Source: Endomicrobium proavitum
GTDB lineage: Bacteria; Elusimicrobiota; Endomicrobiia; Endomicrobiales; Endomicrobiaceae
Reading direction: 5' to 3'
Length of the DNA: 64,000 nucleotides
Assembly: GCF_001027545.1 (NCBI RefSeq)
Contig: NZ_CP009498.1
Span: 744,001 to 808,000, forward strand
Part shown: positions 1 through 64,000 of the stretch, piece by piece
Layout: every line of letters starts with the position of its first letter
How positions within the stretch are numbered: the first letter of the stretch is position 1
Notes under the pieces: generated by a model
Database searches by the model: none
Told to the model about the DNA's origin: nothing
What the model saw: the letters and a program-made list of their open reading frames with translations, nothing else
Made by a program: the position numbers and the translations under genes

Positions 1-1530
1 AGAACCTATGTATCTATCCGGCACATTTGTTCCGTTAGCATAAGCATCTTCCCAAGCGGTAGAGCCGTCATATTCCCAATACTGCTGCCTGTCAAGCGGA
101 CCGCTGTATTTTGCCAAGTTAACTTTTGCAGCAAAAGAAAACGGCGCGTCTTCTTCAGGATTTAAATTGTATTCAACAGGCTCGTTCGGCATATAATTAT
201 AGAACCACGTTGAAGGCGTTGGATCGTAAGTGAAAACAAAGGATAAAGCGCTTGTTTCTCTGTTGTCAAAACCTGTTATAGGATTTCTCCACCAAACCCA
301 AAAAGGACTTTCGGGACCTCTTGCAGATATTGATACAGGGCCTGATCCGCCGCCTGAATAAACCAAAGGCATTGCGGAAAGCAATGGTTTCTGATAAGAG
401 TATCCCAAAAAAGTATTTATATATTTTGTCAAAGATTTTTCTACGGACGCGTTAACTTTTTGTCTGTTGCCCGCAACTAAACCTCTGTATTCATAACCAA
501 CATTAATAAGGTCAAGCAAGAATTTTTTACGAAGCTGCCACTGAAGAGACCCGCCAAGCGCGTCTTTTTCGGTTGTTTTGTCTGTTTTTACTTCATATTT
601 AGAACCGTTTAATCCGTTTCCAATACCAACATCTTCAACGTATTGATATTCTTTGTTAAGTCTAAAAGGTCTGTATAAAGCCCCTACCTGAAGGGTTGTA
701 TTCAAGAATGTAAAATCTGTATTAAGTTGGAAATTTCTCATTCTTTCGTCTTCAAAACCATAAGGTATTACATGATCTGAATAAAAGAAATTTATGTTAG
801 AATGGAATATATTTTTATACTTTACATATATACCTTTCTTATAATCTTGAAGAACTTCTTCGCCGTAAATAACATCTAAATCGCCGTAGAATCCTTTAAT
901 TTTTAATTGCCAATAGTCCGGCGTATGGTGTCCTGAATATCTTAAATAATTGTCGGCGTTATCTTGCCTTGGAAGCATATCAAACAAGTCGCCTTCATAA
1001 ACCCAGCCCTGATGTCCGTAATTTTTATGGTATGCAAGATAAATCCAGTCTGTTTTTATACCGATTCTGGCGTTGTTCCAATTTAAATGATAGAAAGGAC
1101 TTGTAAGACTTTTAAAGCGGTGTTCTTCGTTTATAGGCATCCAGAATTTATCGGCATAATCGCCAAGAAATTCAACGCCGAACTCGGCAAAAAACCATTC
1201 AGTAGGTTTTATTCCCAAATTCAAAAGAAGAGTTTGTCCGTATGTGTCTGTCCATTTATTATTATGTGTGGCAGGGTTTGACGGGGTATAACTCATAAAC
1301 TTGCCAAGACCGGATCTGTCCGGATAAACAATCCAACCGTCGCCGGGTTTGTGGAAATAGGAATCAAAGGTTAATTCGCCTTTAAGTTCAATTGTCCCAG
1401 GTTCTAAAATGTCTGTGTTAATTCTGTTGTAATGCGCGTATGGTGAAAAAAGATCGGCATACGAAGAGGTGCGAAATGCGAGAAGAGATAAGAAAACTGT
1501 TGCTGCTATGAGGATTGATTTTAATCTCAT
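1..1530 (-). CDS. Secreted beta-rich, outer-membrane-like protein (C-terminus outside window)
   Basis: The reading frame is open from an ATG at 1530 to the window edge (510 codons seen, no stop), so the C-terminus is missing. The start is fixed by AGGA seven bases upstream and by a strong promoter at 1560-1588. The first about 25 residues are a signal peptide (MRLKSILIAATVFLSLLAF, cleavage near SYA). The rest is rich in Tyr, Trp, Phe and Asn with many short alternating hydrophobic segments and no long hydrophobic helix, as in outer-membrane beta-barrel or surface proteins. I do not recognise a family. It follows four secreted glycosidase-like genes on the same strand but has its own promoter. 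A role in glycan uptake or surface display is inference from position only. Confidence 0.6.
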   Translation of the reverse strand, partial: MRLKSILIAATVFLSLLAFRTSSYADLFSPYAHYNRINTDILEPGTIELKGELTFDSYFHKPGDGWIVYPDRSGLGKFMSYTPSNPATHNNKWTDTYGQTLLLNLGIKPTEWFFAEFGVEFLGDYADKFWMPINEEHRFKSLTSPFYHLNWNNARIGIKTDWIYLAYHKNYGHQGWVYEGDLFDMLPRQDNADNYLRYSGHHTPDYWQLKIKGFYGDLDVIYGEEVLQDYKKGIYVKYKNIFHSNINFFYSDHVIPYGFEDERMRNFQLNTDFTFLNTTLQVGALYRPFRLNKEYQYVEDVGIGNGLNGSKYEVKTDKTTEKDALGGSLQWQLRKKFLLDLINVGYEYRGLVAGNRQKVNASVEKSLTKYINTFLGYSYQKPLLSAMPLVYSGGGSGPVSISARGPESPFWVWWRNPITGFDNRETSALSFVFTYDPTPSTWFYNYMPNEPVEYNLNPEEDAPFSFAAKVNLAKYSGPLDRQQYWEYDGSTAWEDAYANGTNVPDRYIGS

Positions 1531-1559
1531 TAGGGTTTCCTATTGTTTATTTATGCTGA

Positions 1560-1588
1560 ATTCTACCATTAAATATAAATTTTGTCAA
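1560..1588 (-). promoter_or_regulatory. Sigma70-type promoter for the outer-membrane-like gene
   Basis: On the minus strand TTGACA (1583-1588), a 17-base spacer and TAGAAT (1560-1565), about 30 bases before the ATG at 1530. The -35 is perfect and the -10 has one mismatch. Confidence 0.8.
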
Positions 1589-1623
1589 CAACTTTATATG
1601 CGATATGTTATACGCGCAAACTT

Positions 1624-2871
1624 TTATTTGGTTATATCGTTTTTCCAAAGCACTTCTTGATAGACGTAGTAAACATCTCTTAAGCGTCTTTCAAACGGGC
1701 TGTGTTTACCGTTTCCCTGAGAAGACATGCCAAACCATTCGTCGTGAAAAGTATTGTCGTTTTTTGGACCCGCCCACGAGCCGAGCTCAGTGTCATGAAC
1801 TTTTGCAGAACCTACAAGCCACCATTTATCTAACCAGCAATAAACCACTCCGCCGACAGCGTTTCCCGCGCCGGCGTCGTTGTAGGCGCTGTTTTTTTCA
1901 ATATCGCGCCACGCGCCGATATGATATTTAGACTGAAATCTTTCGTCTTCTCTTTTCAATTTTGAATTGTAAGCGTCGCAGCCGAACTCCGATATTAAAA
2001 CCGGCAAATCATTATCAGTTTTTACTCTGTTAAATAAAGAACCGAATCCATATGGTCCCGAGTATTGGTTAAATCCTAAAAAATCTAAAGCGGGAGAAAA
2101 TTTTTTATAGTAAGGCAAAAATTTTGTCGTTGCGTTGCAGACGCCTACCGGATGATTTTGATCTATGGACTTAATTAAAATTGCGGCTTCGTTTACAAAC
2201 TTTGCGAAAGCTTCAGGGTTTCCTACGGCGTTTGTATTTGTTTTTGTAGAGTTTGCCTGCGAACCGCCGGAATCGTTTTCGTTGCCAAGCATCCACATTA
2301 AAACGTAAGGTTCGTCTTTGTGTTCTAAAACCATTTTTCGGACGCTTTCTTTCATTTTTATGCGCTGCTCTTGATTTGTGTAGTCGGTGCCAACGTCCCA
2401 ATGAGCGCCGCTGCCTTTTGTGTAAGCGCCCAAATAGTTGCCCATTATAACGCGTATGCCGTATGTGTAATATAAATCTCTTAACAGATCTTTATTAATT
2501 TTTTCAGCGTGATAAATTCTTATTGTATTTACGCCCATAGCTTTTAAAAGAGCAAAATCTCCGACGGTTTTTTCGCTTATATCCTGAAAACCGTCGCCGT
2601 TTAAATCTACCCACGCGTTGTATGGTCCGTCCGCTCTTCCGTTGTAGTTAGAATCTTCCCACATCCATTCGTTTGCGTCGGGGCGCTCGCCGATTTTATC
2701 TGCGGAATAAGCCATGCCTTTTATAAAATAATCTTTATCGTCAACCGTAAGTTTCCAGTTTCCGTTGTTTGTTTTAACAAATGTTACAATAGACGTCTCG
2801 GCAAAAACAACAGAGGAAACCAAAAACAAAATCGCAATGCAAATAGAAAGCGGTCTCAAATGTTTTATCAT
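1624..2871 (-). CDS. Secreted clan GH-A glycosidase/transglycosylase-like protein, short paralog
   Basis: 415 aa with a signal peptide (first about 24 residues, ending VVFA). It is a TIM-barrel enzyme of the GH2/GH72 type: NTIRIYH early in the barrel, LGNEN with probable acid/base Glu at about residue 198, and LISEFG with probable nucleophile Glu at about 295. An insertion after the first strand carries two calcium-loop-like motifs (DSNYNGRADG and DLNGDGFQD). It consists essentially of the catalytic half of its three larger neighbours and lacks their N-terminal domain of about 290 residues. Its ATG overlaps the TGA of the upstream paralog by four bases (ATGA), so translation is probably coupled. 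The order NTIR / GNE / EFG recalls beta-1,3-glucanosyltransferases (GH72); the substrate is unknown. Confidence 0.7.
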   Translation of the reverse strand: MIKHLRPLSICIAILFLVSSVVFAETSIVTFVKTNNGNWKLTVDDKDYFIKGMAYSADKIGERPDANEWMWEDSNYNGRADGPYNAWVDLNGDGFQDISEKTVGDFALLKAMGVNTIRIYHAEKINKDLLRDLYYTYGIRVIMGNYLGAYTKGSGAHWDVGTDYTNQEQRIKMKESVRKMVLEHKDEPYVLMWMLGNENDSGGSQANSTKTNTNAVGNPEAFAKFVNEAAILIKSIDQNHPVGVCNATTKFLPYYKKFSPALDFLGFNQYSGPYGFGSLFNRVKTDNDLPVLISEFGCDAYNSKLKREDERFQSKYHIGAWRDIEKNSAYNDAGAGNAVGGVVYCWLDKWWLVGSAKVHDTELGSWAGPKNDNTFHDEWFGMSSQGNGKHSPFERRLRDVYYVYQEVLWKNDITK

Positions 2872-4922
2872 TTTTTAACTCTGTATTTCTCCCAAAGATC
2901 TTTATACATAAAGTAAGCTTTTCTTAACTGGCGTTTAAACGGACTATTTTCTCCGTTGCCCTGCGAAGTTAAACCAAACCATTCTTCATACGCGCCGCCG
3001 TCAAGGAAAGGGCCTACCCATTGCGAAGTTATGTCGTGGGCTTTGGGGTCGTATTCCGGCGGAGGCCCGGCTTTCCACCATTCGTCGGTCCATTCAAAAA
3101 TTACGCCGCCTAAAGCGTTTCCTACGCCGCCGGCAACGCCTGCGACATTTGCTTCAAGATCCGTCCATGCGCCGTAATGATAGCTTGCTTGACCTGCTTC
3201 CGCTCTTGCGGCTGTCCAATCTTTCGCGTAAGCCGGGCAGCCGAATTCCGTTACAAGAACGGGTTTTTCGTAAACGTCCATAACGTCCTGCCAAAGCGGT
3301 CCGAAACCTGCTTCGCCGCGATATGCGTTTGCGCCGTAAATATCAAGATCTGGCGCATTTTTTGCGCAGTATTCCAATAAATAAGTGTCGCCGTTACATA
3401 TTGCAACGGGACGCTGCTGCGGATCTAACTCTTTAATGAGTTTAACGCACTCGTTTACAAACGCGTAATATGCGTCCGGCTGGCTTTGCGCTTGGTTGCT
3501 TGTTCCCGCAAAAACGCCCATAGTGCCGACGGTGCCGTAATTATTTTCGTTGCCGAGTATCCAAAGTAAAACGTAAGGTTCGTTTTTATAATCTTCAACC
3601 ATTTTTCTAACGCTTGCAAGCATTCTTTCTTTCTGAACGGGGTCTGTGTAATCCGTTCCTTTATACCATTCCGCGCCGGAATCTACCGCATACATTCCCA
3701 GCAAATTTCCAACCATATACATAAGTCCGTAGTTTTCATAACCGTCTTTTAACAAATCTTTGTTGAAGTTAGGATAGTGGTAAAGTCTTATTGTGTTTAT
3801 GCCCATTTCTTTCATGAGCGCAAAATCACCGACCGTTTTTTCGTTGGCGTCTTGTATTTCGTTTCTGTTTATATCTACCCAAGCCTCGTAAGCGCCGTCA
3901 ACAATTCCGTTTTTGTTGTAATCCGCCACAGACCAGTCTCTGTCGGTATTTACGGAACCGTTATCAGGGGTAAGCCCGACGGGTGTAGGCGAATAGCATA
4001 TTGAACGTATTACATAAGGTTTGCCGTCAACCGTAAGCTGAAAGTGATTATTTTCGTATTGGGTAAGTTTAACTTTTCCCGTGCCGGTAACTTTTTTAAC
4101 GCCGACTTTTGAAAGGTCTATATATTTTTTCTCAAAATCTTTTTTAGCAGTTTTTACAAGTTTGCCGGGGTTAACTATAAATATGTCGTTATTTTTATCG
4201 TTGTCAAATCTGTTTTTAATTGTTACTTTTGCGCCGTCAAGTTTTACGCCGAGCTCCGGATGCATTTTTGTAAGATAGTTTATTCTGTCTATGCAGCTTG
4301 GAGCTATATACCACGGAGTTTTCCACTGAGTGTATCCTATGGATTTAGGAAAGAAAACAAGACACGCGTAATAAGCTTTTACGGCGTGCGCCCAGTTGCC
4401 GGCTTTATCTAAAGCGTAAGCCGTATAATAAAGTTTTACGCCCGGATCTTCTTTTGCAAGAGCCCATTTGTAAAAATTAACTTGTCTGTCGTCGGTGTCA
4501 ACAAATTTCCATTTATCGCCTTCAAGTTTTTTTTCTTTAATGAATTTTGCGTAATCCGGAGATTTGTAAATGCTTTGCGTGTTAGGATAAATTCCCTCGC
4601 CGGACGCTTTTTTAAGCGCGTCATATTCTTTCACGACGTATTTATAATTTTCAGTGCCTGCGTTTTGGAATTCGCCGTATTTAGCGTAATCTATCCACTT
4701 GTCAGTGCCGGCGTCGTAAATAGGAAAAGGTTTCGGCGCGGCATATGTCATTGAGTTGTCAAATTTTTTTGCGGCGGTTAAAACGGATGTTATGTCTTTT
4801 TGGGGAGCTCTGTAAGTTTTAAATTCGGACGGTTGTTCTTGTTGCTGCGCCTGCGCAAAAGCATTTGCAGAGTTTGCAAGGCAAAATACGGCTGCCATTA
4901 AAAGCGATAAACTTTTTTTCAT
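2868..4922 (-). CDS. Secreted clan GH-A glycosidase/transglycosylase-like protein with N-terminal domain
   Basis: 684 aa; signal peptide of about 24 residues ending NAFAQ. Residues about 50-290 form a conserved N-terminal domain of unknown function shared with the proteins at 5184-7151 and 7172-9169 (YAAPKPFPIYDAGT, YIAPSC and similar). The C-terminal TIM barrel holds NTIRLYH, ILGNEN (Glu about 459, probable acid/base), LVTEFG (Glu about 559, probable nucleophile) and FEWTDEWWK. Two calcium-loop-like motifs (DYNKNGIVDG, DINRNEIQD) sit just before NTIR. The start has GGAG seven bases upstream. It lies 42 bases after tRNA-Val with no promoter visible between them, and its stop overlaps the next start. 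The polysaccharide target cannot be read from sequence. Confidence 0.72.
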   Translation of the reverse strand: MKKSLSLLMAAVFCLANSANAFAQAQQQEQPSEFKTYRAPQKDITSVLTAAKKFDNSMTYAAPKPFPIYDAGTDKWIDYAKYGEFQNAGTENYKYVVKEYDALKKASGEGIYPNTQSIYKSPDYAKFIKEKKLEGDKWKFVDTDDRQVNFYKWALAKEDPGVKLYYTAYALDKAGNWAHAVKAYYACLVFFPKSIGYTQWKTPWYIAPSCIDRINYLTKMHPELGVKLDGAKVTIKNRFDNDKNNDIFIVNPGKLVKTAKKDFEKKYIDLSKVGVKKVTGTGKVKLTQYENNHFQLTVDGKPYVIRSICYSPTPVGLTPDNGSVNTDRDWSVADYNKNGIVDGAYEAWVDINRNEIQDANEKTVGDFALMKEMGINTIRLYHYPNFNKDLLKDGYENYGLMYMVGNLLGMYAVDSGAEWYKGTDYTDPVQKERMLASVRKMVEDYKNEPYVLLWILGNENNYGTVGTMGVFAGTSNQAQSQPDAYYAFVNECVKLIKELDPQQRPVAICNGDTYLLEYCAKNAPDLDIYGANAYRGEAGFGPLWQDVMDVYEKPVLVTEFGCPAYAKDWTAARAEAGQASYHYGAWTDLEANVAGVAGGVGNALGGVIFEWTDEWWKAGPPPEYDPKAHDITSQWVGPFLDGGAYEEWFGLTSQGNGENSPFKRQLRKAYFMYKDLWEKYRVKK

Positions 4923-4963
4923 CGTATGCTCCGGTATTAAATTTTTTATTAATTGATTTGTTT

Positions 4964-5040
<77 letters not shown>

Positions 5041-5081
5041 GTCTGCGGATTTCTGCAAAGGTTAATTTGCGAAGTCCGCAT

Positions 5082-5110
5082 AAAATATCAAATTTAACGA
5101 ATTGTGTCAA
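5082..5110 (-). promoter_or_regulatory. Sigma70-type promoter for tRNA-Val and possibly the following genes
   Basis: On the minus strand TTGACA (5105-5110), 17 bases, TATTTT (5082-5087), about 40 bases before the tRNA 5' end. The 42 bases between the tRNA and the gene at 4922 hold no second promoter, so the transcript may continue into it. Confidence 0.75.
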
Positions 5111-5183
5111 TTACTAACTTTAATAATTAGACTGTTTTTTGATGATTTTGTTACTTTATTTAAAAACGGCTTGTCATGCAAAA

Positions 5184-7151
5184 TTATTTATTCCACAAGT
5201 CCATATACAAAAAATAAGCTTTTCTCAACTGGCGTTCAAACGGACTGTTTTTTCCGTTGCCCTGAGAAGTTATTCCATACCATTCTTCATAGCCGCCGCC
5301 GTCCAAAAATGCGCCTTGCGTTTGCAAGTGCGTGTCATGAACCGCAGGGTCTGAATCGCCTTCGGCTTTCCACCATTCGTCAACCCACTGAAATATTACT
5401 CCGCCAAGAGAATTGCCCCAGCCGCCTTCAACGCCGCCTAAATTATTCTCTATATCAGTCCAATATCCCTTGTGGTAAGACGCCTGTCCTTCTTCGGTTC
5501 TTGCAACGCTCCAGCCTTTGGCGTAAGCGGGAGTTCCGTATTCGGTAACAAGCGCGGCTTTGCCCGAAACGTTTGCAATGTCCTGCCAAATGTTTCCAAA
5601 ACCCTGCTCGCCTCTGTAAGAATTAAATCCGAAAATATCTATGTCCGGAGAATTTTTGGCAAAAATATCCAAATATAACGTGTCGCCGTTATTTATTGCA
5701 ACCGGTCTTTTTTGAGGGTCAAGTTTTTTTATAAGTTTTGCGGCTTTGTTTGCAAACTTATAAAAAGCTTCGGGATTTTTATTGGCGTTATTTGCCACTC
5801 CGTAATTATTTTCGTTGCCCAAAACCCACATTAAAATGTAAGGTTCGTCTTTGTAATCTTCAACCATTTTGCGAATGCTTGCAAGCATATTTTTTTGATG
5901 AACGGGGTTGGAATAATCCGTGCCTTCCGCCCACGTTGCGCCGGAATCTACGGCGTATGCGCCCAAGAAATCCGTCATCATATACATAAATCCGTATTTT
6001 TCATAACCTTCTTTCAGCGCTTCTTTATTAAGTTCATAGTGATGAAACACTCTTAAAGTATTTGCGCCCATGGCTTTTAGAAGAGCAAAATCTCCGACGG
6101 GTTTTTCGTAAGATTCCTGTTTATCGTTTCTGTTTGTGTCCACCCACGCGTCAAAAGGCGCGTCTGTTTTGCCGTTGGAATTTGCATCTTCCCACGACCA
6201 GTCTCTGTTGTTTTTCAAAGTGCCGTTTACCGGAGAAACGCCAACTTTATTGGCGTCATAACTTACGCCTTTAACGGTAAACTGTTTTCCGTCAACTATA
6301 AGCTGAAAATTATTGTTTTTATATTGAACAAGTTTTACTTTGCCTTTACCGACGGTTTTTTTGATTTTAATTTTTGACAAGTCTATAGTTTTTGTTTCAA
6401 AATCTTTCGCAGTCGCGGGCACAAGCCAGCCCGGGTCTATAATAAAAACATCGTTTTTAACGTCGTTATCGTAAACGTTTTCAATTATAATTTTTGCACC
6501 CACAAGTTTAACGCCTATTTCAGGGTGAAGAGCCGTAAGATATTTAATTCTTGAAATTGCAACCGGACTTATATACCACGGAGTTTGCCACTGTGTCCAG
6601 CCTATGGTTTTCGGGAAAAAAACCAAAATTGCATAATATGCTTTTATAGCCTGCTCCCAATTTCCCGCTCTGTCCAAAGCTACGGCGGTAAAATACTGTT
6701 TCACTCCCGGATCTTCTCTTGTTGTAGCCCATTTGTAGAAATTTGCCTGATAATCGTCGTTATTTACAAAATCCCAATATTTTCCTTCAAGTTTTTTAGA
6801 GTTTAAATATTTTTTGTATTGCGGATCATTTAAAACGTTTTGGGTATTCGGAAAAACGCCTTCGCCGCTTGCCGCTCTTAGACCTTCGGAATCGCTGATA
6901 ACGTATTTGTAATCTTTTGTGCCGACATTTTGAAACTCGCCGTATTTTTGATAGTTAACCCACTTCTCGGTTCCGGCATCCGCAAGTTTAAAAGGTTTAG
7001 GAGGAACGTAAATCATTTTATCGTTAAACGCTTTTGCGCGCTTAAGCTCGTCGCTTAAAACAGCGTCGGAATTTACATCATCCGCAGCAAAAACATTTGC
7101 AGTTACGGAAAATAAAAATACCGCCGGTAAAACAATTTTTAAAAATTTCAT
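5184..7151 (-). CDS. Secreted clan GH-A glycosidase/transglycosylase-like protein with N-terminal domain
   Basis: 655 aa; signal peptide ending TANVFA. It has the same plan as its neighbours: N-terminal domain to about residue 285, then a TIM barrel with NTLRVFHH, VLGNEN (Glu about 447) and LVTEYG (Glu about 537). The calcium-loop pair is less complete here: DANSNGKTDA keeps the acidic pattern, but the second loop (DTNRNDKQES) has lost its last Asp. The start is supported by GGAGG four bases before the ATG. It lies 20 bases after the paralog at 7172 and is probably co-transcribed with it and with the phosphorylase-like gene. Clear paralogy implies local duplication with possible divergence of substrate. 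Confidence 0.72.
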   Translation of the reverse strand: MKFLKIVLPAVFLFSVTANVFAADDVNSDAVLSDELKRAKAFNDKMIYVPPKPFKLADAGTEKWVNYQKYGEFQNVGTKDYKYVISDSEGLRAASGEGVFPNTQNVLNDPQYKKYLNSKKLEGKYWDFVNNDDYQANFYKWATTREDPGVKQYFTAVALDRAGNWEQAIKAYYAILVFFPKTIGWTQWQTPWYISPVAISRIKYLTALHPEIGVKLVGAKIIIENVYDNDVKNDVFIIDPGWLVPATAKDFETKTIDLSKIKIKKTVGKGKVKLVQYKNNNFQLIVDGKQFTVKGVSYDANKVGVSPVNGTLKNNRDWSWEDANSNGKTDAPFDAWVDTNRNDKQESYEKPVGDFALLKAMGANTLRVFHHYELNKEALKEGYEKYGFMYMMTDFLGAYAVDSGATWAEGTDYSNPVHQKNMLASIRKMVEDYKDEPYILMWVLGNENNYGVANNANKNPEAFYKFANKAAKLIKKLDPQKRPVAINNGDTLYLDIFAKNSPDIDIFGFNSYRGEQGFGNIWQDIANVSGKAALVTEYGTPAYAKGWSVARTEEGQASYHKGYWTDIENNLGGVEGGWGNSLGGVIFQWVDEWWKAEGDSDPAVHDTHLQTQGAFLDGGGYEEWYGITSQGNGKNSPFERQLRKAYFLYMDLWNK

Positions 7152-7171
7152 GTTTCCTCCGATATTAACTA

Positions 7172-9169
7172 TCAGTTTTTCACTTCATTCCAAACGTTCA
7201 TATACATAAAGTAAGCTTTGCGAAGCTGGCGCTCAAACGGACTGCGTCCGCCGGAACCCTGCGACGTTATGCCAAACCATTCTTCATATGCGCTACCGTC
7301 AAGGAAAGGCCCTGCCCATTGAGAATCCGTATCGTGAATGCCTGCGTCATACTTATATCCGGCCTTCCACCATTCGTCAACCCATTCAAAAATAACTCCG
7401 CCTAACGCATTGCCTATACCGCCGGAAATTCCGCCCAAATTATCTTCAATGTCGCCCCAGTTGCCTTTATGATATGCCGCTTGAGCTTTTTCAATTCTTG
7501 CAGCGCTCCAGCCCTTGGCGTAAGCAGGGCAGCCGTATTCGGTTATCAAAACAGGTTTGCCGCCGAACTCTCTTTGAACGTCTCTCCAAATTGCGCCAAA
7601 GCCGTAATCTCCTCTGTATGCATTTGCGCCGTACACATCTATTTCGGGAGCGTATTTTGCGGCGTAATCTAACATATACGTGTCGCCGTTGCACAAAACG
7701 ACAGGTCTTTTTTTCGGGTCAAGTTTTTTAATAAGTTTTGCCGCTTCGTTTACAAATTTATAGTAAGCTTCGGGCTGCTGTTGCGTTTTGTTTGCGGAAC
7801 CTAAAGATTCACCCTCAACTCCAACGGAACCGTAATTATTTTCATTTCCCAAAACCCACGCCAAAACGTAAGGCTCGTCTTTGAATTCATTTACCATGTC
7901 GCGCACGCTGTCAAGCATATTTTCAATCTGCGTGTTGTCGGCGTAATCGGTTCCGTCATACCAATATGCGCCGGAATCTACGCCGTACATTCCTATAAGA
8001 TTGCCGACAAGAGACATAAATCCGTAATTGTTATATCCTTCCCGCAAAAGTTTTTTATTGACGCCTTTATGATGATAAACCCTCAAAGTATTTACGCCCA
8101 TAGCTTTCATTAAAGCGAAATCTCCCACGCGGTATTCGTCGCGGTCTTTTTTATCGTTTCTGTTTGCGTCCACCCAAGCGTCAAAAGGTCCGTCAATTCT
8201 GCCGTTTTTATCGTAGTCGTCAAGAGTCCAGTCTTTTAAGTTATCAAGCGTGCCGAAATCCGGAGAAAGGCCTACCTTGCTGGGGCTGTAAGAAACGGCT
8301 TTAATTGTAAAAGGTTCGCCGTTTACGGTAAGTTTAAAGTGATTGTTTTTGTATTGAATAAGTTTTACTCTGCCGGCGCCCGTTATATTTTTAACGCCGA
8401 CTTTTGCAAGGTCTATATATTTTTTCTCAAAATCTTTTTTAGTAGCTTTTACAAGTTTGCCGGGATTTATTATAAAAACGTCATTTTTATAATCGTTATC
8501 AAAAACGTTTTGTATTGTAATATCTTCGCCGACAAGGCGCACGCCTATTTCGGGATAAGTTTTTGTAAGATACTTTATTTTTGCAACGCAAACCGGAGCT
8601 ATGTACCATGGAGTTTGCATCTGCGTCCAACCTACGGCTTTTGGAAAAAGAACCATACACGCGTAATAGGCTTTAACGGCATGCTTATAATTTCCCGCTT
8701 TTTCCAATGCAAATGCGGCGTAATAAAGTTTGAGCCCGGGATTTTCGTCAACAGTAGCCCATTTGTAAAAATTTGCCTGATAATCGTCGGAATATATAAA
8801 TTTAAATTTATCGCCGTTTAATTTTTTAACGTATTTCTTGTAATCCGGAGAGTTTAAAACGCTTTGTTGGTTAGGATAAATTCCTTCTCCGCTTGCCGCC
8901 GCCAACGCCGTGGAATTAGTTATTACGTAAGAATAATACGCAGTGCCCGTTGCTTCCATCACGCCGTATTTTGAATAATCTATCCATTCCTCATTTCCGG
9001 CGTCGTAAATTTTAAAAGGTTTTGGTTCCTCATATGTCATAGTTCTGTTAAATTCAGATGCAGATAACAATGCGTCGGTTAACTCCTGCCTGTCGGACAA
9101 TTTTGCCCAAGCAGTAAAAGAAAAACCAACGGTTAGCATAAGTGTAAGAATTGTTTTCAGTGTGTTCAT
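7172..9169 (-). CDS. Secreted clan GH-A glycosidase/transglycosylase-like protein with N-terminal domain
   Basis: 665 aa; signal peptide ending FTAWA. N-terminal shared domain, then a barrel with NTLRVYHH, VLGNEN (Glu about 443), LITEYG (Glu about 544) and FEWVDEWWK. Both calcium-loop-like motifs are present (DYDKNGRIDG, DANRNDKKD). GAGG lies five bases before the ATG. Its start is only 10 bases after the stop of the GH94-like gene, so the two are probably translated from one mRNA. Among the three large paralogs it looks closest to the 684-aa protein (both read FEW.DEWWKAG and have a similar loop after GNENNYG). Confidence 0.72.
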   Translation of the reverse strand: MNTLKTILTLMLTVGFSFTAWAKLSDRQELTDALLSASEFNRTMTYEEPKPFKIYDAGNEEWIDYSKYGVMEATGTAYYSYVITNSTALAAASGEGIYPNQQSVLNSPDYKKYVKKLNGDKFKFIYSDDYQANFYKWATVDENPGLKLYYAAFALEKAGNYKHAVKAYYACMVLFPKAVGWTQMQTPWYIAPVCVAKIKYLTKTYPEIGVRLVGEDITIQNVFDNDYKNDVFIINPGKLVKATKKDFEKKYIDLAKVGVKNITGAGRVKLIQYKNNHFKLTVNGEPFTIKAVSYSPSKVGLSPDFGTLDNLKDWTLDDYDKNGRIDGPFDAWVDANRNDKKDRDEYRVGDFALMKAMGVNTLRVYHHKGVNKKLLREGYNNYGFMSLVGNLIGMYGVDSGAYWYDGTDYADNTQIENMLDSVRDMVNEFKDEPYVLAWVLGNENNYGSVGVEGESLGSANKTQQQPEAYYKFVNEAAKLIKKLDPKKRPVVLCNGDTYMLDYAAKYAPEIDVYGANAYRGDYGFGAIWRDVQREFGGKPVLITEYGCPAYAKGWSAARIEKAQAAYHKGNWGDIEDNLGGISGGIGNALGGVIFEWVDEWWKAGYKYDAGIHDTDSQWAGPFLDGSAYEEWFGITSQGSGGRSPFERQLRKAYFMYMNVWNEVKN

Positions 9170-9179
9170 TGAGTCCTCG

Positions 9180-12100
9180 TTAATAATATAATGTTATGCT
9201 TTTTGCCAAAACGTCTCTTACTTTTTGCGCGGCTTGCGACGCAATAACGCTTCCGTTAATAATTTGTTTGCTGTTATCTTTCCAGACTATTTCTATTTTT
9301 TTAATTTTCGCGTCTTTGGAATACGTGCTTAATTTTTTAGGGTTTACATAAGTTACGTCGGTGCTGCAGAAAAGTTTAAAAGAAAACTTTCCGTCTTTTG
9401 TAAAAAACGAAGAATGTATTACGGGCTTAAATTCAAGAGAAAGCTTGCCGTTTTCAAAAGAAAAAGGTTTATCGCCAACGGTCATTCTAAGCCACATATC
9501 TATAAGCTCCGCCGCAGAACCGGACAAGCGCGCAACAAAACCTCTTCCGTGGTTTTTTGCGTCAGCAAAAGCGCTTGAACAAATGAATGAAGAATTTTCA
9601 AGTATGCTTCTGCCGTAAACTTTAGGGTCGGTAAAACAAACAAGCCCCGTTTTTATCTCTTTAAAGAATTCGTCGTAATGCCCCGACTTTAAAATTTCAA
9701 GAAGATATTTGTAAGCCATGTGCATAAAAACAGATTCGTTTTCAAGCCAGCCGGGCAAAAACACTCTTGTTCTTCCTATTTCCAAAGATTCTGGTTTTAA
9801 CGATTCGTTTACTTTAAACATTCCAAGCTTCTTGTCGTAAACGTTGCTGGCTCTCATTTTCTGAATATGTTTGAGAATTGTTTCTTTATTTTTTTCGGAT
9901 TTTAAATAATGAACTTCCCCTTCCAAAAACAACGGAAGCGGCGAACGTTGAAATTTTAAAACTTTAACGCACGGCAGCCCGTTTGCGTTTTTAGAATTTA
10001 TCTGCCGATATTTAACGGCTTCGTATCTGAAGTATGTAAAATAGAGTCCGCTTTTCGGGTCAAGAGCTTTTTTCAAGCCTTCGTTTATTTTTTTAATTCC
10101 CGCGTTTAAAAACAAAATTATGTCTTGAGCGTTGAAAGTTTTTTCCGCTCCCGATATACCCGTAAAAACTTTAGCGCGGTAATTTTCTTTAAGCGTTTCG
10201 GCTTCATTCCAAAAACTAAAAGCGTCAAGTTTTGTATTGAGAAGTTTAGCCAAACCGTAAACAAGTCGCGCCGTTTCTTCTGGAATTGAAACTTTTTCCG
10301 ACGGATTTTTTTCAAGAACGCTTTTAAAGTATTCAATAAATCTTTTAAGCTCAAAAGTTTCGCATACCGACGAGCCGAATATTCCGGGAAGTCCGTTAAG
10401 AGAATCATACCAGCCCGGCTTGTCCGATTCCATTTCTATGCCTATTCCGTCGGGGTCAAGGCAGGAAAGTTTTACGGAAATCATCGTTAAAAATTTTGAG
10501 GCAAGATTATTTTGATATACGCTGCCTGTGCCGTTTTTTGTTCTTAAAGCGTTGGGGTTAACTTTTCGGGATTTAATTAAAGCCGTTTTCTCGTCGCTTT
10601 TTACAACGGCTGCGTATCTTCTAACTTTACCGTCTGAAGTCAAAACGTGTTTTTTATCCCTTGGAACAACGTAATGATTGCAATCGTAATACGTATAAGT
10701 TTTATCTTTAAAAACTACGTCGCTTTCTTTTTCCGGATAAATTGCAAGGAAGCTGTCTAATAAATCTAAATTATACGTCCAATGATCTACCCAAAAACCT
10801 TCTCCGTGTTCCGCGTCGTTTATAACCTGCGCGTTAACTACGGCTTTGGCTACAAACTCTTCAAGCGATACTTTTATCTTGATTTTTTCGCCGGTCAAAA
10901 ACATGGCAAGCTGCCCGGGTTCAAAACCTTTTTTGAAAAACTCTTCAACTTTCTTTTTATCGGAATTATTTACAATCTGCGCGGCAATATTTTTGTAATA
11001 AGGGTTTTTAACGTCAATAATGTAGTAAGCGCCTTTTACCACAAGCGGATTGTTTGCGTCTATTTGTATAAGGTTATAAAAAATCTTTACCGCGCTTGCG
11101 CCCATTTTAGGATTAAAGAAAATATCTTTTCTTCTGTTTTGATTTACATCGCGAAAATTTCCGTTGCCTTGAGAATAATAGTTCGGCGAAACCTGAAACT
11201 CGTTGTAATCTCTTTCAAGGTCGCCGTGCTTTCTTGAATACACATAATAAGACGCGGATTTATCGCCGTCTTTAAAAGTTATCGGATACCCGCCTCTCAT
11301 AACGTTGTCAAGATAAGTTTGGCGGATATATTTGTCAAAATTATTTGACGCGGATTTTGTCGCCACGTTATCGGTAATAGAGTTAATAAGTTTTTTATTG
11401 TCCGCAATTTTATTTTCAAAATATTTCGGCGTAGCCTTGTTAACAAAAGCATTCAAAGCCGCAACGCTTTCAATATGCCCCGCCGCAGAGTAAAGAGTAA
11501 AACTTTTTTTAGCCGCAAGTTTAACCGAGGCGTAACTAAACGCGCACGGATATTTATTGTCGGCAAACTGATGTTTGGGATATTGAAATTTCTTATCGTA
11601 AGAGAAGAATTCCCTAGGATATTCAAAACTTAAATCGCTTCCGAACAAAACCTGCGGGTCTATTATAACGCCTGCTTTTTTTTCAGATTTTCCGTCCGAA
11701 ACTTTTCCGAAATAAAAATTTCCCTCGTGAATTTCAACAACTTCCGCGCTGTCTGCGGTATCTACTCTTAAACGAAAAAACGGATTTCCGGTTTTTTCAA
11801 AATTATCCACAGTAGTCCAAGCCTGAATTGTGGTGCTCATAAATTTCTGCGCCCACTGGCTTACAAAGTAAGGAATAAGTTTCGGCATACCGTCGGCAAT
11901 TTCTATTTCAAGATTTGCTTTTGAGATATTTTCCACGTTCACGCTTCTAAGCAGCGCGGCGACGGGCTCGTTGGGAAGAGTCGCGTATCTGACGGTTATT
12001 TTTATTCCCAATGTTTCGTTTACTTCTTCAATAGACATATCCGACGACGTTATAAACATTGTCTGTTTAACGGGGTAACATGGGTTTACTTTAAACGCTT

Positions 12101-12395
12101 CGTAATTTATTGTTTTGCCGGATTTTTTTATTTTAAGAAAAGTTCTAAAACCTAAAGTTGAAACAAGCGTGTAGGCGGTATTTGCGGGATAAAATTCCAT
12201 TATCGCCTGATTTTTATTTTTTATGCCGAATGTAGAAACGCCCTGCGCGCGGTTGACGTAATACGCCCACATGGGTATGCCCTTAAGCCCTGCAATTCCC
12301 GGGAAGAAACTTGCAAAAGAAGGAGCCGCATTATAATTTTCAATAACAAACGTTCCGTCGTCTTTTAAATAGTAATTAACTTTTTGCCCGCTCAT
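9180..12395 (-). CDS. GH94-like glycoside phosphorylase (cellobiose-phosphorylase-related)
   Basis: About 1071 aa with no signal peptide, so cytoplasmic. The N-terminal part (PGIAGLKGIPMW, IMEFYPANTAYT, GFRTF) is a beta-sandwich like those of the GH94/GH149/GH161 group, followed by an (alpha/alpha)6 barrel. GWYDSLNG at about residue 664 takes the place of the GH94 DWND motif, with its Asp as probable general acid. Family enzymes split beta-glucosidic bonds with phosphate to give glucose 1-phosphate; the linkage cannot be told here. I place the start at the second ATG (12395): its ribosome site GAGGTG lies inside the codons that would follow the ATG at 12407. First gene of the probable operon with the secreted enzymes at 9169 and 7151. 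Confidence 0.7.
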   Translation of the reverse strand: MSGQKVNYYLKDDGTFVIENYNAAPSFASFFPGIAGLKGIPMWAYYVNRAQGVSTFGIKNKNQAIMEFYPANTAYTLVSTLGFRTFLKIKKSGKTINYEAFKVNPCYPVKQTMFITSSDMSIEEVNETLGIKITVRYATLPNEPVAALLRSVNVENISKANLEIEIADGMPKLIPYFVSQWAQKFMSTTIQAWTTVDNFEKTGNPFFRLRVDTADSAEVVEIHEGNFYFGKVSDGKSEKKAGVIIDPQVLFGSDLSFEYPREFFSYDKKFQYPKHQFADNKYPCAFSYASVKLAAKKSFTLYSAAGHIESVAALNAFVNKATPKYFENKIADNKKLINSITDNVATKSASNNFDKYIRQTYLDNVMRGGYPITFKDGDKSASYYVYSRKHGDLERDYNEFQVSPNYYSQGNGNFRDVNQNRRKDIFFNPKMGASAVKIFYNLIQIDANNPLVVKGAYYIIDVKNPYYKNIAAQIVNNSDKKKVEEFFKKGFEPGQLAMFLTGEKIKIKVSLEEFVAKAVVNAQVINDAEHGEGFWVDHWTYNLDLLDSFLAIYPEKESDVVFKDKTYTYYDCNHYVVPRDKKHVLTSDGKVRRYAAVVKSDEKTALIKSRKVNPNALRTKNGTGSVYQNNLASKFLTMISVKLSCLDPDGIGIEMESDKPGWYDSLNGLPGIFGSSVCETFELKRFIEYFKSVLEKNPSEKVSIPEETARLVYGLAKLLNTKLDAFSFWNEAETLKENYRAKVFTGISGAEKTFNAQDIILFLNAGIKKINEGLKKALDPKSGLYFTYFRYEAVKYRQINSKNANGLPCVKVLKFQRSPLPLFLEGEVHYLKSEKNKETILKHIQKMRASNVYDKKLGMFKVNESLKPESLEIGRTRVFLPGWLENESVFMHMAYKYLLEILKSGHYDEFFKEIKTGLVCFTDPKVYGRSILENSSFICSSAFADAKNHGRGFVARLSGSAAELIDMWLRMTVGDKPFSFENGKLSLEFKPVIHSSFFTKDGKFSFKLFCSTDVTYVNPKKLSTYSKDAKIKKIEIVWKDNSKQIINGSVIASQAAQKVRDVLAKSITLYY

Positions 12396-12454
12396 TTTAC
12401 ACCTCATAATATAAATTAAGATTTATTTACTATGCAATTAAAATCAACTTGTAA

Positions 12455-12463
12455 ATTATAGCA
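12455..12463 (-). promoter_or_regulatory. Extended -10 promoter for the GH94-like operon
   Basis: Minus-strand TGCTATAAT, a perfect -10 with the TG extension, about 60 bases before the ATG at 12395. No good -35 is visible at 16-18 bases. Confidence 0.55.
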
Positions 12464-12590
12464 AAAATAATTATGCAAATTCTATGATAAAGCTAAAAAA
12501 ACAATGGTAAAAATACCATTTTTTATACTAATTAGGAGCATGATAGGCAAACATTTAAATTACCAAGTAAAATTTATTATAATTTTGTTT

Positions 12591-12977
12591 ATGAAAAAAC
12601 TCGGACGAATTATTATTCCGTTAAAACATTTGCCTCAACAACATGAGTTGGAAACGGCTCAATTCTTTGCTAATCATGGAAAAATAGTTGAATTTATTAT
12701 GCCAAACCGTTCCAAAGGTATAAAAAATGCCGATATAAAAATGGATTCTATTTTATGGGAAATTAAATCTCCGTTTAATGACAGCCAACGCACAATAGAA
12801 CATCTTTTAAGAAAAGCTCTTAAACAATCTAAAAATATTATCTTTGATTTGCGCAGACTCAAGGTATCAGATGCTAAATGTATTACCCAAATAAAATATC
12901 AGTTTAAACTTATTAAAGGTATAAACCGTATAATTATTATTACAAAGTATCACAATATTCTTGACTTTAAGAAATGA
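12591..12977 (+). CDS. Orphan CdiA-CT-like PD-(D/E)XK nuclease
   Basis: 128 aa from the ATG at 12591 (MKKLGRIIIP); the frame is open back to 12504. It matches the tRNA-nuclease type C-terminal toxin domain of CdiA: HELETAQFFANHGKIVEF, then ADIK-(x)6-WEIKSP giving the D...E-x-K site, then SQRTIEHLLRKA..QS and NIIFDLRR. In CDI systems such domains cleave tRNA or DNA in a neighbouring cell and are paired with an immunity protein. Here the domain stands alone, with no CdiA body, secretion signal or adjacent small immunity gene visible. No Shine-Dalgarno lies before 12591, but TATAAT ends seven bases upstream, which would give a nearly leaderless mRNA. The ATG at 12540 has GGAG only one base away, which is too close. 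It is the only long gene on the plus strand in the window. Confidence 0.6.
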   Translation: MKKLGRIIIPLKHLPQQHELETAQFFANHGKIVEFIMPNRSKGIKNADIKMDSILWEIKSPFNDSQRTIEHLLRKALKQSKNIIFDLRRLKVSDAKCITQIKYQFKLIKGINRIIIITKYHNILDFKK

Positions 12978-13001
12978 TTTTACTATACTTCCACTCAAGA
13001 G

Positions 13002-13045
13002 GGCGTCACCTTTGCTGGATAGCTTAGGTCACGCCTTCACTTTTT
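13002..13045 (+). terminator. Imperfect hairpin with T-run after the nuclease gene
   Basis: GGCGTcACCT (13002-13011) pairs with AGGTcACGCC (13026-13035) with one C-C mismatch and is followed by TTCACTTTTT. It lies 25 bases past the plus-strand stop. Confidence 0.4.
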
Positions 13046-13090
13046 ATAAACCCAGTAAAATTTTAACACATTCATTTTAAGCATTGACGG

Positions 13091-13116
13091 AGCGCAAAAG
13101 TTGCGCTTCGTTTTTT
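13091..13116 (+). terminator. Rho-independent terminator (plus strand)
   Basis: AGCGCAA (13091-13097), loop AAG, TTGCGCT (13101-13107), then TCGTTTTTT. The T-run is on the plus strand, so it ends transcription from the nuclease side against the convergent HNH gene. Confidence 0.7.
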
Positions 13117-14191
13117 AAATCCCTGATTTTCTGCGGTTACAATCCTTGCAAAGCATTTGGCAATTTACAGAAGTCGTCTTACCGCCTTCATGCCAAGGAG
13201 TAATATGGTCTGCTTCCATTTCATTTATTTCAAAATGGGTTTTGCATTTCTGACAAATACCTTTTTGCTTCTCATATACTTCGCGTTTTTGATTATCTGT
13301 AAATGAACGAATGTTTAAATATTTTTCTTCGCCGCTTAAAACATAAGGATAAATCCCTGATTTTTTTGTAACATCATCATCCATCATTAGCTTGACAATT
13401 TCTTTTTCTAACTCATTAGCATCTAATTTTTTATCTTTATAATTATTATAAAGCTCTCCCCAAGCCACTCCTTTCATTTCTTTTCTGTATTTTGGAAATA
13501 TGATTTTTACCCAATTAATAACATTTTGAAAATACAGCCATAACTCGTTTGCATTTGAATCGTGTTGATGATTTGACATATAAGCTTCAATACTTCTTTT
13601 AGAAATCCAACTGATAGCTGTTTCCAAATATTCTTGACGATTTGCCGAACCGCTTAAATAATCATCTCCAATTTTTGGACGACTGTTTTTAGAAAAATAT
13701 CTTTTAGCGTCAGAAATCCACGAACCTGCATATACTGCATTTCTCAATTCTTGTTCCGTCAGTTTTTCCCCTGCAATATTTATAGTTTCAAACCATTTCA
13801 ATTTTTCGGAATCCGAACCGCTGCAAATATAAACCATCAATTTATAATTTAAAATTTTCTCTTTTTCGTCATCTTGTAAACTGTGAAAATATTTAAACAT
13901 ATAAGAAAAATCGCCATTGACATATTGGCAAACGGAAATCGTTCTTTGCTGACCGTCTATAACCTCGTAATTTCCGTCTTCACGAACTGACCAATACATA
14001 ACATTTAAAGGGAAATCTTTTGTAATTGTATCAATAACCGCATCGCGCTGCTTATCTTTATAAATAAATTCTCGTTGATAAGGTGGGCGAATATCTAATT
14101 TGCCACCAAACCCTACAACTCCGTTTTCGGCATTGTCTTTATAACCATTTGATAATTCTTTAACAGTGATTTCTTTAAGTTCTATTTTCAT
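13115..14191 (-). CDS. DUF262-HNH endonuclease
   Basis: 358 aa. The N-terminal DUF262 (ParB/Srx-like, GmrS-like) domain has the hallmark DGQQRT at about residues 79-84. The C-terminal HNH nuclease (about 300-358) has CQKC, then EADHITPWHEGG, NCQMLC and CKDCN, i.e. two zinc-type Cys pairs around the catalytic His. DUF262-HNH proteins are found as modification-dependent or methyltransferase-paired restriction enzymes. It starts one base after the methyltransferase stop, with GGAG nine bases before its ATG, so the two form one operon. It is most likely the restriction half of the pair; cleavage specificity is unknown. Confidence 0.8.
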   Translation of the reverse strand: MKIELKEITVKELSNGYKDNAENGVVGFGGKLDIRPPYQREFIYKDKQRDAVIDTITKDFPLNVMYWSVREDGNYEVIDGQQRTISVCQYVNGDFSYMFKYFHSLQDDEKEKILNYKLMVYICSGSDSEKLKWFETINIAGEKLTEQELRNAVYAGSWISDAKRYFSKNSRPKIGDDYLSGSANRQEYLETAISWISKRSIEAYMSNHQHDSNANELWLYFQNVINWVKIIFPKYRKEMKGVAWGELYNNYKDKKLDANELEKEIVKLMMDDDVTKKSGIYPYVLSGEEKYLNIRSFTDNQKREVYEKQKGICQKCKTHFEINEMEADHITPWHEGGKTTSVNCQMLCKDCNRRKSGI

Positions 14192-14192
14192 T

Positions 14193-15125
14193 TTAGCTTG
14201 CTCCTATTCTTTTGTTTCTAATATAAATTCTTCGATATAAAGTTTTACCGTTTACAACATTATCCAAATTTCCCAATATCCCCCAATGATCCAATTGTAT
14301 AATCTCAAACTGTTCAGGGTTATATTTATCAAGAAAAGTTATTGGTACGCCCATAACGCCTGAATAATCAACAGGGATATTGGCTGTTTTTGAAACTTCA
14401 ATGGCGTCATAATTATCATAATTGGGATAATCTGTTGTGTTGTATCTTTTATAGAGAATTAAATCTTCGTGACGCTTTGTAGTGTCAAGATTTGTAAACC
14501 AAAAACTTCTCGCTCCTTCAGCAAGACCATTATTAGTATTAAACCAACGAACGCAATTATACCCAAGCCATACTTTATTTTCTTTAATTAATTTAAATAT
14601 TTCTTTATAACTAATAGAATTATTATTTCCAATAATCAAAAATTTCTTATTGTATTCAACAAGTTGAGCGACATATTCTCTAAAAAGAGAAAACGGTGGG
14701 TTTGTTACTACGATATCTGCTTGTTTTAACAGTTCAATGCATTCTTCACTTCTAAAATCTCCATCACCTTTTAGGCATTTTATTCCAATTTCTAATGGAT
14801 CAGGGACATTGTTCCCGTTTTTATCACCGTAATACTCTAAATAAATGGCTTTTTCAGAGTTATTTTTACTGAATAAATCCATATCTTGATTTTTATAACA
14901 GATAGCAATGAGTTTTTTTAATTTGAATTTTTCAAAATTGTAGGAAAAGAAATGGAAGAAATTACTTACTCGCGGGTCGTCGCAATTGCATAAAACAACT
15001 TTATCTTTAAATTGCCCTTTATAATGTTTAAGTTCTTTTTCTATATCAGAAAGTTGAGTATAAAATTCATCATTTTTGGCATTTTTGGCATTGTGGAGAT
15101 TGGAATTTAAGTTCTTGGAAGCCAT
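14193..15125 (-). CDS. EcoRI-family adenine-specific DNA methyltransferase
   Basis: 310 aa. It begins with an N6-methyltransferase-type entry motif (NAKNDEFYTQ) and has the catalytic motif IV NPPF in VVTNPPFSLFREY (about residue 145), in the arrangement of the EcoRI methylase family rather than of Dam or type I HsdM. It would transfer methyl from S-adenosylmethionine to adenine N6 and protect sites from the DUF262-HNH partner. The ATG at 15125 has AGAGGGG six bases upstream; that ribosome site can itself be paired in a hairpin (15128-15161). It is preceded by an unusually structured leader and separated from purB by a terminator. Confidence 0.8.
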   Translation of the reverse strand: MASKNLNSNLHNAKNAKNDEFYTQLSDIEKELKHYKGQFKDKVVLCNCDDPRVSNFFHFFSYNFEKFKLKKLIAICYKNQDMDLFSKNNSEKAIYLEYYGDKNGNNVPDPLEIGIKCLKGDGDFRSEECIELLKQADIVVTNPPFSLFREYVAQLVEYNKKFLIIGNNNSISYKEIFKLIKENKVWLGYNCVRWFNTNNGLAEGARSFWFTNLDTTKRHEDLILYKRYNTTDYPNYDNYDAIEVSKTANIPVDYSGVMGVPITFLDKYNPEQFEIIQLDHWGILGNLDNVVNGKTLYRRIYIRNKRIGAS

Positions 15126-15340
15126 ATTGTCCCCTCTGTGTGTAATTTGGTATTGGGGACAAAAAAAACGGCGAACTTACCCATGATGTCTTACTCCCAT
15201 GAATAAAGTTCGCCGTAGGTCGCCCTATGTCAAAATGACATAGGACTCCCTATATGAGGCGAACTTTTTTGGGGTAAGACATTGTCTATGCTTTCACATA
15301 GACAGGATTGGGGCATTACCCCAACACCAAAAAAGTATCA
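15125..15340 (-). promoter_or_regulatory. Structured attenuator-like leader of the restriction-modification operon
   Basis: Read on the minus strand from 15340 down, the leader offers: hairpin 15308-15324 (GGGG/CCCC); hairpin 15283-15304 (TGTCTATG/CATAGACA); segment C AAGTTCGCC (15258-15266); hairpin 15224-15244; segment A' CGGCGAACTT (15206-15215); and segment A AAGTTCGCCG (15169-15178) followed by eight T (15161-15168). A' with A is a complete intrinsic terminator. A' with C, extended by ATGTCTTAC (15274-15282) with GTAAGACAT (15186-15194), is a mutually exclusive antiterminator. A third stem, TGTCCCC/GGGGACA (15155-15161 with 15128-15134), covers part of the methyltransferase ribosome site, and the 5' segment 15319-15330 can pair 11 of 12 bases with 15147-15158 to free it. 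A ten-codon leader peptide (MSYPKKVRLI) would start at 15282. Confidence 0.6.
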
Positions 15341-15361
15341 AGTTATTTAAGCGTTTTTCAA
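15334..15361 (-). promoter_or_regulatory. Candidate promoter for the leader
   Basis: Minus-strand TTGAAA (15356-15361), 16 bases, GATACT (15334-15339). Imperfect but correctly spaced and placed just upstream of the structured leader and just after the purB terminator. Confidence 0.45.
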
Positions 15362-15415
15362 CACCGACATTTACTAATATTCCCTTTTATTTTTTTATCT
15401 TTTAAAATAACAAAC

Positions 15416-15435
15416 AAAAACAGCTTGCTGTTTTT
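15416..15435 (-). terminator. Intrinsic terminator of the purD-purB operon
   Basis: Perfect hairpin AAAAACAGC / GCTGTTTTT with a two-base loop, eight bases after the purB stop. The T-run works in either direction, but only purB approaches it. Confidence 0.85.
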
Positions 15436-15436
15436 A

Positions 15437-15453
15437 TTACTTGTTACTTGTTC
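15437..15453 (-). repeat. Heptamer repeat over the purB stop codon
   Basis: Minus strand CAAGTAA CAAGTAA TAAAAAC. Two exact heptamers of the same family as those at 26446, 37226, 40545 and 44855. The first carries the purB TAA stop. Confidence 0.55.
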
Positions 15454-16742
15454 TTAAACGTTCTTTTAAAAATATAATTTACATTTTTATACTGCTGGTT
15501 TAAATCGCAGTCTCTTTTAATTTCTGCGGCGGAAAGATATTTTTTAATATCCGGACTATTCAAACAAACTTCTTCAAGAGAAACTTTACCGGCTCTTGCG
15601 GCAAATGCCGCAGCCTGCACCATAGCGTAAGCGGCTTCTCTTGAAAGACCTTTGTCAACAAGAGAAAGAAGCAAAGTTCCCGAAAAAATTACGTCTTTTG
15701 TTTTATTGAGATTTGCCGTCATATTTTCAGGGTAAACGTTAAGCCCTTCCAAAAGATACTGCATTCTTTTAAGCATATAATGCGCAACCGTTGAAGCGTC
15801 GGGAAGCATTATTCTTTCCGTGGAGGAATGACTGATATCTCTCTCGTGCCATAACGCACAGTTTTCAAGCGCAGTTACCGCGTATCCGCGGAGAAGTCTT
15901 GCAAGTCCGCAAATATTTTCTGAAATTATCGGGTTTCTTTTGTGCGGCATTGCGGAAGAACCTTTCTGACCTTTTGTAAAAGGCTCTTCGGCTTCGGCAA
16001 CTTCGGTTCTTTGCAAATGTCTTATTTCTACCGCAATTCTTTCAAGCGCCGCGCCAAGCTGCGCTATTGTTGAAAAATAAACGCTGTGTCTGTCGCGGGG
16101 AACTATCTGCGTGGAAACAGGCTCGGGCTTTAATCCTAATTTTTGGCAAACGTATTTTTCTACCCGAGGGTCTAAATGCGCCATGGTGCCTACGGCTCCG
16201 GAAATTTTTCCGTAACTTACGGTTTCAAGGGCAAATTTTAATCTTTCAACCGTTCTTTGAATTTCCGTGTACCAACCTGCGACTTTTAAGCCAAACGTTG
16301 TTGGTTCGGCGTGCACGCCGTGAGTTCTTCCCATTATCGGCGTCATCTTATATTTTTTTGCGAGTTTTGCAAGTATTACGGCAAGCTTTTTTGTTTCGTC
16401 TATCAAAAGAATAGTCGCCTGTCTCATTTGAGCGCCGGTGGCGGTATCAAGCACATCGGAAGACGTCATTCCCAAATGCAAAAATCTTCCGGCGGGGCCT
16501 GTGGTTTCAACAACCGCAGATAAAAAAGCTATAACGTCGTGCTTAACGGTAAGCTCTATCTCGTTAATTCTTGCAACATTTATTTTTGCTTTTTTCTTAA
16601 CGGTATCAACCGCTTTTTTAGGAACCGCGCCAAGCTTAGACATGGCTTCCGCAGCAAAAATTTCAACATTTAACATCTGCTGAAATCTGTTTTCGTCAGA
16701 CCAAATAGCCGCCATTTCCGGCTTTGTGTATCTTGGAATCAT
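15444..16742 (-). CDS. purB: Adenylosuccinate lyase
   Basis: 432 aa. It carries out two steps, SAICAR to AICAR and adenylosuccinate to AMP, releasing fumarate. The fumarase/aspartase superfamily signature SSAMPHKRNPI is complete, TSSDVLDTATG and GRTHGVHAEPTT are present, and the length is normal. Last gene of the purD operon: it starts directly after the purN stop (TAAATG), and its own stop lies in a heptamer repeat followed at once by a strong terminator. The last residues KNK are encoded partly by the repeat. Confidence 0.96.
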   Translation of the reverse strand: MIPRYTKPEMAAIWSDENRFQQMLNVEIFAAEAMSKLGAVPKKAVDTVKKKAKINVARINEIELTVKHDVIAFLSAVVETTGPAGRFLHLGMTSSDVLDTATGAQMRQATILLIDETKKLAVILAKLAKKYKMTPIMGRTHGVHAEPTTFGLKVAGWYTEIQRTVERLKFALETVSYGKISGAVGTMAHLDPRVEKYVCQKLGLKPEPVSTQIVPRDRHSVYFSTIAQLGAALERIAVEIRHLQRTEVAEAEEPFTKGQKGSSAMPHKRNPIISENICGLARLLRGYAVTALENCALWHERDISHSSTERIMLPDASTVAHYMLKRMQYLLEGLNVYPENMTANLNKTKDVIFSGTLLLSLVDKGLSREAAYAMVQAAAFAARAGKVSLEEVCLNSPDIKKYLSAAEIKRDCDLNQQYKNVNYIFKRTFKNK

Positions 16743-17348
16743 TTACTTTTCCGCCTTTTCCATATTTTCAATTACTTTTTTTATAGCTTCGGGATAAATC
16801 TGATGTTCTATTGCTAAAACTTTTTTCGCAACAGCCTGAGAAGTATCTTTCGGCAGCAGTTCAACTTCACGCTGTAAAATTATTTTCCCCGTATCGTAAG
16901 TTTCGTCGGCAAAATGAACCGTTGCGCCGGATTTCGTTTCTTTTGCAGACACAACGGCTTCATGCACGTGATGACCAAACATTCCCTGCCCGCCGTATTT
17001 AGGAAGCAGCGCCGGATGAATATTTAAAATTTTTTCCGGATAAGCGTCTAAAATATTTTTGCCGATAATTCTCATATATCCGGCAAGACAAATTAAATCA
17101 GCTTCTGCTTCTTTAAGTTTTTTCAAAATATCCGCGTTATAAGTTTTGTCGTCGCTGTAATAATTTCTTTCTATGCAAAAAACTTTTATTTTTTCTTTTT
17201 CGGCGCGCTCCACGGCATAAGCGGTAACATTATTTGAAACGACAAGCGCAACTTTCGCAAGCCCTTTCAAAATTCCTTTTTTTGTAGAATCTATTATAGA
17301 CTGCATATTAGACCCGCCGCCGGAAACCAAAACCGCAATTCTTATCAT
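16743..17348 (-). CDS. purN: Phosphoribosylglycinamide formyltransferase
   Basis: 201 aa. Transfers formyl from 10-formyl-tetrahydrofolate to GAR, the third step of IMP synthesis. SGGGSNMQSI binds phosphate, and the catalytic region HPALLPKYGG with the following ATVHFADETYDTG is intact. The start has AAGGA seven bases upstream. It lies ten bases after the glycosyltransferase gene and abuts purB. No formate-dependent PurT is seen in the window. Confidence 0.95.
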   Translation of the reverse strand: MIRIAVLVSGGGSNMQSIIDSTKKGILKGLAKVALVVSNNVTAYAVERAEKEKIKVFCIERNYYSDDKTYNADILKKLKEAEADLICLAGYMRIIGKNILDAYPEKILNIHPALLPKYGGQGMFGHHVHEAVVSAKETKSGATVHFADETYDTGKIILQREVELLPKDTSQAVAKKVLAIEHQIYPEAIKKVIENMEKAEK

Positions 17349-17358
17349 ATAAATATCC

Positions 17359-18318
17359 TTAAGAGAGTTGTCCTGTTTGTTTAAAATATTTTTCCAGCAC
17401 TAAAACCGAAATTAAATCTTCGCGTTTTTTATCTTTAAACTGCTTTACCCATTGGTGCGCGTTTTCTACTATTTTAATAGCTTCGCTTGTGTTGCGCATG
17501 TAATATTCCAAACGTTCCTGCAAGTCTGAATAATCTTGTTTTATTTCAATATAGTGGACGTTCGCAATTAAGCGCCCTTCCATATACCACGTTTCATACT
17601 TAGGTTTCGGCATTACCGCTATGGAATTTGAAGACATTACCCATTTTAAATTACTCGCTACGTCGTTGCCTTCAAGACATAAAATAAATTTATAATCCAT
17701 ATGCTCATCGTAAGTCATTCTTTTTACAAGCCACTCGGGATGTAAATCGCTGACGTTTACTTTGCCTAAATCGCACATGGGATGTCCGAAATATTTCTCA
17801 TAAAAAATCGCTCTGTTAGCCTGCCATACCGCGCATCTTCCGACAAGCATATTTTTTTTTGCTTCAAACTTTTTCTTATCTTTAACAAAAACAAAGTGAT
17901 GCGATTTATCTAAATTTAAAAGAACGTTATTTATATTGCCGTCGTCAAGAGGGCGGCTTTTTGTTATAGCCGGAGTTTCAACGTTCCAGTTAACATCGCC
18001 GAAACTAAAAGCCATTTTAAGATTTTTTTGAAAATATCTTGTATATTCGTACGAATCAAAGAAATAAGCGCTGTTGCGCTGTCCCGTATATTTGAATTTG
18101 CTCAAAGGTTTCATATTTCCGTCAATTTTTGCGACGCCGAGTTTATTGTAATAATTTACTCTGTCAAAAATATATTCGCGATCGTATTTATCTAATCGCG
18201 CCAAAATGCGTTTATAATAAATATTGCATACAAATTTCGGAGTCAAATATCTGACGACGCTTTTTATATAAAATACAAACTTACTGTTATTATATTTATA
18301 CCTGCCGAACAAACTCAT
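17359..18318 (-). CDS. Glycosyltransferase family 90 (LpsA/CAP10-like)
   Basis: 319 aa, no signal peptide. The C-terminal half fits GT90: KFILCLEGNDVASNLKW, then SSNSIAVMPKPKYETW and HYIEIKQDYSDL, the donor-sugar binding core of CAP10/LpsA proteins. Such enzymes add a sugar (often xylose or glucose) to lipopolysaccharide core or other glycans. It is embedded in the nucleotide operon, five bases after pyrF and ten before purN, with no promoter of its own visible and no Shine-Dalgarno, so translation is probably coupled to pyrF. No functional link to nucleotide synthesis is obvious; it looks like an insertion into the operon. Confidence 0.75.
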   Translation of the reverse strand: MSLFGRYKYNNSKFVFYIKSVVRYLTPKFVCNIYYKRILARLDKYDREYIFDRVNYYNKLGVAKIDGNMKPLSKFKYTGQRNSAYFFDSYEYTRYFQKNLKMAFSFGDVNWNVETPAITKSRPLDDGNINNVLLNLDKSHHFVFVKDKKKFEAKKNMLVGRCAVWQANRAIFYEKYFGHPMCDLGKVNVSDLHPEWLVKRMTYDEHMDYKFILCLEGNDVASNLKWVMSSNSIAVMPKPKYETWYMEGRLIANVHYIEIKQDYSDLQERLEYYMRNTSEAIKIVENAHQWVKQFKDKKREDLISVLVLEKYFKQTGQLS

Positions 18319-18323
18319 TATTT

Positions 18324-18968
18324 TTACAATCCCTTTATGCTTTCATAAATAGCTTTCGCCGCTTCCGCAGGGTTTGAAGCTTCCAAAATCGGTCTGCCTA
18401 CAACTATAAAATCCGCTCCGTCTTTTACCGCAAGCTCCGGAGTGGCTACTCTTTTTTGATCGTCGTCGACTTTTGCCGGTCTTATTCCCGGAGTAACAAC
18501 CTGAAAATCTTTTCCGCATTCTTTTTTTATAAGCGCTATTTCAAGAGGCGACGAGATAACCCCGTCAACTCCGCAAAATTTAGAAAGCTTCGCTCTTTTT
18601 ATTACTTCTTCAGGCGAAGTTGCTTGGCTTGTTAAAACGGTTACCGCCCAAATCTTTGGTCTGTTTTCCACAGACACCGCAGCCTTAAGCATTTCTTCCC
18701 CGCCGACGGAATGCACGGTTAAACTGTAAACGCCGAGTTCTTTTGCGGATTCTACGGAACGTTTAACGGTTGCCGGAATATCATGAAATTTTAAATCAAG
18801 AAAAATTTCTTTTCCGTTGTCTTTAATCATCTTGATTATTTCTTTTCCGGACTGCAAAAAAAGTATGGGGCCGACTTTATAAATATCTATATATTCGCTT
18901 GTGTCTTTAACAAGTTTTTCGGCTTTCTTAAAATTGTAAACGTCAAGCGCTAAAATAGTTTTCTTCAT
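18324..18968 (-). CDS. pyrF: Orotidine 5'-phosphate decarboxylase
   Basis: 214 aa. Converts OMP to UMP, the last step of de novo pyrimidine synthesis. The catalytic motif DLKFHDIPATV with its Lys/Asp array is intact, as is TPGIRP near the phosphate-binding C-terminus. AAGGGA precedes the ATG by eight bases. It follows pyrD after 77 bases that contain no clear promoter. Confidence 0.95.
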   Translation of the reverse strand: MKKTILALDVYNFKKAEKLVKDTSEYIDIYKVGPILFLQSGKEIIKMIKDNGKEIFLDLKFHDIPATVKRSVESAKELGVYSLTVHSVGGEEMLKAAVSVENRPKIWAVTVLTSQATSPEEVIKRAKLSKFCGVDGVISSPLEIALIKKECGKDFQVVTPGIRPAKVDDDQKRVATPELAVKDGADFIVVGRPILEASNPAEAAKAIYESIKGL

Positions 18969-19045
18969 ACTAATAATCCCTTTATTTTTTTATCTGTCAC
19001 TGCATATCATAGACCCCGCAACTTCACACAGGGTGACACGCTATG

Positions 19046-19969
19046 CTAACATGCATTGCGCGTTGTATTCAAAAACCCTATTATTTCTTTTACGGATTTA
19101 ACTTTCTTTTCTTTTAAGATGTTTTCTATACCGTCAATAACTTTTATCAAATTTTCCGGAGAAACCAAACTTGCCGTGCCTACGCTTACAAGCGTTGCGC
19201 CGGCAAGAAGAAATTCAAGAGCGTCTTCGCCCGTCATTATTCCGCCGCAACCGATTATCGGGATTTTTATATTTTGATATGCGTCGTAAACGCATCTGAC
19301 AGACATCGGCTTTACGCATGCGCCGGACATTCCGCCTTTTACGGTAGAAAGTTTCGGTTTAAAAGTTTTCACGTCTATCGCCATGGCAGGATAAGTGTTT
19401 GCAAGCGTTACCGCGTCTGCGCCTGATTTTTGCGCGGCTAAAGCAAGTTCGGAAATATCCGTTACAAGCGGCGACAACTTTGCAATAACCGGAACTTTTG
19501 AAACTTTTTTAACGCCCTTTATAACATCCTGCATCAAGGGCAAATCGTGGCATACTATTTTCTTTTTTAGATTAGGACAAGACAAGTTAAGTTCTATCCC
19601 GTCAATGCCTTTAAATTTGGATAATATTTTTACGGTTTCAATATATTCGTTTAACGCGGCGCCGGCAACGCTTACAATAACAGGCACGCCTATTTTTTTC
19701 AAATTCTCAAGAGGTTCTTCAACAAAAGCTTTAACGCCTATATTTTGTAAACCTATTGTGTTAAGCATTCCGCCTTCAACTTCAGCAATTCTCGGTTGAG
19801 CATTGCCGGGTTTTGGTTCAAGCGTAATAGTTTTAGTAACAATACCGCCGAGCTTTTTTAAAGAAATCAAATCCGCAAGCTCATAGCCATAACCAAAAGT
19901 CCCCGACGCCGTAAGCACGGGATTTTTTAACTTTATTCCTGCAAAATTTATGTTTAAATTTGGTTTCAT
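19046..19969 (-). CDS. pyrD: Dihydroorotate dehydrogenase B, catalytic subunit
   Basis: 307 aa. FMN enzyme oxidising dihydroorotate to orotate. Class 1B is shown by the catalytic Cys in NLSCPNLKKK (class 2 has Ser) and by the neighbouring pyrK that passes electrons to NAD. GCGGIMTGEDALEFLLAGA is the FMN phosphate site near the C-terminus. Soluble and suited to anaerobic growth. It lies 78 bases after pyrK; that gap holds a palindromic repeat (19993-20021). Confidence 0.95.
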   Translation of the reverse strand: MKPNLNINFAGIKLKNPVLTASGTFGYGYELADLISLKKLGGIVTKTITLEPKPGNAQPRIAEVEGGMLNTIGLQNIGVKAFVEEPLENLKKIGVPVIVSVAGAALNEYIETVKILSKFKGIDGIELNLSCPNLKKKIVCHDLPLMQDVIKGVKKVSKVPVIAKLSPLVTDISELALAAQKSGADAVTLANTYPAMAIDVKTFKPKLSTVKGGMSGACVKPMSVRCVYDAYQNIKIPIIGCGGIMTGEDALEFLLAGATLVSVGTASLVSPENLIKVIDGIENILKEKKVKSVKEIIGFLNTTRNAC

Positions 19970-19992
19970 TTTAATTCAATATCCTATTTATC

Positions 19993-20021
19993 TGTTATCC
20001 TGAACTCGTTTCAGCATGACA
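19993..20021. repeat. Short palindromic repeat between pyrK and pyrD
   Basis: CTGAA-ctcgt-TTCAG within a unit that reads TGTCAT...GGATAACA on the minus strand, the pattern of the widespread GTCATCCTGAACTTGTTTCAGGAT-type genomic repeat. Confidence 0.5.
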
Positions 20022-20047
20022 ATCTGCATTGAGTTGACCACAGACAG

Positions 20048-20833
20048 CTACAATTCAATTTCTTCAATTTTAAATACGGGACCGTCTTTGCATGTCATTT
20101 TGGTTTTGCCGTTTATTTTTACCGCGCAGCCCTGACAGTTGCCTACGCCGCACGCCATTTTTTCTTCCAAAGATGCGTAACCTGAAATATTTTTTTCTTT
20201 TGCAATTTTAAGAACTGTTTTCATCATAGGAGTAGGTCCGCAAACATATATGACAGTCTGGATTGCCGCGTCGGATTGCTTTGCAATCCTCCTCGCAATG
20301 ACATCCGTTATAAATCCTTTATGTCCTTTTGAACCGTCTTCGGTGGAAACAACAACTTTCCAGCCGAGTTTTTGAAATTTATCTAAACACAATAAATCTT
20401 TTTTTGTGCGGGCGCCGTAATACAAAGTTCCTTTGTTTTTTAGTTTAGCCGCAAGATAGTAAACGGAAGCTATGCCTGTGCCGCCGGCAACGATAATATT
20501 ACGGCAATTAGAAATTAAGAATGAGGAATTAGGAATTAAAGGATAGCCGGCGCCTAACGGCCCTAAAAGATTAATTTCGCCTGATTCTATTTCCGATAGA
20601 ATTTTTGTGCCTTTGCCTACGACTTTATATAAAAAAGAAATTATGTTTCCTTTAATATCGTGAACGCTTATTGGACGACGCAAAAAAACTCCGGGGATTG
20701 TGAGCATAAAAAATTGTCCCGGGGAACAGTTTTTTACAATAACCGCATCGGCTTTTACTTGAAGTTCAAAGTATCCTGCGCAGATTTCTTTATTTGATAT
20801 GATTTTATATGTTTTATCTTGTCGTTTATTCAT
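20048..20833 (-). CDS. pyrK: Dihydroorotate dehydrogenase electron-transfer subunit
   Basis: 261 aa. Ferredoxin-reductase-type protein with FAD domain (FLRRPISVHD), NAD domain (VAGGTGIA) and a [2Fe-2S] site with Cys at about 228, 233, 236 and 248 (ACGVGNCQGCAVKI). It takes electrons from PyrD FMN to NAD+. Two stretches are foreign-looking. Residues about 100-111 (IPNSSFLISNCR) are encoded by an exact five-heptamer array (20505-20539). Residues about 177-194 (DVIARRIAKQSDAAIQTV) are encoded by a palindromic repeat (20251-20305). Both keep the frame and lie in surface-type linkers, and all functional motifs remain, so the gene is probably still active. Confidence 0.93.
   Translation of the reverse strand: MNKRQDKTYKIISNKEICAGYFELQVKADAVIVKNCSPGQFFMLTIPGVFLRRPISVHDIKGNIISFLYKVVGKGTKILSEIESGEINLLGPLGAGYPLIPNSSFLISNCRNIIVAGGTGIASVYYLAAKLKNKGTLYYGARTKKDLLCLDKFQKLGWKVVVSTEDGSKGHKGFITDVIARRIAKQSDAAIQTVIYVCGPTPMMKTVLKIAKEKNISGYASLEEKMACGVGNCQGCAVKINGKTKMTCKDGPVFKIEEIEL
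20251..20305. repeat. Palindromic element inside pyrK
   Basis: Bounded by TGACA at each end, with a perfect core GGATTGC-ttt-GCAATCC (20273-20289). On the minus strand it reads TGTCATTGCGAGGAGGATTG and onward, a type of repeat seen between genes in many bacteria, here in frame within pyrK. Confidence 0.65.
20505..20539 (+). repeat. Five-heptamer array inside pyrK
   Basis: After ACGG: CAATTAG, AAATTAA, GAATGAG, GAATTAG, GAATTAA. Five exact 7-base units within the coding sequence. It matches the arrays at 20870-20904 (other strand) and 47066-47100. Confidence 0.75.
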
Positions 20834-20869
20834 AATATTTTTTAACTTACGGCGTGACCGTAGCTTGCG

Positions 20870-20904
20870 TAAATTTCTAATTCATCATTCCTAATCCCTA
20901 ATTG
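20870..20904 (-). repeat. Five-heptamer array over the pyrC stop
   Basis: On the minus strand after ACGG: CAATTAG, GGATTAG, GAATGAT, GAATTAG, AAATTTA. The TAG stop of pyrC is in the second unit, so the last residues (AIRD) are repeat-encoded. Confidence 0.75.
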
Positions 20905-22168
20905 CCGTATAAACTATTTTTCCGTTAACTATTGTAATCGCCGCTCCGCCTTGAAACTTTCTTCCGATAAACGGCGAATTTTTGCTTTTTGAAAGTATGC
21001 TTTCTTTTGTAAACTCATATGAATATTTCGGATCTATTATAGTTATGTCGGCAATAGCGCCTTCTTTAAGAGTCCCTCTGCCTTCAAGGTTAAAAATCAA
21101 CGCCGGATTGTGAGTCATTTTTTCTATAGCGCCGGAGAGACTTAAAACTTTTTTATCTACAAGTTCGTTTAACACAAGACTTAAAAGAGTTTCAAAACCT
21201 ATAATTCCAAACGGCGCCAAATCAAACTCTTTATTTTTTTCTTCCGCAGTATGAGGCGCATGGTCTGTGGCTATACAGTCAATAGTTCCGTCGGCAAGAC
21301 CGACTTTTACGGCTTCAACGTCTTTTATTTCTCTCAACGGAGGGTTCATTTTTGTATTTGCGTCGTAAACTCTGACAACGTCGTCGGTAAGAGTAAAGTA
21401 ATGCGGGCAAGTTTCCGCGGTAACTTTTATTCCTTTCTTTTTTGCCTGACGCACAAGTTCCACGGAACCCGCCGTAGAAACGTGCGCTATATGAAGATAT
21501 CCGCCGGTAAGTTCCGCAAGCATTATGTCGCGGGCAACCATAACTTCTTCGGCTTGTTTTGGTATGCCTCTAAGACCCAAAATCATGGAATTTTTACTTT
21601 CGTTCATAACGCCGCTTTTACTGAGCTCTTTATCTTCGGAATGCGAAATTACCGGAAGCTTAAACATTTTAGTGTATTCAAGCGCCCTGCGCATAATTTG
21701 AGAGTTTGATACGGGAGAACCGTCGTCGGAAACTGCGACTATTCCGGCTTTTTTCAAAACGCCTATTTCGGAAAGTTCTTCCCCTGCGGAACTTTTTGTA
21801 ACGCACCCTACGGGGAAAACGTTTACAATCCCTTCTTTTTGCGCTTTCAATAAAATAAATTCTACCGTCGGAGCGTTATCAATTGCGGGCTTCGTGTTGG
21901 GCATGCATAAAACGCTTGTTATGCCGCCTTTTGCCGCTGCGCGCGTTCCGGTTTTTATGGTTTCTTTCCCTTCCTGCCCGGGCTCTCTCAAATGAGAATG
22001 AACGTCTATTAAACCGGGAACCGCTATTTTATTTTTTCCGTCAATAACTTTGTCCGCCGAGCTGGATAATTTAGAAACTATCCGCCCGTTTTCTGCAAAA
22101 ATATCGCCGACAGAATCTTTCTTTTGCGAAGGGTCAACAATTCGGATATTTTTAATTTGAAGACGCAT
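20891..22168 (-). CDS. pyrC: Dihydroorotase
   Basis: 425 aa. Zinc amidohydrolase closing carbamoyl-aspartate to dihydroorotate. DVHSHLREPGQE supplies the first metal ligands and IATDHAPHT the catalytic Asp, with further His ligands in VISHSEDKE and LHIAHVS; this is the longer class I type. GAGG lies before the ATG, and the first 17 bases overlap the end of pyrB, so translation is coupled. The 3' end runs into a five-heptamer repeat that provides the stop codon. Confidence 0.96.
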   Translation of the reverse strand: MRLQIKNIRIVDPSQKKDSVGDIFAENGRIVSKLSSSADKVIDGKNKIAVPGLIDVHSHLREPGQEGKETIKTGTRAAAKGGITSVLCMPNTKPAIDNAPTVEFILLKAQKEGIVNVFPVGCVTKSSAGEELSEIGVLKKAGIVAVSDDGSPVSNSQIMRRALEYTKMFKLPVISHSEDKELSKSGVMNESKNSMILGLRGIPKQAEEVMVARDIMLAELTGGYLHIAHVSTAGSVELVRQAKKKGIKVTAETCPHYFTLTDDVVRVYDANTKMNPPLREIKDVEAVKVGLADGTIDCIATDHAPHTAEEKNKEFDLAPFGIIGFETLLSLVLNELVDKKVLSLSGAIEKMTHNPALIFNLEGRGTLKEGAIADITIIDPKYSYEFTKESILSKSKNSPFIGRKFQGGAAITIVNGKIVYTAIRD

Positions 22169-23096
22169 ATTTCCTCGCCTTGTTCGGTTTTAGTAAATAT
22201 AAGACCGCCATTCTCACGGCAATCCCGTTTGTTACCTGCTCGTTTATTACGGCATTGGGACTGTCTGCCACTTCGGAAGAAATTTCTATTCCTCTGTTCA
22301 TCGGTCCGGGATGCATTATTAAAACGTTTGGTTTTGCTTTTGCGAGACGATCTTTTGTAAGCTGGTAAAGCTCAACATATTCGTGCACCGACGGAAACAA
22401 ATTTTCCTGTTGGCGCTCAAGCTGTATTCTTAAAATATTTACTACATCTGCTTCTTTTATAGCCTCGTCAAGATTGTAATAAACTTTTACGCCGAGCTCT
22501 TCAATTTTAGAAGGCATAAGCGTAGGAGGTCCGGCAACGGCAACCTGCGCGCCCATTTTTGTAAGCGCCCAAATATTTGATTTTGCAACTCTTGAATGTA
22601 GAATATCTCCGACGAGAAGAACTTTTAAACCTTCAATTTTTTTCTTTTTTTCATACATCGTGTAAAGGTCTAATAAGCCCTGGGTGGGGTGTTCGTGGAA
22701 ACCGTCGCCTGCGTTAATTATTGAAGCGTTTAGGTTTCTTGCCAAAATATCCGGAGCTCCGGCGAGAGAATGTCTGATAATTATGTAGTCCGCTTTCATT
22801 GCTTCAAGGGTTTTGCCCGTGTCTATAAGGCTTTCTCCCTTGACCACGCTTGAAGCGTTTACGGCGATGTTTACAACGTCTGCAGATAATCTTTTTGCCG
22901 CGATTTCAAATGAAGTTCTTGTTCTTGTGGAAGGTTCGTAAAAAAGGGTTACTACCGTTTTACCTATAAGCGTCGGAGCTTTCTTAACGGAACGGGTAAA
23001 AAGACTTTTAAAAGGTTTGACCGAATCTAAAACTGTTTGCAAGTCTTTTTTGTCCAAATGTTCCAAACCAAGCAAATCTTTGCGGTTAAGAGACAT
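22152..23096 (-). CDS. pyrB: Aspartate carbamoyltransferase catalytic subunit
   Basis: 314 aa. Joins carbamoyl phosphate and aspartate. The carbamoyl-phosphate site FYEPSTRTRTSFE is complete, HPTQGLLDLYT and the C-terminal MHPGPMNRG are present. A strong ribosome site (GAGGGG) precedes the ATG. No regulatory subunit pyrI is present. It follows pyrR by 29 bases and overlaps pyrC. Confidence 0.96.
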   Translation of the reverse strand: MSLNRKDLLGLEHLDKKDLQTVLDSVKPFKSLFTRSVKKAPTLIGKTVVTLFYEPSTRTRTSFEIAAKRLSADVVNIAVNASSVVKGESLIDTGKTLEAMKADYIIIRHSLAGAPDILARNLNASIINAGDGFHEHPTQGLLDLYTMYEKKKKIEGLKVLLVGDILHSRVAKSNIWALTKMGAQVAVAGPPTLMPSKIEELGVKVYYNLDEAIKEADVVNILRIQLERQQENLFPSVHEYVELYQLTKDRLAKAKPNVLIMHPGPMNRGIEISSEVADSPNAVINEQVTNGIAVRMAVLYLLKPNKARKYASSN

Positions 23097-23125
23097 GCTT
23101 TCCCCTCATCCTGAGAAAATTTTAT

Positions 23126-23656
23126 TTACAAAACAAAGACTTTATCTTCCCCTTCAATTTCTTTACATTCTACTTTTACTTTCCCGTCAATAACGCGCCT
23201 TATTCCCGCGTATCCGGCCTCTATGGGAAGCTCCCTGTGGCCTCTGTCAACAAGCACGGCAAGCTGTATGGATTTCGGTCTTCCGAAATCCATAAGCACG
23301 TCAAGAGACGCGCGGACGGTTCTTCCCGTGTAGAGAACATCGTCAACGAGAATTATTTTTTTCTGGCTTATGTCAAAAGGTATTTCAGTATCTTTAATAA
23401 CGGGCATATCCGCGCCGAAATCGTCAAGGTCGTCTCTGTAAAGCGTTATATCAAGCGTGCCGAAGTTAATACTTGCCTCGCCAACGTTTGCAAGTTTTGC
23501 AAGCTCGGACAAAATTCTTTTTGCAATACATACGCCTTTGTTGTGAACGCCTACTATGGCAAGTTCCGAAATATTTTTATTATCTTTAAAAATATCTCCG
23601 GCAACTTTTTTAACGGCGTTTTGAAACGCCTGCGAATCTAAAATTATTTCTGACAT
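23126..23656 (-). CDS. pyrR: PyrR: pyrimidine regulator / uracil phosphoribosyltransferase
   Basis: 176 aa. The PRPP-binding loop IILVDDVLYTGRTVRA is typical of PyrR, which binds pyr mRNA leaders when UMP is high and also makes UMP from uracil. It lies just upstream of pyrB as in many bacteria, but it is inside an operon that begins with purD. I see no antiterminator, anti-antiterminator or terminator array in the 36 bases before it, the 29 bases after it or the short purD leader, so control at another locus or a salvage role is possible. Confidence 0.92.
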   Translation of the reverse strand: MSEIILDSQAFQNAVKKVAGDIFKDNKNISELAIVGVHNKGVCIAKRILSELAKLANVGEASINFGTLDITLYRDDLDDFGADMPVIKDTEIPFDISQKKIILVDDVLYTGRTVRASLDVLMDFGRPKSIQLAVLVDRGHRELPIEAGYAGIRRVIDGKVKVECKEIEGEDKVFVL

Positions 23657-23692
23657 TATTTTTCCTTTGCCGTAACCTGCTGCTTGCGAATG

Positions 23693-24229
23693 TTATTTCC
23701 CCGCTTGTTGCTGCAAGTATTTTTCTATTCCGTCTTTTTGAAGTTTCAAATCTTCTTTTACCACAGACTCCGCCTGTTTCTTTTTATATTCAACAAGTTT
23801 TTCTTTTAACGCGTCGTTTGAAACCGCTATTATCTGCGCCGCAAGAACCGCCGCATTTACCGCTCCGGCTTTGCCAACCGCAACAGTTGCAACCGGCACG
23901 CCTTTAGGCATTTGAACTATTGCAAAAAGCGCGTCTAAACTTGCAAGATTTTTTCCTTCCATCGGCACGCCTATTACCGGCACGATTGTTTCCGAAGCTA
24001 CAACTCCGGGCAGCGCCGCCGCCATTCCCGCGGCAGTTATAAAAACTTTTGCGCCGGAAGACTCTGCGCCTTGAATGCTCTGTTTCAAATGCTGCGTCGT
24101 TCTGTGAGCGGAAGCAATATTAATGCTGTATGCCAAACCGAATTCTTTCAACATTTTGACAGTCTCATTTATAACGGGCAAATCCGAAGCCGAACCGACA
24201 ATTATCGCTACATCCGTTCTGTTGTCCAT
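23693..24229 (-). CDS. purE: N5-carboxyaminoimidazole ribonucleotide mutase
   Basis: 178 aa. Bacterial class I type PurE: IIVGSASDLPV at the N-terminus, IASAHRTTQHL with the catalytic His, and GMAAALPGVVAS. The tail after residue 150 is lengthened by a charged helix (LVEYKKKQAESVVKEDLKL). Normally works with PurK, which is not in the window. The start has AGGAG six bases upstream, formed by the end of purD. Confidence 0.94.
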   Translation of the reverse strand: MDNRTDVAIIVGSASDLPVINETVKMLKEFGLAYSINIASAHRTTQHLKQSIQGAESSGAKVFITAAGMAAALPGVVASETIVPVIGVPMEGKNLASLDALFAIVQMPKGVPVATVAVGKAGAVNAAVLAAQIIAVSNDALKEKLVEYKKKQAESVVKEDLKLQKDGIEKYLQQQAGK

Positions 24230-24231
24230 TT

Positions 24232-25506
24232 TTAACTCCTGATTGCTTTATGCGCAATATCTTTGCGGTAATGCATGTTTTCAAAAGATATTAGTTTTAC
24301 CTGCGAATAAACTTTATCAATTGCGCTTTTTATATCTGCCGCCGTTGAAGTAACTCCTAAAACTCTTCCGCCCGACGTTACAGCTTTGCCGTTTTCAACT
24401 TTTGTGCCCGCGTGAAAAATTATTGTGTCTTTATCGGTTATACTTTCAAGACCTTTGATTTCAAAACCTTTTTGAAAACTTCCCGGATAACCGCCGGACG
24501 CTAAAACAACGCAGACTGCAAACTCTTTTTTCCATTCAATTTTTATATCCGAAAGTTTCTTATTTAAAAGAGCTTCGCAAATATCCGTTAAATTTGTTTT
24601 AAGAAGCGGCAGCACGGCTTGCGTTTCAGGGTCGCCGAAGCGGCAGTTAAATTCTAAAACATAAGGCTCTTGTCCGTTCATTATAACGCCCACATACAGC
24701 ACGCCTTTATAATTTAATTTTTCGTTCCGAATGCCTTTTATAACTTTTTGAATAATATTTGTTTCAACTTTTTTATTTAAATTTTCCGTCGCAAGCGGAG
24801 CCGGAGCATACGCGCCCATTCCGCCCGTGTTTAAACCTTCATCGTTATCGTTTACTCTTTTATGATCTTGAGACGCAGGCATCATTGCGTAAGAAACGCC
24901 GTCGGTAAAAATTAAATATGAAAGTTCCTGACCGTTGATAAATTCTTCTATTACAACAGTTGCGCCGGCGGCGCCTAAAACTTTTTCGCTCATTATTTGC
25001 TTAACAGCATTTATTGCGTCCACTCTGCCGTTGCACATATAAACGCCTTTTCCGGCGGCAAGACCGTCCGCTTTTACTACGACTTTTTTATTTTCTTCCC
25101 AATTTTCAAGATATTTTAACGCGTCGTCTATATTTGAAAAACTTTCATATTTCGCCGTGGGCACATTATATTTTTGCATGAATTCTTTTGAATAAGTTTT
25201 GCTTGCTTCAAGACGAGCCGCGGCTTTTGAAGGCCCTGCTATTTTTAAACCTTCGGCTTCAAAAAAATCTACTATTCCCTCGGAAAGAGGAACTTCGGGA
25301 CCGACAAAAGTTAAATCTATATTATTTTCTTTAACAAACGTCGCAAGTTTTTCAAACTCGCTGACGCCGATATTTGTATTTTGCGCCACAGAAGCAATTC
25401 CGCCGTTTCCCGGAGCGCAATAAATTTTTTCAATATTGGAACTCTGTGCAAACTGCCGGCAAATTGCATGTTCTCTGCCGCCTGAACCTATCACCAAAAC
25501 TTTCAT
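24232..25506 (-). CDS. purD: Phosphoribosylamine-glycine ligase
   Basis: 424 aa, usual length. ATP-grasp enzyme making GAR from phosphoribosylamine, glycine and ATP. MKVLVIGSGGREHAI at the N-terminus, HKRVNDNDEGLNTGGMGAY and LEFNCRFGDPETQ are family hallmarks. First gene of the purD-purB operon: a promoter lies at 25540-25568 and GGAG seven bases before the ATG. The purE start follows its stop after two bases. Confidence 0.96.
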   Translation of the reverse strand: MKVLVIGSGGREHAICRQFAQSSNIEKIYCAPGNGGIASVAQNTNIGVSEFEKLATFVKENNIDLTFVGPEVPLSEGIVDFFEAEGLKIAGPSKAAARLEASKTYSKEFMQKYNVPTAKYESFSNIDDALKYLENWEENKKVVVKADGLAAGKGVYMCNGRVDAINAVKQIMSEKVLGAAGATVVIEEFINGQELSYLIFTDGVSYAMMPASQDHKRVNDNDEGLNTGGMGAYAPAPLATENLNKKVETNIIQKVIKGIRNEKLNYKGVLYVGVIMNGQEPYVLEFNCRFGDPETQAVLPLLKTNLTDICEALLNKKLSDIKIEWKKEFAVCVVLASGGYPGSFQKGFEIKGLESITDKDTIIFHAGTKVENGKAVTSGGRVLGVTSTAADIKSAIDKVYSQVKLISFENMHYRKDIAHKAIRS

Positions 25507-25539
25507 TTACTCTCCAAAAAGGCGTAGTTTTACGGCATT

Positions 25540-25568
25540 ATTCTACAAAATATATAAAAAAATGTAAA
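25540..25568 (-). promoter_or_regulatory. Promoter of the purD-purB operon
   Basis: Minus-strand TTTACA (25563-25568), 17 bases, TAGAAT (25540-25545), giving a leader of only about 25 bases before purD. It lies between the purQ terminator and purD. Confidence 0.75.
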
Positions 25569-25599
25569 TTATATTGTTATTTCAATTGATTTTAACAGC

Positions 25600-25629
25600 A
25601 AAACCCGCCTTAGTTAAAAAGCGGGTTTT
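25600..25629 (-). terminator. Intrinsic terminator after purQ
   Basis: AAAACCCGC (25600-25608) pairs with GCGGGTTTT (25621-25629) with a 12-base loop. T-runs on both strands, and it separates the purQ end from the purD promoter. Confidence 0.8.
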
Positions 25630-25662
25630 ATTATTGTATTTTAGTTTTATTTTAGGTAAGTT

Positions 25663-26442
25663 TTAAATGTAATCAACGGCATTTTGGAATATTATTTTTC
25701 CCCAGCCATGCTCGCCGTCAAAACCTTCTTTTCCCGGATGCTGCAGAGCAAAAACATATCTTTCAGGATGCGGCATAAGCCCGAAAACATTGCCTTTTGC
25801 ATTGCAAATTCCTGCAATTTGCTCCGTTGAACCGTTGGGATCAAGCGGATACTTCGGATTTTTTCCGTCTTTAGAAGAATATCTGAAAACAACTTGATTA
25901 TTCTTATTAAGATCGTCAAGAAGTTTTTTATCCGCAGGAATAAACTTTCCCTCGCCGTGCGCTACAGGCAAAGATATAATGTTAGGAAGATTTTGCACCC
26001 AAAGAGATTTACTTACTCCTTTTTGTTTTTCCGTCTTCAAATAAACCCAGCGGCATTCAAATTTATCCGAATCGTTGTATGAAAGCGTAGAAATTTGTTT
26101 GAAAAGTTTTGAGTCGGGAAGAAGTCCCATTTTTACCAACACCTGAAAACCGTTGCAAATACCTATTACCGGTTTTCCGCTTAAAGCAAATTTTTGCACT
26201 TTTTCGCCGAGTTTATTTTTCACTTCATTTGACAAAATTTTTCCGGAAGCAATGTCGTCGCCGTAAGAAAACCCGCCCGGAAAAGCTAAAATATCGTATT
26301 CAAAAATTTTGTCTCTTTTTTCTATAAGCTCGTTTACATGGAGCTTTTCCGCAGACGCTCCGCACAACTCAAAAGCAGCCTGAGTTTCAAAATCACAATT
26401 TGTCCCCGCAGTCCTTAAAATCAACGCCTTAACTTTTTTCAT
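25663..26442 (-). CDS. purQ: FGAM synthase subunit PurQ (glutaminase)
   Basis: 259 aa. Class I glutamine amidotransferase supplying ammonia to PurL. Nucleophile Cys at about 96 in GICNGFQVL; catalytic His and Glu in LMPHPERY. Longer than the Bacillus form (about 227 aa) by an internal segment near residues 165-215. The Shine-Dalgarno (AGGTAA) before the ATG is part of a heptamer repeat. It lies 27 bases after purL and ends before a strong terminator. Confidence 0.95.
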   Translation of the reverse strand: MKKVKALILRTAGTNCDFETQAAFELCGASAEKLHVNELIEKRDKIFEYDILAFPGGFSYGDDIASGKILSNEVKNKLGEKVQKFALSGKPVIGICNGFQVLVKMGLLPDSKLFKQISTLSYNDSDKFECRWVYLKTEKQKGVSKSLWVQNLPNIISLPVAHGEGKFIPADKKLLDDLNKNNQVVFRYSSKDGKNPKYPLDPNGSTEQIAGICNAKGNVFGLMPHPERYVFALQHPGKEGFDGEHGWGKIIFQNAVDYI

Positions 26443-26445
26443 ATT

Positions 26446-26461
26446 TTTTACCTATTACCTA
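26446..26461 (-). repeat. Heptamer repeat providing the purQ ribosome site
   Basis: Minus strand TAGGTAA TAGGTAA AA then TATG. Two exact units; the second places AGGT seven bases before the purQ ATG. Confidence 0.55.
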
Positions 26462-26469
26462 TAGTTAAT

Positions 26470-28878
26470 CTACCAATTAATTGTATTTTTCCAGCTGTTT
26501 AGCAGTTCTTCCGGTTTTGCCTGAATTTTCACTTTTTCTTTTGCGCTTTCAAAAATTACTTTATCTGCGCCCACAACGCCGACTTCCGCAAATGAGCTGC
26601 CTTTAAATATTGCGGCAGCGGCTTTTTCATTTTCAGGTTTAACTTCAATTACAAATCTTCCGTTGGATTGCGAAAATAAAATTTCCGCCGCGGTAAGAGT
26701 TCCTTCTGTTTTTATTGCATTAATATTTATTTTTACGCCCAGCTGCGACGAGAAAGCCATTTCGCTTATTGCTACGGCCAAACCGCCTTCCGACGCGTCG
26801 TGAGCGGCTTCAATTAAACCTTTATTTATAGCTTCATAAAGTTTTTTCATTAACGGTCTTGATTCTTTAGGATAAACATCCGCAACTATGCCGCCTGAAA
26901 TTTTATTTATTTTTGCAAAAACAGAACCGCCAAGCTCGTTTCTTGTAAGCCCCAAAACAAAAACTTTATTTCCTTTCTGCTTGAAAGGCATTGTAACGGT
27001 ATTTGCCGCATTATCTATAACGCCCATCGCTGAAATTAAAAGCGCAGGGGGTATGGAATATTTTTTACCGCCTATTGAATACTCGTTATGCAAACTGTCT
27101 TTACCGGAAATAAACGGAACGTCAAAAGCTTTAGACATATCGTAACACGCGTTTGCGGCGCGCACTAAACTGCCGAGAATTTCCGGTTTATTTGGATTTC
27201 CCCAGCAGAAATTATCAAGCACCGACATTCTGTCTATGTTTGCTCCGACAGCGGCGGCATTTCTCAAAGACTCTTCTATAGCCGAAGCTGCCATTTTATA
27301 AGTATTAATTTTTCCGTACTGCGGATTTAAACCGTTTGAAAGAACTATTCCTTTTTTTGTTCCCTTGACGGACGCGTAAGGCCAAATTACTGCAGCGTCG
27401 CCGGGGCCGGAAACTTCAATACCGTTTCCCTGAAGAGGTTTTATAACCGTTTGCCCCTGAACTTCGTGATCGTATTGACGTATAATCCATTCTTTAGAAC
27501 AAACGTTCAAATCGCTAAGCGCGGCTTTTAAAGATTTTAAAAGTTTTGCTCCGTTAAATTTAACCGGCTTCTGCTTTTTCTCTTGAACTATTTTATAAAC
27601 CGCCGGACGTGTCGGTTTTGGAACTCCGTCGTGCAAAAACTCCATGCTCATATCGGCGACAACTTCGCCGTTATAGGTGAGAGTAAGTTTTTTATCGTTT
27701 GTAAATTCGCCTATAAACGTAGCTTCAACGTTTTCTTTTTTAAATATTTCTAAAATTTTCTTTTTGTTTTTAGCGGGCACTGCAAAAACCATTCTTTCCT
27801 GCGCTTCGGATATCCAAATTTCCCACGGGCTTAAGCCTTCGTATTTTAAAGGAATTTTTGAAAGTTCAACGCGAACGCCCGTTTTTTCGCCAAGTTCCCC
27901 GACAGCCGACGACAAACCGCCCGCTCCGCAATCCGTAACGCCTCTGTAAAGTCTTAAATCTCTGGCTTTAAGCATTGTGTCTAAAACTTTTTTTTCTATT
28001 ATCGGGTTGCCTATTTGAACCGCGCTTACGTCCGATTCTTTATCAAGCTGCACCGACGAGAAAGTAGCTCCGTGAATTCCGTCTCTTCCGGTTCTTCCGC
28101 CGACAACCAAAACCAAATCTTTCGGTTTTACCTGCTTATCAATCATATTTTTAGGAATAATTCCCATTGTGCCGCAATAGACCAAAGGGTTTGCCATATA
28201 GCCGTCGTCAAAATAAACCGCGCCGTTTACCGTAGGAATGCCCATTCTGTTGCCGTAATCGCGCACGCCCGACACAACGCCTTTTGCAATTCTTTTAGGA
28301 TGATGCATTCCGTCCGGCACCTGCGACGCTTTTGTGTTCGGGTTGCCGAAACAAAACACATCGGTATTTGCCAGCGGCTTTGCGCCAAGCCCAACGCCTA
28401 AAATATCTCTTATAACTCCGCCGATGCCCGTTGCCGAACCTCCGTAAGGCTCAAGCGCCGACGGGTGATTATGCGTTTCCACTTTAAACGCCGCGCCGTT
28501 TTTAGAATCAAATTCTATAACGCCGGCATTGTCTTTGAAAACAGACCAGCACCATTTTTTGTTAAGCTCAACGGTGGCTTTAAAAATTGTTTCCTTTAAA
28601 AGGTTGTTATATTTTCTTTTTGATTTTTTTCCGTTTTTTTCTTCGCTGTATTCAATAACTCCGGTAAGAGTTTTATGTTTGCAGTGTTCGCTCCATGTTT
28701 GAGCTACGGTTTCAAGTTCAACGTCGGTAGGATTTCTTTTAAGTTTTTTAAAATAACTCTGAACGGATTTCATCTCTTCAAGAGAAAGAGAAAGAACATT
28801 TTTTTTGCTCAGTTCAACAAGCTGATTGTCGGACAAATTTAAGATTTCAATAATATTACAGTTAATTTTAGATTTCAT
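26470..28878 (-). CDS. purL: FGAM synthase subunit PurL
   Basis: About 802 aa. Converts FGAR to FGAM with ATP and ammonia from PurQ. HNHPSALEPYGGSATGIGG is the nucleotide-site hallmark, with GRTGRDGIHGATFSS and AHDASEGGLAVAI further on, as in the small-type PurL that needs PurS and PurQ. I place the start at ATG 28878, which has GGCGGA four bases upstream; the frame is open to a GTG at 28911 without a ribosome site. It follows purS by about 50 bases. Confidence 0.95.
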   Translation of the reverse strand: MKSKINCNIIEILNLSDNQLVELSKKNVLSLSLEEMKSVQSYFKKLKRNPTDVELETVAQTWSEHCKHKTLTGVIEYSEEKNGKKSKRKYNNLLKETIFKATVELNKKWCWSVFKDNAGVIEFDSKNGAAFKVETHNHPSALEPYGGSATGIGGVIRDILGVGLGAKPLANTDVFCFGNPNTKASQVPDGMHHPKRIAKGVVSGVRDYGNRMGIPTVNGAVYFDDGYMANPLVYCGTMGIIPKNMIDKQVKPKDLVLVVGGRTGRDGIHGATFSSVQLDKESDVSAVQIGNPIIEKKVLDTMLKARDLRLYRGVTDCGAGGLSSAVGELGEKTGVRVELSKIPLKYEGLSPWEIWISEAQERMVFAVPAKNKKKILEIFKKENVEATFIGEFTNDKKLTLTYNGEVVADMSMEFLHDGVPKPTRPAVYKIVQEKKQKPVKFNGAKLLKSLKAALSDLNVCSKEWIIRQYDHEVQGQTVIKPLQGNGIEVSGPGDAAVIWPYASVKGTKKGIVLSNGLNPQYGKINTYKMAASAIEESLRNAAAVGANIDRMSVLDNFCWGNPNKPEILGSLVRAANACYDMSKAFDVPFISGKDSLHNEYSIGGKKYSIPPALLISAMGVIDNAANTVTMPFKQKGNKVFVLGLTRNELGGSVFAKINKISGGIVADVYPKESRPLMKKLYEAINKGLIEAAHDASEGGLAVAISEMAFSSQLGVKININAIKTEGTLTAAEILFSQSNGRFVIEVKPENEKAAAAIFKGSSFAEVGVVGADKVIFESAKEKVKIQAKPEELLNSWKNTINW

Positions 28879-28928
28879 TTTTCCGCCGTTTATTATTTCC
28901 GTGTTTGGCACGAAATTTGTTTTTACAA

Positions 28929-29402
28929 TTACTTAACTTTATAATCCTGTATTATGGTGTTTGCAAGAAGCTTTGTCGCAATTGTATCCAAAGTTTTTTT
29001 AGAAAGCTTTCCTGACAAATAATATCTGTGTCCGGTTTTAACCGTAATACTCTTTTTTATTCCCAAATCTTTAACCGCCTTAACAACGCTTTCCGCAACG
29101 GTATCGGTAACGCCCTTTTTATACCAAACTTCTATTACGGACGGTTCCCCGAGGGAAACAGGTTCGTTCGCAGTGGGGTTAACAAAACTTTTCACGCTGT
29201 AGGTTTCGGTAATCTTATCGCTCAAAAGTTCGCTTGCGGCAAGATTGGCGTCGGCGGCGTTTACATCTGCGTCTATCAAATAAATCTGCGAATAAGCTAC
29301 TTTTGAAACTCCTGCAACGGATATCCCTCGTATATCGGAAAGTACATGCTCCCCGCGAGAATCTTTAAACCCTTTTTTCGTTGATATTTCTATTTCAAAC
29401 AT
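28929..29402 (-). CDS. purS: PurS with two tandem PurS-type domains
   Basis: 157 aa, about twice the normal 80-85. Residues 1-80 (MFEIEISTKKGFKDSRGEHV) and 87-157 (IEVWYKKGVTDTVAESV) each look like a PurS ferredoxin-like fold. PurS is the structural bridge in the PurL-PurQ complex and normally works as a dimer, so this looks like a fused dimer. Its ATG overlaps the purC TAA by one base. Function is well supported by order purC-purS-purL-purQ; the duplication is read from sequence and not from alignment. Confidence 0.85.
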   Translation of the reverse strand: MFEIEISTKKGFKDSRGEHVLSDIRGISVAGVSKVAYSQIYLIDADVNAADANLAASELLSDKITETYSVKSFVNPTANEPVSLGEPSVIEVWYKKGVTDTVAESVVKAVKDLGIKKSITVKTGHRYYLSGKLSKKTLDTIATKLLANTIIQDYKVK

Positions 29403-30280
29403 TAGAATTTCCTTCCGGTCAGTTTTTCGTATGCGTCTGTGTATTTCTCAAGAGTTTTTTCAACTATGTCTTTTGGAAGTTCGGGCGCGGGAGAAGATTT
29501 ATCCCACTTAATTTTTTCAAGATAATCGCGGACGTATTGTTTATCAAGACTGTCCTGCGACACGCCTTGCGCATATTTTTCTACTTCCCAAAATCTTGAA
29601 GAATCCGGCGTAAATATTTCGTCTATTAAAATAAGATGTCCGTCGTAAAAACCAAATTCCAGTTTTGTATCGGCAAGAATTATTCCTTTTGTTAACGCGT
29701 AGTCTGCAACTTTTTTATAAAGGCTTATTGAAAGTTCCTGAAGTTTTTCCGCCGTATCTTTTCCGGTTCTTTTTACGGTTTCTTCAAAAGATATATTCTC
29801 ATCGTGCTTTCCGTTTTCTTCTTTGCTTGACGGCGTAAAAATAGGCTGCGGAAGTTTTGAAGATTCTTGCAGCCCGTCGGGAAGTTTAATGCCGCAGACG
29901 GTTTTTGACTTTTGATACTCTTTCCAGCCGGAGCCCGCCAAATAACCTCTGATTATGCATTCAATATCAACTCTGTTTGCTTTTTTAACAATCATTGAGC
30001 GGTCGCGGAGATATTCGTATTTTTTAAGTTCCGCCGGAAACTCTTCAAAATTTCCGGTTATTATATGGTTTGGAACAATATCTTTAACGAAATCAAACCA
30101 AAACATTGAAAGCTTATGCAAAACTTTTCCTTTATTTGGAATTAACGTCGGAATAACCCAGTCAAACGCCGAAATTCTGTCGGAAGCGACTATTAAATAG
30201 TTGCCGTTAAAATCATAAACATTGCGAACTTTTCCTTTATGCACCAAGGGAAGATTAATATTTTCTTCTTGATTACTCAT
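29402..30280 (-). CDS. purC: SAICAR synthetase
   Basis: About 292 aa, the long type. Joins CAIR and aspartate with ATP. VHKGKVRNVYDF at the N-terminus, ECIIRGYLAGSGW and LIDEIFTPDSSRFW are complete. The ATG at 30280 is preceded by AGGAG at 12 bases; the frame is open to a TTG at 30313 that would overlap the phoU stop, which I think is less likely. It follows phoU by 23 bases and overlaps purS. Confidence 0.94.
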   Translation of the reverse strand: MSNQEENINLPLVHKGKVRNVYDFNGNYLIVASDRISAFDWVIPTLIPNKGKVLHKLSMFWFDFVKDIVPNHIITGNFEEFPAELKKYEYLRDRSMIVKKANRVDIECIIRGYLAGSGWKEYQKSKTVCGIKLPDGLQESSKLPQPIFTPSSKEENGKHDENISFEETVKRTGKDTAEKLQELSISLYKKVADYALTKGIILADTKLEFGFYDGHLILIDEIFTPDSSRFWEVEKYAQGVSQDSLDKQYVRDYLEKIKWDKSSPAPELPKDIVEKTLEKYTDAYEKLTGRKF

Positions 30281-30303
30281 TTTTTTTATTTTCTCCTGTC
30301 TTA

Positions 30304-30975
30304 TTATTTGCAATTTACGGTTCTCGGATGACGTATGTCTTTTCCGTGCACCATGAAAATAACATCTTCGCTTATATTTGTGGCATGATCGCCTATTCTC
30401 TCAAAACTTCTTGCTATTATAATTAAATCCACCGCGCGTTGAATTGTTTCGGGATCGGAAGATTTTACCATGTACTCTTTCAAATCTTTTAAAACCACGT
30501 CCCTTAAATCATCAACTTCATCGTCTTTTTCCAAAACGCTTTTTGCAAGATGCGCATCGCTTGTATTAAAAGCTTCTATGCAGTCTTTAACCATCTGCGT
30601 AACGATATCAGCCATTTTAGGAATATCAATAAGCGGCTTAAGTTCCGGGTATTTTATAAGATCCGACGCTTTCTCGCTTATATTTACGGCTTCGTCCGCC
30701 ATTCTTTCCAAATCGCTGTTAATTCTCATTGCCGACGTTATAAATCTTAAATCTGCGCCGACGGGCTGGTTTAAAGCGATAAGTTTAAGACACGTATCGT
30801 CAATAACTATTTCTTCTATATTTACTTCTTTTTCAAAACCGAGAATTATTGCGGCAGATTTCTCTTTTCTTTCAACAAGCTGCGCAATAGTCTCTTTAAT
30901 CATCTTCTGGACAAGCCCCGCCATATCAACAAGACGGCTTTTTAAATCGTTCATTTCAATTTCAAAATGGCGCAT
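30304..30975 (-). CDS. phoU: Phosphate-signalling protein PhoU
   Basis: 223 aa, all-helical, with the two PhoU repeats and metal-binding E/DxxxD patterns (NSDLERMADEAVNIS; ERIGDHATNISEDV). Links the Pst transporter to the PhoR/PhoB two-component system, neither of which is in the window. GGAGG precedes the ATG by seven bases. It lies after two pstB genes and before purC, tying phosphate uptake to purine synthesis in position. Confidence 0.95.
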   Translation of the reverse strand: MRHFEIEMNDLKSRLVDMAGLVQKMIKETIAQLVERKEKSAAIILGFEKEVNIEEIVIDDTCLKLIALNQPVGADLRFITSAMRINSDLERMADEAVNISEKASDLIKYPELKPLIDIPKMADIVTQMVKDCIEAFNTSDAHLAKSVLEKDDEVDDLRDVVLKDLKEYMVKSSDPETIQRAVDLIIIARSFERIGDHATNISEDVIFMVHGKDIRHPRTVNCK

Positions 30976-30993
30976 AATGTTTCCTCCGGAAAC

Positions 30994-31093
30994 AGAAGTT
31001 AAGAAGATAGGAAGTTAGGCAGCTAAGCAAGAAGATTAACGAATATTTCCGTTTTAGTTTATAAACTTCTTAACCGCTAAACCTCTAAACTTC
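30994..31093. repeat. Head-to-head octamer arrays between pstB and phoU
   Basis: Plus-strand octamers AGAAGTTA, AGAAGATA, GGAAGTTA, GGCAGCTA (30994-31025), then the opposite orientation TAAACTTC, TTAACCGC, TAAACCTC, TAAACTTC (31062-31093). Two 32-base arrays in perfect 8-base register facing each other across 36 bases. Confidence 0.75.
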
Positions 31094-31105
31094 ATTATTT
31101 TATAT

Positions 31106-31876
31106 TTATCCAAACTTACCTGATACGTAATCGTCCGTTTCTTTTTTTGACGGGTTGGTGAATATTTTTTCTGTCTTATCAAACTCTATGAGTTCGCCTA
31201 AAAGCATAAACGCCGTGTCTTGTGAAATTCTGGCTGCTTGCTGCATGTTGTGCGTTACTATTACTATTGTGTATTTGTCTTTAAGCGCAAGCATTAACTC
31301 TTCTATTTTTTGCGTTGAAACAGGGTCAAGCGACGAGCACGGCTCGTCCAGCAAGATAATTTGAGGACGCACCGCTATAACGCGCGCTATGCAAAGACGC
31401 TGCTGCTGCTCAAGCGTTAAACTCAAAGCATTTTTTTTGAGCTTATCTTTAATGTCGTCCCAAAGCAAAACCGCTTTTAAGCTTTTTTCAACAATCGCGT
31501 CAATGCTGCTTTTTTTAGATTCTATTCTGTTTACTTTTAAACCGAACGCAACATTTTCATAGACGGAAATAGGAAACGGATTAGGTCTTTGAAAAACCAT
31601 GCCTACGTTTCTGCGAAGTTTGTCTATATCGGTTTTTTCCGAATAAATATTTTTGCCCTGTATATTAATTTCGCCGCTTGTGCGTACGCCTTCAATGGTA
31701 TCGTTAATTCTGTTCATTGAGCGCAAAAGCGTTGACTTGCCGCACCCCGACGGACCAATCATGGCGGTAATGCGTTTTTCCTGAATAGACATATTGATAT
31801 CTTTCAACGCGTGAAAGTTTGTATAGTAAAGATTGAAATTTTTTATATCAATTTTTGACAATGTTATCTCCTGCAT
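31106..31876 (-). CDS. pstB: Phosphate ABC transporter ATPase PstB, degenerate signature
   Basis: 256 aa. Walker [11 protein letters not shown]-loop [11 protein letters not shown], Walker [12 protein letters not shown] and H-loop IVTHN are all intact, but the ABC signature that should read LSGGQQQR reads LTLEQQQR. It therefore cannot supply a normal signature to a partner, while the second PstB next to it has LSGGQ but lacks the Q- and H-loop residues. The start is uncertain: ATG 31876 or TTG 31861, the latter with GGAG at six bases and closer to the usual PstB N-terminus. Lies 56 bases after the second pstB. Energises inward phosphate transport. Confidence 0.9.
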
Positions 31877-31932
31877 CTTTTCCGTTTCTAAATTTCATAA
31901 CTTCTATTTTTCTTAACTTCGGCGTTTCGGAT

Positions 31933-32685
31933 TTACCCGAAACGTCCCGTTATGTAATCTTCAGTCCGCTTATTTTTCGGCGCTACAAAAAGTTCCGCCG
32001 TTTTGCCGAGCTCTATTAGTTTTCCCATCAGGAAAAATGCCGTTCTGTCGCCAACGCGCGACGCCTGCTTAACGTTATTTGTAACTAAAACTATCGTATA
32101 TCTTTCTTTAAGTTCTATCATCGACTCTTCAACTTTTGCCGTAGAAATAGGGTCAAGTCCGGAGCACGGCTCGTCAAACAAAATAACTTCCGGATTTATG
32201 GCAAGAATTCTGGCTATGCAAAGACGCTGCTGCTGCCCGCCGGAAAGTTTCATCGCCGACGAATCAAGTCTGTCTTTAACTTCATTCCAAAGCGACGCGT
32301 CTTTTAACGCTTGTTCTACTATTGCGTCTTGGTCTGCTTTTCTTGACAGCAAACCTAATCTTTTAGGAGCGTAAATTATATTTTCATAAATGGACATTGG
32401 CAGAGGAATAGGCATTGCAAAAAGCATTCCCACGCGTTTGCGCAATTTTTCCATATTCATGTCAAAAATATTTTTATCGTCAAGATAAATCTCGCCCTTG
32501 CGGGAATAGTTTGCGTCAAAATCGTTCATTCTGTTGAGGGTTCTTAAAAAAGTTGTTTTTCCGCTGTTTGCAGGGCCAATAATAGAAAGAATTTCATTTT
32601 CTTCAACGTTAATATTTAACGATTCAAGAACCTGTTTCCCGTTATAAAAACAACTTAAATTATTTACTCTTATTTTATCTGCCAT
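31933..32685 (-). CDS. pstB: Phosphate ABC transporter ATPase PstB, degenerate Q- and H-loops
   Basis: 250 aa. Walker A GPANSGKTT, signature [13 protein letters not shown] and Walker B ILFDEPCSGLD are intact. The Q-loop reads GMLFAMPIPLP (Ala for Gln) and the H-loop reads LVTNNVKQ (Asn for His). These changes mirror those of the adjacent PstB, which suggests a heterodimer with one working and one degenerate ATP site. AGGA precedes the ATG. It follows pstA by 62 bases, which contain a partial AATT heptamer array after ACGG. Confidence 0.9.
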   Translation of the reverse strand: MADKIRVNNLSCFYNGKQVLESLNINVEENEILSIIGPANSGKTTFLRTLNRMNDFDANYSRKGEIYLDDKNIFDMNMEKLRKRVGMLFAMPIPLPMSIYENIIYAPKRLGLLSRKADQDAIVEQALKDASLWNEVKDRLDSSAMKLSGGQQQRLCIARILAINPEVILFDEPCSGLDPISTAKVEESMIELKERYTIVLVTNNVKQASRVGDRTAFFLMGKLIELGKTAELFVAPKNKRTEDYITGRFG

Positions 32686-32747
32686 TTTATTCCTGTTGTT
32701 TTACGTCGTTAATTCGCAATTGGTAATTTTAGTAATTGCCGTTCCTA

Positions 32748-33602
32748 CTACCATTTTCTTTTCTTACGGAAGTAAAGTCTTGCAACAATCGCAATTAAAC
32801 TCATTGTAAGAACCATCATTAAAAGAACAAGCGCCGTGCCGAAAATTATATTTTTAGGCATGTTAGGTATTTGCGTGGCAATAATATATAAATGATACGG
32901 CAACGCCATAACCTGATCAAACACCGACGACGGAAGATGCGGAACGTAAAAAGCCGCCGCGGTAAAAAGTATAGGCGCCGTTTCGCCGGAAATTCTTGCA
33001 ATGCTAAGTATTGCTCCGGTTAAAATTCCCGGAAGCGCATTCGGCAAAACTATATACCTTATGGTTTGCCAGCGGCTAACGCCCAGCGAAAGGCTTGCCT
33101 CTCTGAAAGAATACGGAACGCTTCTGAGAGCCCCTCGCGAAGTGGTAATTATTACGGGGAGTTCCATTATAGATAAAGTTAAAGCGCCGGCAATAATTGA
33201 AACGCCGAGTTTTAAAAACATAACAAAAATACCCAACCCGAAAAGCCCGTAAACCACCGACGGAACGCCCGCCAAATTTACAATCGCAAGATTTATTATT
33301 CTTGTAAGCATATTGTCTTTTGCATATTCGTTTAAATATATCGCCGCGCACACTCCTATAGGAAGCGTTATGGATATTGCGCATAAAACTATTGAAAGCG
33401 TTCCGAGTATTGCCGGAAGAATTCCGCCGGCTCTCATTCCGTCTTTAGGCATGGATGTTAAAAATTCCCAAGTTATTGCCGATGCGCCGTTTTTAATAAT
33501 TATAAAAATAACTACCACCACGGGCACTATTGCAAGAATAGTAGCGCAAAAAAGTAAAGTGTATGAAAGCTTCTGTGATAATTTAGGACTGAGTTTTATC
33601 AT
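32748..33602 (-). CDS. pstA: Phosphate ABC transporter permease PstA
   Basis: 284 aa, six predicted membrane helices in the inner membrane. The cytoplasmic coupling motif EASLSLGVSRWQTIRYIVLPNALPG, which docks the ATPase, is complete. Its ATG overlaps the pstC TGA by four bases. Confidence 0.95.
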   Translation of the reverse strand: MIKLSPKLSQKLSYTLLFCATILAIVPVVVVIFIIIKNGASAITWEFLTSMPKDGMRAGGILPAILGTLSIVLCAISITLPIGVCAAIYLNEYAKDNMLTRIINLAIVNLAGVPSVVYGLFGLGIFVMFLKLGVSIIAGALTLSIMELPVIITTSRGALRSVPYSFREASLSLGVSRWQTIRYIVLPNALPGILTGAILSIARISGETAPILFTAAAFYVPHLPSSVFDQVMALPYHLYIIATQIPNMPKNIIFGTALVLLMMVLTMSLIAIVARLYFRKKRKW

Positions 33603-34471
33603 TTATTTTTGCTCTTGCCGAGAAATAAATCCGCCACGAAATTTACCAAAAATGTTATTACAAAAAGAACAAGCCCTATGCCGAAAAGCGCTTTATAATG
33701 TATTCCCCCGCGAACAGTTTCGCCCATTTCCGCGGCAATTGTAGCCGTCATTGTGCGCACGGGTTCAAAAATAGAACCCGGTATTTGCGCGGCGTTTCCG
33801 GTAATCATCATTACCGCCATAGTTTCGCCGATAACTCTGCCTATTCCAAGCATTACCGCGGCAATAATTCCGGGCATTGCCGCTTTCAAAACTATTCTGC
33901 GAAGCGTCTGCCATTTGGTTGCGCCCAAAGCAAGCGCGCCTTCTTTATACGACCACGGAACCGAACGTATTGCATCTTCCGAAATAGTTACTATCGTCGG
34001 CATTGCCATAAAAGCAAGCATTATAGAACCTGAAAAAGCCGTAAGCCCCGTAGGAACATCAAAAAGCGTTCTCACAAGAGGCACTAAAGTTACAAGCCCA
34101 ACAAAACCTATAACAACGCTCGGTATAGCCGCCATAAGCTCTACAATAGATTTAAGAACATCTTTAACGCCCTTAGGCGCAATTTCGGATATGTAAAGCG
34201 CCGCCATTACGCCTATAGGCACCGCTATTACACACGCGCCCACGGTAACAAGCAGCGAGCCCATTATAAGAGGCAGAATTCCAAACTGCGCCGGCGACGA
34301 ACTTGGATACCAAAATTTGCCTGCAATAAATTTTATAATTCCGAAATCCTGAAAAAATCCCAAGCCTTCTTTCAAAAGAAATCCGAAAATTAAGACGACA
34401 AATACTATTGCAAGTATTCCGCAGACAAAAATTATTTTCTCAATGATTGCGTCTATTATTTTTCTTTTCAT
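33599..34471 (-). CDS. pstC: Phosphate ABC transporter permease PstC
   Basis: 290 aa, about six membrane helices. Coupling motif EGALALGATKWQTLRRIVLKAAMPG is present, with the usual Pst permease region AIPSVVIGFVGL. The 5' side is an octamer repeat element that ends 10 bases before the ATG, and no Shine-Dalgarno is visible. Pairs with PstA. Confidence 0.95.
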   Translation of the reverse strand: MKRKIIDAIIEKIIFVCGILAIVFVVLIFGFLLKEGLGFFQDFGIIKFIAGKFWYPSSSPAQFGILPLIMGSLLVTVGACVIAVPIGVMAALYISEIAPKGVKDVLKSIVELMAAIPSVVIGFVGLVTLVPLVRTLFDVPTGLTAFSGSIMLAFMAMPTIVTISEDAIRSVPWSYKEGALALGATKWQTLRRIVLKAAMPGIIAAVMLGIGRVIGETMAVMMITGNAAQIPGSIFEPVRTMTATIAAEMGETVRGGIHYKALFGIGLVLFVITFLVNFVADLFLGKSKNK

Positions 34472-34481
34472 TTTAATTTAT

Positions 34482-34553
34482 GAAGTTTGGAAGTTTAGAT
34501 GCTTAAAAGTTTGGCAACTGCAAAAACGCTAAGCTTCCAAACTTCAAAACTTC
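34482..34553. repeat. Head-to-head octamer arrays over the pstS stop
   Basis: Plus-strand GAAGTTTG, GAAGTTTA, GATGCTTA, AAAGTTTG (34482-34513), then opposite TAAGCTTC, CAAACTTC, AAAACTTC (34530-34553). The pstS TGA (34544-34546) is inside the second arm, so the last residues GKKF are repeat-derived. Confidence 0.75.
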
Positions 34554-35437
34554 TTGCCTTCCGCCGTTTTAACCGGCACAAAATCTGTTTCCAAAACTAT
34601 TTTTTGCCCTTCTGCGGACAGCGCGTAATCTATAAACATTTTAACAACGCCCGTCGGTTCTCCGTCGGTATAAAGATACAGAGGTCTTGAAATAGGATAT
34701 TTCCCGCTCATCACATTTTCCGTATTAGGGTAAACGTAAGAACTTTTAGCGTTAACGGCTACGGAAATTGTTTTTACGTTATTGTTGATATAACCCATGC
34801 CCACATACCCCAAAGCGTGCGGGTTTTGTAAAACCTCGTCGTAAATTGCCTGAGAAGACGGCATTAAAAGAGATTTCGGCGAGAATTCGTCGTTTGATTT
34901 TTTATCGCCGAGACGTAAAACATGCTCTTTAAAAAACATATGCGTGCCGGAATTGCTTTCTCTTGACAGTATCACTATTTCCAAATCGTCGCCGCCGACC
35001 TCTTTCCAATTTGTAATTTTTGCCATAAAAATATCCCGCAGCTGCTGTAAAGTTAATTTTTCCACGGGGTTATTTTTATTTATAAGTATCGCAAGCCCGT
35101 CAAGCCCTATCATAAACTCGCGGGGGTTCACGTCTTTACTTTTTGCAAGAACGGTTTCTTTCTTTTCAATTTCCCGCGAAGACATTGCAATATCGCACGT
35201 TTTATTCATAAGCGCCGCAAACCCCGTGCCCGAGCCGCCGCCCGTTACGCCTATATTATATGTAGAATTAACTTCTACAAATCTCTCAGCCCAAACCTGC
35301 ACAAGATTTACTATTGTGTCCGACCCTTTAATTTGAATTGAAGAATGAAAAGCCCCGCCCTTCCCCTGCGAGCGAGCACAGGAAGCAATAACAACCGCTA
35401 TAAAAAACAAAATTAAGATTTTGATATTATTTTTCAT
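34544..35437 (-). CDS. pstS: Phosphate-binding lipoprotein PstS
   Basis: 297 aa. Lipoprotein signal ending IASC at about residue 20, so it is anchored in the membrane facing the periplasm. Phosphate-binding loops IKGSDTIVNL and GGGSGTGFAALMN, and ILSRESNSGTHMFF, are typical. First gene of the pst operon, 15 bases after the SH3/Sel1 protein gene. No PhoB box or separate promoter is clear, so it may be read from further upstream. Confidence 0.95.
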   Translation of the reverse strand: MKNNIKILILFFIAVVIASCARSQGKGGAFHSSIQIKGSDTIVNLVQVWAERFVEVNSTYNIGVTGGGSGTGFAALMNKTCDIAMSSREIEKKETVLAKSKDVNPREFMIGLDGLAILINKNNPVEKLTLQQLRDIFMAKITNWKEVGGDDLEIVILSRESNSGTHMFFKEHVLRLGDKKSNDEFSPKSLLMPSSQAIYDEVLQNPHALGYVGMGYINNNVKTISVAVNAKSSYVYPNTENVMSGKYPISRPLYLYTDGEPTGVVKMFIDYALSAEGQKIVLETDFVPVKTAEGKKF

Positions 35438-35452
35438 AAAATATAATTAGTT

Positions 35453-36928
35453 TTATCCGATAAAAAATGCGCCCGTTCCGCCGTTATTTAACATATCTAT
35501 AGCAAAATCATTTCCTTGCTTTGCAGCTTTTTGTAACCAGAATAAACCTTCACGACTATCATTTACCGAATATCTGCCGTTACGAATATATTCTCCATAA
35601 TAATATCCGGCAAGTCCGACTTGCGCTTTTGCATATCCGTCATCAGCAAGCAGTTGCGTCAAATCTCTATACGTTAAAGGTAAATTAAAAACCTCAAAAT
35701 ATATGCTGCCTAAATTGTATGCATATTTTAAATATCCGGCTTTTATAACTTCAGATATCAGCGGCAATGCTTTCGTCTTATACTCTTTTATTCCCAAATT
35801 ACAATACATTAAACTTAACTCGCCTTTTGCAGGCAAATATCCTTGTTTAGAAGATAACTCTAACATTTCTATACTTTTTGGAGATCTGTAATCAAATCTT
35901 TTATAAACCATTGCACACATATACTGCGCGATTTTATCGGCGCTATTAGCCTTATGTAAAATTTCATCAAATAAACTTTCAAAAATTATATTGTCCTTTG
36001 TAATCCAGCCAACAGCTCCATCGCCTGAAACTCTAACCCAGTCTTTTTCTTTATACTCTATATTTACCACTGCCCCTTCATAAAGTTTCCCTATTGATTC
36101 TCCGTTAGGAGCATCTTTTAACTCAATATTATTCTTCAAAATATTGACAGACGCAAACAAAGATTGAGCATTAATATAAGGCAAAGTGTCATTATATCCT
36201 GTTTCTTTTAAACGTTTATCAACAATACTTAATGTTTTCTTTTGTTCGTCAATACATTTTTCAGGCAGCAAACTTTCTTTGAGGAAAATATCTGCTTTTA
36301 TGCTATTTTTATCGTTATAATACGCAACTATTATAAAATAATTTGTCCCGACAACGCGAACAAAATCATAGTAATCATACTTACTCCGCTCAAGACCAAA
36401 TTTACAGTTTTCTATTTCTTTAGTTACAGCATCATAACTTATTAAATTTTTACCGTTTGTTAAATAAAGTTTTCTTTTTTCTTTATCATAATAACAAAAG
36501 TTCCCGATATTATCTTGAACTTTTTCAACATTGCCTTCTTTTACATGAAACAACGAGTATTGACTATAATTTGTCTCTTTATAAAGCAAATATTCATATT
36601 CACTTATTATAAACTTTACAAGTGAATCCTGTCTTAGTATTTGATTTTTATAATCGGTAAAAAAACTTAAGTCTGCGTTATCCGTATCTTGTTTTATCAG
36701 TTTTTCATTTTCGTAAAGATAAATAGCAGTATTCCCTATGGGATTTGAAACAACAACATAAAATTTACCGTTTTTAACAACATAACTTATCGGCTGCTCA
36801 AGAAGCGAAACATTACTTAAACTTTCTATAGTCGCAAGCAGTGCATATTTATCGCTCTCATCGCCAGTTTTGCATGCAAGTCCATTAAAACTTAAAAACA
36901 ACATTACGATAGCAATAAATATTCTCAT
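35453..36928 (-). CDS. Lipoprotein-like protein with SH3b and Sel1 repeats
   Basis: 491 aa. Signal peptide with a possible lipobox (NGLAC at about residue 19). Residues about 30-240 are a beta-rich region with short repeated blades, without a family I recognise; the opening (VKNGKFYVVV) resembles that of the protein at 39512-40318. An SH3b domain follows at about 260-320 (NIELKDAPNGESIGKLYEGA, WVRVSGDGAVGWI). The C-terminal 160 residues are Sel1-type helical repeats (LLADDGYAKAQVGLAGYYYG, GLFWLQKAAKQGN). Such parts usually mediate binding to cell wall or proteins. Sits just before pstS. AAGG precedes the ATG. Confidence 0.65.
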   Translation of the reverse strand: MRIFIAIVMLFLSFNGLACKTGDESDKYALLATIESLSNVSLLEQPISYVVKNGKFYVVVSNPIGNTAIYLYENEKLIKQDTDNADLSFFTDYKNQILRQDSLVKFIISEYEYLLYKETNYSQYSLFHVKEGNVEKVQDNIGNFCYYDKEKRKLYLTNGKNLISYDAVTKEIENCKFGLERSKYDYYDFVRVVGTNYFIIVAYYNDKNSIKADIFLKESLLPEKCIDEQKKTLSIVDKRLKETGYNDTLPYINAQSLFASVNILKNNIELKDAPNGESIGKLYEGAVVNIEYKEKDWVRVSGDGAVGWITKDNIIFESLFDEILHKANSADKIAQYMCAMVYKRFDYRSPKSIEMLELSSKQGYLPAKGELSLMYCNLGIKEYKTKALPLISEVIKAGYLKYAYNLGSIYFEVFNLPLTYRDLTQLLADDGYAKAQVGLAGYYYGEYIRNGRYSVNDSREGLFWLQKAAKQGNDFAIDMLNNGGTGAFFIG

Positions 36929-36965
36929 AAGCCCTTACTTGATTCTATTGTAAAAGAAATCCGTA

Positions 36966-37217
36966 TTATTGACAGTAAAACTTCCCGTCAGCTGCCGGCA
37001 TTTTCAGTTGGTCACAATTTGTGACCAACTGGCTGCCTTCTTTGTTTAAACGCTCTTTTAATGTACTCCAATAACTTTTAGCCCTTTTATAATCAGCTTG
37101 CTGCGTTAATACCATAACAATATCAATAACAGAAAAATACCACTTTTCTTTCTGCTCATCATAAACTCTGCGTATCTTAAAGTTCTCAAAAATTGCCAAA
37201 GAATTACTTGAAGACAT
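36966..37217 (-). pseudogene. Truncated Bro-N / antirepressor-like gene
   Basis: 83 codons matching only the start of Bro-N family proteins (AIFENFKIRRVYDE, WYFSVIDIVMVLT, YWSTLKERL, QLKMPAADGK). Full members continue for at least 100 more residues after the DGK motif; here the frame stops at KFYCQ with no continuation in other frames before the next gene 37 bases on. It looks like the remnant of a phage-type antirepressor or DinD-like gene. The ribosome site comes from a heptamer repeat (37226-37252). Confidence 0.6.
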
Positions 37218-37225
37218 TTTTTATT

Positions 37226-37252
37226 TTTTACCTATTACCTTTTACTTGCCGT
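37226..37252 (-). repeat. Heptamer array between guaA and the Bro-N remnant
   Basis: On the minus strand after ACGG: CAAGTAA, AAGGTAA, TAGGTAA, AAAATA. Same ACGG boundary as the AATTAG arrays. Confidence 0.65.
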
Positions 37253-37257
37253 TCAAA

Positions 37258-38787
37258 CTATTCCCACTCAATTGTCGCAGGCGGTTTATTTGAAATATCG
37301 TAAACAACTCTGTTTGCGCCTTTAACTTCATTGATAATTCTTGAGGATATCGTTCCAAGCAAATCGTAAGGCAGTTTTACCCAGTCTGCGGTCATTGCGT
37401 CAACGGAATTTACGGCGCGCAAAACTATTACGTGCTCATAAGTTCTTGCGTCGCCCATAACGCCTACTGTTTTTACGGGAAGTATTATGGCAAAGGACTG
37501 CCAGATTTTTTCATAAAGTCCGGCTTTTATTATTTCCTGCGTTACAATATCGTCGGCTTCCTTTAAAATTCTTAATTTCTCGTCGGTAATTTCTCCGAGA
37601 CATCTTATTGCAAGTCCCGGACCCGGGAAAGGCTGCCTGTCTATTATTTCGTTTGGAATTTTTAGTTCTCTTCCCAAAACACGAACTTCGTCTTTAAATA
37701 AAAATTTTAAAGGCTCCACAAGCTGCATCTTCATTTTTGCCGGAAGTCCGCCGACGTTGTGATGGCTTTTAATAGGCTGTTTGGAACCTTTAATTGAAAC
37801 GCTTTCTATAACGTCCGGATATATTGTTCCCTGCAAAAGAAAATTTATGCCTTTAAGCTGTTTTGCGTATTTATCAAAAACTTCTATAAAAGTATGACCT
37901 ATAATTTTTCTTTTTGTTTCAGGGTCCGTTACGCCTTTTAGTTTGCCCAAAAATACCTTTTTAGCGTCAACAATAAATAAATTTTTGCCGAAAGTTTTAC
38001 CAAAAACTTTTCTGACTCTTTCTGTTTCCCCGAGCTTCTGCAAACCGTGATCAACATAAACGCAGAAAAGATTTTTACCTATCGCTCTATGAAGCAAAAC
38101 CGCCGCGACGGAAGAATCTACTCCGCCCGACAATGCGCACAAAACCTTGCCCTTGCCAACCTGCGCGCGCACTCTTTTAATTTCTTCGGAAATATAAGAC
38201 TTCATAGTCCAATCTTGTTTTTCTTTGCAGATATTAAAAATAAAATTTTGAAGGATTTTACGACCGTGAACGGAATGTTTAACTTCGGGGTGGAACTGAA
38301 CGCCGTATATATTTTTTTTAGTATTTTCTATCGCTGCATAAGGCGAATTCGGCGATTTTGCGGTAATTTTAAAATCTTTTGGAAGTTTGGAAAGTTTATC
38401 CCCGTGGCTCATCCACAGAGTTTCTCTGTTTTTTAGCCCTTTTAATAATTCGCATTTAGGATTGACGGAAACCTCGGCTAAACCGAATTCTCTCTTATTT
38501 GACGGAGAAACTTTGCCGCCCAAAAGCTCTGCTATCAACTGCATTCCGTAACATATACCTAAAACAGGAATGCCAAGCTCCCAAATTTTCTTATCAGGGT
38601 GCGGCGCTCCTTTTGCATAAACGCTGTCATAACCGCCGGATAAAATGATACCTTTTAAATTATTAAGTTCCGAAAATTCCGATAAAGGTTTATTTCCGGG
38701 ATAAATTTCGCAATAAACTTTTTCTTCTCTGATTCTTCTTGCTATAAGCTGGGTATATTGCGAACCGAAATCCAAGATTAAAATCAT
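37258..38787 (-). CDS. guaA: GMP synthase (glutamine-hydrolysing)
   Basis: 509 aa. Converts XMP to GMP. The N-terminal amidotransferase has Cys at about 79 in GICYGMQ and the HPEV motif; the central ATP-pyrophosphatase has SGGVDSSV; the C-terminus (NEVKGANRVVYDISNKPPATIEWE in outline) is the dimerisation end. Normal length. GGGG precedes the ATG. It follows dcd by 58 bases. Confidence 0.97.
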   Translation of the reverse strand: MILILDFGSQYTQLIARRIREEKVYCEIYPGNKPLSEFSELNNLKGIILSGGYDSVYAKGAPHPDKKIWELGIPVLGICYGMQLIAELLGGKVSPSNKREFGLAEVSVNPKCELLKGLKNRETLWMSHGDKLSKLPKDFKITAKSPNSPYAAIENTKKNIYGVQFHPEVKHSVHGRKILQNFIFNICKEKQDWTMKSYISEEIKRVRAQVGKGKVLCALSGGVDSSVAAVLLHRAIGKNLFCVYVDHGLQKLGETERVRKVFGKTFGKNLFIVDAKKVFLGKLKGVTDPETKRKIIGHTFIEVFDKYAKQLKGINFLLQGTIYPDVIESVSIKGSKQPIKSHHNVGGLPAKMKMQLVEPLKFLFKDEVRVLGRELKIPNEIIDRQPFPGPGLAIRCLGEITDEKLRILKEADDIVTQEIIKAGLYEKIWQSFAIILPVKTVGVMGDARTYEHVIVLRAVNSVDAMTADWVKLPYDLLGTISSRIINEVKGANRVVYDISNKPPATIEWE

Positions 38788-38845
38788 AAAAACCCCAAAA
38801 TAAGTTTATAGTTAATCGTCGTTAAGTATCAGCCGATATATTATA

Positions 38846-39493
38846 CTAAATTTTTGCCTGCGTTATTGTTTTTTGAGCTTGATATTTGCCTTTTCTGTCG
38901 GCGTATGAAATTTCGCACACTTCGTCTGCGCCTAAAAATAATACCTGCGCTATGCCTTCGTTTGCGTAAACTTTCACCGGCAAATTTATTGTGTTTGCTA
39001 TTGAAAGCGTTACATAGCCTTCCCATTCCGGCTCAAACGGCGTAACGTTTACAAAAATTCCGCAGCGCGCGTAAGTGGATTTGCCGAAAGCTATCGTTAC
39101 AACATCGCGCGGAATTCTGAAATATTCTATGGTTTTTCCAAGCACTATTGAGTTTGGCGGTATAACTATATAATCTTTAACTTTTACGGGTTCAAATAAA
39201 TCGTTTGAATTTTTCGGGTCAAGAATAAAACCGGAAGTTGGGAAGTTTGGAAGTTGGGAGGTTGAGCAATGACTAACAACCGGCTGTTCAATCATAGCGT
39301 TGTATTGTTTTTGCTCAACTTCCGATTTAATAACCATAAACTCGTCGGATAAACGCATATCGTAGCCGTATGAGGAAGTTCCGTAAGAAATAACGCCGCG
39401 CCCGTCAACTTTTTTTACCTGTCCGGCTTCAAACGGTTCTATAATTTTATTCTCTTGCGCGTTTTTAATAATCCACTTATCGCTTTTGACCAT
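38846..39493 (-). CDS. dcd: dCTP deaminase with in-frame insertion
   Basis: 215 aa, about 30 longer than usual. The catalytic parts are intact: [11 protein letters not shown] near the start, [14 protein letters not shown], and [19 protein letters not shown] with the catalytic Glu and trimer contacts. The extra segment is about residues 55-88, between DEF and the FILDPKN that normally follows within ten residues. Its second half ([11 protein letters not shown]) is encoded by four exact octamers at 39233-39264, the same family as the intergenic octamer arrays. Makes dUTP from dCTP (or dUMP in bifunctional forms) towards dTMP. AAGGA precedes the ATG. Confidence 0.92.
39233..39264 (+). repeat. 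Four-octamer array inside dcd
   Basis: GGAAGTTG, GGAAGTTT, GGAAGTTG, GGAGGTTG in perfect 8-base register within the dcd coding sequence. Confidence 0.75.
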
Positions 39494-39511
39494 TTATTTA
39501 TCCTTGCACTA

Positions 39512-40318
39512 TTAATATTCCCATTGCGGAATTTCTTGTATCCAAACTTCCATTCCGCGAATTTCCTTAACAGCAAACTCTGAAGAATCTACAGGATATC
39601 CGCCTAAACTAAAAGTATGATATATTAAATATTTTGTATTAGGTATTCTTATCGGATCAGTAAAAGTTTTTCTATATGGACTATCCCGTTTCTCTACTCT
39701 AACTCTGGAGAATTGTTCTGTTTTTATATCGCATACAAATATACCAATAACGTCTTCTAAAACATCTTTTTTTGTACGCTTGCCTATTATACCTGAAATT
39801 TCAAATCCATAAAAATATATTTTCTCATTTTGAGAATCTATATAAATGTTGTTGCCGGCTGCTATACATCTATAATTTTTTGAAATAATTTTTTTTATTC
39901 CATTACTATTATCAACCAATTTAAAAAGTTTATCAACGTCTGAAACATCAATACCTCTATGCAATTTAGCAACTCTTTCTTGTTCGGTATAATAGGGAAC
40001 AAGCTCAATATATTTATCTTTGTTTATTATTAATTTATTATCAAAATTTTCATAATCTCTTCCGTCTCTTCGCGAATTATCTACAATTGTTCCCGGATAT
40101 TGTCTAACGTTAAGTTTTTCAAGCGTCGCATTACGAAATTGATACACGGCATCAGCGCTAATAACATAAAAATTATCATTTTCAATTACATAACCGCTAA
40201 AAGAACTTGTAGTAGATAATAACAATTTAGGAGGTAAAAAAGTTCCTTCTTTTCCAAATGCGTAATTAGATACAAACAGTATAAATAAAATTAATATGTT
40301 CTTTTTTAATTTAAACAT
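39512..40318 (-). CDS. Secreted protein of unknown function
   Basis: 268 aa; signal peptide of about 22 residues ending NYAFG. No family recognised. Beta-rich with an opening (YVIENDNFYVISADAVYQF) that resembles the N-terminal region of the 491-aa protein at 35453, suggesting a shared blade-like domain. It lies 18 bases before dcd with no clear Shine-Dalgarno. Probably periplasmic or outer-membrane facing. Confidence 0.5.
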   Translation of the reverse strand: MFKLKKNILILFILFVSNYAFGKEGTFLPPKLLLSTTSSFSGYVIENDNFYVISADAVYQFRNATLEKLNVRQYPGTIVDNSRRDGRDYENFDNKLIINKDKYIELVPYYTEQERVAKLHRGIDVSDVDKLFKLVDNSNGIKKIISKNYRCIAAGNNIYIDSQNEKIYFYGFEISGIIGKRTKKDVLEDVIGIFVCDIKTEQFSRVRVEKRDSPYRKTFTDPIRIPNTKYLIYHTFSLGGYPVDSSEFAVKEIRGMEVWIQEIPQWEY

Positions 40319-40581
40319 TATTTAATTATCTTTTGTATTTTTTTCTTTAAATAAAAAAATCTCCGGATTGCCGCCAGTCTTCGGGCACTTTAAGGATTGT
40401 GTGCTCACTCCGTATTACAACTTTACATGGAAGGCTCGCTTTCGGATTAATATCTTACTTACAAACACACACTCACAGACCTGCGCTCATTATTTATCGC
40501 GCGTTCGCCAACACAACAAGCTTTGCCGCCATGGCGCGTCTTTTTTTTACCTTTTACCTATTACTTATTACCTGCCATCTG
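40319..40581. other. Intergenic region without a recognised gene
   Basis: 263 bases between nrdJ and the secreted protein gene. Contains the heptamer array at 40545-40572 close to the nrdJ stop. The rest shows no RNA gene or convincing terminator; only a weak four-pair hairpin followed by seven T on the minus strand lies near 40360. Confidence 0.5.
40545..40572 (-). repeat. Heptamer array after nrdJ
   Basis: On the minus strand CAGGTAA, TAAGTAA, TAGGTAA, AAGGTAA: four units beginning about ten bases after the nrdJ stop, preceded by ATGG. Confidence 0.65.
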
Positions 40582-42891
40582 TCACCAGCATTTTGAATAG
40601 CCGCAGGAATTGCACTTTTGGCAGCCTTCTTCAAAAGTCAGCATTTCGCCGCACTCGGGGCATTGCGGGCATGAGCCTGAAAAATTTTGTTTGGAATCTT
40701 TAGAATAAGCCGACTTTTTTTCCGGCGACGCTTCCGGATAGGGATCTGCGGCAGTTACTACGGCGTTATCAAAAAGCGCCGGCGCCTGTTTTTCTTTGGC
40801 GTAAGCTTCCATAGCTTTTGCAACGGCGTCCGCGCATGAAAGAATTGCTCCGCCTTCGGCAAGCGTCGGCGACGGGCATCTTATTCCTTTAAGCTGGCTG
40901 ATAATTTCGTCCTGATTTACGCCGGAGCGCAACGCAAGGGAAATAAGTCTTGCTATAGCTTCAGACTGCGACGAAGTGCACCCGCCGGATTTTCCAAGCT
41001 GGGTAAACAATTCGCACGCGCCGTTTTCATCTTCATTTATAGTTACATACATTTTACCGCAGCCCGTATGCATTAAGAAAGTAAAACCCGATGTTTTTCT
41101 GGGTCTTGTTCTTGGTTTTTTCTCTTTAACTTCCGCGGCAACAGCGGTTTCTTTTTTCTCGCCGGTAATAAGCACGCCTTCGCGGCTTCCGTCGCGGTAA
41201 ACCGTTACGCCTTTGCAGCCCATTTTATAAGAAAGAATGTAAACTTTTTTTACATCTTCCTTTGTTGCGGAATTTTGGAAATTTACGGTTTTTGACACGG
41301 CGTTATCGGTAAATTTTTGGAAAGCCGCCTGCATTCTTATGTGGTCGTCGGGAGAAATATCCTGAGCCGTCACAAAAATTTTTCTGTATTTTTCCGGAAT
41401 TTCTTTCAGCCCGTGAACGCTTCCGGTTTTTGAAACTTTGTCCATAAGTTCCGTTGAATAAAAACCATGCTCTTTTGCAAATTTTTCAAAATACGGATTT
41501 ATAACAAACATATCTTCGTTGTCCAAACAATTTGCTCTTCTGTAAACAAGCGCAAAAATAGGCTCTATTCCGCCGGAAGCAGAAGCTATTATGCCGATAG
41601 TTCCCGTAGGCGCTATAGTTGTTGTGGTTGCGTTTCTTATAGGACTGCCTTTAACATAAACGCTCTTTTTGAAGTTGGGAAACGCTCCGCGTTTTAGCGC
41701 AAGCTCTTGTGAAAACTCATGGGACTTTGTTTGAATAAAGCCCATAAGTTTTTCCGCAAGCATTAAAGAATCGTGCGAACCGTAAGAAATATTTAAATAC
41801 ATAAGCAAATCCGCCCAGCCCATAACGCCAAGACCTATTTTGCGGTTAGAACGCGTAGTCTCGCCGATTTTCTGTATCGGATAGTTGTTCATGTCTATAA
41901 CATTGTCTAAAAAGTGAACGGCGGTCCGGACGGTTTTTTCAAGTTTTTCCCAGTCAACGTCGCCGTCTTTTACAAAATGCCCTAAATTTATAGAGCCCAA
42001 ATTGCAAGACTCGTAAGGAAGAAGCGGCTGCTCTCCGCAAGGGTTTGTAGATTCTATTAAACCGACCTCCGGCGTAGGATTTCCGTCGTTCATTCTGTCT
42101 ATAAAAACTATTCCGGGTTCGCCGTTTTTCCACGCCTGATCTACTATTTTATTGAAAACTTCTTTCGCGTTAAGTTTGCCGGCAACTTCGCCGTTGCGCG
42201 GATTATAAAGATTGTAATCTTCGTCGTCTTCAACAGCGTCCATAAATTCTTTGGTAACGGCTACGGAAATATTAAAGTTAGTCAAATTTTTTGTGTCGTC
42301 TTTGCATGAAATAAATTCCAAGATATCCGGATGATCTACGCGCAGCATTCCCATATTTGCGCCGCGGCGCGTTCCGCCCTGTTTAATAGCTTCGGTTGCG
42401 GAATTAAAAACCTGCATAAAAGAAACGGGGCCAGAAGAAACTCCGCTTGTAGTTTTTACCTGATCGGATTTCGGGCGAAGCCTTGAAAAAGAAAAACCGG
42501 TTCCGCCGCCGGACTTGTGTATAAGCGCGGTATTTTTTAACGTTTCAAAAATGGAATCCATTGAGTCTTCTATTGGCAAAACAAAGCATGCGGAAAGCTG
42601 CTGCAAATGTCTTCCCGCGTTCATAAGCGTAGGAGAGTTCGGCAAAAAATCTAACGACGACATTGCCAAGTAAAATTCTTTTGCCAAAGAATCCGTATCG
42701 GCGTCTTTATCGTATATTTTGTCCGCCTGGGATATATTTTCAGCAACTCTGTAAAACAAATCTTCCGGAGTCTCGTTAATATTTCCGTTTTCGTCTTTTT
42801 GCAAATATCTCTTTTCCAAAACCGTAAGCGCGTTTTTTTCTAAAGCCGCCGGGGTTTGCGAGATAAGTTCCTCTTTTTTGCTGATTGCCAT
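40582..42891 (-). CDS. nrdJ: Adenosylcobalamin-dependent (class II) ribonucleotide reductase
   Basis: 769 aa. Reduces ribonucleotides using a B12-derived radical, working with or without oxygen. STNPCGEQPLLPYESCNLGS holds the radical-site Cys and the nearby Asn/Glu; LHKSGGGTGFSFS and GVMGWADLL are also conserved. The C-terminal region has the mobile redox Cys tail and a zinc-ribbon-like end (CPQCPECGEM, CQKCNSCG). AGGAGG precedes the ATG. Follows nrdR by about 40 bases and is probably co-transcribed with it. The organism therefore needs or makes cobalamin. Confidence 0.96.
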   Translation of the reverse strand: MAISKKEELISQTPAALEKNALTVLEKRYLQKDENGNINETPEDLFYRVAENISQADKIYDKDADTDSLAKEFYLAMSSLDFLPNSPTLMNAGRHLQQLSACFVLPIEDSMDSIFETLKNTALIHKSGGGTGFSFSRLRPKSDQVKTTSGVSSGPVSFMQVFNSATEAIKQGGTRRGANMGMLRVDHPDILEFISCKDDTKNLTNFNISVAVTKEFMDAVEDDEDYNLYNPRNGEVAGKLNAKEVFNKIVDQAWKNGEPGIVFIDRMNDGNPTPEVGLIESTNPCGEQPLLPYESCNLGSINLGHFVKDGDVDWEKLEKTVRTAVHFLDNVIDMNNYPIQKIGETTRSNRKIGLGVMGWADLLMYLNISYGSHDSLMLAEKLMGFIQTKSHEFSQELALKRGAFPNFKKSVYVKGSPIRNATTTTIAPTGTIGIIASASGGIEPIFALVYRRANCLDNEDMFVINPYFEKFAKEHGFYSTELMDKVSKTGSVHGLKEIPEKYRKIFVTAQDISPDDHIRMQAAFQKFTDNAVSKTVNFQNSATKEDVKKVYILSYKMGCKGVTVYRDGSREGVLITGEKKETAVAAEVKEKKPRTRPRKTSGFTFLMHTGCGKMYVTINEDENGACELFTQLGKSGGCTSSQSEAIARLISLALRSGVNQDEIISQLKGIRCPSPTLAEGGAILSCADAVAKAMEAYAKEKQAPALFDNAVVTAADPYPEASPEKKSAYSKDSKQNFSGSCPQCPECGEMLTFEEGCQKCNSCGYSKCW

Positions 42892-42931
42892 ACTTCCTCC
42901 TGTCGCCGTCCGTTTCTTTGTTTTTTATTTT

Positions 42932-43426
42932 TTATAACGTTTTAGTTTTTGCGGTTTTCTTCTGACTTTTTAAATGTTCTTTTTTAAGTTTTTTAAGTTC
43001 GTCGGTAAAATCGTCTATATCGCTGAATTTTCTATACACCGACGCAAAACGAATGTAAGCCACCAAATCTACGTCGTAAAGCTTATTTAAAATTTTTTGT
43101 CCTATAATATTTGACGGAATTTCCATTACGTATTCGTCCATAAGTTCGTTCTCTATGGAACTTGCCATTTTATCTATGGTTTCCGCCGCTATAGGACGTT
43201 TGCGGCACGCGCGGTCAACTCCCGCCCAAATTTTTTGTCTGTCAAACGGTTCTCTTCTGTTGTCGGATTTTACAACCGTAAGCGCAACGTCTTCAGGACG
43301 TTCAAAAGTTGTGTATCTTTTTTTGCATTCCAAACATTCTCTGCGCCGCCTGATAGCTGAAGTATCTTCAACAGGGCGCGAATCAAGCACCTGATCTTCC
43401 AGGCTTCCGCAAAAAGGACATTTCAT
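42932..43426 (-). CDS. nrdR: Transcriptional repressor NrdR
   Basis: 164 aa from ATG 43426 (MKCPFCG), which has GAGG seven bases upstream; the frame is open for 47 more codons, but those cover the promoter and do not resemble NrdR. The N-terminal zinc ribbon has two CxxC pairs (CPFC, CLEC), followed by an ATP-cone (VVKSDNRREPFDRQKIW) that senses dATP/ATP. Represses nrd genes by binding paired NrdR boxes. It lies just before nrdJ and a candidate box overlaps their shared promoter, so autoregulation is likely. Confidence 0.95.
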   Translation of the reverse strand: MKCPFCGSLEDQVLDSRPVEDTSAIRRRRECLECKKRYTTFERPEDVALTVVKSDNRREPFDRQKIWAGVDRACRKRPIAAETIDKMASSIENELMDEYVMEIPSNIIGQKILNKLYDVDLVAYIRFASVYRKFSDIDDFTDELKKLKKEHLKSQKKTAKTKTL

Positions 43427-43538
43427 GTTACGCCTCTTGTTTTTGAGCCGACAAAAATAGCGTAAAAAAAGCGCCGGCCGGTGAACTATATTGATTATAT
43501 AAGGTAAAATCGGATATCTACCCGTTGTGGCGATACCT

Positions 43539-43567
43539 ATATTACAACATACATATAGAGTTGTCAA
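43539..43567 (-). promoter_or_regulatory. nrdR-nrdJ promoter with candidate NrdR box
   Basis: Minus-strand TTGACA (43562-43567), exactly 17 bases, TAATAT (43539-43544). The spacer holds ACTCTATATGTATGTT (43546-43561), which fits 12 of 16 positions of the NrdR-box consensus as I remember it (acaCwAtATaTwGtgt); the left half is the better one. Confidence 0.7.
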
Positions 43568-43615
43568 TAAAAATTTTTTAAGGGCTTGACTTTGCTTTTC
43601 TAATTCTACCTGTTT

Positions 43616-43665
43616 GAAGTTTTAGGACGAGAAATACTACATATTGAGGTTTAAGCGGAAGTTTA
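43616..43665 (+). repeat. Octamer-type repeat over the antiporter stop
   Basis: GAAGTTTT AGGACGAG (43616-43631) and GAGGTTTA AGCG GAAGTTTA (43646-43665). Same units as the other octamer arrays but with broken register. The antiporter TAA lies in the last unit. Confidence 0.4.
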
Positions 43666-44841
43666 CAAATTATTTTTTCTTGAATCTTTTGAAATAATGT
43701 ATTTCAAAATTATAGGGGTTACAAAAGTGGTAAGCATTACAACTGCAACCAAAGCGCTATATTCTGTTTTTGCAAAAACGTTATTTGCAAGACCGATGCC
43801 TGCGAAAATTAAACCGACTTCCCCTCGCGGAACCATAGCCGTGCCCACGAGCAATTTATTTATTTTCTTCTTTAACACCACAAAACCGGAAAGCGCTTTG
43901 CCGACAAACGCCGCAACAAAAAGAACCGCAGTTAAAATTAAAACCGGAATATTTGCCGCAACAAAAGGATTAAAAACTTTTACGTCCACGTTCGTGCCCA
44001 TAAGAACAAAAAACACCGGCACCAAAAACGCATACAACGGAGAAATTTCTCTTTTTATGTCCGCTTTATAAGATGTGTTAGACAAAACAAGCCCTGCGGC
44101 AAACGCGCCGACTATTGTGGCAAGCCCTGCTTTGGAAGCAAGCGCCGCCGTCAATAAACAAAAAACTAAAGCCGCAAGAAAAACAATATACGGCTGCTTC
44201 ATTTTAGAAATAAATTTTAAAATTGCAGGAATTATCAGAAGACCAACGCCAACAGCCGCGGCTAAAAACGCAAGAGCAACGCCCGTTACTTTTGCAATAG
44301 AGCCGAAAGTTACCGATGCGCCGCTTACAAGCTGCAAAACAACCGCCAAAATCACAAGACCTATAACGTCGTCAATAACAGCTGCGCCCAAAACTATTTT
44401 AGATTCTTGGCTGTCCATCTTTTTTAAATCCATAAAAACTCTTGCGGTAATCCCTACGGAAGTTGCGGTAAGCACGGCGCCGGCAAAAATTGCCTGCGTG
44501 TTAGTTAAGCCAAAATGTAAAAATATAAAATACCCAAACAGGTAAGGAAAAATTACTCCGGCAACGGCAACAAGCGCTGCCCAGCCGCCGGCTTTTACAA
44601 ACTCTTTAATATCGGTGGAAAGCCCTGCTTCAAAAAGAAGAACTATCGCGCCAAGCTCGCCGATATTTTTTAAAATTTCAGTTTCCGCTACAAAACCCAA
44701 AACCGCCGGACCTATTACAACGCCCGCAATAAGCTCGCCGATAATTGCGCTCTGCCCACAGCGCACGGCAACTTCGCCGAATATTTTCGCAGCGGTAAGT
44801 ATTGCAACTATAGAAATTAAAAATGAGAACGTTTCGTGCAC
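43663..44841 (-). CDS. CPA2-family sodium/proton antiporter
   Basis: 392 aa, mostly hydrophobic with about 12 membrane helices. The pattern IIGELIAGVVIGPAVLG near the start, the discontinuous-helix region ALTATSVGITARVF in form AVLTATSVGI, VLGAAVIDDVIGLVI with the paired Asp of the ion site, and MVPRGEVGLIFAG are typical of NapA/KefB-type exchangers. No C-terminal RCK/TrkA domain follows. The start is GTG at 44841, supported by GGAG five bases upstream. Ion specificity cannot be told. Confidence 0.88.
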   Translation of the reverse strand: MHETFSFLISIVAILTAAKIFGEVAVRCGQSAIIGELIAGVVIGPAVLGFVAETEILKNIGELGAIVLLFEAGLSTDIKEFVKAGGWAALVAVAGVIFPYLFGYFIFLHFGLTNTQAIFAGAVLTATSVGITARVFMDLKKMDSQESKIVLGAAVIDDVIGLVILAVVLQLVSGASVTFGSIAKVTGVALAFLAAAVGVGLLIIPAILKFISKMKQPYIVFLAALVFCLLTAALASKAGLATIVGAFAAGLVLSNTSYKADIKREISPLYAFLVPVFFVLMGTNVDVKVFNPFVAANIPVLILTAVLFVAAFVGKALSGFVVLKKKINKLLVGTAMVPRGEVGLIFAGIGLANNVFAKTEYSALVAVVMLTTFVTPIILKYIISKDSRKNNL

Positions 44842-44854
44842 GAAAACTCCTTAC

Positions 44855-44882
44855 AACAGGTAACAAGTAATAGGTAAAATAT
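44855..44882 (+). repeat. Heptamer array before the antiporter gene
   Basis: Plus strand CAGGTAA, CAAGTAA, TAGGTAA, AATATAA: four units, opposite in orientation to most of the related arrays. Confidence 0.6.
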
Positions 44883-44906
44883 AAATCAACGCGCTATGTT
44901 TTTGTT

Positions 44907-44941
44907 TGTCGTTCTGCGGGGACAAAGTCCATTGCAGAATC
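44907..44941. repeat. Palindromic genomic repeat
   Basis: TTCTGC (44911-44916) and GCAGAA flank the sequence around GGACAAAGTCC; the unit reads GATTCTGCAATGGACTTTGT on the minus strand, the style of a widespread intergenic repeat. A GTGACGC-ttc-GCGTCAC hairpin follows at 44974-44990, next to the thyX stop. Confidence 0.5.
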
Positions 44942-44990
44942 TATAGATTAAACCGGTTTTACCGGTTACGGGGTGACGCTTCGCGTCACT

Positions 44991-45656
44991 TTATCTTTTC
45001 CAAGGTTTTCCGCAGGGTTTGTCTTCGCGACATCCGTCGCGCGCGCAGTCGGGGCCGGCGTCTGAAAAAAGAATCGGAGCTTCTTTGCGCGCAAGATTTA
45101 GCATGCGGCAAGCCATATCTCTTATTTCCCACTGCGCTCTGTTGCAGCATCTTAAAGAAAAAAAGTGTCTCAACTCTCTTGCGTTCATGGTAATTACTAT
45201 TTTGGTTGCCGAGGCGTTAGGAAGAATATATCTTGCGTCTTCGGCGGGAATACCGCCGTCAAGAAGCTCTTTATAAAAATTTTCTATATTTTTTAAAAAC
45301 TCATTAAACTTTTTTAACGCGTTTTTATCTTTTTTAACCGTGTCTGGAATTACAAACTCCACGCCTTTATCAAACTTAACGTATCGCTGACTTTGCACGC
45401 TAAAAGACGCCACTCTATGACGAGTAAGCTGCGCAAGCAGCGCACGCGAAACGCCCTCAACGCCGAAAGAAAAAGAAGCGTGTTCCAAAACGGAATGATG
45501 CCCCGACGAAATAACTCTTGCAAGCAAATCTTTAATTTTTTCTTTGGTAAGTTTTTGTGAAATTTCGTCTATGCCGACGGAACTATAACAAAGCCTTGCC
45601 GCTATGGCGCAAGTTTTTTCAGGTTCCTGCGTAAACTTTAAAAGTTTTACTTTCAC
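44991..45656 (-). CDS. thyX: Flavin-dependent thymidylate synthase
   Basis: About 221 aa. Makes dTMP with FAD and methylene-tetrahydrofolate. The ThyX motif RHR-x7-S is exact in RHRVASFSVQSQRY. The FAD-binding His/Ser region SSGHHSVLEHASF and ARELRHFFSLRCC are present. The start is best at GTG 45656, with GAGG six bases upstream (MKVKLLKFTQ); a TTG at 45668 overlaps that ribosome site. The C-terminal 30 residues are Cys-rich (CARDGCREDKPCGK), an extension beyond the usual core. No thyA is in the window. Confidence 0.94.
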   Translation of the reverse strand: MKVKLLKFTQEPEKTCAIAARLCYSSVGIDEISQKLTKEKIKDLLARVISSGHHSVLEHASFSFGVEGVSRALLAQLTRHRVASFSVQSQRYVKFDKGVEFVIPDTVKKDKNALKKFNEFLKNIENFYKELLDGGIPAEDARYILPNASATKIVITMNARELRHFFSLRCCNRAQWEIRDMACRMLNLARKEAPILFSDAGPDCARDGCREDKPCGKPWKR

Positions 45657-45673
45657 ATTATGCCTCAAAATAA

Positions 45674-45751
45674 GAAGTTTGGAAGCTTAGAGGGCTTAAA
45701 AGCTTGGCAAAAGCTTGACTAAACTTCCAAGCCGCCAAACTTCTAAACCTC
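45674..45751. repeat. Head-to-head octamer arrays between purA and thyX
   Basis: Plus-strand GAAGTTTG, GAAGCTTA, GAGGGCTTA (nine bases), AAAGCTTG (45674-45706), then opposite TAAACTTC, CAAGCCGC, CAAACTTC, TAAACCTC (45720-45751). The left arm is nearly the same as that at 34482. Confidence 0.75.
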
Positions 45752-45759
45752 TGCAGTTA

Positions 45760-47058
<1,299 letters not shown>

Positions 47059-47065
47059 TTAACGG

Positions 47066-47100
47066 CAATTAATAATTAAGAATTTAGAATTAAAAATTAA
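47066..47100 (+). repeat. Five-heptamer array in the purA leader
   Basis: After ACGG: CAATTAA, TAATTAA, GAATTTA, GAATTAA, AAATTAA. Exactly five 7-base units as in the pyrK and pyrC arrays. Confidence 0.75.
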
Positions 47101-47120
47101 CAAACAACCGCGCTACACAT

Positions 47121-47169
47121 ATAAAAACCGTTTAGGCCTGTCAGGCGACAATGCCCGGCTTAAACGGTT
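47121..47169 (-). terminator. Terminator-like leader hairpin upstream of purA
   Basis: On the minus strand AACCGTTTA pairs with TAAACGGTT (nine pairs). Inside are GCC/GGC and TGTC-gcct-GACA, with a one-sided bulge GGGCAT; TTTTTAT follows (47126 down to 47120). It begins only about 15 bases after the likely start of transcription, so it could act as an attenuator for purA or end a small RNA. Confidence 0.55.
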
Positions 47170-47188
47170 AAAGATTTTCACTTATATT

Positions 47189-47217
47189 ATTATAGTATAT
47201 TTTTACAATATTGTGAC
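47189..47217 (-). promoter_or_regulatory. Candidate purA promoter
   Basis: Minus-strand GTCACA (47212-47217, four of six), 17 bases, perfect TATAAT (47189-47194). It lies just upstream of the leader hairpin. The 47218-47376 stretch further up shows no gene. Confidence 0.5.
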
Positions 47218-47376
47218 TACGACGCCAGCTTTTTGCGAAGTATAAATTCAAAAAATGTAAGCCTAACAAAAGTTTTTACAAAGCATTTGGAGTTTTTGCG
47301 ACGCCTGCGACGGCGTAGCGTGTTTAACACACGTAAGCCGGAGTATAAGGAAGCAAAAACTTCAAAGGCGTAAATA

Positions 47377-47449
47377 CGCCCCCAACGAGATTTGAACTCG
47401 TGTCGCATGATTGAAAATCATGTGTCCTAGACCCCTAGACGATGGGGGC
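47377..47449 (-). tRNA. tRNA-Glu (UUC)
   Basis: Minus strand: acceptor GCCCCCA/TGGGGGC, anticodon stem CATGA/TCATG with loop TTTTCAA (anticodon TTC), T-arm with TTCAAATC, discriminator G. CCA is not encoded. It follows tRNA-Lys by 24 bases. Confidence 0.95.
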
Positions 47450-47473
47450 ATGTAAAAAAATCCGCAAAAAAAA

Positions 47474-47546
47474 TGAGCCCGGTGCGGCTCGAACGCACGA
47501 CAACCTCATTAAAAGTGAGGTGCTCTACCGGCTGAGCTACGGGCCC
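47474..47546 (-). tRNA. tRNA-Lys (UUU)
   Basis: Minus strand: acceptor GGGCCCG/CGGGCTC with one G-T pair, anticodon stem CCTCA/TGAGG with loop CTTTTAA (anticodon TTT), T-arm GTGCG-TTCGAGC-CGCAC, discriminator A. CCA is not encoded. Shares a promoter with tRNA-Glu. Confidence 0.95.
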
Positions 47547-47605
47547 TTTGATTTTTCAAGGATTAACGACATAAAACGTAAAAAGAACAATGTAACAACC
47601 TACGT

Positions 47606-47634
47606 AGTATATAAAAATTTAATTTTTTTGTCAA
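47606..47634 (-). promoter_or_regulatory. Promoter of the tRNA-Lys/tRNA-Glu unit
   Basis: Minus-strand TTGACA (47629-47634), 17 bases, TATACT (47606-47611), about 60 bases before tRNA-Lys. Confidence 0.8.
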
Positions 47635-47711
47635 GAAAAAAAACATCTGACTACTTAATTACGAATTGAAAAACAACAATATCGTGGTATCGCAATCGTA
47701 TGTTGCGGTTG

Positions 47712-47834
47712 TGTCATTTCAGCGAAAGCTGGAATTTATTTTTACTGAATATTTCTTTTAACAACTCATGCTTTCAGTGCGTAAGGAAATATTTATTTTT
47801 ATAAACGTGGATTCCGGCTTTCGCCGGAATGACA
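47712..47834. mobile_element. MITE-like palindromic element
   Basis: Ends TGTCATTtCaGCGAAAGCtG (47712 onward) and CGGCTTTCGCCGGAATGACA (to 47834) are inverted copies of about 25 bases with few mismatches. An inner inverted pair AATATTTC / GAAATATT lies between them, so the whole 123 bases can fold. There is no reading frame inside. It fills the gap between ompA-type gene and tRNA-Lys; the rest of 47547-47934 shows only short AATTGTA/CCCATTG repeats. Confidence 0.6.
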
Positions 47835-47934
47835 AACAATGACAAACATGGGCAATGGGCATTGTTTTTACAATTTACAATTAACGTTTTGTCTCTGTAG
47901 CTATTTTGCACTTTGAACTTTTTCGTTTGAAAAA

Positions 47935-48750
47935 CTACTCAACAAAAACTTCGGCTCTGCGGTTCATTGCTCTTCCGGCTTTCGTTTTGTTTGTGGCTAC
48001 AGGGCGCCATGACGAATAGCCTTTATATGTCAGTTTCTCTTTTGGCACGCCGTTTTTTATCAGCTCGCTGTAAACCGCTTTGGCTCTGTTTTTAGCTAAC
48101 GGGATATTTATTCTGTCGTTGCCCGTTGCGTCCGTGTGTCCTTCTATTCTTATTGTATTATACTCTCTGGTTTTCAAACCTTCTGCGAAATCTTTTATGG
48201 CTTTCTTGTCTTTTTCCGACAAATTATATTTGTTTGTTCTAAAGTACGACGGCGCTATTTCTAACGGAAATGCCGGTATTCTTAAATCCATCTTATAATC
48301 TTTTACTTTCTCAAACTCAAAGGCTTTGTTGTAAAACTCTATTAAAACTACCGCGTGCTCTTTATTGTTTAACGCTAACTCTTTTAAGTCTTGCGTGCTT
48401 ACCGTAAGACTTGACGATATTTCTATTTTACGTTTATGCTCGTCTTGCAAATTTACTCCGGCGTTTGCAAATCTCTGCTCAAATTCCTTTAATACCTCTT
48501 TGTTTTTGAACATAAATATTCGTCCGGAAAAAGCTATTACATCAAAACTGTCGCCCGGATTTATTTCGTGTTCCTCTTGCAATTGCTTATCTATTTGCGC
48601 TTGCCCGGATGTTATGGCTAATTTCCATACCGTTTTCACATGCTCGTCTGCAATAACGTTCAGTTCTTGCGACTCCAATTTCCCCAAGCAAAACAAAGTT
48701 ATAAGACACAGACTTAAAACAATTTTTCTTGCGAATTTTCCGTTTGTCAT
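47935..48750 (-). CDS. OmpA-family outer-membrane/peptidoglycan-associated protein
   Basis: 271 aa; signal peptide to about residue 28. Residues 30-165 are not recognised. The C-terminal OmpA domain (about 165-271) has IRIEGHTDATG, LAKNRAKAVYSELIKNG, YKGYSSWRPVATN and MNRRAEVFV, the peptidoglycan-binding pattern. GGAG lies ten bases before the ATG and the gene starts 13 bases after the giant autotransporter stop, so they form an operon. It may hold the outer membrane or the autotransporter barrel to the cell wall. Confidence 0.88.
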   Translation of the reverse strand: MTNGKFARKIVLSLCLITLFCLGKLESQELNVIADEHVKTVWKLAITSGQAQIDKQLQEEHEINPGDSFDVIAFSGRIFMFKNKEVLKEFEQRFANAGVNLQDEHKRKIEISSSLTVSTQDLKELALNNKEHAVVLIEFYNKAFEFEKVKDYKMDLRIPAFPLEIAPSYFRTNKYNLSEKDKKAIKDFAEGLKTREYNTIRIEGHTDATGNDRINIPLAKNRAKAVYSELIKNGVPKEKLTYKGYSSWRPVATNKTKAGRAMNRRAEVFVE

Positions 48751-48763
48751 AATTTATCTGCTC

Positions 48764-51700
48764 CTATTTTGTTTTTACTTTTATTATTTCTTTCACGTTA
48801 TAGCTTACCGGCACTACCGTTTCATCGGCTACAAATTTTTCTTTTATTGACGTTGTGCTTATCTCCGCTCCCGCTTTATTCATTTTTGCTATGAAATCTT
48901 GCGCTGCCTGCGTGTCCCTGAAATAGAAGTTTTTGTCGTTATATGTTACTACATATACTTGCGTTGGCTCTTTGTGCGTTATTCCGCAGAAGTTGTATCT
49001 TAATCCCGCGTTGGCATACATATTCGTAAAGTTTTCCGCCGTGTATGCGCTTGCGTTTACAAAGAATTTTAAGCCGTCATATACTCGGACGCTTCCGCCC
49101 ATTCCCAAACCGCCCATTATTACGCCTTCGCTGTAACCTCTGCTGTTAAACTCTGCATCAGTTTTTTCAAACACGCTTGTTATCTCAGGCTTTGCTCCGG
49201 TTATTAACGCTTTTCCTTCTAAATTTACATACCATGCCCACGTTTTATCGTCATAACCTATTCCTGCGCCCAATCTTCCTGCGCTTCTCAAATAGCTTCC
49301 GCTGCGAACATCTAAATTAAACCCGGGCGCGCCCGTTTCTTTAAATGCTCCAATTTGCACATTTTTAGCTTCTACTCCCACGTATGGTCTGAAATTCATG
49401 TTATTTGCAACTTCAATTTTTAGCGCGCCTTCTACGTCTGCGCCTATGCTAAACCCGCCGTATTCTCCGGCTGCCGTTTGATCTGCCCACGGTATGTATC
49501 GTTTTGTGTCATAACTATCATAGCTTCCCGACAACATCGCTTTAATTTCCCATTTATCTAATATATAACCGCCATACAATCCGGCGCCCATATTATTTAC
49601 TTTCGCGCTTGAACCGTTTTGGTTTATATCATGACCTTTATATCTTGCATATACTCCAAACATCATCTTTTTGTCGGCGCGGTATATGTCGTATCCTGCC
49701 ATTACTCCGGATCCGCCGTCGTTAAACTCGTTTAGCGAATTGTCGTCCCCGCCGTATTTTGTGCTGCCGCCGGTTAGCTGCGCCCATATTGCATCGTTGG
49801 TGTGTTCCGTTTTGCAGTGATTTTTTATTCTGTCGTACAACTCGTTGTTTTCACTGTCTAACGCCGACGCTCTTAACACGTTGCTTAAGAAATATCCGGA
49901 CACTTCCGATAAAAACTGTTTCTGCTCGTCGGGCGTTTTTAGCATCACAATGTTTATTGCGTCTATTATCTCCGTATCAACTTTCATTGATATGTCATCT
50001 AACGCCCTTGCCGCTTCGCTTTGGTTATACGTCAACGGAGTTAATCCGCTAAAGTCGCTTTGGAAAAAGCCGTTGATTATTAACCTTACAACGTTGCTTG
50101 ACGAATAATCCAACACATATCTTAAATCCGACGGAATTATTGAACTTGTTGTAAATACGCCGAATACCGGGTTTAATCCTGTTGATATTATTAAATCATA
50201 ATACACATTACGATACGTTCCTACGCCGGCTCTTATATATATGTTTCCGTCAATTGTTGCGCTGTCGGCGTATATTTTGTCGTTTGTGCCGTTTGCAAAT
50301 ATATCAAGACTTAAGTCCGTTAAGCTTGTAAACTCTTTCACGTTTATTTCGTTTAGATGGTCGTTTACCATGTCTAAACCGGCTCCGTTAAACGCTAATC
50401 TGTTTCCGCTGTAGGACGCGCTTCCTACCAACACTACGTTTCCGGCGCTTGCGTTAAAGTCGCCCCATACTTCGTTTGTTCCGCCTAAATATAAGTTTCC
50501 TACTCCCGTTTTGTTTACTTCCATTGCGCTGCCCGCTGCGTTGCTTAATATTCCGCCTTCAAGCTTTATGCTGTTTGTGCTGTCTGTTATTATGTTTAGC
50601 TGTCCGCCGTTGTCTAAATATATATCGTTTTCTATGCCGGCTGCTTTGTTGCCGCTAAACAATATATCGCCGTTTAATGTTTCCAATGTTACCGTGGACA
50701 TCAATATGCTTATTGCGCCGCCGGAAGCATTCGCTTCGTTATTTGTTATATTTGCCGACCCTGTGATATTTATCTGAGCGTTGTTTGCCGATATCGCTCC
50801 GCCGTTTATTGCTATATTATTAGCTATTGTTATCAGCGCGCTTCTTAAGTCTATCAGCGCGTTATCCGCGTATATTGCTCCTCCGCTTCCTGCTGTTGTT
50901 GTGTTGCTTGTTATATTTATATTTCCTGCGTTTATTATTCCGCCTAACGCCGCTATTGCTCCTCCGTTTCCTGCCGCTTCGTTATTTGTTATTACTACGC
51001 TTGATATATTTACTTCTCCCGCGCTTAACCATATTGCCCCTCCTGCTCCGTAGGCTTGGTTATCTCTTATTATTACATTTTGTATTGTTGCCGTTGACGC
51101 TGCGTCTAACATTCTTAATACTGATCCGTTCGTATCTGTTCTTCCTATTGTTGGGTCGCTTGTGTAATCGCCGTTGGCTTGCGCGTTTTCTACTATTAAA
51201 TCTTGCAATGTGAAGTTTACGTTTGTGTTATTTTCTATATTAAAGAACGTTCCTCTTCCCGTTGTTGTGTTTGTGCTCCAATACAGCGTTCCAGACAATA
51301 TGCTCTTTGTTACGTCGCTGTCGTATCCTGCTACCGTAAACGTTCCGCTGCTCATTTTGTGCAGGCTGTTTCCTTCTCTATATTGCGCTACTCCTCCTGT
51401 TAATATTGAAAATAAAAACGCTCTGTTGTTGTATTTCATGTTTTGTCTGTCCAAGCTGTATTCGTCGGTCGGCGCGCTTGCTATCAACACTATATAATGA
51501 TAGTCGTCCGTGGCTACGCTTACCGTGTATTCATACGCGCTCGTCGCTATGTTTTCGCTTTCGCCGCCGTTAAATGTTATTCCTTCCAACACTTTTACAC
51601 GATGCGTCTTATTTAATCCTGCGTCTTGGTCATCGCGAATTCTCACTAATCCTAAATCTAACGTTCCTGTTGAATTGATTGCTCTCAATATGTCGCTTTC

Positions 51701-54700
51701 TGCATACGGCATGTTGTTAAACGCTACCGCAAAATTCAACGCTACGCTTGACACCTGCAGACTGCCGAATGTGAATGTCATTGTTGTTAACAGCGGCACA
51801 TCGCTCATTAAGTCTATTACGCCGTTGTTAAACTTATATGTTGTGCCTCCTGCAAAGTCCGTTGACTGCAGCACCACATACGAATTATTAAACGTTACCG
51901 TATTAATTTGTCCGTTGTCTATTTTGTTTGTCAAGTTGTAATTTGCAAGCAACGGCACAAGGCTTGTGTCCCTGTCAAACACTGCGTTTGCTCCGCTTGC
52001 CGTAAACTTTATGTTGCTGCCTACGTTTCCGCTTGACAGGCTGGTTGCGTAGTGGTTTAACTCGCCGTTGCTGCTTAAGTTTACATTGTAATATACTCCG
52101 TCGGCTGAATATACTTCTAACAGGCTGTTGCTTATTGTATTTGTTCCTGCAAACATTTTTCCTGCCGACGTTACCGTTGTTGTTCCCGCTTTTTGCGTGA
52201 AGTTGCCGTTGAATGCGCTGTTGTCGCCGGTTAATGTCAACGTTCCTGTTGAACTTAGCTCTTTATTTATGTAGCCGTTTCCTATTACGTTTCCTGCAAA
52301 TGTTAAATCTGCGTCGGTTGTTATTTCTAACGTGCCCGTGGAATTCCACAAGCCTATTGTTCCGTTAGTTATGCTTGCGCCGTTGGCAAGTTCTACAGTG
52401 CCGCCGGTTATGCTTGATATACCCGTAAAGTAGCTGCCGGTTACTTTTGTGTAGCCTGCTGTTTGGTTGAACAAGCCGTTATAACTATTGTTTATTCCCG
52501 CAAGATAAATATTTGCGCTGTTGTTGATTATTCCGTTACCTGCAATTCCGCTGCTTATTACTACGTCGCCTGTTCCTGTTACGTTTATTGTTCCTACGTT
52601 ATATATATCGTGTCCGTTTGCGTCCGCTGCCGCTTTGTTTCCTATAAACGTTACGCTGCTTCCGGCTGTTGTTGCTAAATTTAATGCTCCTGCGTTATAT
52701 ATTGCTCCGCCGTATGCTGCGCTGCTTTCTTTTATTGTTACTTTTCCGCTTAACGTTACCGTTGAATTGTTTATGTTCATTACTCCGCCGTTTCCTGTGC
52801 CTGCGAAGTTTGTAAACGTTACGCTTGCTATATTTATATTCTTATTCGTCAACGTCATCGCTTTATTTGCTAACCCTGACGAATTGATTACGTGGTCGGC
52901 GGCGTCTATTGTGAAGTTGTTTCCACTCGTGTTTCCAAACGCGTCGTCGTCCATGTTTTCCCACGCAAATATATCTTGCGCTAATGTTATTGTGCTTCCT
53001 GCTACCGCGTTCTGATACTGTCCTACAAACGTGTTCCACGGTAATGCGCCGTAAACTAACCAGCCTACGTAGTTGCCGGCTGTTCCGCTCCACACGTATC
53101 TGTATCCGTATTGGTCGCCCGTTATATTACTTGTGCTAAATCCTACTCCGTTATTATACTGCGCAAATATTACTGCCGCTGAACTTCCTACTACTTTGTT
53201 TACTGCCGTCGTTACGTCGTTTACCAACAATTTGCTGGCTGCGTTTATATTTATTGTGCTTACCGTTACGCTTGTTGTGTTTGCGCTGTATGCGCTTGCA
53301 AAATCTGTTCTTAACGCAAGCTCGCCGGTTGCTCCTATGTTCAATCTTCTCACGTAGCTTGATGTTGCCGCTTTTACTGTTCCTGCTGTTACGTTTAATT
53401 CCCCTACAAATACGCCGCCTGTCAACGTTGTTGTTGCTGCGTTTTGATTATATATTCCGCTAAACGTTGCGAAGTTGCTGTTGTTTAATGCAAACTCATT
53501 TGCCGCATTCTTGTTTATTGTTCCGTTTCCTGTTGCTGTTACTCCTGCTAAATTTTCTATTGCTGCTGCGTTTATATTTAATGTTCCTGCTGCATTCCAC
53601 AAGCCTATTGTTCCTGTTGATACGCTTGCGCCGTTTGCTAATTCTACTACTCCAGCTGTTATGCTTGACACGCCTGCGAAGTAGCTGCCTGTTACTGTTG
53701 TTGTTCCTGCGTTTTGTTTAAACAGTCCTGTAAATCCACTGTTGTTTCCGCTTAATGCTAATACTCCTGTTGCTGTTGCTTCTTTATATACGTTTCCGTT
53801 TCCTGTTATGCTTCCTGCAAATGCTAAGTTTCCGTTTGTTGTTATGTCTAATGTTCCTGCTGCATTCCACAAGCCTATTGTTCCTGTTGATACGCTTGAG
53901 CCTGTTGCTAATTCCACTACGCCGGCTGTTATGCTTGACACGCCTGCGAAGTAGCTGCCTGTTACTGTTGTTGTTCCTGCGTTTTGTTTGAACAGTCCTG
54001 TAAATCCACTGTTGTTTCCGCTTAATGCTAATACTCCTGTTGCTGTTGCTTCTTTATATACGTTTCCGTTTCCTGTTATGCTTCCTGCAAATGCTAAGTT
54101 TCCGTTTGTTGTTATGTCTAATGTTCCTGCTGCATTCCACAAGCCTATTGTTCCTGTTGACACGCTTGAACCGTTTGCTAATTCTACTACTCCGGCTGTT
54201 ATGCTGCTTACCCCTGCGAAGTAGCTGCCTGTTACATACGTTTTACCTGCTGTTTGTTTGAACAATCCGGCGTATCCGTTATTTGCTCCGCCTAAATATA
54301 TGTTTGCGCTGTTGTTTATTACGCCTGCTGCTGTTCCTGCTATTCCGCTGCTTATTACTACGTCGCCGGCTCCTGTTACGTTTATTGTTCCTATATTATA
54401 TATATCGTGTCCGTTTGCGTCCGCTGCCGCTTTGTTTCCTTTAAACGTTATGCTGCTTCCGGCTGTTGTTGCTAAATTTAATGCTCCGGCATTGTATATT
54501 GCTCCGCCGTATGCTGCGCTGCTTTCTTTTATTGTTACTTTTCCGCTTAACGTTACCGTTGAATTGTTTATGTTCATTACTCCGCCGTTTCCTGTGCCTG
54601 CGAAGTTTGTAAACGTTACGCTTGCTATATTTATATTCTTATTCGTCAACGTCATCGCTTTATTTGCTAACCCTGACGAATTGATTACGTGGTCGGCGGC

Positions 54701-57700
54701 GTCTATTGTGAAGTTGTTTCCACTCGTATTTCCAAACGCGTCGTCGTCCATGTTTTCCCACGCAAATATATCTTGCGCTAATGTTATTGTGCTTCCTGCT
54801 ACCGCGTTCTGATACTGTCCTACAAACGTGTTCCACGGTAATGCGCCGTAAACTAACCAGCCTATGTAGTTGCCGGCTGTTCCGCTCCACACGTATCTGT
54901 ATCCGTACTGGTCGCCCGTTATATTACTTGTGCTAAATCCTACTCCGTTATTATACTGCGCAAATATTACTGCCGCTGAACTTCCTACTACTTTGTTTAC
55001 TGCCGTCGTTACGTCGTTTACCAACAATTTGCTGGCTGCGTTTATATTTATTGTGCTTACCGTTACGCTTGTTGTGTTTGCGCTGTATGCGCTTGCGAAA
55101 TCTGTTCTTAACGCAAGCTCCCCGGTTGCTCCTATGTTCAATCTTCTCACGTAGCTTGATGTTGCCGCTTTTACTGTTCCTGCCGTTACGTTTAATTCCC
55201 CTACAAATACGCCGCCTGTCAACGTTGTTGTTGCTGCGTTTTGATTATATATTCCGCTAAACGTTGCGAAGTTGCTGTTGTTTAATGCAAACTCATTTGC
55301 CGCATTCTTGTTTATTGTTCCGTTTCCTGTTGCTGTTACTCCTGCTAAATTTTCTATTGCTGCTGCGTTTATATTTAATGTTCCTGCTGCATTCCACAAG
55401 CCTATTGTTCCTGTTGACACGCTTGAACCGTTTGCTAATTCTACTACCCCGGCTGTTATGCTGCTTACGCCTGCGAAGTAATTTCCGGTTACTGTTGTTG
55501 TTCCTGCGTTTTGTTTAAACAAGCCCGTAAATCCGCTGTTGTTTCCGCTTAATGCTAATACTCCTGTTGCTGTTGCTTCTTTATATACGTTTCCGTTTCC
55601 TGTTATGCTTCCTGCAAATGCTAAGTTTCCGTTTGTTGTTATGTCTAATGTTCCTGCTGCATTCCACAAGCCTATTGTTCCTGTTGATACGCTTGAGCCT
55701 GTTGCTAATTCCACTACGCCGGCTGTTATGCTGCTTACGCCCGCGAAGTAGTTTCCGGTTACTGTTGTTGTTCCTGCGTTTTGTTTGAACAGTCCTGTAA
55801 ATCCACTGTTGTTTCCGCTTAATGCTAATACTCCTGTTGCTGTTGCTTCTTTATATACGTTTCCGTTTCCTGTTATGCTTCCTGCAAATGCTAAATTTCC
55901 GTTTGTTGTTATATCTAATGTTCCTGCTGCATTCCACAAGCCTATTGTTCCTGTTGATACGCTTGAACCGTTTGCTAATTCTACTACTCCGGCTGTTATG
56001 CTGCTTATTCCTGCGAAGTAGTTTCCGGTTACCGTTGTTGTTCCTGCGTTTTGTTTGAACAGTCCTGTAAATCCGCTGTTGTTTCCGCTTAATGCTAATA
56101 TTCCTGTTGCCGTTGCTTCTTTATATACGTTTCCGTTTCCTGTTATGCTTCCTGCAAATGCTAAATTTCCGTTTGTTGTTATGTCTAATGTTCCTGCTGC
56201 ATTCCACAAGCCTATTGTTCCTGTTGATAAGCTTGAACCGTTTGCTAATTCTACTACACCGGCTGTTATGCTGCTTACGCCTGCGAAGTAGCTTCCGGTT
56301 ACATACGTTTTGCCTGCTGTTTGTTTGAACAAACCTACGTATCCGCTATTTGCTCCGCCTAAATATATGTTTGCGCTGTTGTTTATTACGCCTGCTGCTG
56401 TTCCTGCAATTCCGCTGCTTATTACTACGTCGCCTGTTCCTGTTACGTTTATTGTTCCTACGTTATATATATCGTGTCCGTTTGCGTCCGCTGCCGCTTT
56501 GTTTCCTTTAAACGTTATGCTGCTTCCTGCTGTTGTTACTAAATTTAATGCTCCTGCGTTATATATTGCTCCGCCGCTGCTTGTTGCTACGTTGCCTGTA
56601 AATTTAAATCCCCCGTTTATTGTTGCGCTTCCAACATATATTGCTCCGCCGTTTGCCGCGATGTTGTTTGTAAAATCTACTGCGCTTCCGGTTAATACGC
56701 TTGCGTCGGCGTATATTGCTCCGCCGTCTGCCGCGCTGCTTCCGTTGTTTGCAAATAATACGTTTCCGTTAAAGTTCAATACGGAATTTACTGCTCCTAT
56801 CGCTCCGCCTTTGGTTGCGCTGTTTGACGTAAATATCACATTATTAAAATTAATCGTATTTCCCTGCGCGTAAACCGCTCCGCCCATATAACCCGTGTTT
56901 CCCGTAAACGTTACGCTGTCTATTTCCATCTTGCCTGCTATCGTCGCTATTGCTCCTCCCGACGATGCCGCCGCATTATACGTTAAATATACGTTTCTTA
57001 CCGTTGCCGTTGAATTGGGCGCCGTCTGCAATATTACCGAGCCGCTTCCGCTGTGCGACGCACTTGTAGCCGCGCTTGTTACCGCTACGTTTCTCAACGT
57101 AAACTCCGTTGCGCTTGACAACGTAAATAAATAACTGTTTGTTCCGTCATACGGTTCAATTACGTTATCTATTACGCCTGATATTATCCATTTTGCCGCG
57201 TCTGTATCATTTCCTTCTACTATAAACCTGCCCCAGCTTGTGTCCGTAAACGGCTGGTCTATGTGATATACGTTTGCCGTGTCAACTATATAGTCCCTGT
57301 CGCTTGTTTCAAGGTTAGCGTCATATAAACTTCTTCCGCCTAAAACTAATACCGATATGCTCTGCAAGTCCGGCATTGACCACACTATAAACGTGTGCGT
57401 TGCCATTATTATCGTTACGCTTGATACCGCATTGTCAAACTTCAACCCTCCAAACAACACCTGCGTTGAATACATGCCGTGTAGCTTCATGTACTGATCG
57501 CCGTTATATACGCGCAGTCCGAACATATCTAAACTTCCTGCCGACGATGTGCTTGTGTATAATTTATCGCTTGTAAAATCGTATGAAGAATTTGCAACTA
57601 TTTCGTTAAACGTTATTCCGAAATTTAATCCGCTGTTTCCCGTTACGAAAACGTCGCCGAATGTTATTGTTCTTGTGCTTTGCGCCGCGTAATTGGAAAT

Positions 57701-60700
57701 ATCTAACACTGAATCATTGAAATTATACGCCGTTGCCCCTGCGTAATTGTCCGAAGATATTTCTACGTAGCCGTTGTTAAATATTACCGTGTTTGCCTGT
57801 CCGTTTTCTATTCTGTTTGCCAATGTGTAATACGCGTAACTGTCGCCCGTTAAATTATTAAACGTCGCCGTTGCTCCGCTTGCTATAAACTTTATTGCGT
57901 TCCCGTTTACCGTTGCCGACGATGCGTTGTTGTTTGTATTCTGTCTTAATATTCCGTTGGTGCTTAAATTTACCGTATAGTAAACATCTTCTCCCGTTAT
58001 ATTCAACAAGCTGTTGCTTATTGTGTTTGTTCCGGCAAACATTTTTCCTGCCGACGTTACTGTTGTTGTTCCCGCTTTTTGCGTGAAGTTGCCGTTGAAT
58101 GCGCTGTTGTCGCCGGTTAGTGTCAACGTTCCCGTTGATGACAGCTCTTTATTTATGTAGCCGTTTCCTATTACGTTGCCTGTAAATGTTAAGTTGTCGG
58201 CTGTTGTTATTTTCAACTCTCCTGCTGCATTCCATAAGCCTATTGTTCCTCCGCTTATGCTTGAGCCTGTTGAAAGTTCTACTACGCCGGCTGTTATGCT
58301 TGACACGCCCGCGAAGTAGCTGCCGGTTACATACGTTTTTCCTGCTGTTTGTTTGAACAAACCTACGTAGCCGCTATTTGCTCCGCCTAAATATATGTTT
58401 GCGCTGTTGTTTATTACGCCTGCTGCCGTTCCCGCTATTCCGCTGCTTATTACTACGTCGCCGGCTCCGGTTACGTTTATTGTTCCTACATTATATATAT
58501 CGTGTCCGTTTGCCGCGCTGCTTGCTCTGTTTCCTTTAAACGTTACAGAACTGCCCGTTACCGTATTAAAATTGATTATCCCTGCCGCCGCATTGTATAT
58601 TGCTCCGCCTTGCGTTCCCGCTTTATTGCTTTCGAAACTCGTCGCTCCGCTTATCGTTATTGTTGAACCTATCGCATATATTGCTCCGCCGTTTGCGGTT
58701 GCGCTGTTGCTTGTAAATGCTACGCTTCCAGCTCCGCTAAAATCTACTATTCCGCTTGCGCTGCTTACATATATCGCTCCGCCGTCTGTTGCGCTGTTGC
58801 TTGTAAATGTTACCGCTCCTGCCCCTGCAAATTCTATGTTCGCTCCTGCCGCCAAAAACATAGCTCCGCCATTGTTTGATACCGACTTATTACCTTCAAA
58901 ATTTACCGTGCCAAACGTTATTGTTGAATTTGTCGCATATATTGCTCCGCCGGCATATGTTGATGTATTACTTGTAAAACTCACTATCGTTGCCAAGCTT
59001 AAATCTATTCGCCCGTTATTTGCAAAAATCGCGCCTCCTTGCGACGTTGCATTGTTTCTGTCAAATATCGCCGTATCCGTTATCGTTATGCTTGACGCTC
59101 CTAACACGGCAATTGCTCCGCCGTTTCCCGTTGCGCTGTTGCTGCTAAACCATATTTTGGTTGCTGTTAAATTACTGCCAATGTTCCCGGAGTATGCTCC
59201 GCCTGACGCTGTCGTTTTATTGCCTACAAATGTTACTGAGCTTGCTCCAACAAAACCGTACGTATTGTATATTGCTCCGCCGTTATATGTCGCGCTGTTG
59301 CTTGCAAATACTACGTTTTCCCCGGTTATATATATTTTTGCCAAATCATAATACGACGCTATTGCTCCTCCGTTTCCTGCCGTCGTATTTCCTATAAACT
59401 TCACGTTATCGTTTACGTTTATTATTCCTCTGTCGTTAACTATCGCTCCGCCTCCGTAGGCGACTCCTAACGATGTATTAGATGTAAACGCTACGTTTGC
59501 CAGCGTTACGTTTGCCGTAGCGCCGGTATTATATATCGCTCCCGCGTTCCCGCCGTTTGTCGCCGAATTCTTGTCAAACGCCGCCCCGTCTATTATCAGC
59601 CACCCGCTGTTTAGTATCGCTCCGCCTCCCACCGTTGCCGACGACGACGTGTTCGTTGTAAACTTCGTTCCTCCGCCTATCGTTACCGTTGAGTTTGCTA
59701 CGTTAAATATTGCTCCCCCTGAATTTGCCGAACGGTTACTTTCAAACGTTGCGCTGTTTATTATTACTTTTCCACTCGCATTGTTATATATCGCTCCGCC
59801 GCCCACGCCCGTTGATTTCGTCGCGTTATATGCAAACGTTACATTATTTATATTTGTCTGCGAACCGCCTGTGTTATATATTACTCCGCCCTCTACTAAT
59901 GTGCTTATAAAATTTTCATATCGCGCATTCTTTATCCATATATTCTTATTGTTTAGCATCATCGCTTTATTTGCTAATCCTGACGAATTGATTACGTGGT
60001 CGGCGGCGTCTATTGTGAAGTTGTTTCCACTCGTATTTCCAAACGCGTCGTCGTCCATGTTTTCCCACGCAAATATATCTTGCGCTAATGTTATTGTGCT
60101 TCCTGCTACCGCGTTCTGATACTGTCCTACAAACGTGTTCCACGGTAATGCGCCGTAAACTAACCAGCCTATGTAGTTGCCGGCTGTTCCGCTCCACACG
60201 TATCTGTATCCGTACTGGTCGCCCGTTATATTACTTGTGCTAAATCCTACTCCGTTATTATACTGCGCAAATATTACTGCCGCTGAACTTCCTACTACTT
60301 TGTTTACTGCCGTCGTTACGTCGTTTACCAACAATTTGCTGGCTGCGTTTATATTTATTGTGCTTACCGTTACGCTTGTTGTGTTTGCGCTGTATGCGCT
60401 TGCGAAATCTGTTCTTAACGCAAGCTCCCCGGTTGCTCCTATGTTCAATCTTCTCACGTAGCTTGATGTTGCCGCTTTTACTGTTCCTGCCGTTACGTTT
60501 AATTCCCCTACAAATACGCCGCCTGTCAACGTTGTTGTTGCTGCGTTTTGATTATATATTCCGCTAAACGTTGCGAAGTTGCTGTTGTTTAATGCAAACT
60601 CATTTGCCGCATTCTTGTTTATTGTTCCGTTTCCTGTTGCTGTTACTCCCGCTAAATTTTCTATTGCTGCTGCGTTTATATTTAATGTTCCTGCTGCATT

Positions 60701-63700
60701 CCACAAGCCTATTGTTCCTGTTGATACGCTTGCGCCTGTTGCTAATTCTAACACGCCGGCTGTTATGCTGCTTACGCCTGCGAAGTAATTTCCGGTTACT
60801 GTTGTTGTTCCTGCGTTTTGTTTAAATAATCCTGTAAATCCACTGTTGTTTCCGCTTAATGCTAATACTCCTGTTGCTGTTGCTTCTTTATATACGTTTC
60901 CGTTTCCTGTTATGCTTCCTGCAAACGCTAAGTTTCCGTTTGTTGTTATGTCTAATGTTCCTGCTGCATTCCACAAGCCTATTGTTCCTGTTGATACGCT
61001 TGCGCCGTTTGCTAATTCTACTACGCCGGCTGTTATGCTGCTTACGCCTGCGAAGTAATTTCCGGTTACTGTTGTTGTTCCTGCGTTTTGTTTGAATAAT
61101 CCTGTAAATCCGCTGTTGTTTCCGCTTAATGCTAATACTCCTGTTGCTGTTGCTTCTTTATATACGTTTCCGTTTCCTGTTATGCTTCCTGCAAACGCTA
61201 AGTTTCCGTTTGTTGTTATGTCTAATGTTCCTGCTGCATTCCACAAGCCTATTGTTCCTGTTGACACGCTTGAACCGTTTGCTAATTCTACTACTCCGGC
61301 TGTTATTGACGACACGCCTGCGAAGTAGTTTCCGGTTACCGTTGTTGTTCCTGCGTTTTGTTTGAACAAGCCCGTAAATCCGCTGTTGTTTCCGCTTAAT
61401 GCTAATATTCCTGTTGCCGTTGCTTCTTTATATACGTTTCCGTTTCCTGTTATGCTTCCTGCAAATGCTAAGTTTCCGTTTGTTGTTATGTCTAACAATC
61501 CTGCTCCATATACCCCTATTGTTCCTGTTGATACGCTTGAACCGTTTGCTAATTCTACTACGCCGGCTGTTATTGACGACACGCCTGCGAAGTAGTTTCC
61601 GGTTACATACGTTTTGCCTGCTGTTTGTTTGAACAAACCTACGTAGCCGTTATTTGCTCCGCCTAAATATATGTTTGCGCTGTTGTTTATTACGCCTGCT
61701 GCCGTTCCTGCTATTCCGCTGCTTATTACTACGTCGCCGGCTCCGGTTACGTTTATTGTTCCTATATTATATATATCGTGTCCGTTTGCGTCCGCTGCCG
61801 CTTTGTTTCCTATAAACGTTACGCTGCTTCCGGCTGTTGTTGCTAAATTTAATGCTCCTGCGTTATATATTGCTCCGCCGTATGCTGCGCTGCTTTCTTT
61901 TATTGTTACTTTTCCGCTTAACGTTACCGTTGAATTGTTTATGTTCATTACTCCGCCGTTTCCTGTGCCTGCGAAGTTTGTAAACGTTACGCTTGCTATA
62001 TTTATATTCTTATTCGTCAACGTCATCGCTTTATTTGCTAATCCCGACGAATTGATTACGTGGTCGGCGGCGTCTATTGTGAAATTATTTCCCGTCGTGT
62101 TTCCAAACGCGTCGTCGTCCATGTTTTCCCACGCAAATATATCTTGCGCTAATGTTATTGTGCTTCCTGCTACCGCGTTCTGATACTGTCCTACAAACGT
62201 GTTCCACGGTAATGCGCCGTAAACTAACCAGCCTATGTAGTTGCCGGCTGTTCCGCTCCATACGTATCTGTATCCGTATTGGTCGCCCGTTATATTACTT
62301 GTGCTAAATCCTACCCCATTATTATACTGCGCAAATATTACTGCCGCTGAGCTTCCTACTACTTTGTTTACTGCCGTCGTTACGTCGTTTACCAACAATT
62401 TGCTGGCTGCGTTTATATTTATTGTGCTTACCGTTACGCTTGTTGTGTTTGCGCTGTATGCGCTTGCGAAATCTGTTCTTAACGCAAGCTCCCCGGTTGC
62501 TCCTATGTTCAATCTTCTCACGTAGCTTGATGTTGCCGCTTTTACTGTTCCTGCCGTTACGTTTAATTCCCCTACAAATACGCCGCCTGTCAACGTTGTT
62601 GTTGCTGCGTTTTGATTATATATTCCGCTAAACGTTGCGAAGTTGCTGTTGTTTAATGCAAACTCATTTGCCGCATTCTTGTTTATTGTTCCGTTTCCTG
62701 TTGCTGTTACTCCTGCTAAATTTTCTATTGCTGCTGCGTTTATATTTAATGTTCCTGCTGCATTCCACAAGCCTATTGTTCCTGTTGATACGCTTGCGCC
62801 TGTTGCTAATTCTAACACGCCGGCTGTTATGCTGCTTACGCCTGCGAAGTAATTTCCGGTTACTGTTGTTGTTCCTGCGTTTTGTTTAAACAAGCCCGTA
62901 AATCCGCTGTTGTTTCCGCTTAATGCTAATACTCCTGTTGCTGTTGCTTCTTTATATACGTTTCCGTTTCCTGTTATGCTTCCTGCAAATGCTAAGTTTC
63001 CGTTTGTTGTTATGTCTAACAATCCTGCTCCATATACCCCTATTGTTCCTGTTGATACGCTTGCGCCGTTTGCTAATTCTACTACCCCGGCTGTTATGCT
63101 GCTTATTCCCGCGAAGTAGCTGCCGGTTACGTATGTTTTGCCTGCTGTTTGTTTGAACAAACCTACGTATCCGTTATTTGCTCCGCCTAAATATATGTTT
63201 GCGCTGTTGTTTATTACGCCTGCTGCCGTTCCTGCTATTCCGCTGCTTATTACTACGTCGCCTGTTCCTGTTACGTTTATTGTTCCTACGTTATATATAT
63301 CGTGTCCGTTTGCGTCCGCTGCCGCTTTGTTTCCTTTAAACGTTATGCTGCTTCCTGCTGTTGTTGCGAAGTTTAATGCTCCTGCGTTATATATTGCTCC
63401 GCCGCTGCTTGTTGCTACGTTGCCTGTAAATACTGACGACGTTATTGTTACCGTTCCTTCTACGTTGGCTATTGCTCCGCCGTTTGTTGTGGCTGTATTT
63501 GATGTAAACGTTACTCCCGTTAAATTTACTGCTCCTTGATAATTAAATATTGCTCCGCCTCCGTCTGCTCCGGATGCTGTGTTTTTGTCAAATATCGTTT
63601 TGCCTTGCGTGCTGGTTATTATTCCTTGATAGTTATACAGCGCTCCTCCGCCTACTGCCGCCGTATTTCCTCTAAATATTGCCGTTGACTCGAATATATA

Positions 63701-64000
63701 ATTCTGCCCAGCCTTTATTACCGCCGCTCCGCCGCCTGCGTATTTTGCTACGTTGCTTGTAAAATACACCTCGTTATTAAACACCACGCTGCTTTGCGTT
63801 AAGCTCAACGCCCCGGCTCCATACGCTTTGTTTGCCGTAAACGACGTTATTTGCGAATTAAACATTACCACCGTTGCGGCATCCGCGCTTCCTATTGCCC
63901 CTCCAACCGCTCCGTCCCAATACTGGTTCTGCGCTTCGTTTCCTATAAATTCCGTTATATTTCCGTTAAATACCAACGTTGCCGTAGATGGTCCTATCAA
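48764..64000 (-). CDS. Giant repeat-built autotransporter (N-terminus outside window)
   Basis: More than 5078 codons open to the window edge; the TTG at 63998 is only the first codon seen, and signal peptide and N-terminus are missing. The passenger is a beta-helix of Pmp-like motifs (GGAIY, FTSNSA, FxGN) and autotransporter-associated strand repeats. It includes four near-identical 738-bp modules, nine 90-residue tandem units and a pair of GNVIGNGYINKEL modules (near 52.2 and 58.1 kb). Residues ending at about 49795-48989 form a type V barrel (DAIWAQLTGG, VMAGYDIY, to LRYNF). Unusually, 74 more residues follow the barrel's terminal Phe (THKEPTQVYVV to KVKTK). Probable role: surface adhesin or shield. 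Confidence 0.88.
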   Translation of the reverse strand: MIGPSTATLVFNGNITEFIGNEAQNQYWDGAVGGAIGSADAATVVMFNSQITSFTANKAYGAGALSLTQSSVVFNNEVYFTSNVAKYAGGGAAVIKAGQNYIFESTAIFRGNTAAVGGGALYNYQGIITSTQGKTIFDKNTASGADGGGAIFNYQGAVNLTGVTFTSNTATTNGGAIANVEGTVTITSSVFTGNVATSSGGAIYNAGALNFATTAGSSITFKGNKAAADANGHDIYNVGTINVTGTGDVVISSGIAGTAAGVINNSANIYLGGANNGYVGLFKQTAGKTYVTGSYFAGISSITAGVVELANGASVSTGTIGVYGAGLLDITTNGNLAFAGSITGNGNVYKEATATGVLALSGNNSGFTGLFKQNAGTTTVTGNYFAGVSSITAGVLELATGASVSTGTIGLWNAAGTLNINAAAIENLAGVTATGNGTINKNAANEFALNNSNFATFSGIYNQNAATTTLTGGVFVGELNVTAGTVKAATSSYVRRLNIGATGELALRTDFASAYSANTTSVTVSTININAASKLLVNDVTTAVNKVVGSSAAVIFAQYNNGVGFSTSNITGDQYGYRYVWSGTAGNYIGWLVYGALPWNTFVGQYQNAVAGSTITLAQDIFAWENMDDDAFGNTTGNNFTIDAADHVINSSGLANKAMTLTNKNINIASVTFTNFAGTGNGGVMNINNSTVTLSGKVTIKESSAAYGGAIYNAGALNLATTAGSSVTFIGNKAAADANGHDIYNIGTINVTGAGDVVISSGIAGTAAGVINNSANIYLGGANNGYVGLFKQTAGKTYVTGNYFAGVSSITAGVVELANGSSVSTGTIGVYGAGLLDITTNGNLAFAGSITGNGNVYKEATATGILALSGNNSGFTGLFKQNAGTTTVTGNYFAGVSSITAGVVELANGSSVSTGTIGLWNAAGTLDITTNGNLAFAGSITGNGNVYKEATATGVLALSGNNSGFTGLFKQNAGTTTVTGNYFAGVSSITAGVVELANGASVSTGTIGLWNAAGTLDITTNGNLAFAGSITGNGNVYKEATATGVLALSGNNSGFTGLFKQNAGTTTVTGNYFAGVSSITAGVLELATGASVSTGTIGLWNAAGTLNINAAAIENLAGVTATGNGTINKNAANEFALNNSNFATFSGIYNQNAATTTLTGGVFVGELNVTAGTVKAATSSYVRRLNIGATGELALRTDFASAYSANTTSVTVSTININAASKLLVNDVTTAVNKVVGSSAAVIFAQYNNGVGFSTSNITGDQYGYRYVWSGTAGNYIGWLVYGALPWNTFVGQYQNAVAGSTITLAQDIFAWENMDDDAFGNTSGNNFTIDAADHVINSSGLANKAMMLNNKNIWIKNARYENFISTLVEGGVIYNTGGSQTNINNVTFAYNATKSTGVGGGAIYNNASGKVIINSATFESNRSANSGGAIFNVANSTVTIGGGTKFTTNTSSSATVGGGAILNSGWLIIDGAAFDKNSATNGGNAGAIYNTGATANVTLANVAFTSNTSLGVAYGGGAIVNDRGIINVNDNVKFIGNTTAGNGGAIASYYDLAKIYITGENVVFASNSATYNGGAIYNTYGFVGASSVTFVGNKTTASGGAYSGNIGSNLTATKIWFSSNSATGNGGAIAVLGASSITITDTAIFDRNNATSQGGAIFANNGRIDLSLATIVSFTSNTSTYAGGAIYATNSTITFGTVNFEGNKSVSNNGGAMFLAAGANIEFAGAGAVTFTSNSATDGGAIYVSSASGIVDFSGAGSVAFTSNSATANGGAIYAIGSTITISGATSFESNKAGTQGGAIYNAAAGIINFNTVTGSSVTFKGNRASSAANGHDIYNVGTINVTGAGDVVISSGIAGTAAGVINNSANIYLGGANSGYVGLFKQTAGKTYVTGSYFAGVSSITAGVVELSTGSSISGGTIGLWNAAGELKITTADNLTFTGNVIGNGYINKELSSTGTLTLTGDNSAFNGNFTQKAGTTTVTSAGKMFAGTNTISNSLLNITGEDVYYTVNLSTNGILRQNTNNNASSATVNGNAIKFIASGATATFNNLTGDSYAYYTLANRIENGQANTVIFNNGYVEISSDNYAGATAYNFNDSVLDISNYAAQSTRTITFGDVFVTGNSGLNFGITFNEIVANSSYDFTSDKLYTSTSSAGSLDMFGLRVYNGDQYMKLHGMYSTQVLFGGLKFDNAVSSVTIIMATHTFIVWSMPDLQSISVLVLGGRSLYDANLETSDRDYIVDTANVYHIDQPFTDTSWGRFIVEGNDTDAAKWIISGVIDNVIEPYDGTNSYLFTLSSATEFTLRNVAVTSAATSASHSGSGSVILQTAPNSTATVRNVYLTYNAAASSGGAIATIAGKMEIDSVTFTGNTGYMGGAVYAQGNTINFNNVIFTSNSATKGGAIGAVNSVLNFNGNVLFANNGSSAADGGAIYADASVLTGSAVDFTNNIAANGGAIYVGSATINGGFKFTGNVATSSGGAIYNAGALNLVTTAGSSITFKGNKAAADANGHDIYNVGTINVTGTGDVVISSGIAGTAAGVINNSANIYLGGANSGYVGLFKQTAGKTYVTGSYFAGVSSITAGVVELANGSSLSTGTIGLWNAAGTLDITTNGNLAFAGSITGNGNVYKEATATGILALSGNNSGFTGLFKQNAGTTTVTGNYFAGISSITAGVVELANGSSVSTGTIGLWNAAGTLDITTNGNLAFAGSITGNGNVYKEATATGVLALSGNNSGFTGLFKQNAGTTTVTGNYFAGVSSITAGVVELATGSSVSTGTIGLWNAAGTLDITTNGNLAFAGSITGNGNVYKEATATGVLALSGNNSGFTGLFKQNAGTTTVTGNYFAGVSSITAGVVELANGSSVSTGTIGLWNAAGTLNINAAAIENLAGVTATGNGTINKNAANEFALNNSNFATFSGIYNQNAATTTLTGGVFVGELNVTAGTVKAATSSYVRRLNIGATGELALRTDFASAYSANTTSVTVSTININAASKLLVNDVTTAVNKVVGSSAAVIFAQYNNGVGFSTSNITGDQYGYRYVWSGTAGNYIGWLVYGALPWNTFVGQYQNAVAGSTITLAQDIFAWENMDDDAFGNTSGNNFTIDAADHVINSSGLANKAMTLTNKNINIASVTFTNFAGTGNGGVMNINNSTVTLSGKVTIKESSAAYGGAIYNAGALNLATTAGSSITFKGNKAAADANGHDIYNIGTINVTGAGDVVISSGIAGTAAGVINNSANIYLGGANNGYAGLFKQTAGKTYVTGSYFAGVSSITAGVVELANGSSVSTGTIGLWNAAGTLDITTNGNLAFAGSITGNGNVYKEATATGVLALSGNNSGFTGLFKQNAGTTTVTGSYFAGVSSITAGVVELATGSSVSTGTIGLWNAAGTLDITTNGNLAFAGSITGNGNVYKEATATGVLALSGNNSGFTGLFKQNAGTTTVTGSYFAGVSSITAGVVELANGASVSTGTIGLWNAAGTLNINAAAIENLAGVTATGNGTINKNAANEFALNNSNFATFSGIYNQNAATTTLTGGVFVGELNVTAGTVKAATSSYVRRLNIGATGELALRTDFASAYSANTTSVTVSTININAASKLLVNDVTTAVNKVVGSSAAVIFAQYNNGVGFSTSNITGDQYGYRYVWSGTAGNYVGWLVYGALPWNTFVGQYQNAVAGSTITLAQDIFAWENMDDDAFGNTSGNNFTIDAADHVINSSGLANKAMTLTNKNINIASVTFTNFAGTGNGGVMNINNSTVTLSGKVTIKESSAAYGGAIYNAGALNLATTAGSSVTFIGNKAAADANGHDIYNVGTINVTGTGDVVISSGIAGNGIINNSANIYLAGINNSYNGLFNQTAGYTKVTGSYFTGISSITGGTVELANGASITNGTIGLWNSTGTLEITTDADLTFAGNVIGNGYINKELSSTGTLTLTGDNSAFNGNFTQKAGTTTVTSAGKMFAGTNTISNSLLEVYSADGVYYNVNLSSNGELNHYATSLSSGNVGSNIKFTASGANAVFDRDTSLVPLLANYNLTNKIDNGQINTVTFNNSYVVLQSTDFAGGTTYKFNNGVIDLMSDVPLLTTMTFTFGSLQVSSVALNFAVAFNNMPYAESDILRAINSTGTLDLGLVRIRDDQDAGLNKTHRVKVLEGITFNGGESENIATSAYEYTVSVATDDYHYIVLIASAPTDEYSLDRQNMKYNNRAFLFSILTGGVAQYREGNSLHKMSSGTFTVAGYDSDVTKSILSGTLYWSTNTTTGRGTFFNIENNTNVNFTLQDLIVENAQANGDYTSDPTIGRTDTNGSVLRMLDAASTATIQNVIIRDNQAYGAGGAIWLSAGEVNISSVVITNNEAAGNGGAIAALGGIINAGNINITSNTTTAGSGGAIYADNALIDLRSALITIANNIAINGGAISANNAQINITGSANITNNEANASGGAISILMSTVTLETLNGDILFSGNKAAGIENDIYLDNGGQLNIITDSTNSIKLEGGILSNAAGSAMEVNKTGVGNLYLGGTNEVWGDFNASAGNVVLVGSASYSGNRLAFNGAGLDMVNDHLNEINVKEFTSLTDLSLDIFANGTNDKIYADSATIDGNIYIRAGVGTYRNVYYDLIISTGLNPVFGVFTTSSIIPSDLRYVLDYSSSNVVRLIINGFFQSDFSGLTPLTYNQSEAARALDDISMKVDTEIIDAINIVMLKTPDEQKQFLSEVSGYFLSNVLRASALDSENNELYDRIKNHCKTEHTNDAIWAQLTGGSTKYGGDDNSLNEFNDGGSGVMAGYDIYRADKKMMFGVYARYKGHDINQNGSSAKVNNMGAGLYGGYILDKWEIKAMLSGSYDSYDTKRYIPWADQTAAGEYGGFSIGADVEGALKIEVANNMNFRPYVGVEAKNVQIGAFKETGAPGFNLDVRSGSYLRSAGRLGAGIGYDDKTWAWYVNLEGKALITGAKPEITSVFEKTDAEFNSRGYSEGVIMGGLGMGGSVRVYDGLKFFVNASAYTAENFTNMYANAGLRYNFCGITHKEPTQVYVVTYNDKNFYFRDTQAAQDFIAKMNKAGAEISTTSIKEKFVADETVVPVSYNVKEIIKVKTK
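48767..48988 (-). other. C-terminal extension after the autotransporter barrel
   Basis: 74 residues after the barrel-ending RYNF: VYVVTYNDKNFYF, a helix FRDTQAAQDFIAKMNKAG, and a charged end. Normal type V barrels end at an aromatic residue recognised by the Bam complex. Confidence 0.7.
52857..53594 (-). repeat. Autotransporter 738-bp module, copy 4 (most C-terminal)
   Basis: Encodes the stretch from NINAAAIENLAGVTATGN to INSSGLANKAM. Nearly identical to copies at 54654, 59961 and 62025 over its full length, including silent positions. Confidence 0.8.
53595..54240 (-). repeat. 90-residue tandem units, array 4
   Basis: 270-bp units (LAFAGSITGNGNVYKEATAT, FKQNAGTTTVTG); two full copies of the GNNSG block, at about 53755 and 54025. 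Confidence 0.75.
54654..55391 (-). repeat. Autotransporter 738-bp module, copy 3
   Basis: Offset by 1797 bp from copy 4, with scattered single-base differences only. Confidence 0.8.
55392..56310 (-). repeat. 90-residue tandem units, array 3
   Basis: Three copies of the GNNSG block at about 55552, 55822 and 56092, spaced exactly 270 bp. Confidence 0.75.
59961..60698 (-). repeat. Autotransporter 738-bp module, copy 2
   Basis: 5307 bp from copy 3. Downstream of KAMMLNNKN the protein diverges into a different Pmp-like region, so this copy marks a recombination-type boundary. Confidence 0.8.
60699..61630 (-). repeat. 90-residue tandem units, array 2
   Basis: Three copies of the GNNSG block at about 60859, 61129 and 61399. 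One boundary reads GVYGAGLLDI in place of GLWNAAGTLDI. Confidence 0.75.
62025..62762 (-). repeat. Autotransporter 738-bp module, copy 1 (most N-terminal seen)
   Basis: 2064 bp from copy 2. It reads FGNTTGNN where the others have FGNTSGNN. Confidence 0.8.
62763..63130 (-). repeat. 90-residue unit, array 1
   Basis: One GNNSG block at about 62923 plus a partial unit with the GVYGAGLLDI variant. Confidence 0.7.

What the first reader, a model, noticed from the sequence alone, without database searches (positions are those of the whole stretch)
15125..15361. Riboregulator-like leader controlling a restriction-modification operon
Seen: on the minus strand three segments of the same sequence (15258-15266, 15206-15215, 15169-15178) can pair in two exclusive ways. 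One is an intrinsic terminator with eight T; the other is an antiterminator extended by a nine-base stem (15274-15282 with 15186-15194). A further hairpin (15128-15134 with 15155-15161) covers the methyltransferase ribosome site, and the 5' end of the leader can compete for it (11 of 12 bases). A ten-codon leader peptide lies exactly over the antiterminator's 5' arm. Known: restriction-modification genes are usually controlled by C-proteins, the methyltransferase itself or antisense RNA. Inferred: a ribosome or ligand-dependent switch decides expression; such attenuation for an EcoRI-like methyltransferase would be new to me.
Basis: partly seen in the sequence, partly recalled or inferred. Interest (0 to 1): 0.8.

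Follow-up and report, generated by a model that had tools for sequence, protein, structure and literature searches.

The report
Repeated RNA switch before bacterial genes
The stretch before this restriction-modification operon is one copy of an RNA family that I could not find described: it can fold two mutually exclusive ways, one predicted to stop transcription and one to let it through, and in relatives of this bacterium up to about 127 copies per genome sit before surface-pilin, surface-sugar and DNA-defence genes.

Summary
The window leader (15336-15161, minus strand) can form P1, an antiterminator (D), an intrinsic terminator (T), a long-range helix (C), an SD-masking hairpin (R) and a pairing of its 5' end with that hairpin's arm (F). 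Seven helices of at least 9 bp occur against 0.95 expected (0/200 shuffles). A covariance model built only from relatives in another family finds the window copy. In a 17-copy alignment 60 of 64 pairs change on both sides and stay paired. The element is not specific to restriction-modification: it occurs in 90 of 336 genomes of the phylum, with up to 127 copies in one 1.7 Mb genome, mostly 30-50 nt before prepilin genes, also before glycosyltransferase, lipoprotein, DNA-methyltransferase and nuclease genes. Of 50 copies, 37 have an ORF start just 3' and none on the other side. Nascent RNA lacking the last arm folds as antiterminator in 90/93 copies; complete RNA folds as terminator in 86/93. 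The leader peptide is not conserved. No Rfam family matches and no paper was found. Best reading: a dispersed, cis-acting, bistable attenuator. Trigger unknown; transcription and read-through not measured.

The parts
15161..15336 (-). Whole attenuator element, s1 to the end of the U-tract
   Evidence: Found by model R1 that was built without it (15163-15336, E=2e-10); fold z about -9.5
15327..15336 (-). s1: 5' strand of P1 (pairs 15272-15263)
   Evidence: 10 bp; covariation helix 1
15307..15325 (-). Hairpin A (15325-15318 with 15314-15307); its 5' arm also takes part in F
   Evidence: MFE; covariation helix 2
15283..15304 (-). Hairpin B (15304-15296 with 15291-15283), GAAA loop
   Evidence: MFE; covariation helix 4
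15274..15282 (-). C5: 5' strand of long-range helix C
   Evidence: 9 bp with 15194-15186; 9/9 pairs with double changes in 8 distinct sequences
15258..15272 (-). s2: pairs with s1 (P1, 15272-15263) or with s3 (D, 15267-15258)
15222..15246 (-). Hairpin E inside D
   Evidence: 11 bp; covariation helix 6
15197..15216 (-). s3: pairs with s2 (antiterminator D) or with s4 (terminator T)
15186..15194 (-). C3: 3' strand of helix C, lies in the terminator loop
15168..15185 (-). s4: 3' arm of terminator T
   Evidence: -24.4 kcal/mol hairpin; covariation helix 7
15161..15168 (-). U-tract of eight T
   Evidence: at least 5 T after the stem in 91 of 93 copies
15146..15158 (-). F3: arm complementary to the RNA 5' end (15331-15319)
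   Evidence: 13 bp, -21.6 kcal/mol
15129..15160 (-). R: hairpin masking the Shine-Dalgarno sequence (15160-15155 with 15134-15129)
   Evidence: significant against shuffles for this copy
14193..15125 (-). EcoRI-type adenine methyltransferase (PF13651)
13115..14191 (-). GmrSD_N plus HNH nuclease; PADLOC type II restriction enzyme

Best explanation
The leader is a cis-acting, bistable transcription attenuator and one copy of a dispersed RNA family. Five strands form a relay: s1, s2, s3, s4 and the arm upstream of the SD. In the OFF fold s1 pairs with s2 (P1) and s3 with s4 (T), so RNA polymerase stops at the U-tract; in the MTase leaders the SD is also hidden in R. In the ON fold s2 pairs with s3 (D), extended by C, so T cannot form; after read-through the freed 5' end (s1 plus the A arm) pairs with the arm upstream of the SD (F), which in the MTase leaders opens R. 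C can form in both folds; it probably holds s2 near s3 and may stack on T as a pseudoknot. D forms first during transcription, and completion of s4 lets T and P1 displace it, so output would depend on how fast that exchange happens or on a factor that holds one side. Shown by sequence and comparison: the helices, their covariation, their mutual exclusion, the U-tract, and the position before genes. Inferred: termination, read-through, translation control. Unknown: the signal.
For: Covariation of P1, A, B, G, E, T: 60 of 64 pairs with double changes, 93.4% of cells paired against 41-48% when slid. C: 83 of 93 copies with >=9 contiguous bp, 79 distinct strands, about 4% with permuted partners. 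D: 10 of 5000 permutations as good. MFE without s4 is D in 90/93; with s4 it is T in 86/93 and P1 in 81/93; U-rich tail in 91/93. F: 46 of 81 copies at shuffle p<=0.01. ORF start within 75 nt 3' in 37/50 copies, 0/50 on the 5' side. Up to 127 copies per genome.
Against: No transcript or termination data. The nested MFE of the window copy, and of L009 and L020, stays in the D/C fold at full length. The D register differs by three columns between subgroups, so D support rests on hand-registered helices, and P1 and D permutation tests are modest (53 and 10 of 5000). R is significant in only 27 of 81 copies. The transcription start is unknown; if it lies inside s1, P1 is weakened in this copy.
Confidence: 0.72

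Rival explanations
1. It is a metabolite riboswitch: P1 with hairpins A and B (and the G hairpin in many copies) is an aptamer, and a small molecule stabilises P1, giving termination. This is a version of the best explanation with a named type of trigger.
For: P1 sequence is nearly invariant across copies (s1 identity 0.95-0.96); conserved blocks around the G and E hairpins; mostly GNRA-type loops on B in the first nine sequences; switch topology.
Against: Conserved letters lie mainly in the exchanging strands rather than in a compact binding core; the G hairpin is absent from the window copy; no Rfam riboswitch matches; the target genes share no metabolite.
Confidence: 0.2
2. It is the loading site of a protein antiterminator or RNA-binding protein, comparable in logic to RfaH/ops or LoaP, that serves a surface-and-defence regulon.
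For: Targets resemble those of RfaH, which activates horizontally acquired LPS, pilus, toxin and capsule operons (PMC5449661): pilins, glycosyltransferases, defence.
Against: Each of 12 genomes tested, rich or poor in copies, encodes exactly one NusG-domain protein; no JUMPstart or EAR match among Rfam families.
Confidence: 0.2
3. Ribosome-mediated attenuation: translation of a leader peptide over the antiterminator arm sets the fold.
For: The window has a ten-codon ORF over C5 and s2; many copies have an ATG or GTG in the A loop.
Against: Only 38 of 99 copies have ATG there; the frame to s2 is scattered (40/27/20) and stops are no better placed in that frame than in others; the window ORF has no good SD.
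Confidence: 0.04
4. It is a mobile DNA repeat (MITE- or cassette-site-like) whose inverted repeats only look like an RNA switch.
For: Dispersed, high copy number; tandem pair at L016; targets include horizontally spread R-M genes.
Against: Fixed orientation next to start codons (37/50 against 0/50); U-tract in 91/93; the private C strands covary perfectly; F reaches into the sequence before the SD. Not mutually exclusive with RNA function.
Confidence: 0.07
5. It is a stand-alone small RNA made by termination, acting in trans, with helix C strands as address.
For: Strong terminator; private C sequences (25 of 25 distinct in G153); 25 of 106 copies lack a start codon 20-75 nt downstream; L009 has no recognised gene directly behind it.
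Against: C5 is fully complementary within its own RNA, and cross-copy pairing is no better than shuffled; F ties the RNA to the SD region of the adjacent gene.
Confidence: 0.08

Closest known systems
Four-segment transcription attenuators (trp, his, pheST leaders; from general knowledge)
   Same: Segments 1:2, 2:3 and 3:4 are mutually exclusive; 3:4 is an intrinsic terminator and 2:3 the antiterminator
   Different: No conserved leader peptide; additional long-range helices C and F; targets are not one pathway; very high copy number
Transcriptional riboswitches and T-box leaders
   Same: A 5' domain competes with a terminator; many copies of one class per genome before different genes
   Different: No Rfam class matches; no ligand known; conserved letters lie mostly in the exchanging strands
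JUMPstart/ops with RfaH; EAR and LoaP antitermination
   Same: Serve surface genes such as pili and polysaccharides (PMC5449661)
   Different: No Rfam match to such families; a single NusG protein per genome; here the terminator is part of the element itself
C-protein or antisense-RNA control of restriction-modification operons
   Same: Would limit expression of a type II R-M operon
   Different: Control lies in a structured 5' leader shared with non-R-M genes; no C-protein ORF lies between purB and the MTase

Membership tests
Transcription attenuator leader | Intrinsic terminator with U-tract upstream of a gene on the same strand | tested here: met
   U-rich tail in 91/93 copies; ORF start just 3' in 37/50 against 0/50
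Transcription attenuator leader | Antiterminator that shares the terminator's 5' arm, supported by covariation | tested here: met
   D and T share s3; D permutation 10/5000; D before s4 in 90/93, T after in 86/93
Transcription attenuator leader | Regulated termination in the cell | not testable with these tools
   Needs term-seq or in vitro transcription
Leader-peptide attenuator | Conserved short ORF over the first segments | tested here: not met
Riboswitch | Match to a known class | tested here: not met
   No Rfam 15 match
Riboswitch | Specific ligand binding | not testable with these tools
   Needs in-line probing or binding assays
Riboswitch | Compact core of near-invariant nucleotides outside helices | tested here: inconclusive
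   Conserved blocks in the consensus lie mainly in s1, s2, s3, s4 and around the G and E hairpins
T-box leader | Match to the Rfam T-box model | tested here: not met
   No hit in the window or in homologous loci
RfaH/LoaP-type antitermination element | Specialised NusG paralogue in the genome | tested here: not met
   One NusG-domain protein in each of 12 genomes
Type II restriction-modification operon (downstream genes) | Methyltransferase plus restriction endonuclease | tested here: met
   PF13651 and PADLOC REase_II; activity not tested
C-protein-controlled R-M | C-protein gene in the operon | tested here: not met
   No ORF of at least 60 aa on the operon strand between purB and the MTase
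Integron cassette site or MITE | Target duplications, empty sites or linked recombinase | not tested
   Orientation bias argues against, but strain-level comparison was not done

The most novel reading that the evidence does not exclude
A genome-wide choice mechanism: about a hundred paralogous prepilin genes, and some defence genes, each carry their own self-contained bistable RNA with a private 10-bp lock (helix C), so that individual cells express different, randomly chosen subsets without DNA rearrangement, an RNA-level analogue of phase variation.
Probability: 0.12. Interest if true: 0.95.

Novelty: new variant of a known kind. Interest (0 to 1): 0.85.

Why it matters
If it works as inferred, this is an undescribed class of regulatory RNA with an unusually high copy number (127 in one 1.7 Mb genome), putting surface pilins, surface sugars and DNA defence, functions that all bear on contact with phages and hosts, under one RNA device. 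It would also be an attenuation mechanism for a type II restriction-modification operon, for which I found no precedent. The five-strand relay makes precise predictions that compensatory mutations can test.

Tried and rejected
(1) Repeat in the own genome: blastn found no second copy, and R2 gave only a marginal E=0.05 hit. (2) Known RNA family: no Rfam hit at gathering thresholds, and only chance-level hits at permissive ones. (3) 6S RNA, considered when L009 showed the element away from a MTase: no Rfam support. (4) Leader peptide: rejected. (5) NusG-paralogue control: no paralogue. (6) R-M-specific leader: rejected. (7) Same RNA before EcoRI-type MTases of other phyla: R1 and R2 find nothing convincing in 80 such loci; Bacteroidales have a different conserved leader. 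(8) Exact motif in viral contigs: none. (10) Diversifying selection on C: not shown; cross-copy pairing equals shuffled. (11) A search of Bacteroidota genomes with R2 was not possible because a locus cannot be a centre. (12) Literature searches found no description; the library holds only open-licence papers. (13) A column-based count of D on A9 was dropped because its register differs by three columns between subgroups.

Full report
Observation. The MFE of 15345-15122 is -93 kcal/mol, z -9.97. Seven helices of at least 9 bp with at least 3 G-C pairs occur in the 176-nt element against a mean of 0.95 in dinucleotide shuffles, 0 of 200 reaching seven.

Downstream genes. The operon is an EcoRI-family adenine methyltransferase followed by a GmrSD_N-HNH nuclease. 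No C-protein ORF is present. The genome is a single 1,588,979-base contig.

Homologues. The leader is single-copy in its own genome. A blastn search of relatives found 25 identical bases at the 5' end in another genus (L009). That locus folds into the same architecture with compensatory changes, but no methyltransferase follows. Upstream regions of the EcoRI-type methyltransferase genes in the phylum showed the same architecture in L016, L019, L020, L021, L022, L023 and L041, and in L017 where part reads N. For nine sequences the helices P1, C, D, T, F and R are listed with energies.

Covariation. In hand-registered helices of the first nine sequences, C has double changes at 9 of 9 pairs and 99% pairing against 47% when 3' strands are permuted (0/5000); D has 100% (10/5000; one bulged base of L009 was left out) and P1 99% (53/5000). 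In the structure-aware alignment A9 (17 copies), 60 of 64 pairs keep pairing through changes on both sides, 93.4% of cells pair against 41-48% with slid partners, and no shuffle reaches any measure. A9 was fitted to the model, so it leans towards that structure, but the margin is large. In 93 copies C is at least 9 contiguous bp in 83, with 79 distinct 5' strands, against about 4% for permuted partners. Within G153 all 25 C strands differ and their mean identity is 0.31 against 0.26 expected at random, while s1 is 0.95 identical. Cross-copy pairing is not below the shuffled level, so selection for orthogonality is not shown.

Independent recovery of the window copy. Model R1 was built only from L019, L021, L022 and L023. 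It finds the window element at 15163-15336 with E = 2e-10, and also L020, L016 (twice) and L017. With filters off it finds L041 and L009 too.

Spread and copy number. R1 hits 90 of 336 genomes of the phylum. With more candidates scored, copies per genome are G153 127, G241 56, G130 49, G216 30, G222 25, G031 25, G146 19, G225 13, G102 8, G140 8, G197 8, G006 6, G100 4 and G118 2. R2, which was trained on members of the window's family as well, finds copies in six further genomes of that family (one to eight each at E <= 0.05, the weakest doubtful) and one strong copy in G117.

Position and targets. Of 50 copies with enough sequence on both sides, 37 have an SD-preceded ORF starting within 75 nt 3' and none on the 5' side. 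By a strict motif 54 of 106 copies precede prepilin-like ORFs (GFTLIELLVVVLIIGIL...), and several more have the motif after a longer N-terminus. Others precede glycosyltransferases, a polysaccharide pyruvyl transferase, lipoproteins, EcoRI-type and C5 methyltransferases, an HsdR-like protein, a GmrSD_N protein and a protein with a weak, below-cutoff MmeI-methyltransferase match. In the window's genus the hits with a readable gene precede the EcoRI-type MTase (G000, G001), a C5 methyltransferase (G001), the MmeI-like protein (G003) and a glycosyltransferase (G002). Five prepilin genes examined in G117 have no such leader, so the RNA is not bound to prepilins as such.

The switch. With the last arm s4 left out, D is in the MFE of 90 of 93 copies; with s4 present, T is in 86 and P1 in 81. 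A T-rich tail follows in 91 of 93. In the full 5' UTR the two folds are close to balance (P1 above 0.5 in 39 of 73 copies, F above 0.5 in 23). The 5' end (s1 and the A arm) is complementary to the stretch between terminator and SD: 46 of 81 copies at shuffle p<=0.01 and 58 at p<=0.05. R, which hides the SD, is significant in only 27 of 81 but strong in several MTase leaders, where the SD is almost fully paired. The window copy differs from most in preferring D/C by nested MFE even at full length.

How it most likely works. During transcription D, extended by C, forms first. When s4 emerges, T can displace s2 from s3, and s1 captures s2 as P1. If this happens before polymerase has left the U-tract, transcription stops. 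If polymerase passes, s1 and the A arm can pair with the arm upstream of the SD (F), which keeps s1 away from s2 and, where R exists, opens the SD. The U-tract position, exclusivity and covariation are shown; termination, kinetics and translation effects are inferred. What biases the exchange is unknown. A leader peptide is disfavoured, a NusG paralogue is absent, and a ligand or another protein remains open.

Start site. A block like TACAATTTAAT ends directly before s1 in many copies and places a -10-like hexamer 10-12 nt upstream of s1, so transcripts may begin at s1. In the window the sigma-70-like hit at 15361-15334 comes from a scan that found no more sites than expected, and the real start is unknown. 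If it lay within s1, P1 would be weakened in this copy.

Novelty. No Rfam 15 family matches and no paper in the held library describes such an element. It works like a four-segment attenuator but fails the leader-peptide test, so it is filed as a new variant of transcription-attenuator leaders. A description could exist in literature not held here.

Bacteroidales. EcoRI-type MTase genes of Bacteroidales carry a different structured leader, not matched by R1 or R2. RNA leaders on this R-M type may therefore have arisen more than once.

Noticed in passing
L056, L067, L074, L082, L095, L101, L111, L114, L116, L123, about 270 nt upstream of the MTase match: Bacteroidales EcoRI-type MTase genes carry another, unrelated-looking structured leader: a long closing stem, a small terminator-like hairpin and a hairpin at the start codon; 23 of 41 predicted pairs have compensatory changes and no Rfam family matches.
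   Followed up: partly
G153 and G117 (whole genomes): Very large prepilin-like gene families: 214 matches to a strict prepilin motif in G153 and 65 in G117, none in G000 or G031.
   Followed up: partly
G hairpin of the multicopy element, e.g. L126, L129, L137, L146, L222: The apical loop comes in a few recurrent types (CUAAUUA, UAGCUCC, UGAUCCC, GUCAUGA, UUAUAAU), many holding a short palindrome, which might mean loop-loop dimers.
   Followed up: partly
L016 2568-2744 and 2801-2988 (-): Two copies of the element stand in tandem before one EcoRI-type MTase gene.
   Followed up: no
50 nt upstream of s1 in many copies, e.g. L020, L021, L022, L023: A short inverted repeat such as AAGCC...GGCTT often lies just before the conserved TACAATTTAAT block.
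   Followed up: no
12504-12977 (+): An ORF with a CdiA_C domain (PF18451) lies near the end of the R-M operon on the opposite strand.
   Followed up: no
L009 1716-1845: Behind this copy an SD-like stretch is followed by ATG TAA and a short ORF remnant, as if the controlled gene had been lost.
   Followed up: no
47668-47839 (-): Weak R2 match (21 bits, E=9e-4 in the window) near the tRNA pair; it lacks the conserved strands on inspection and is probably spurious.
   Followed up: yes
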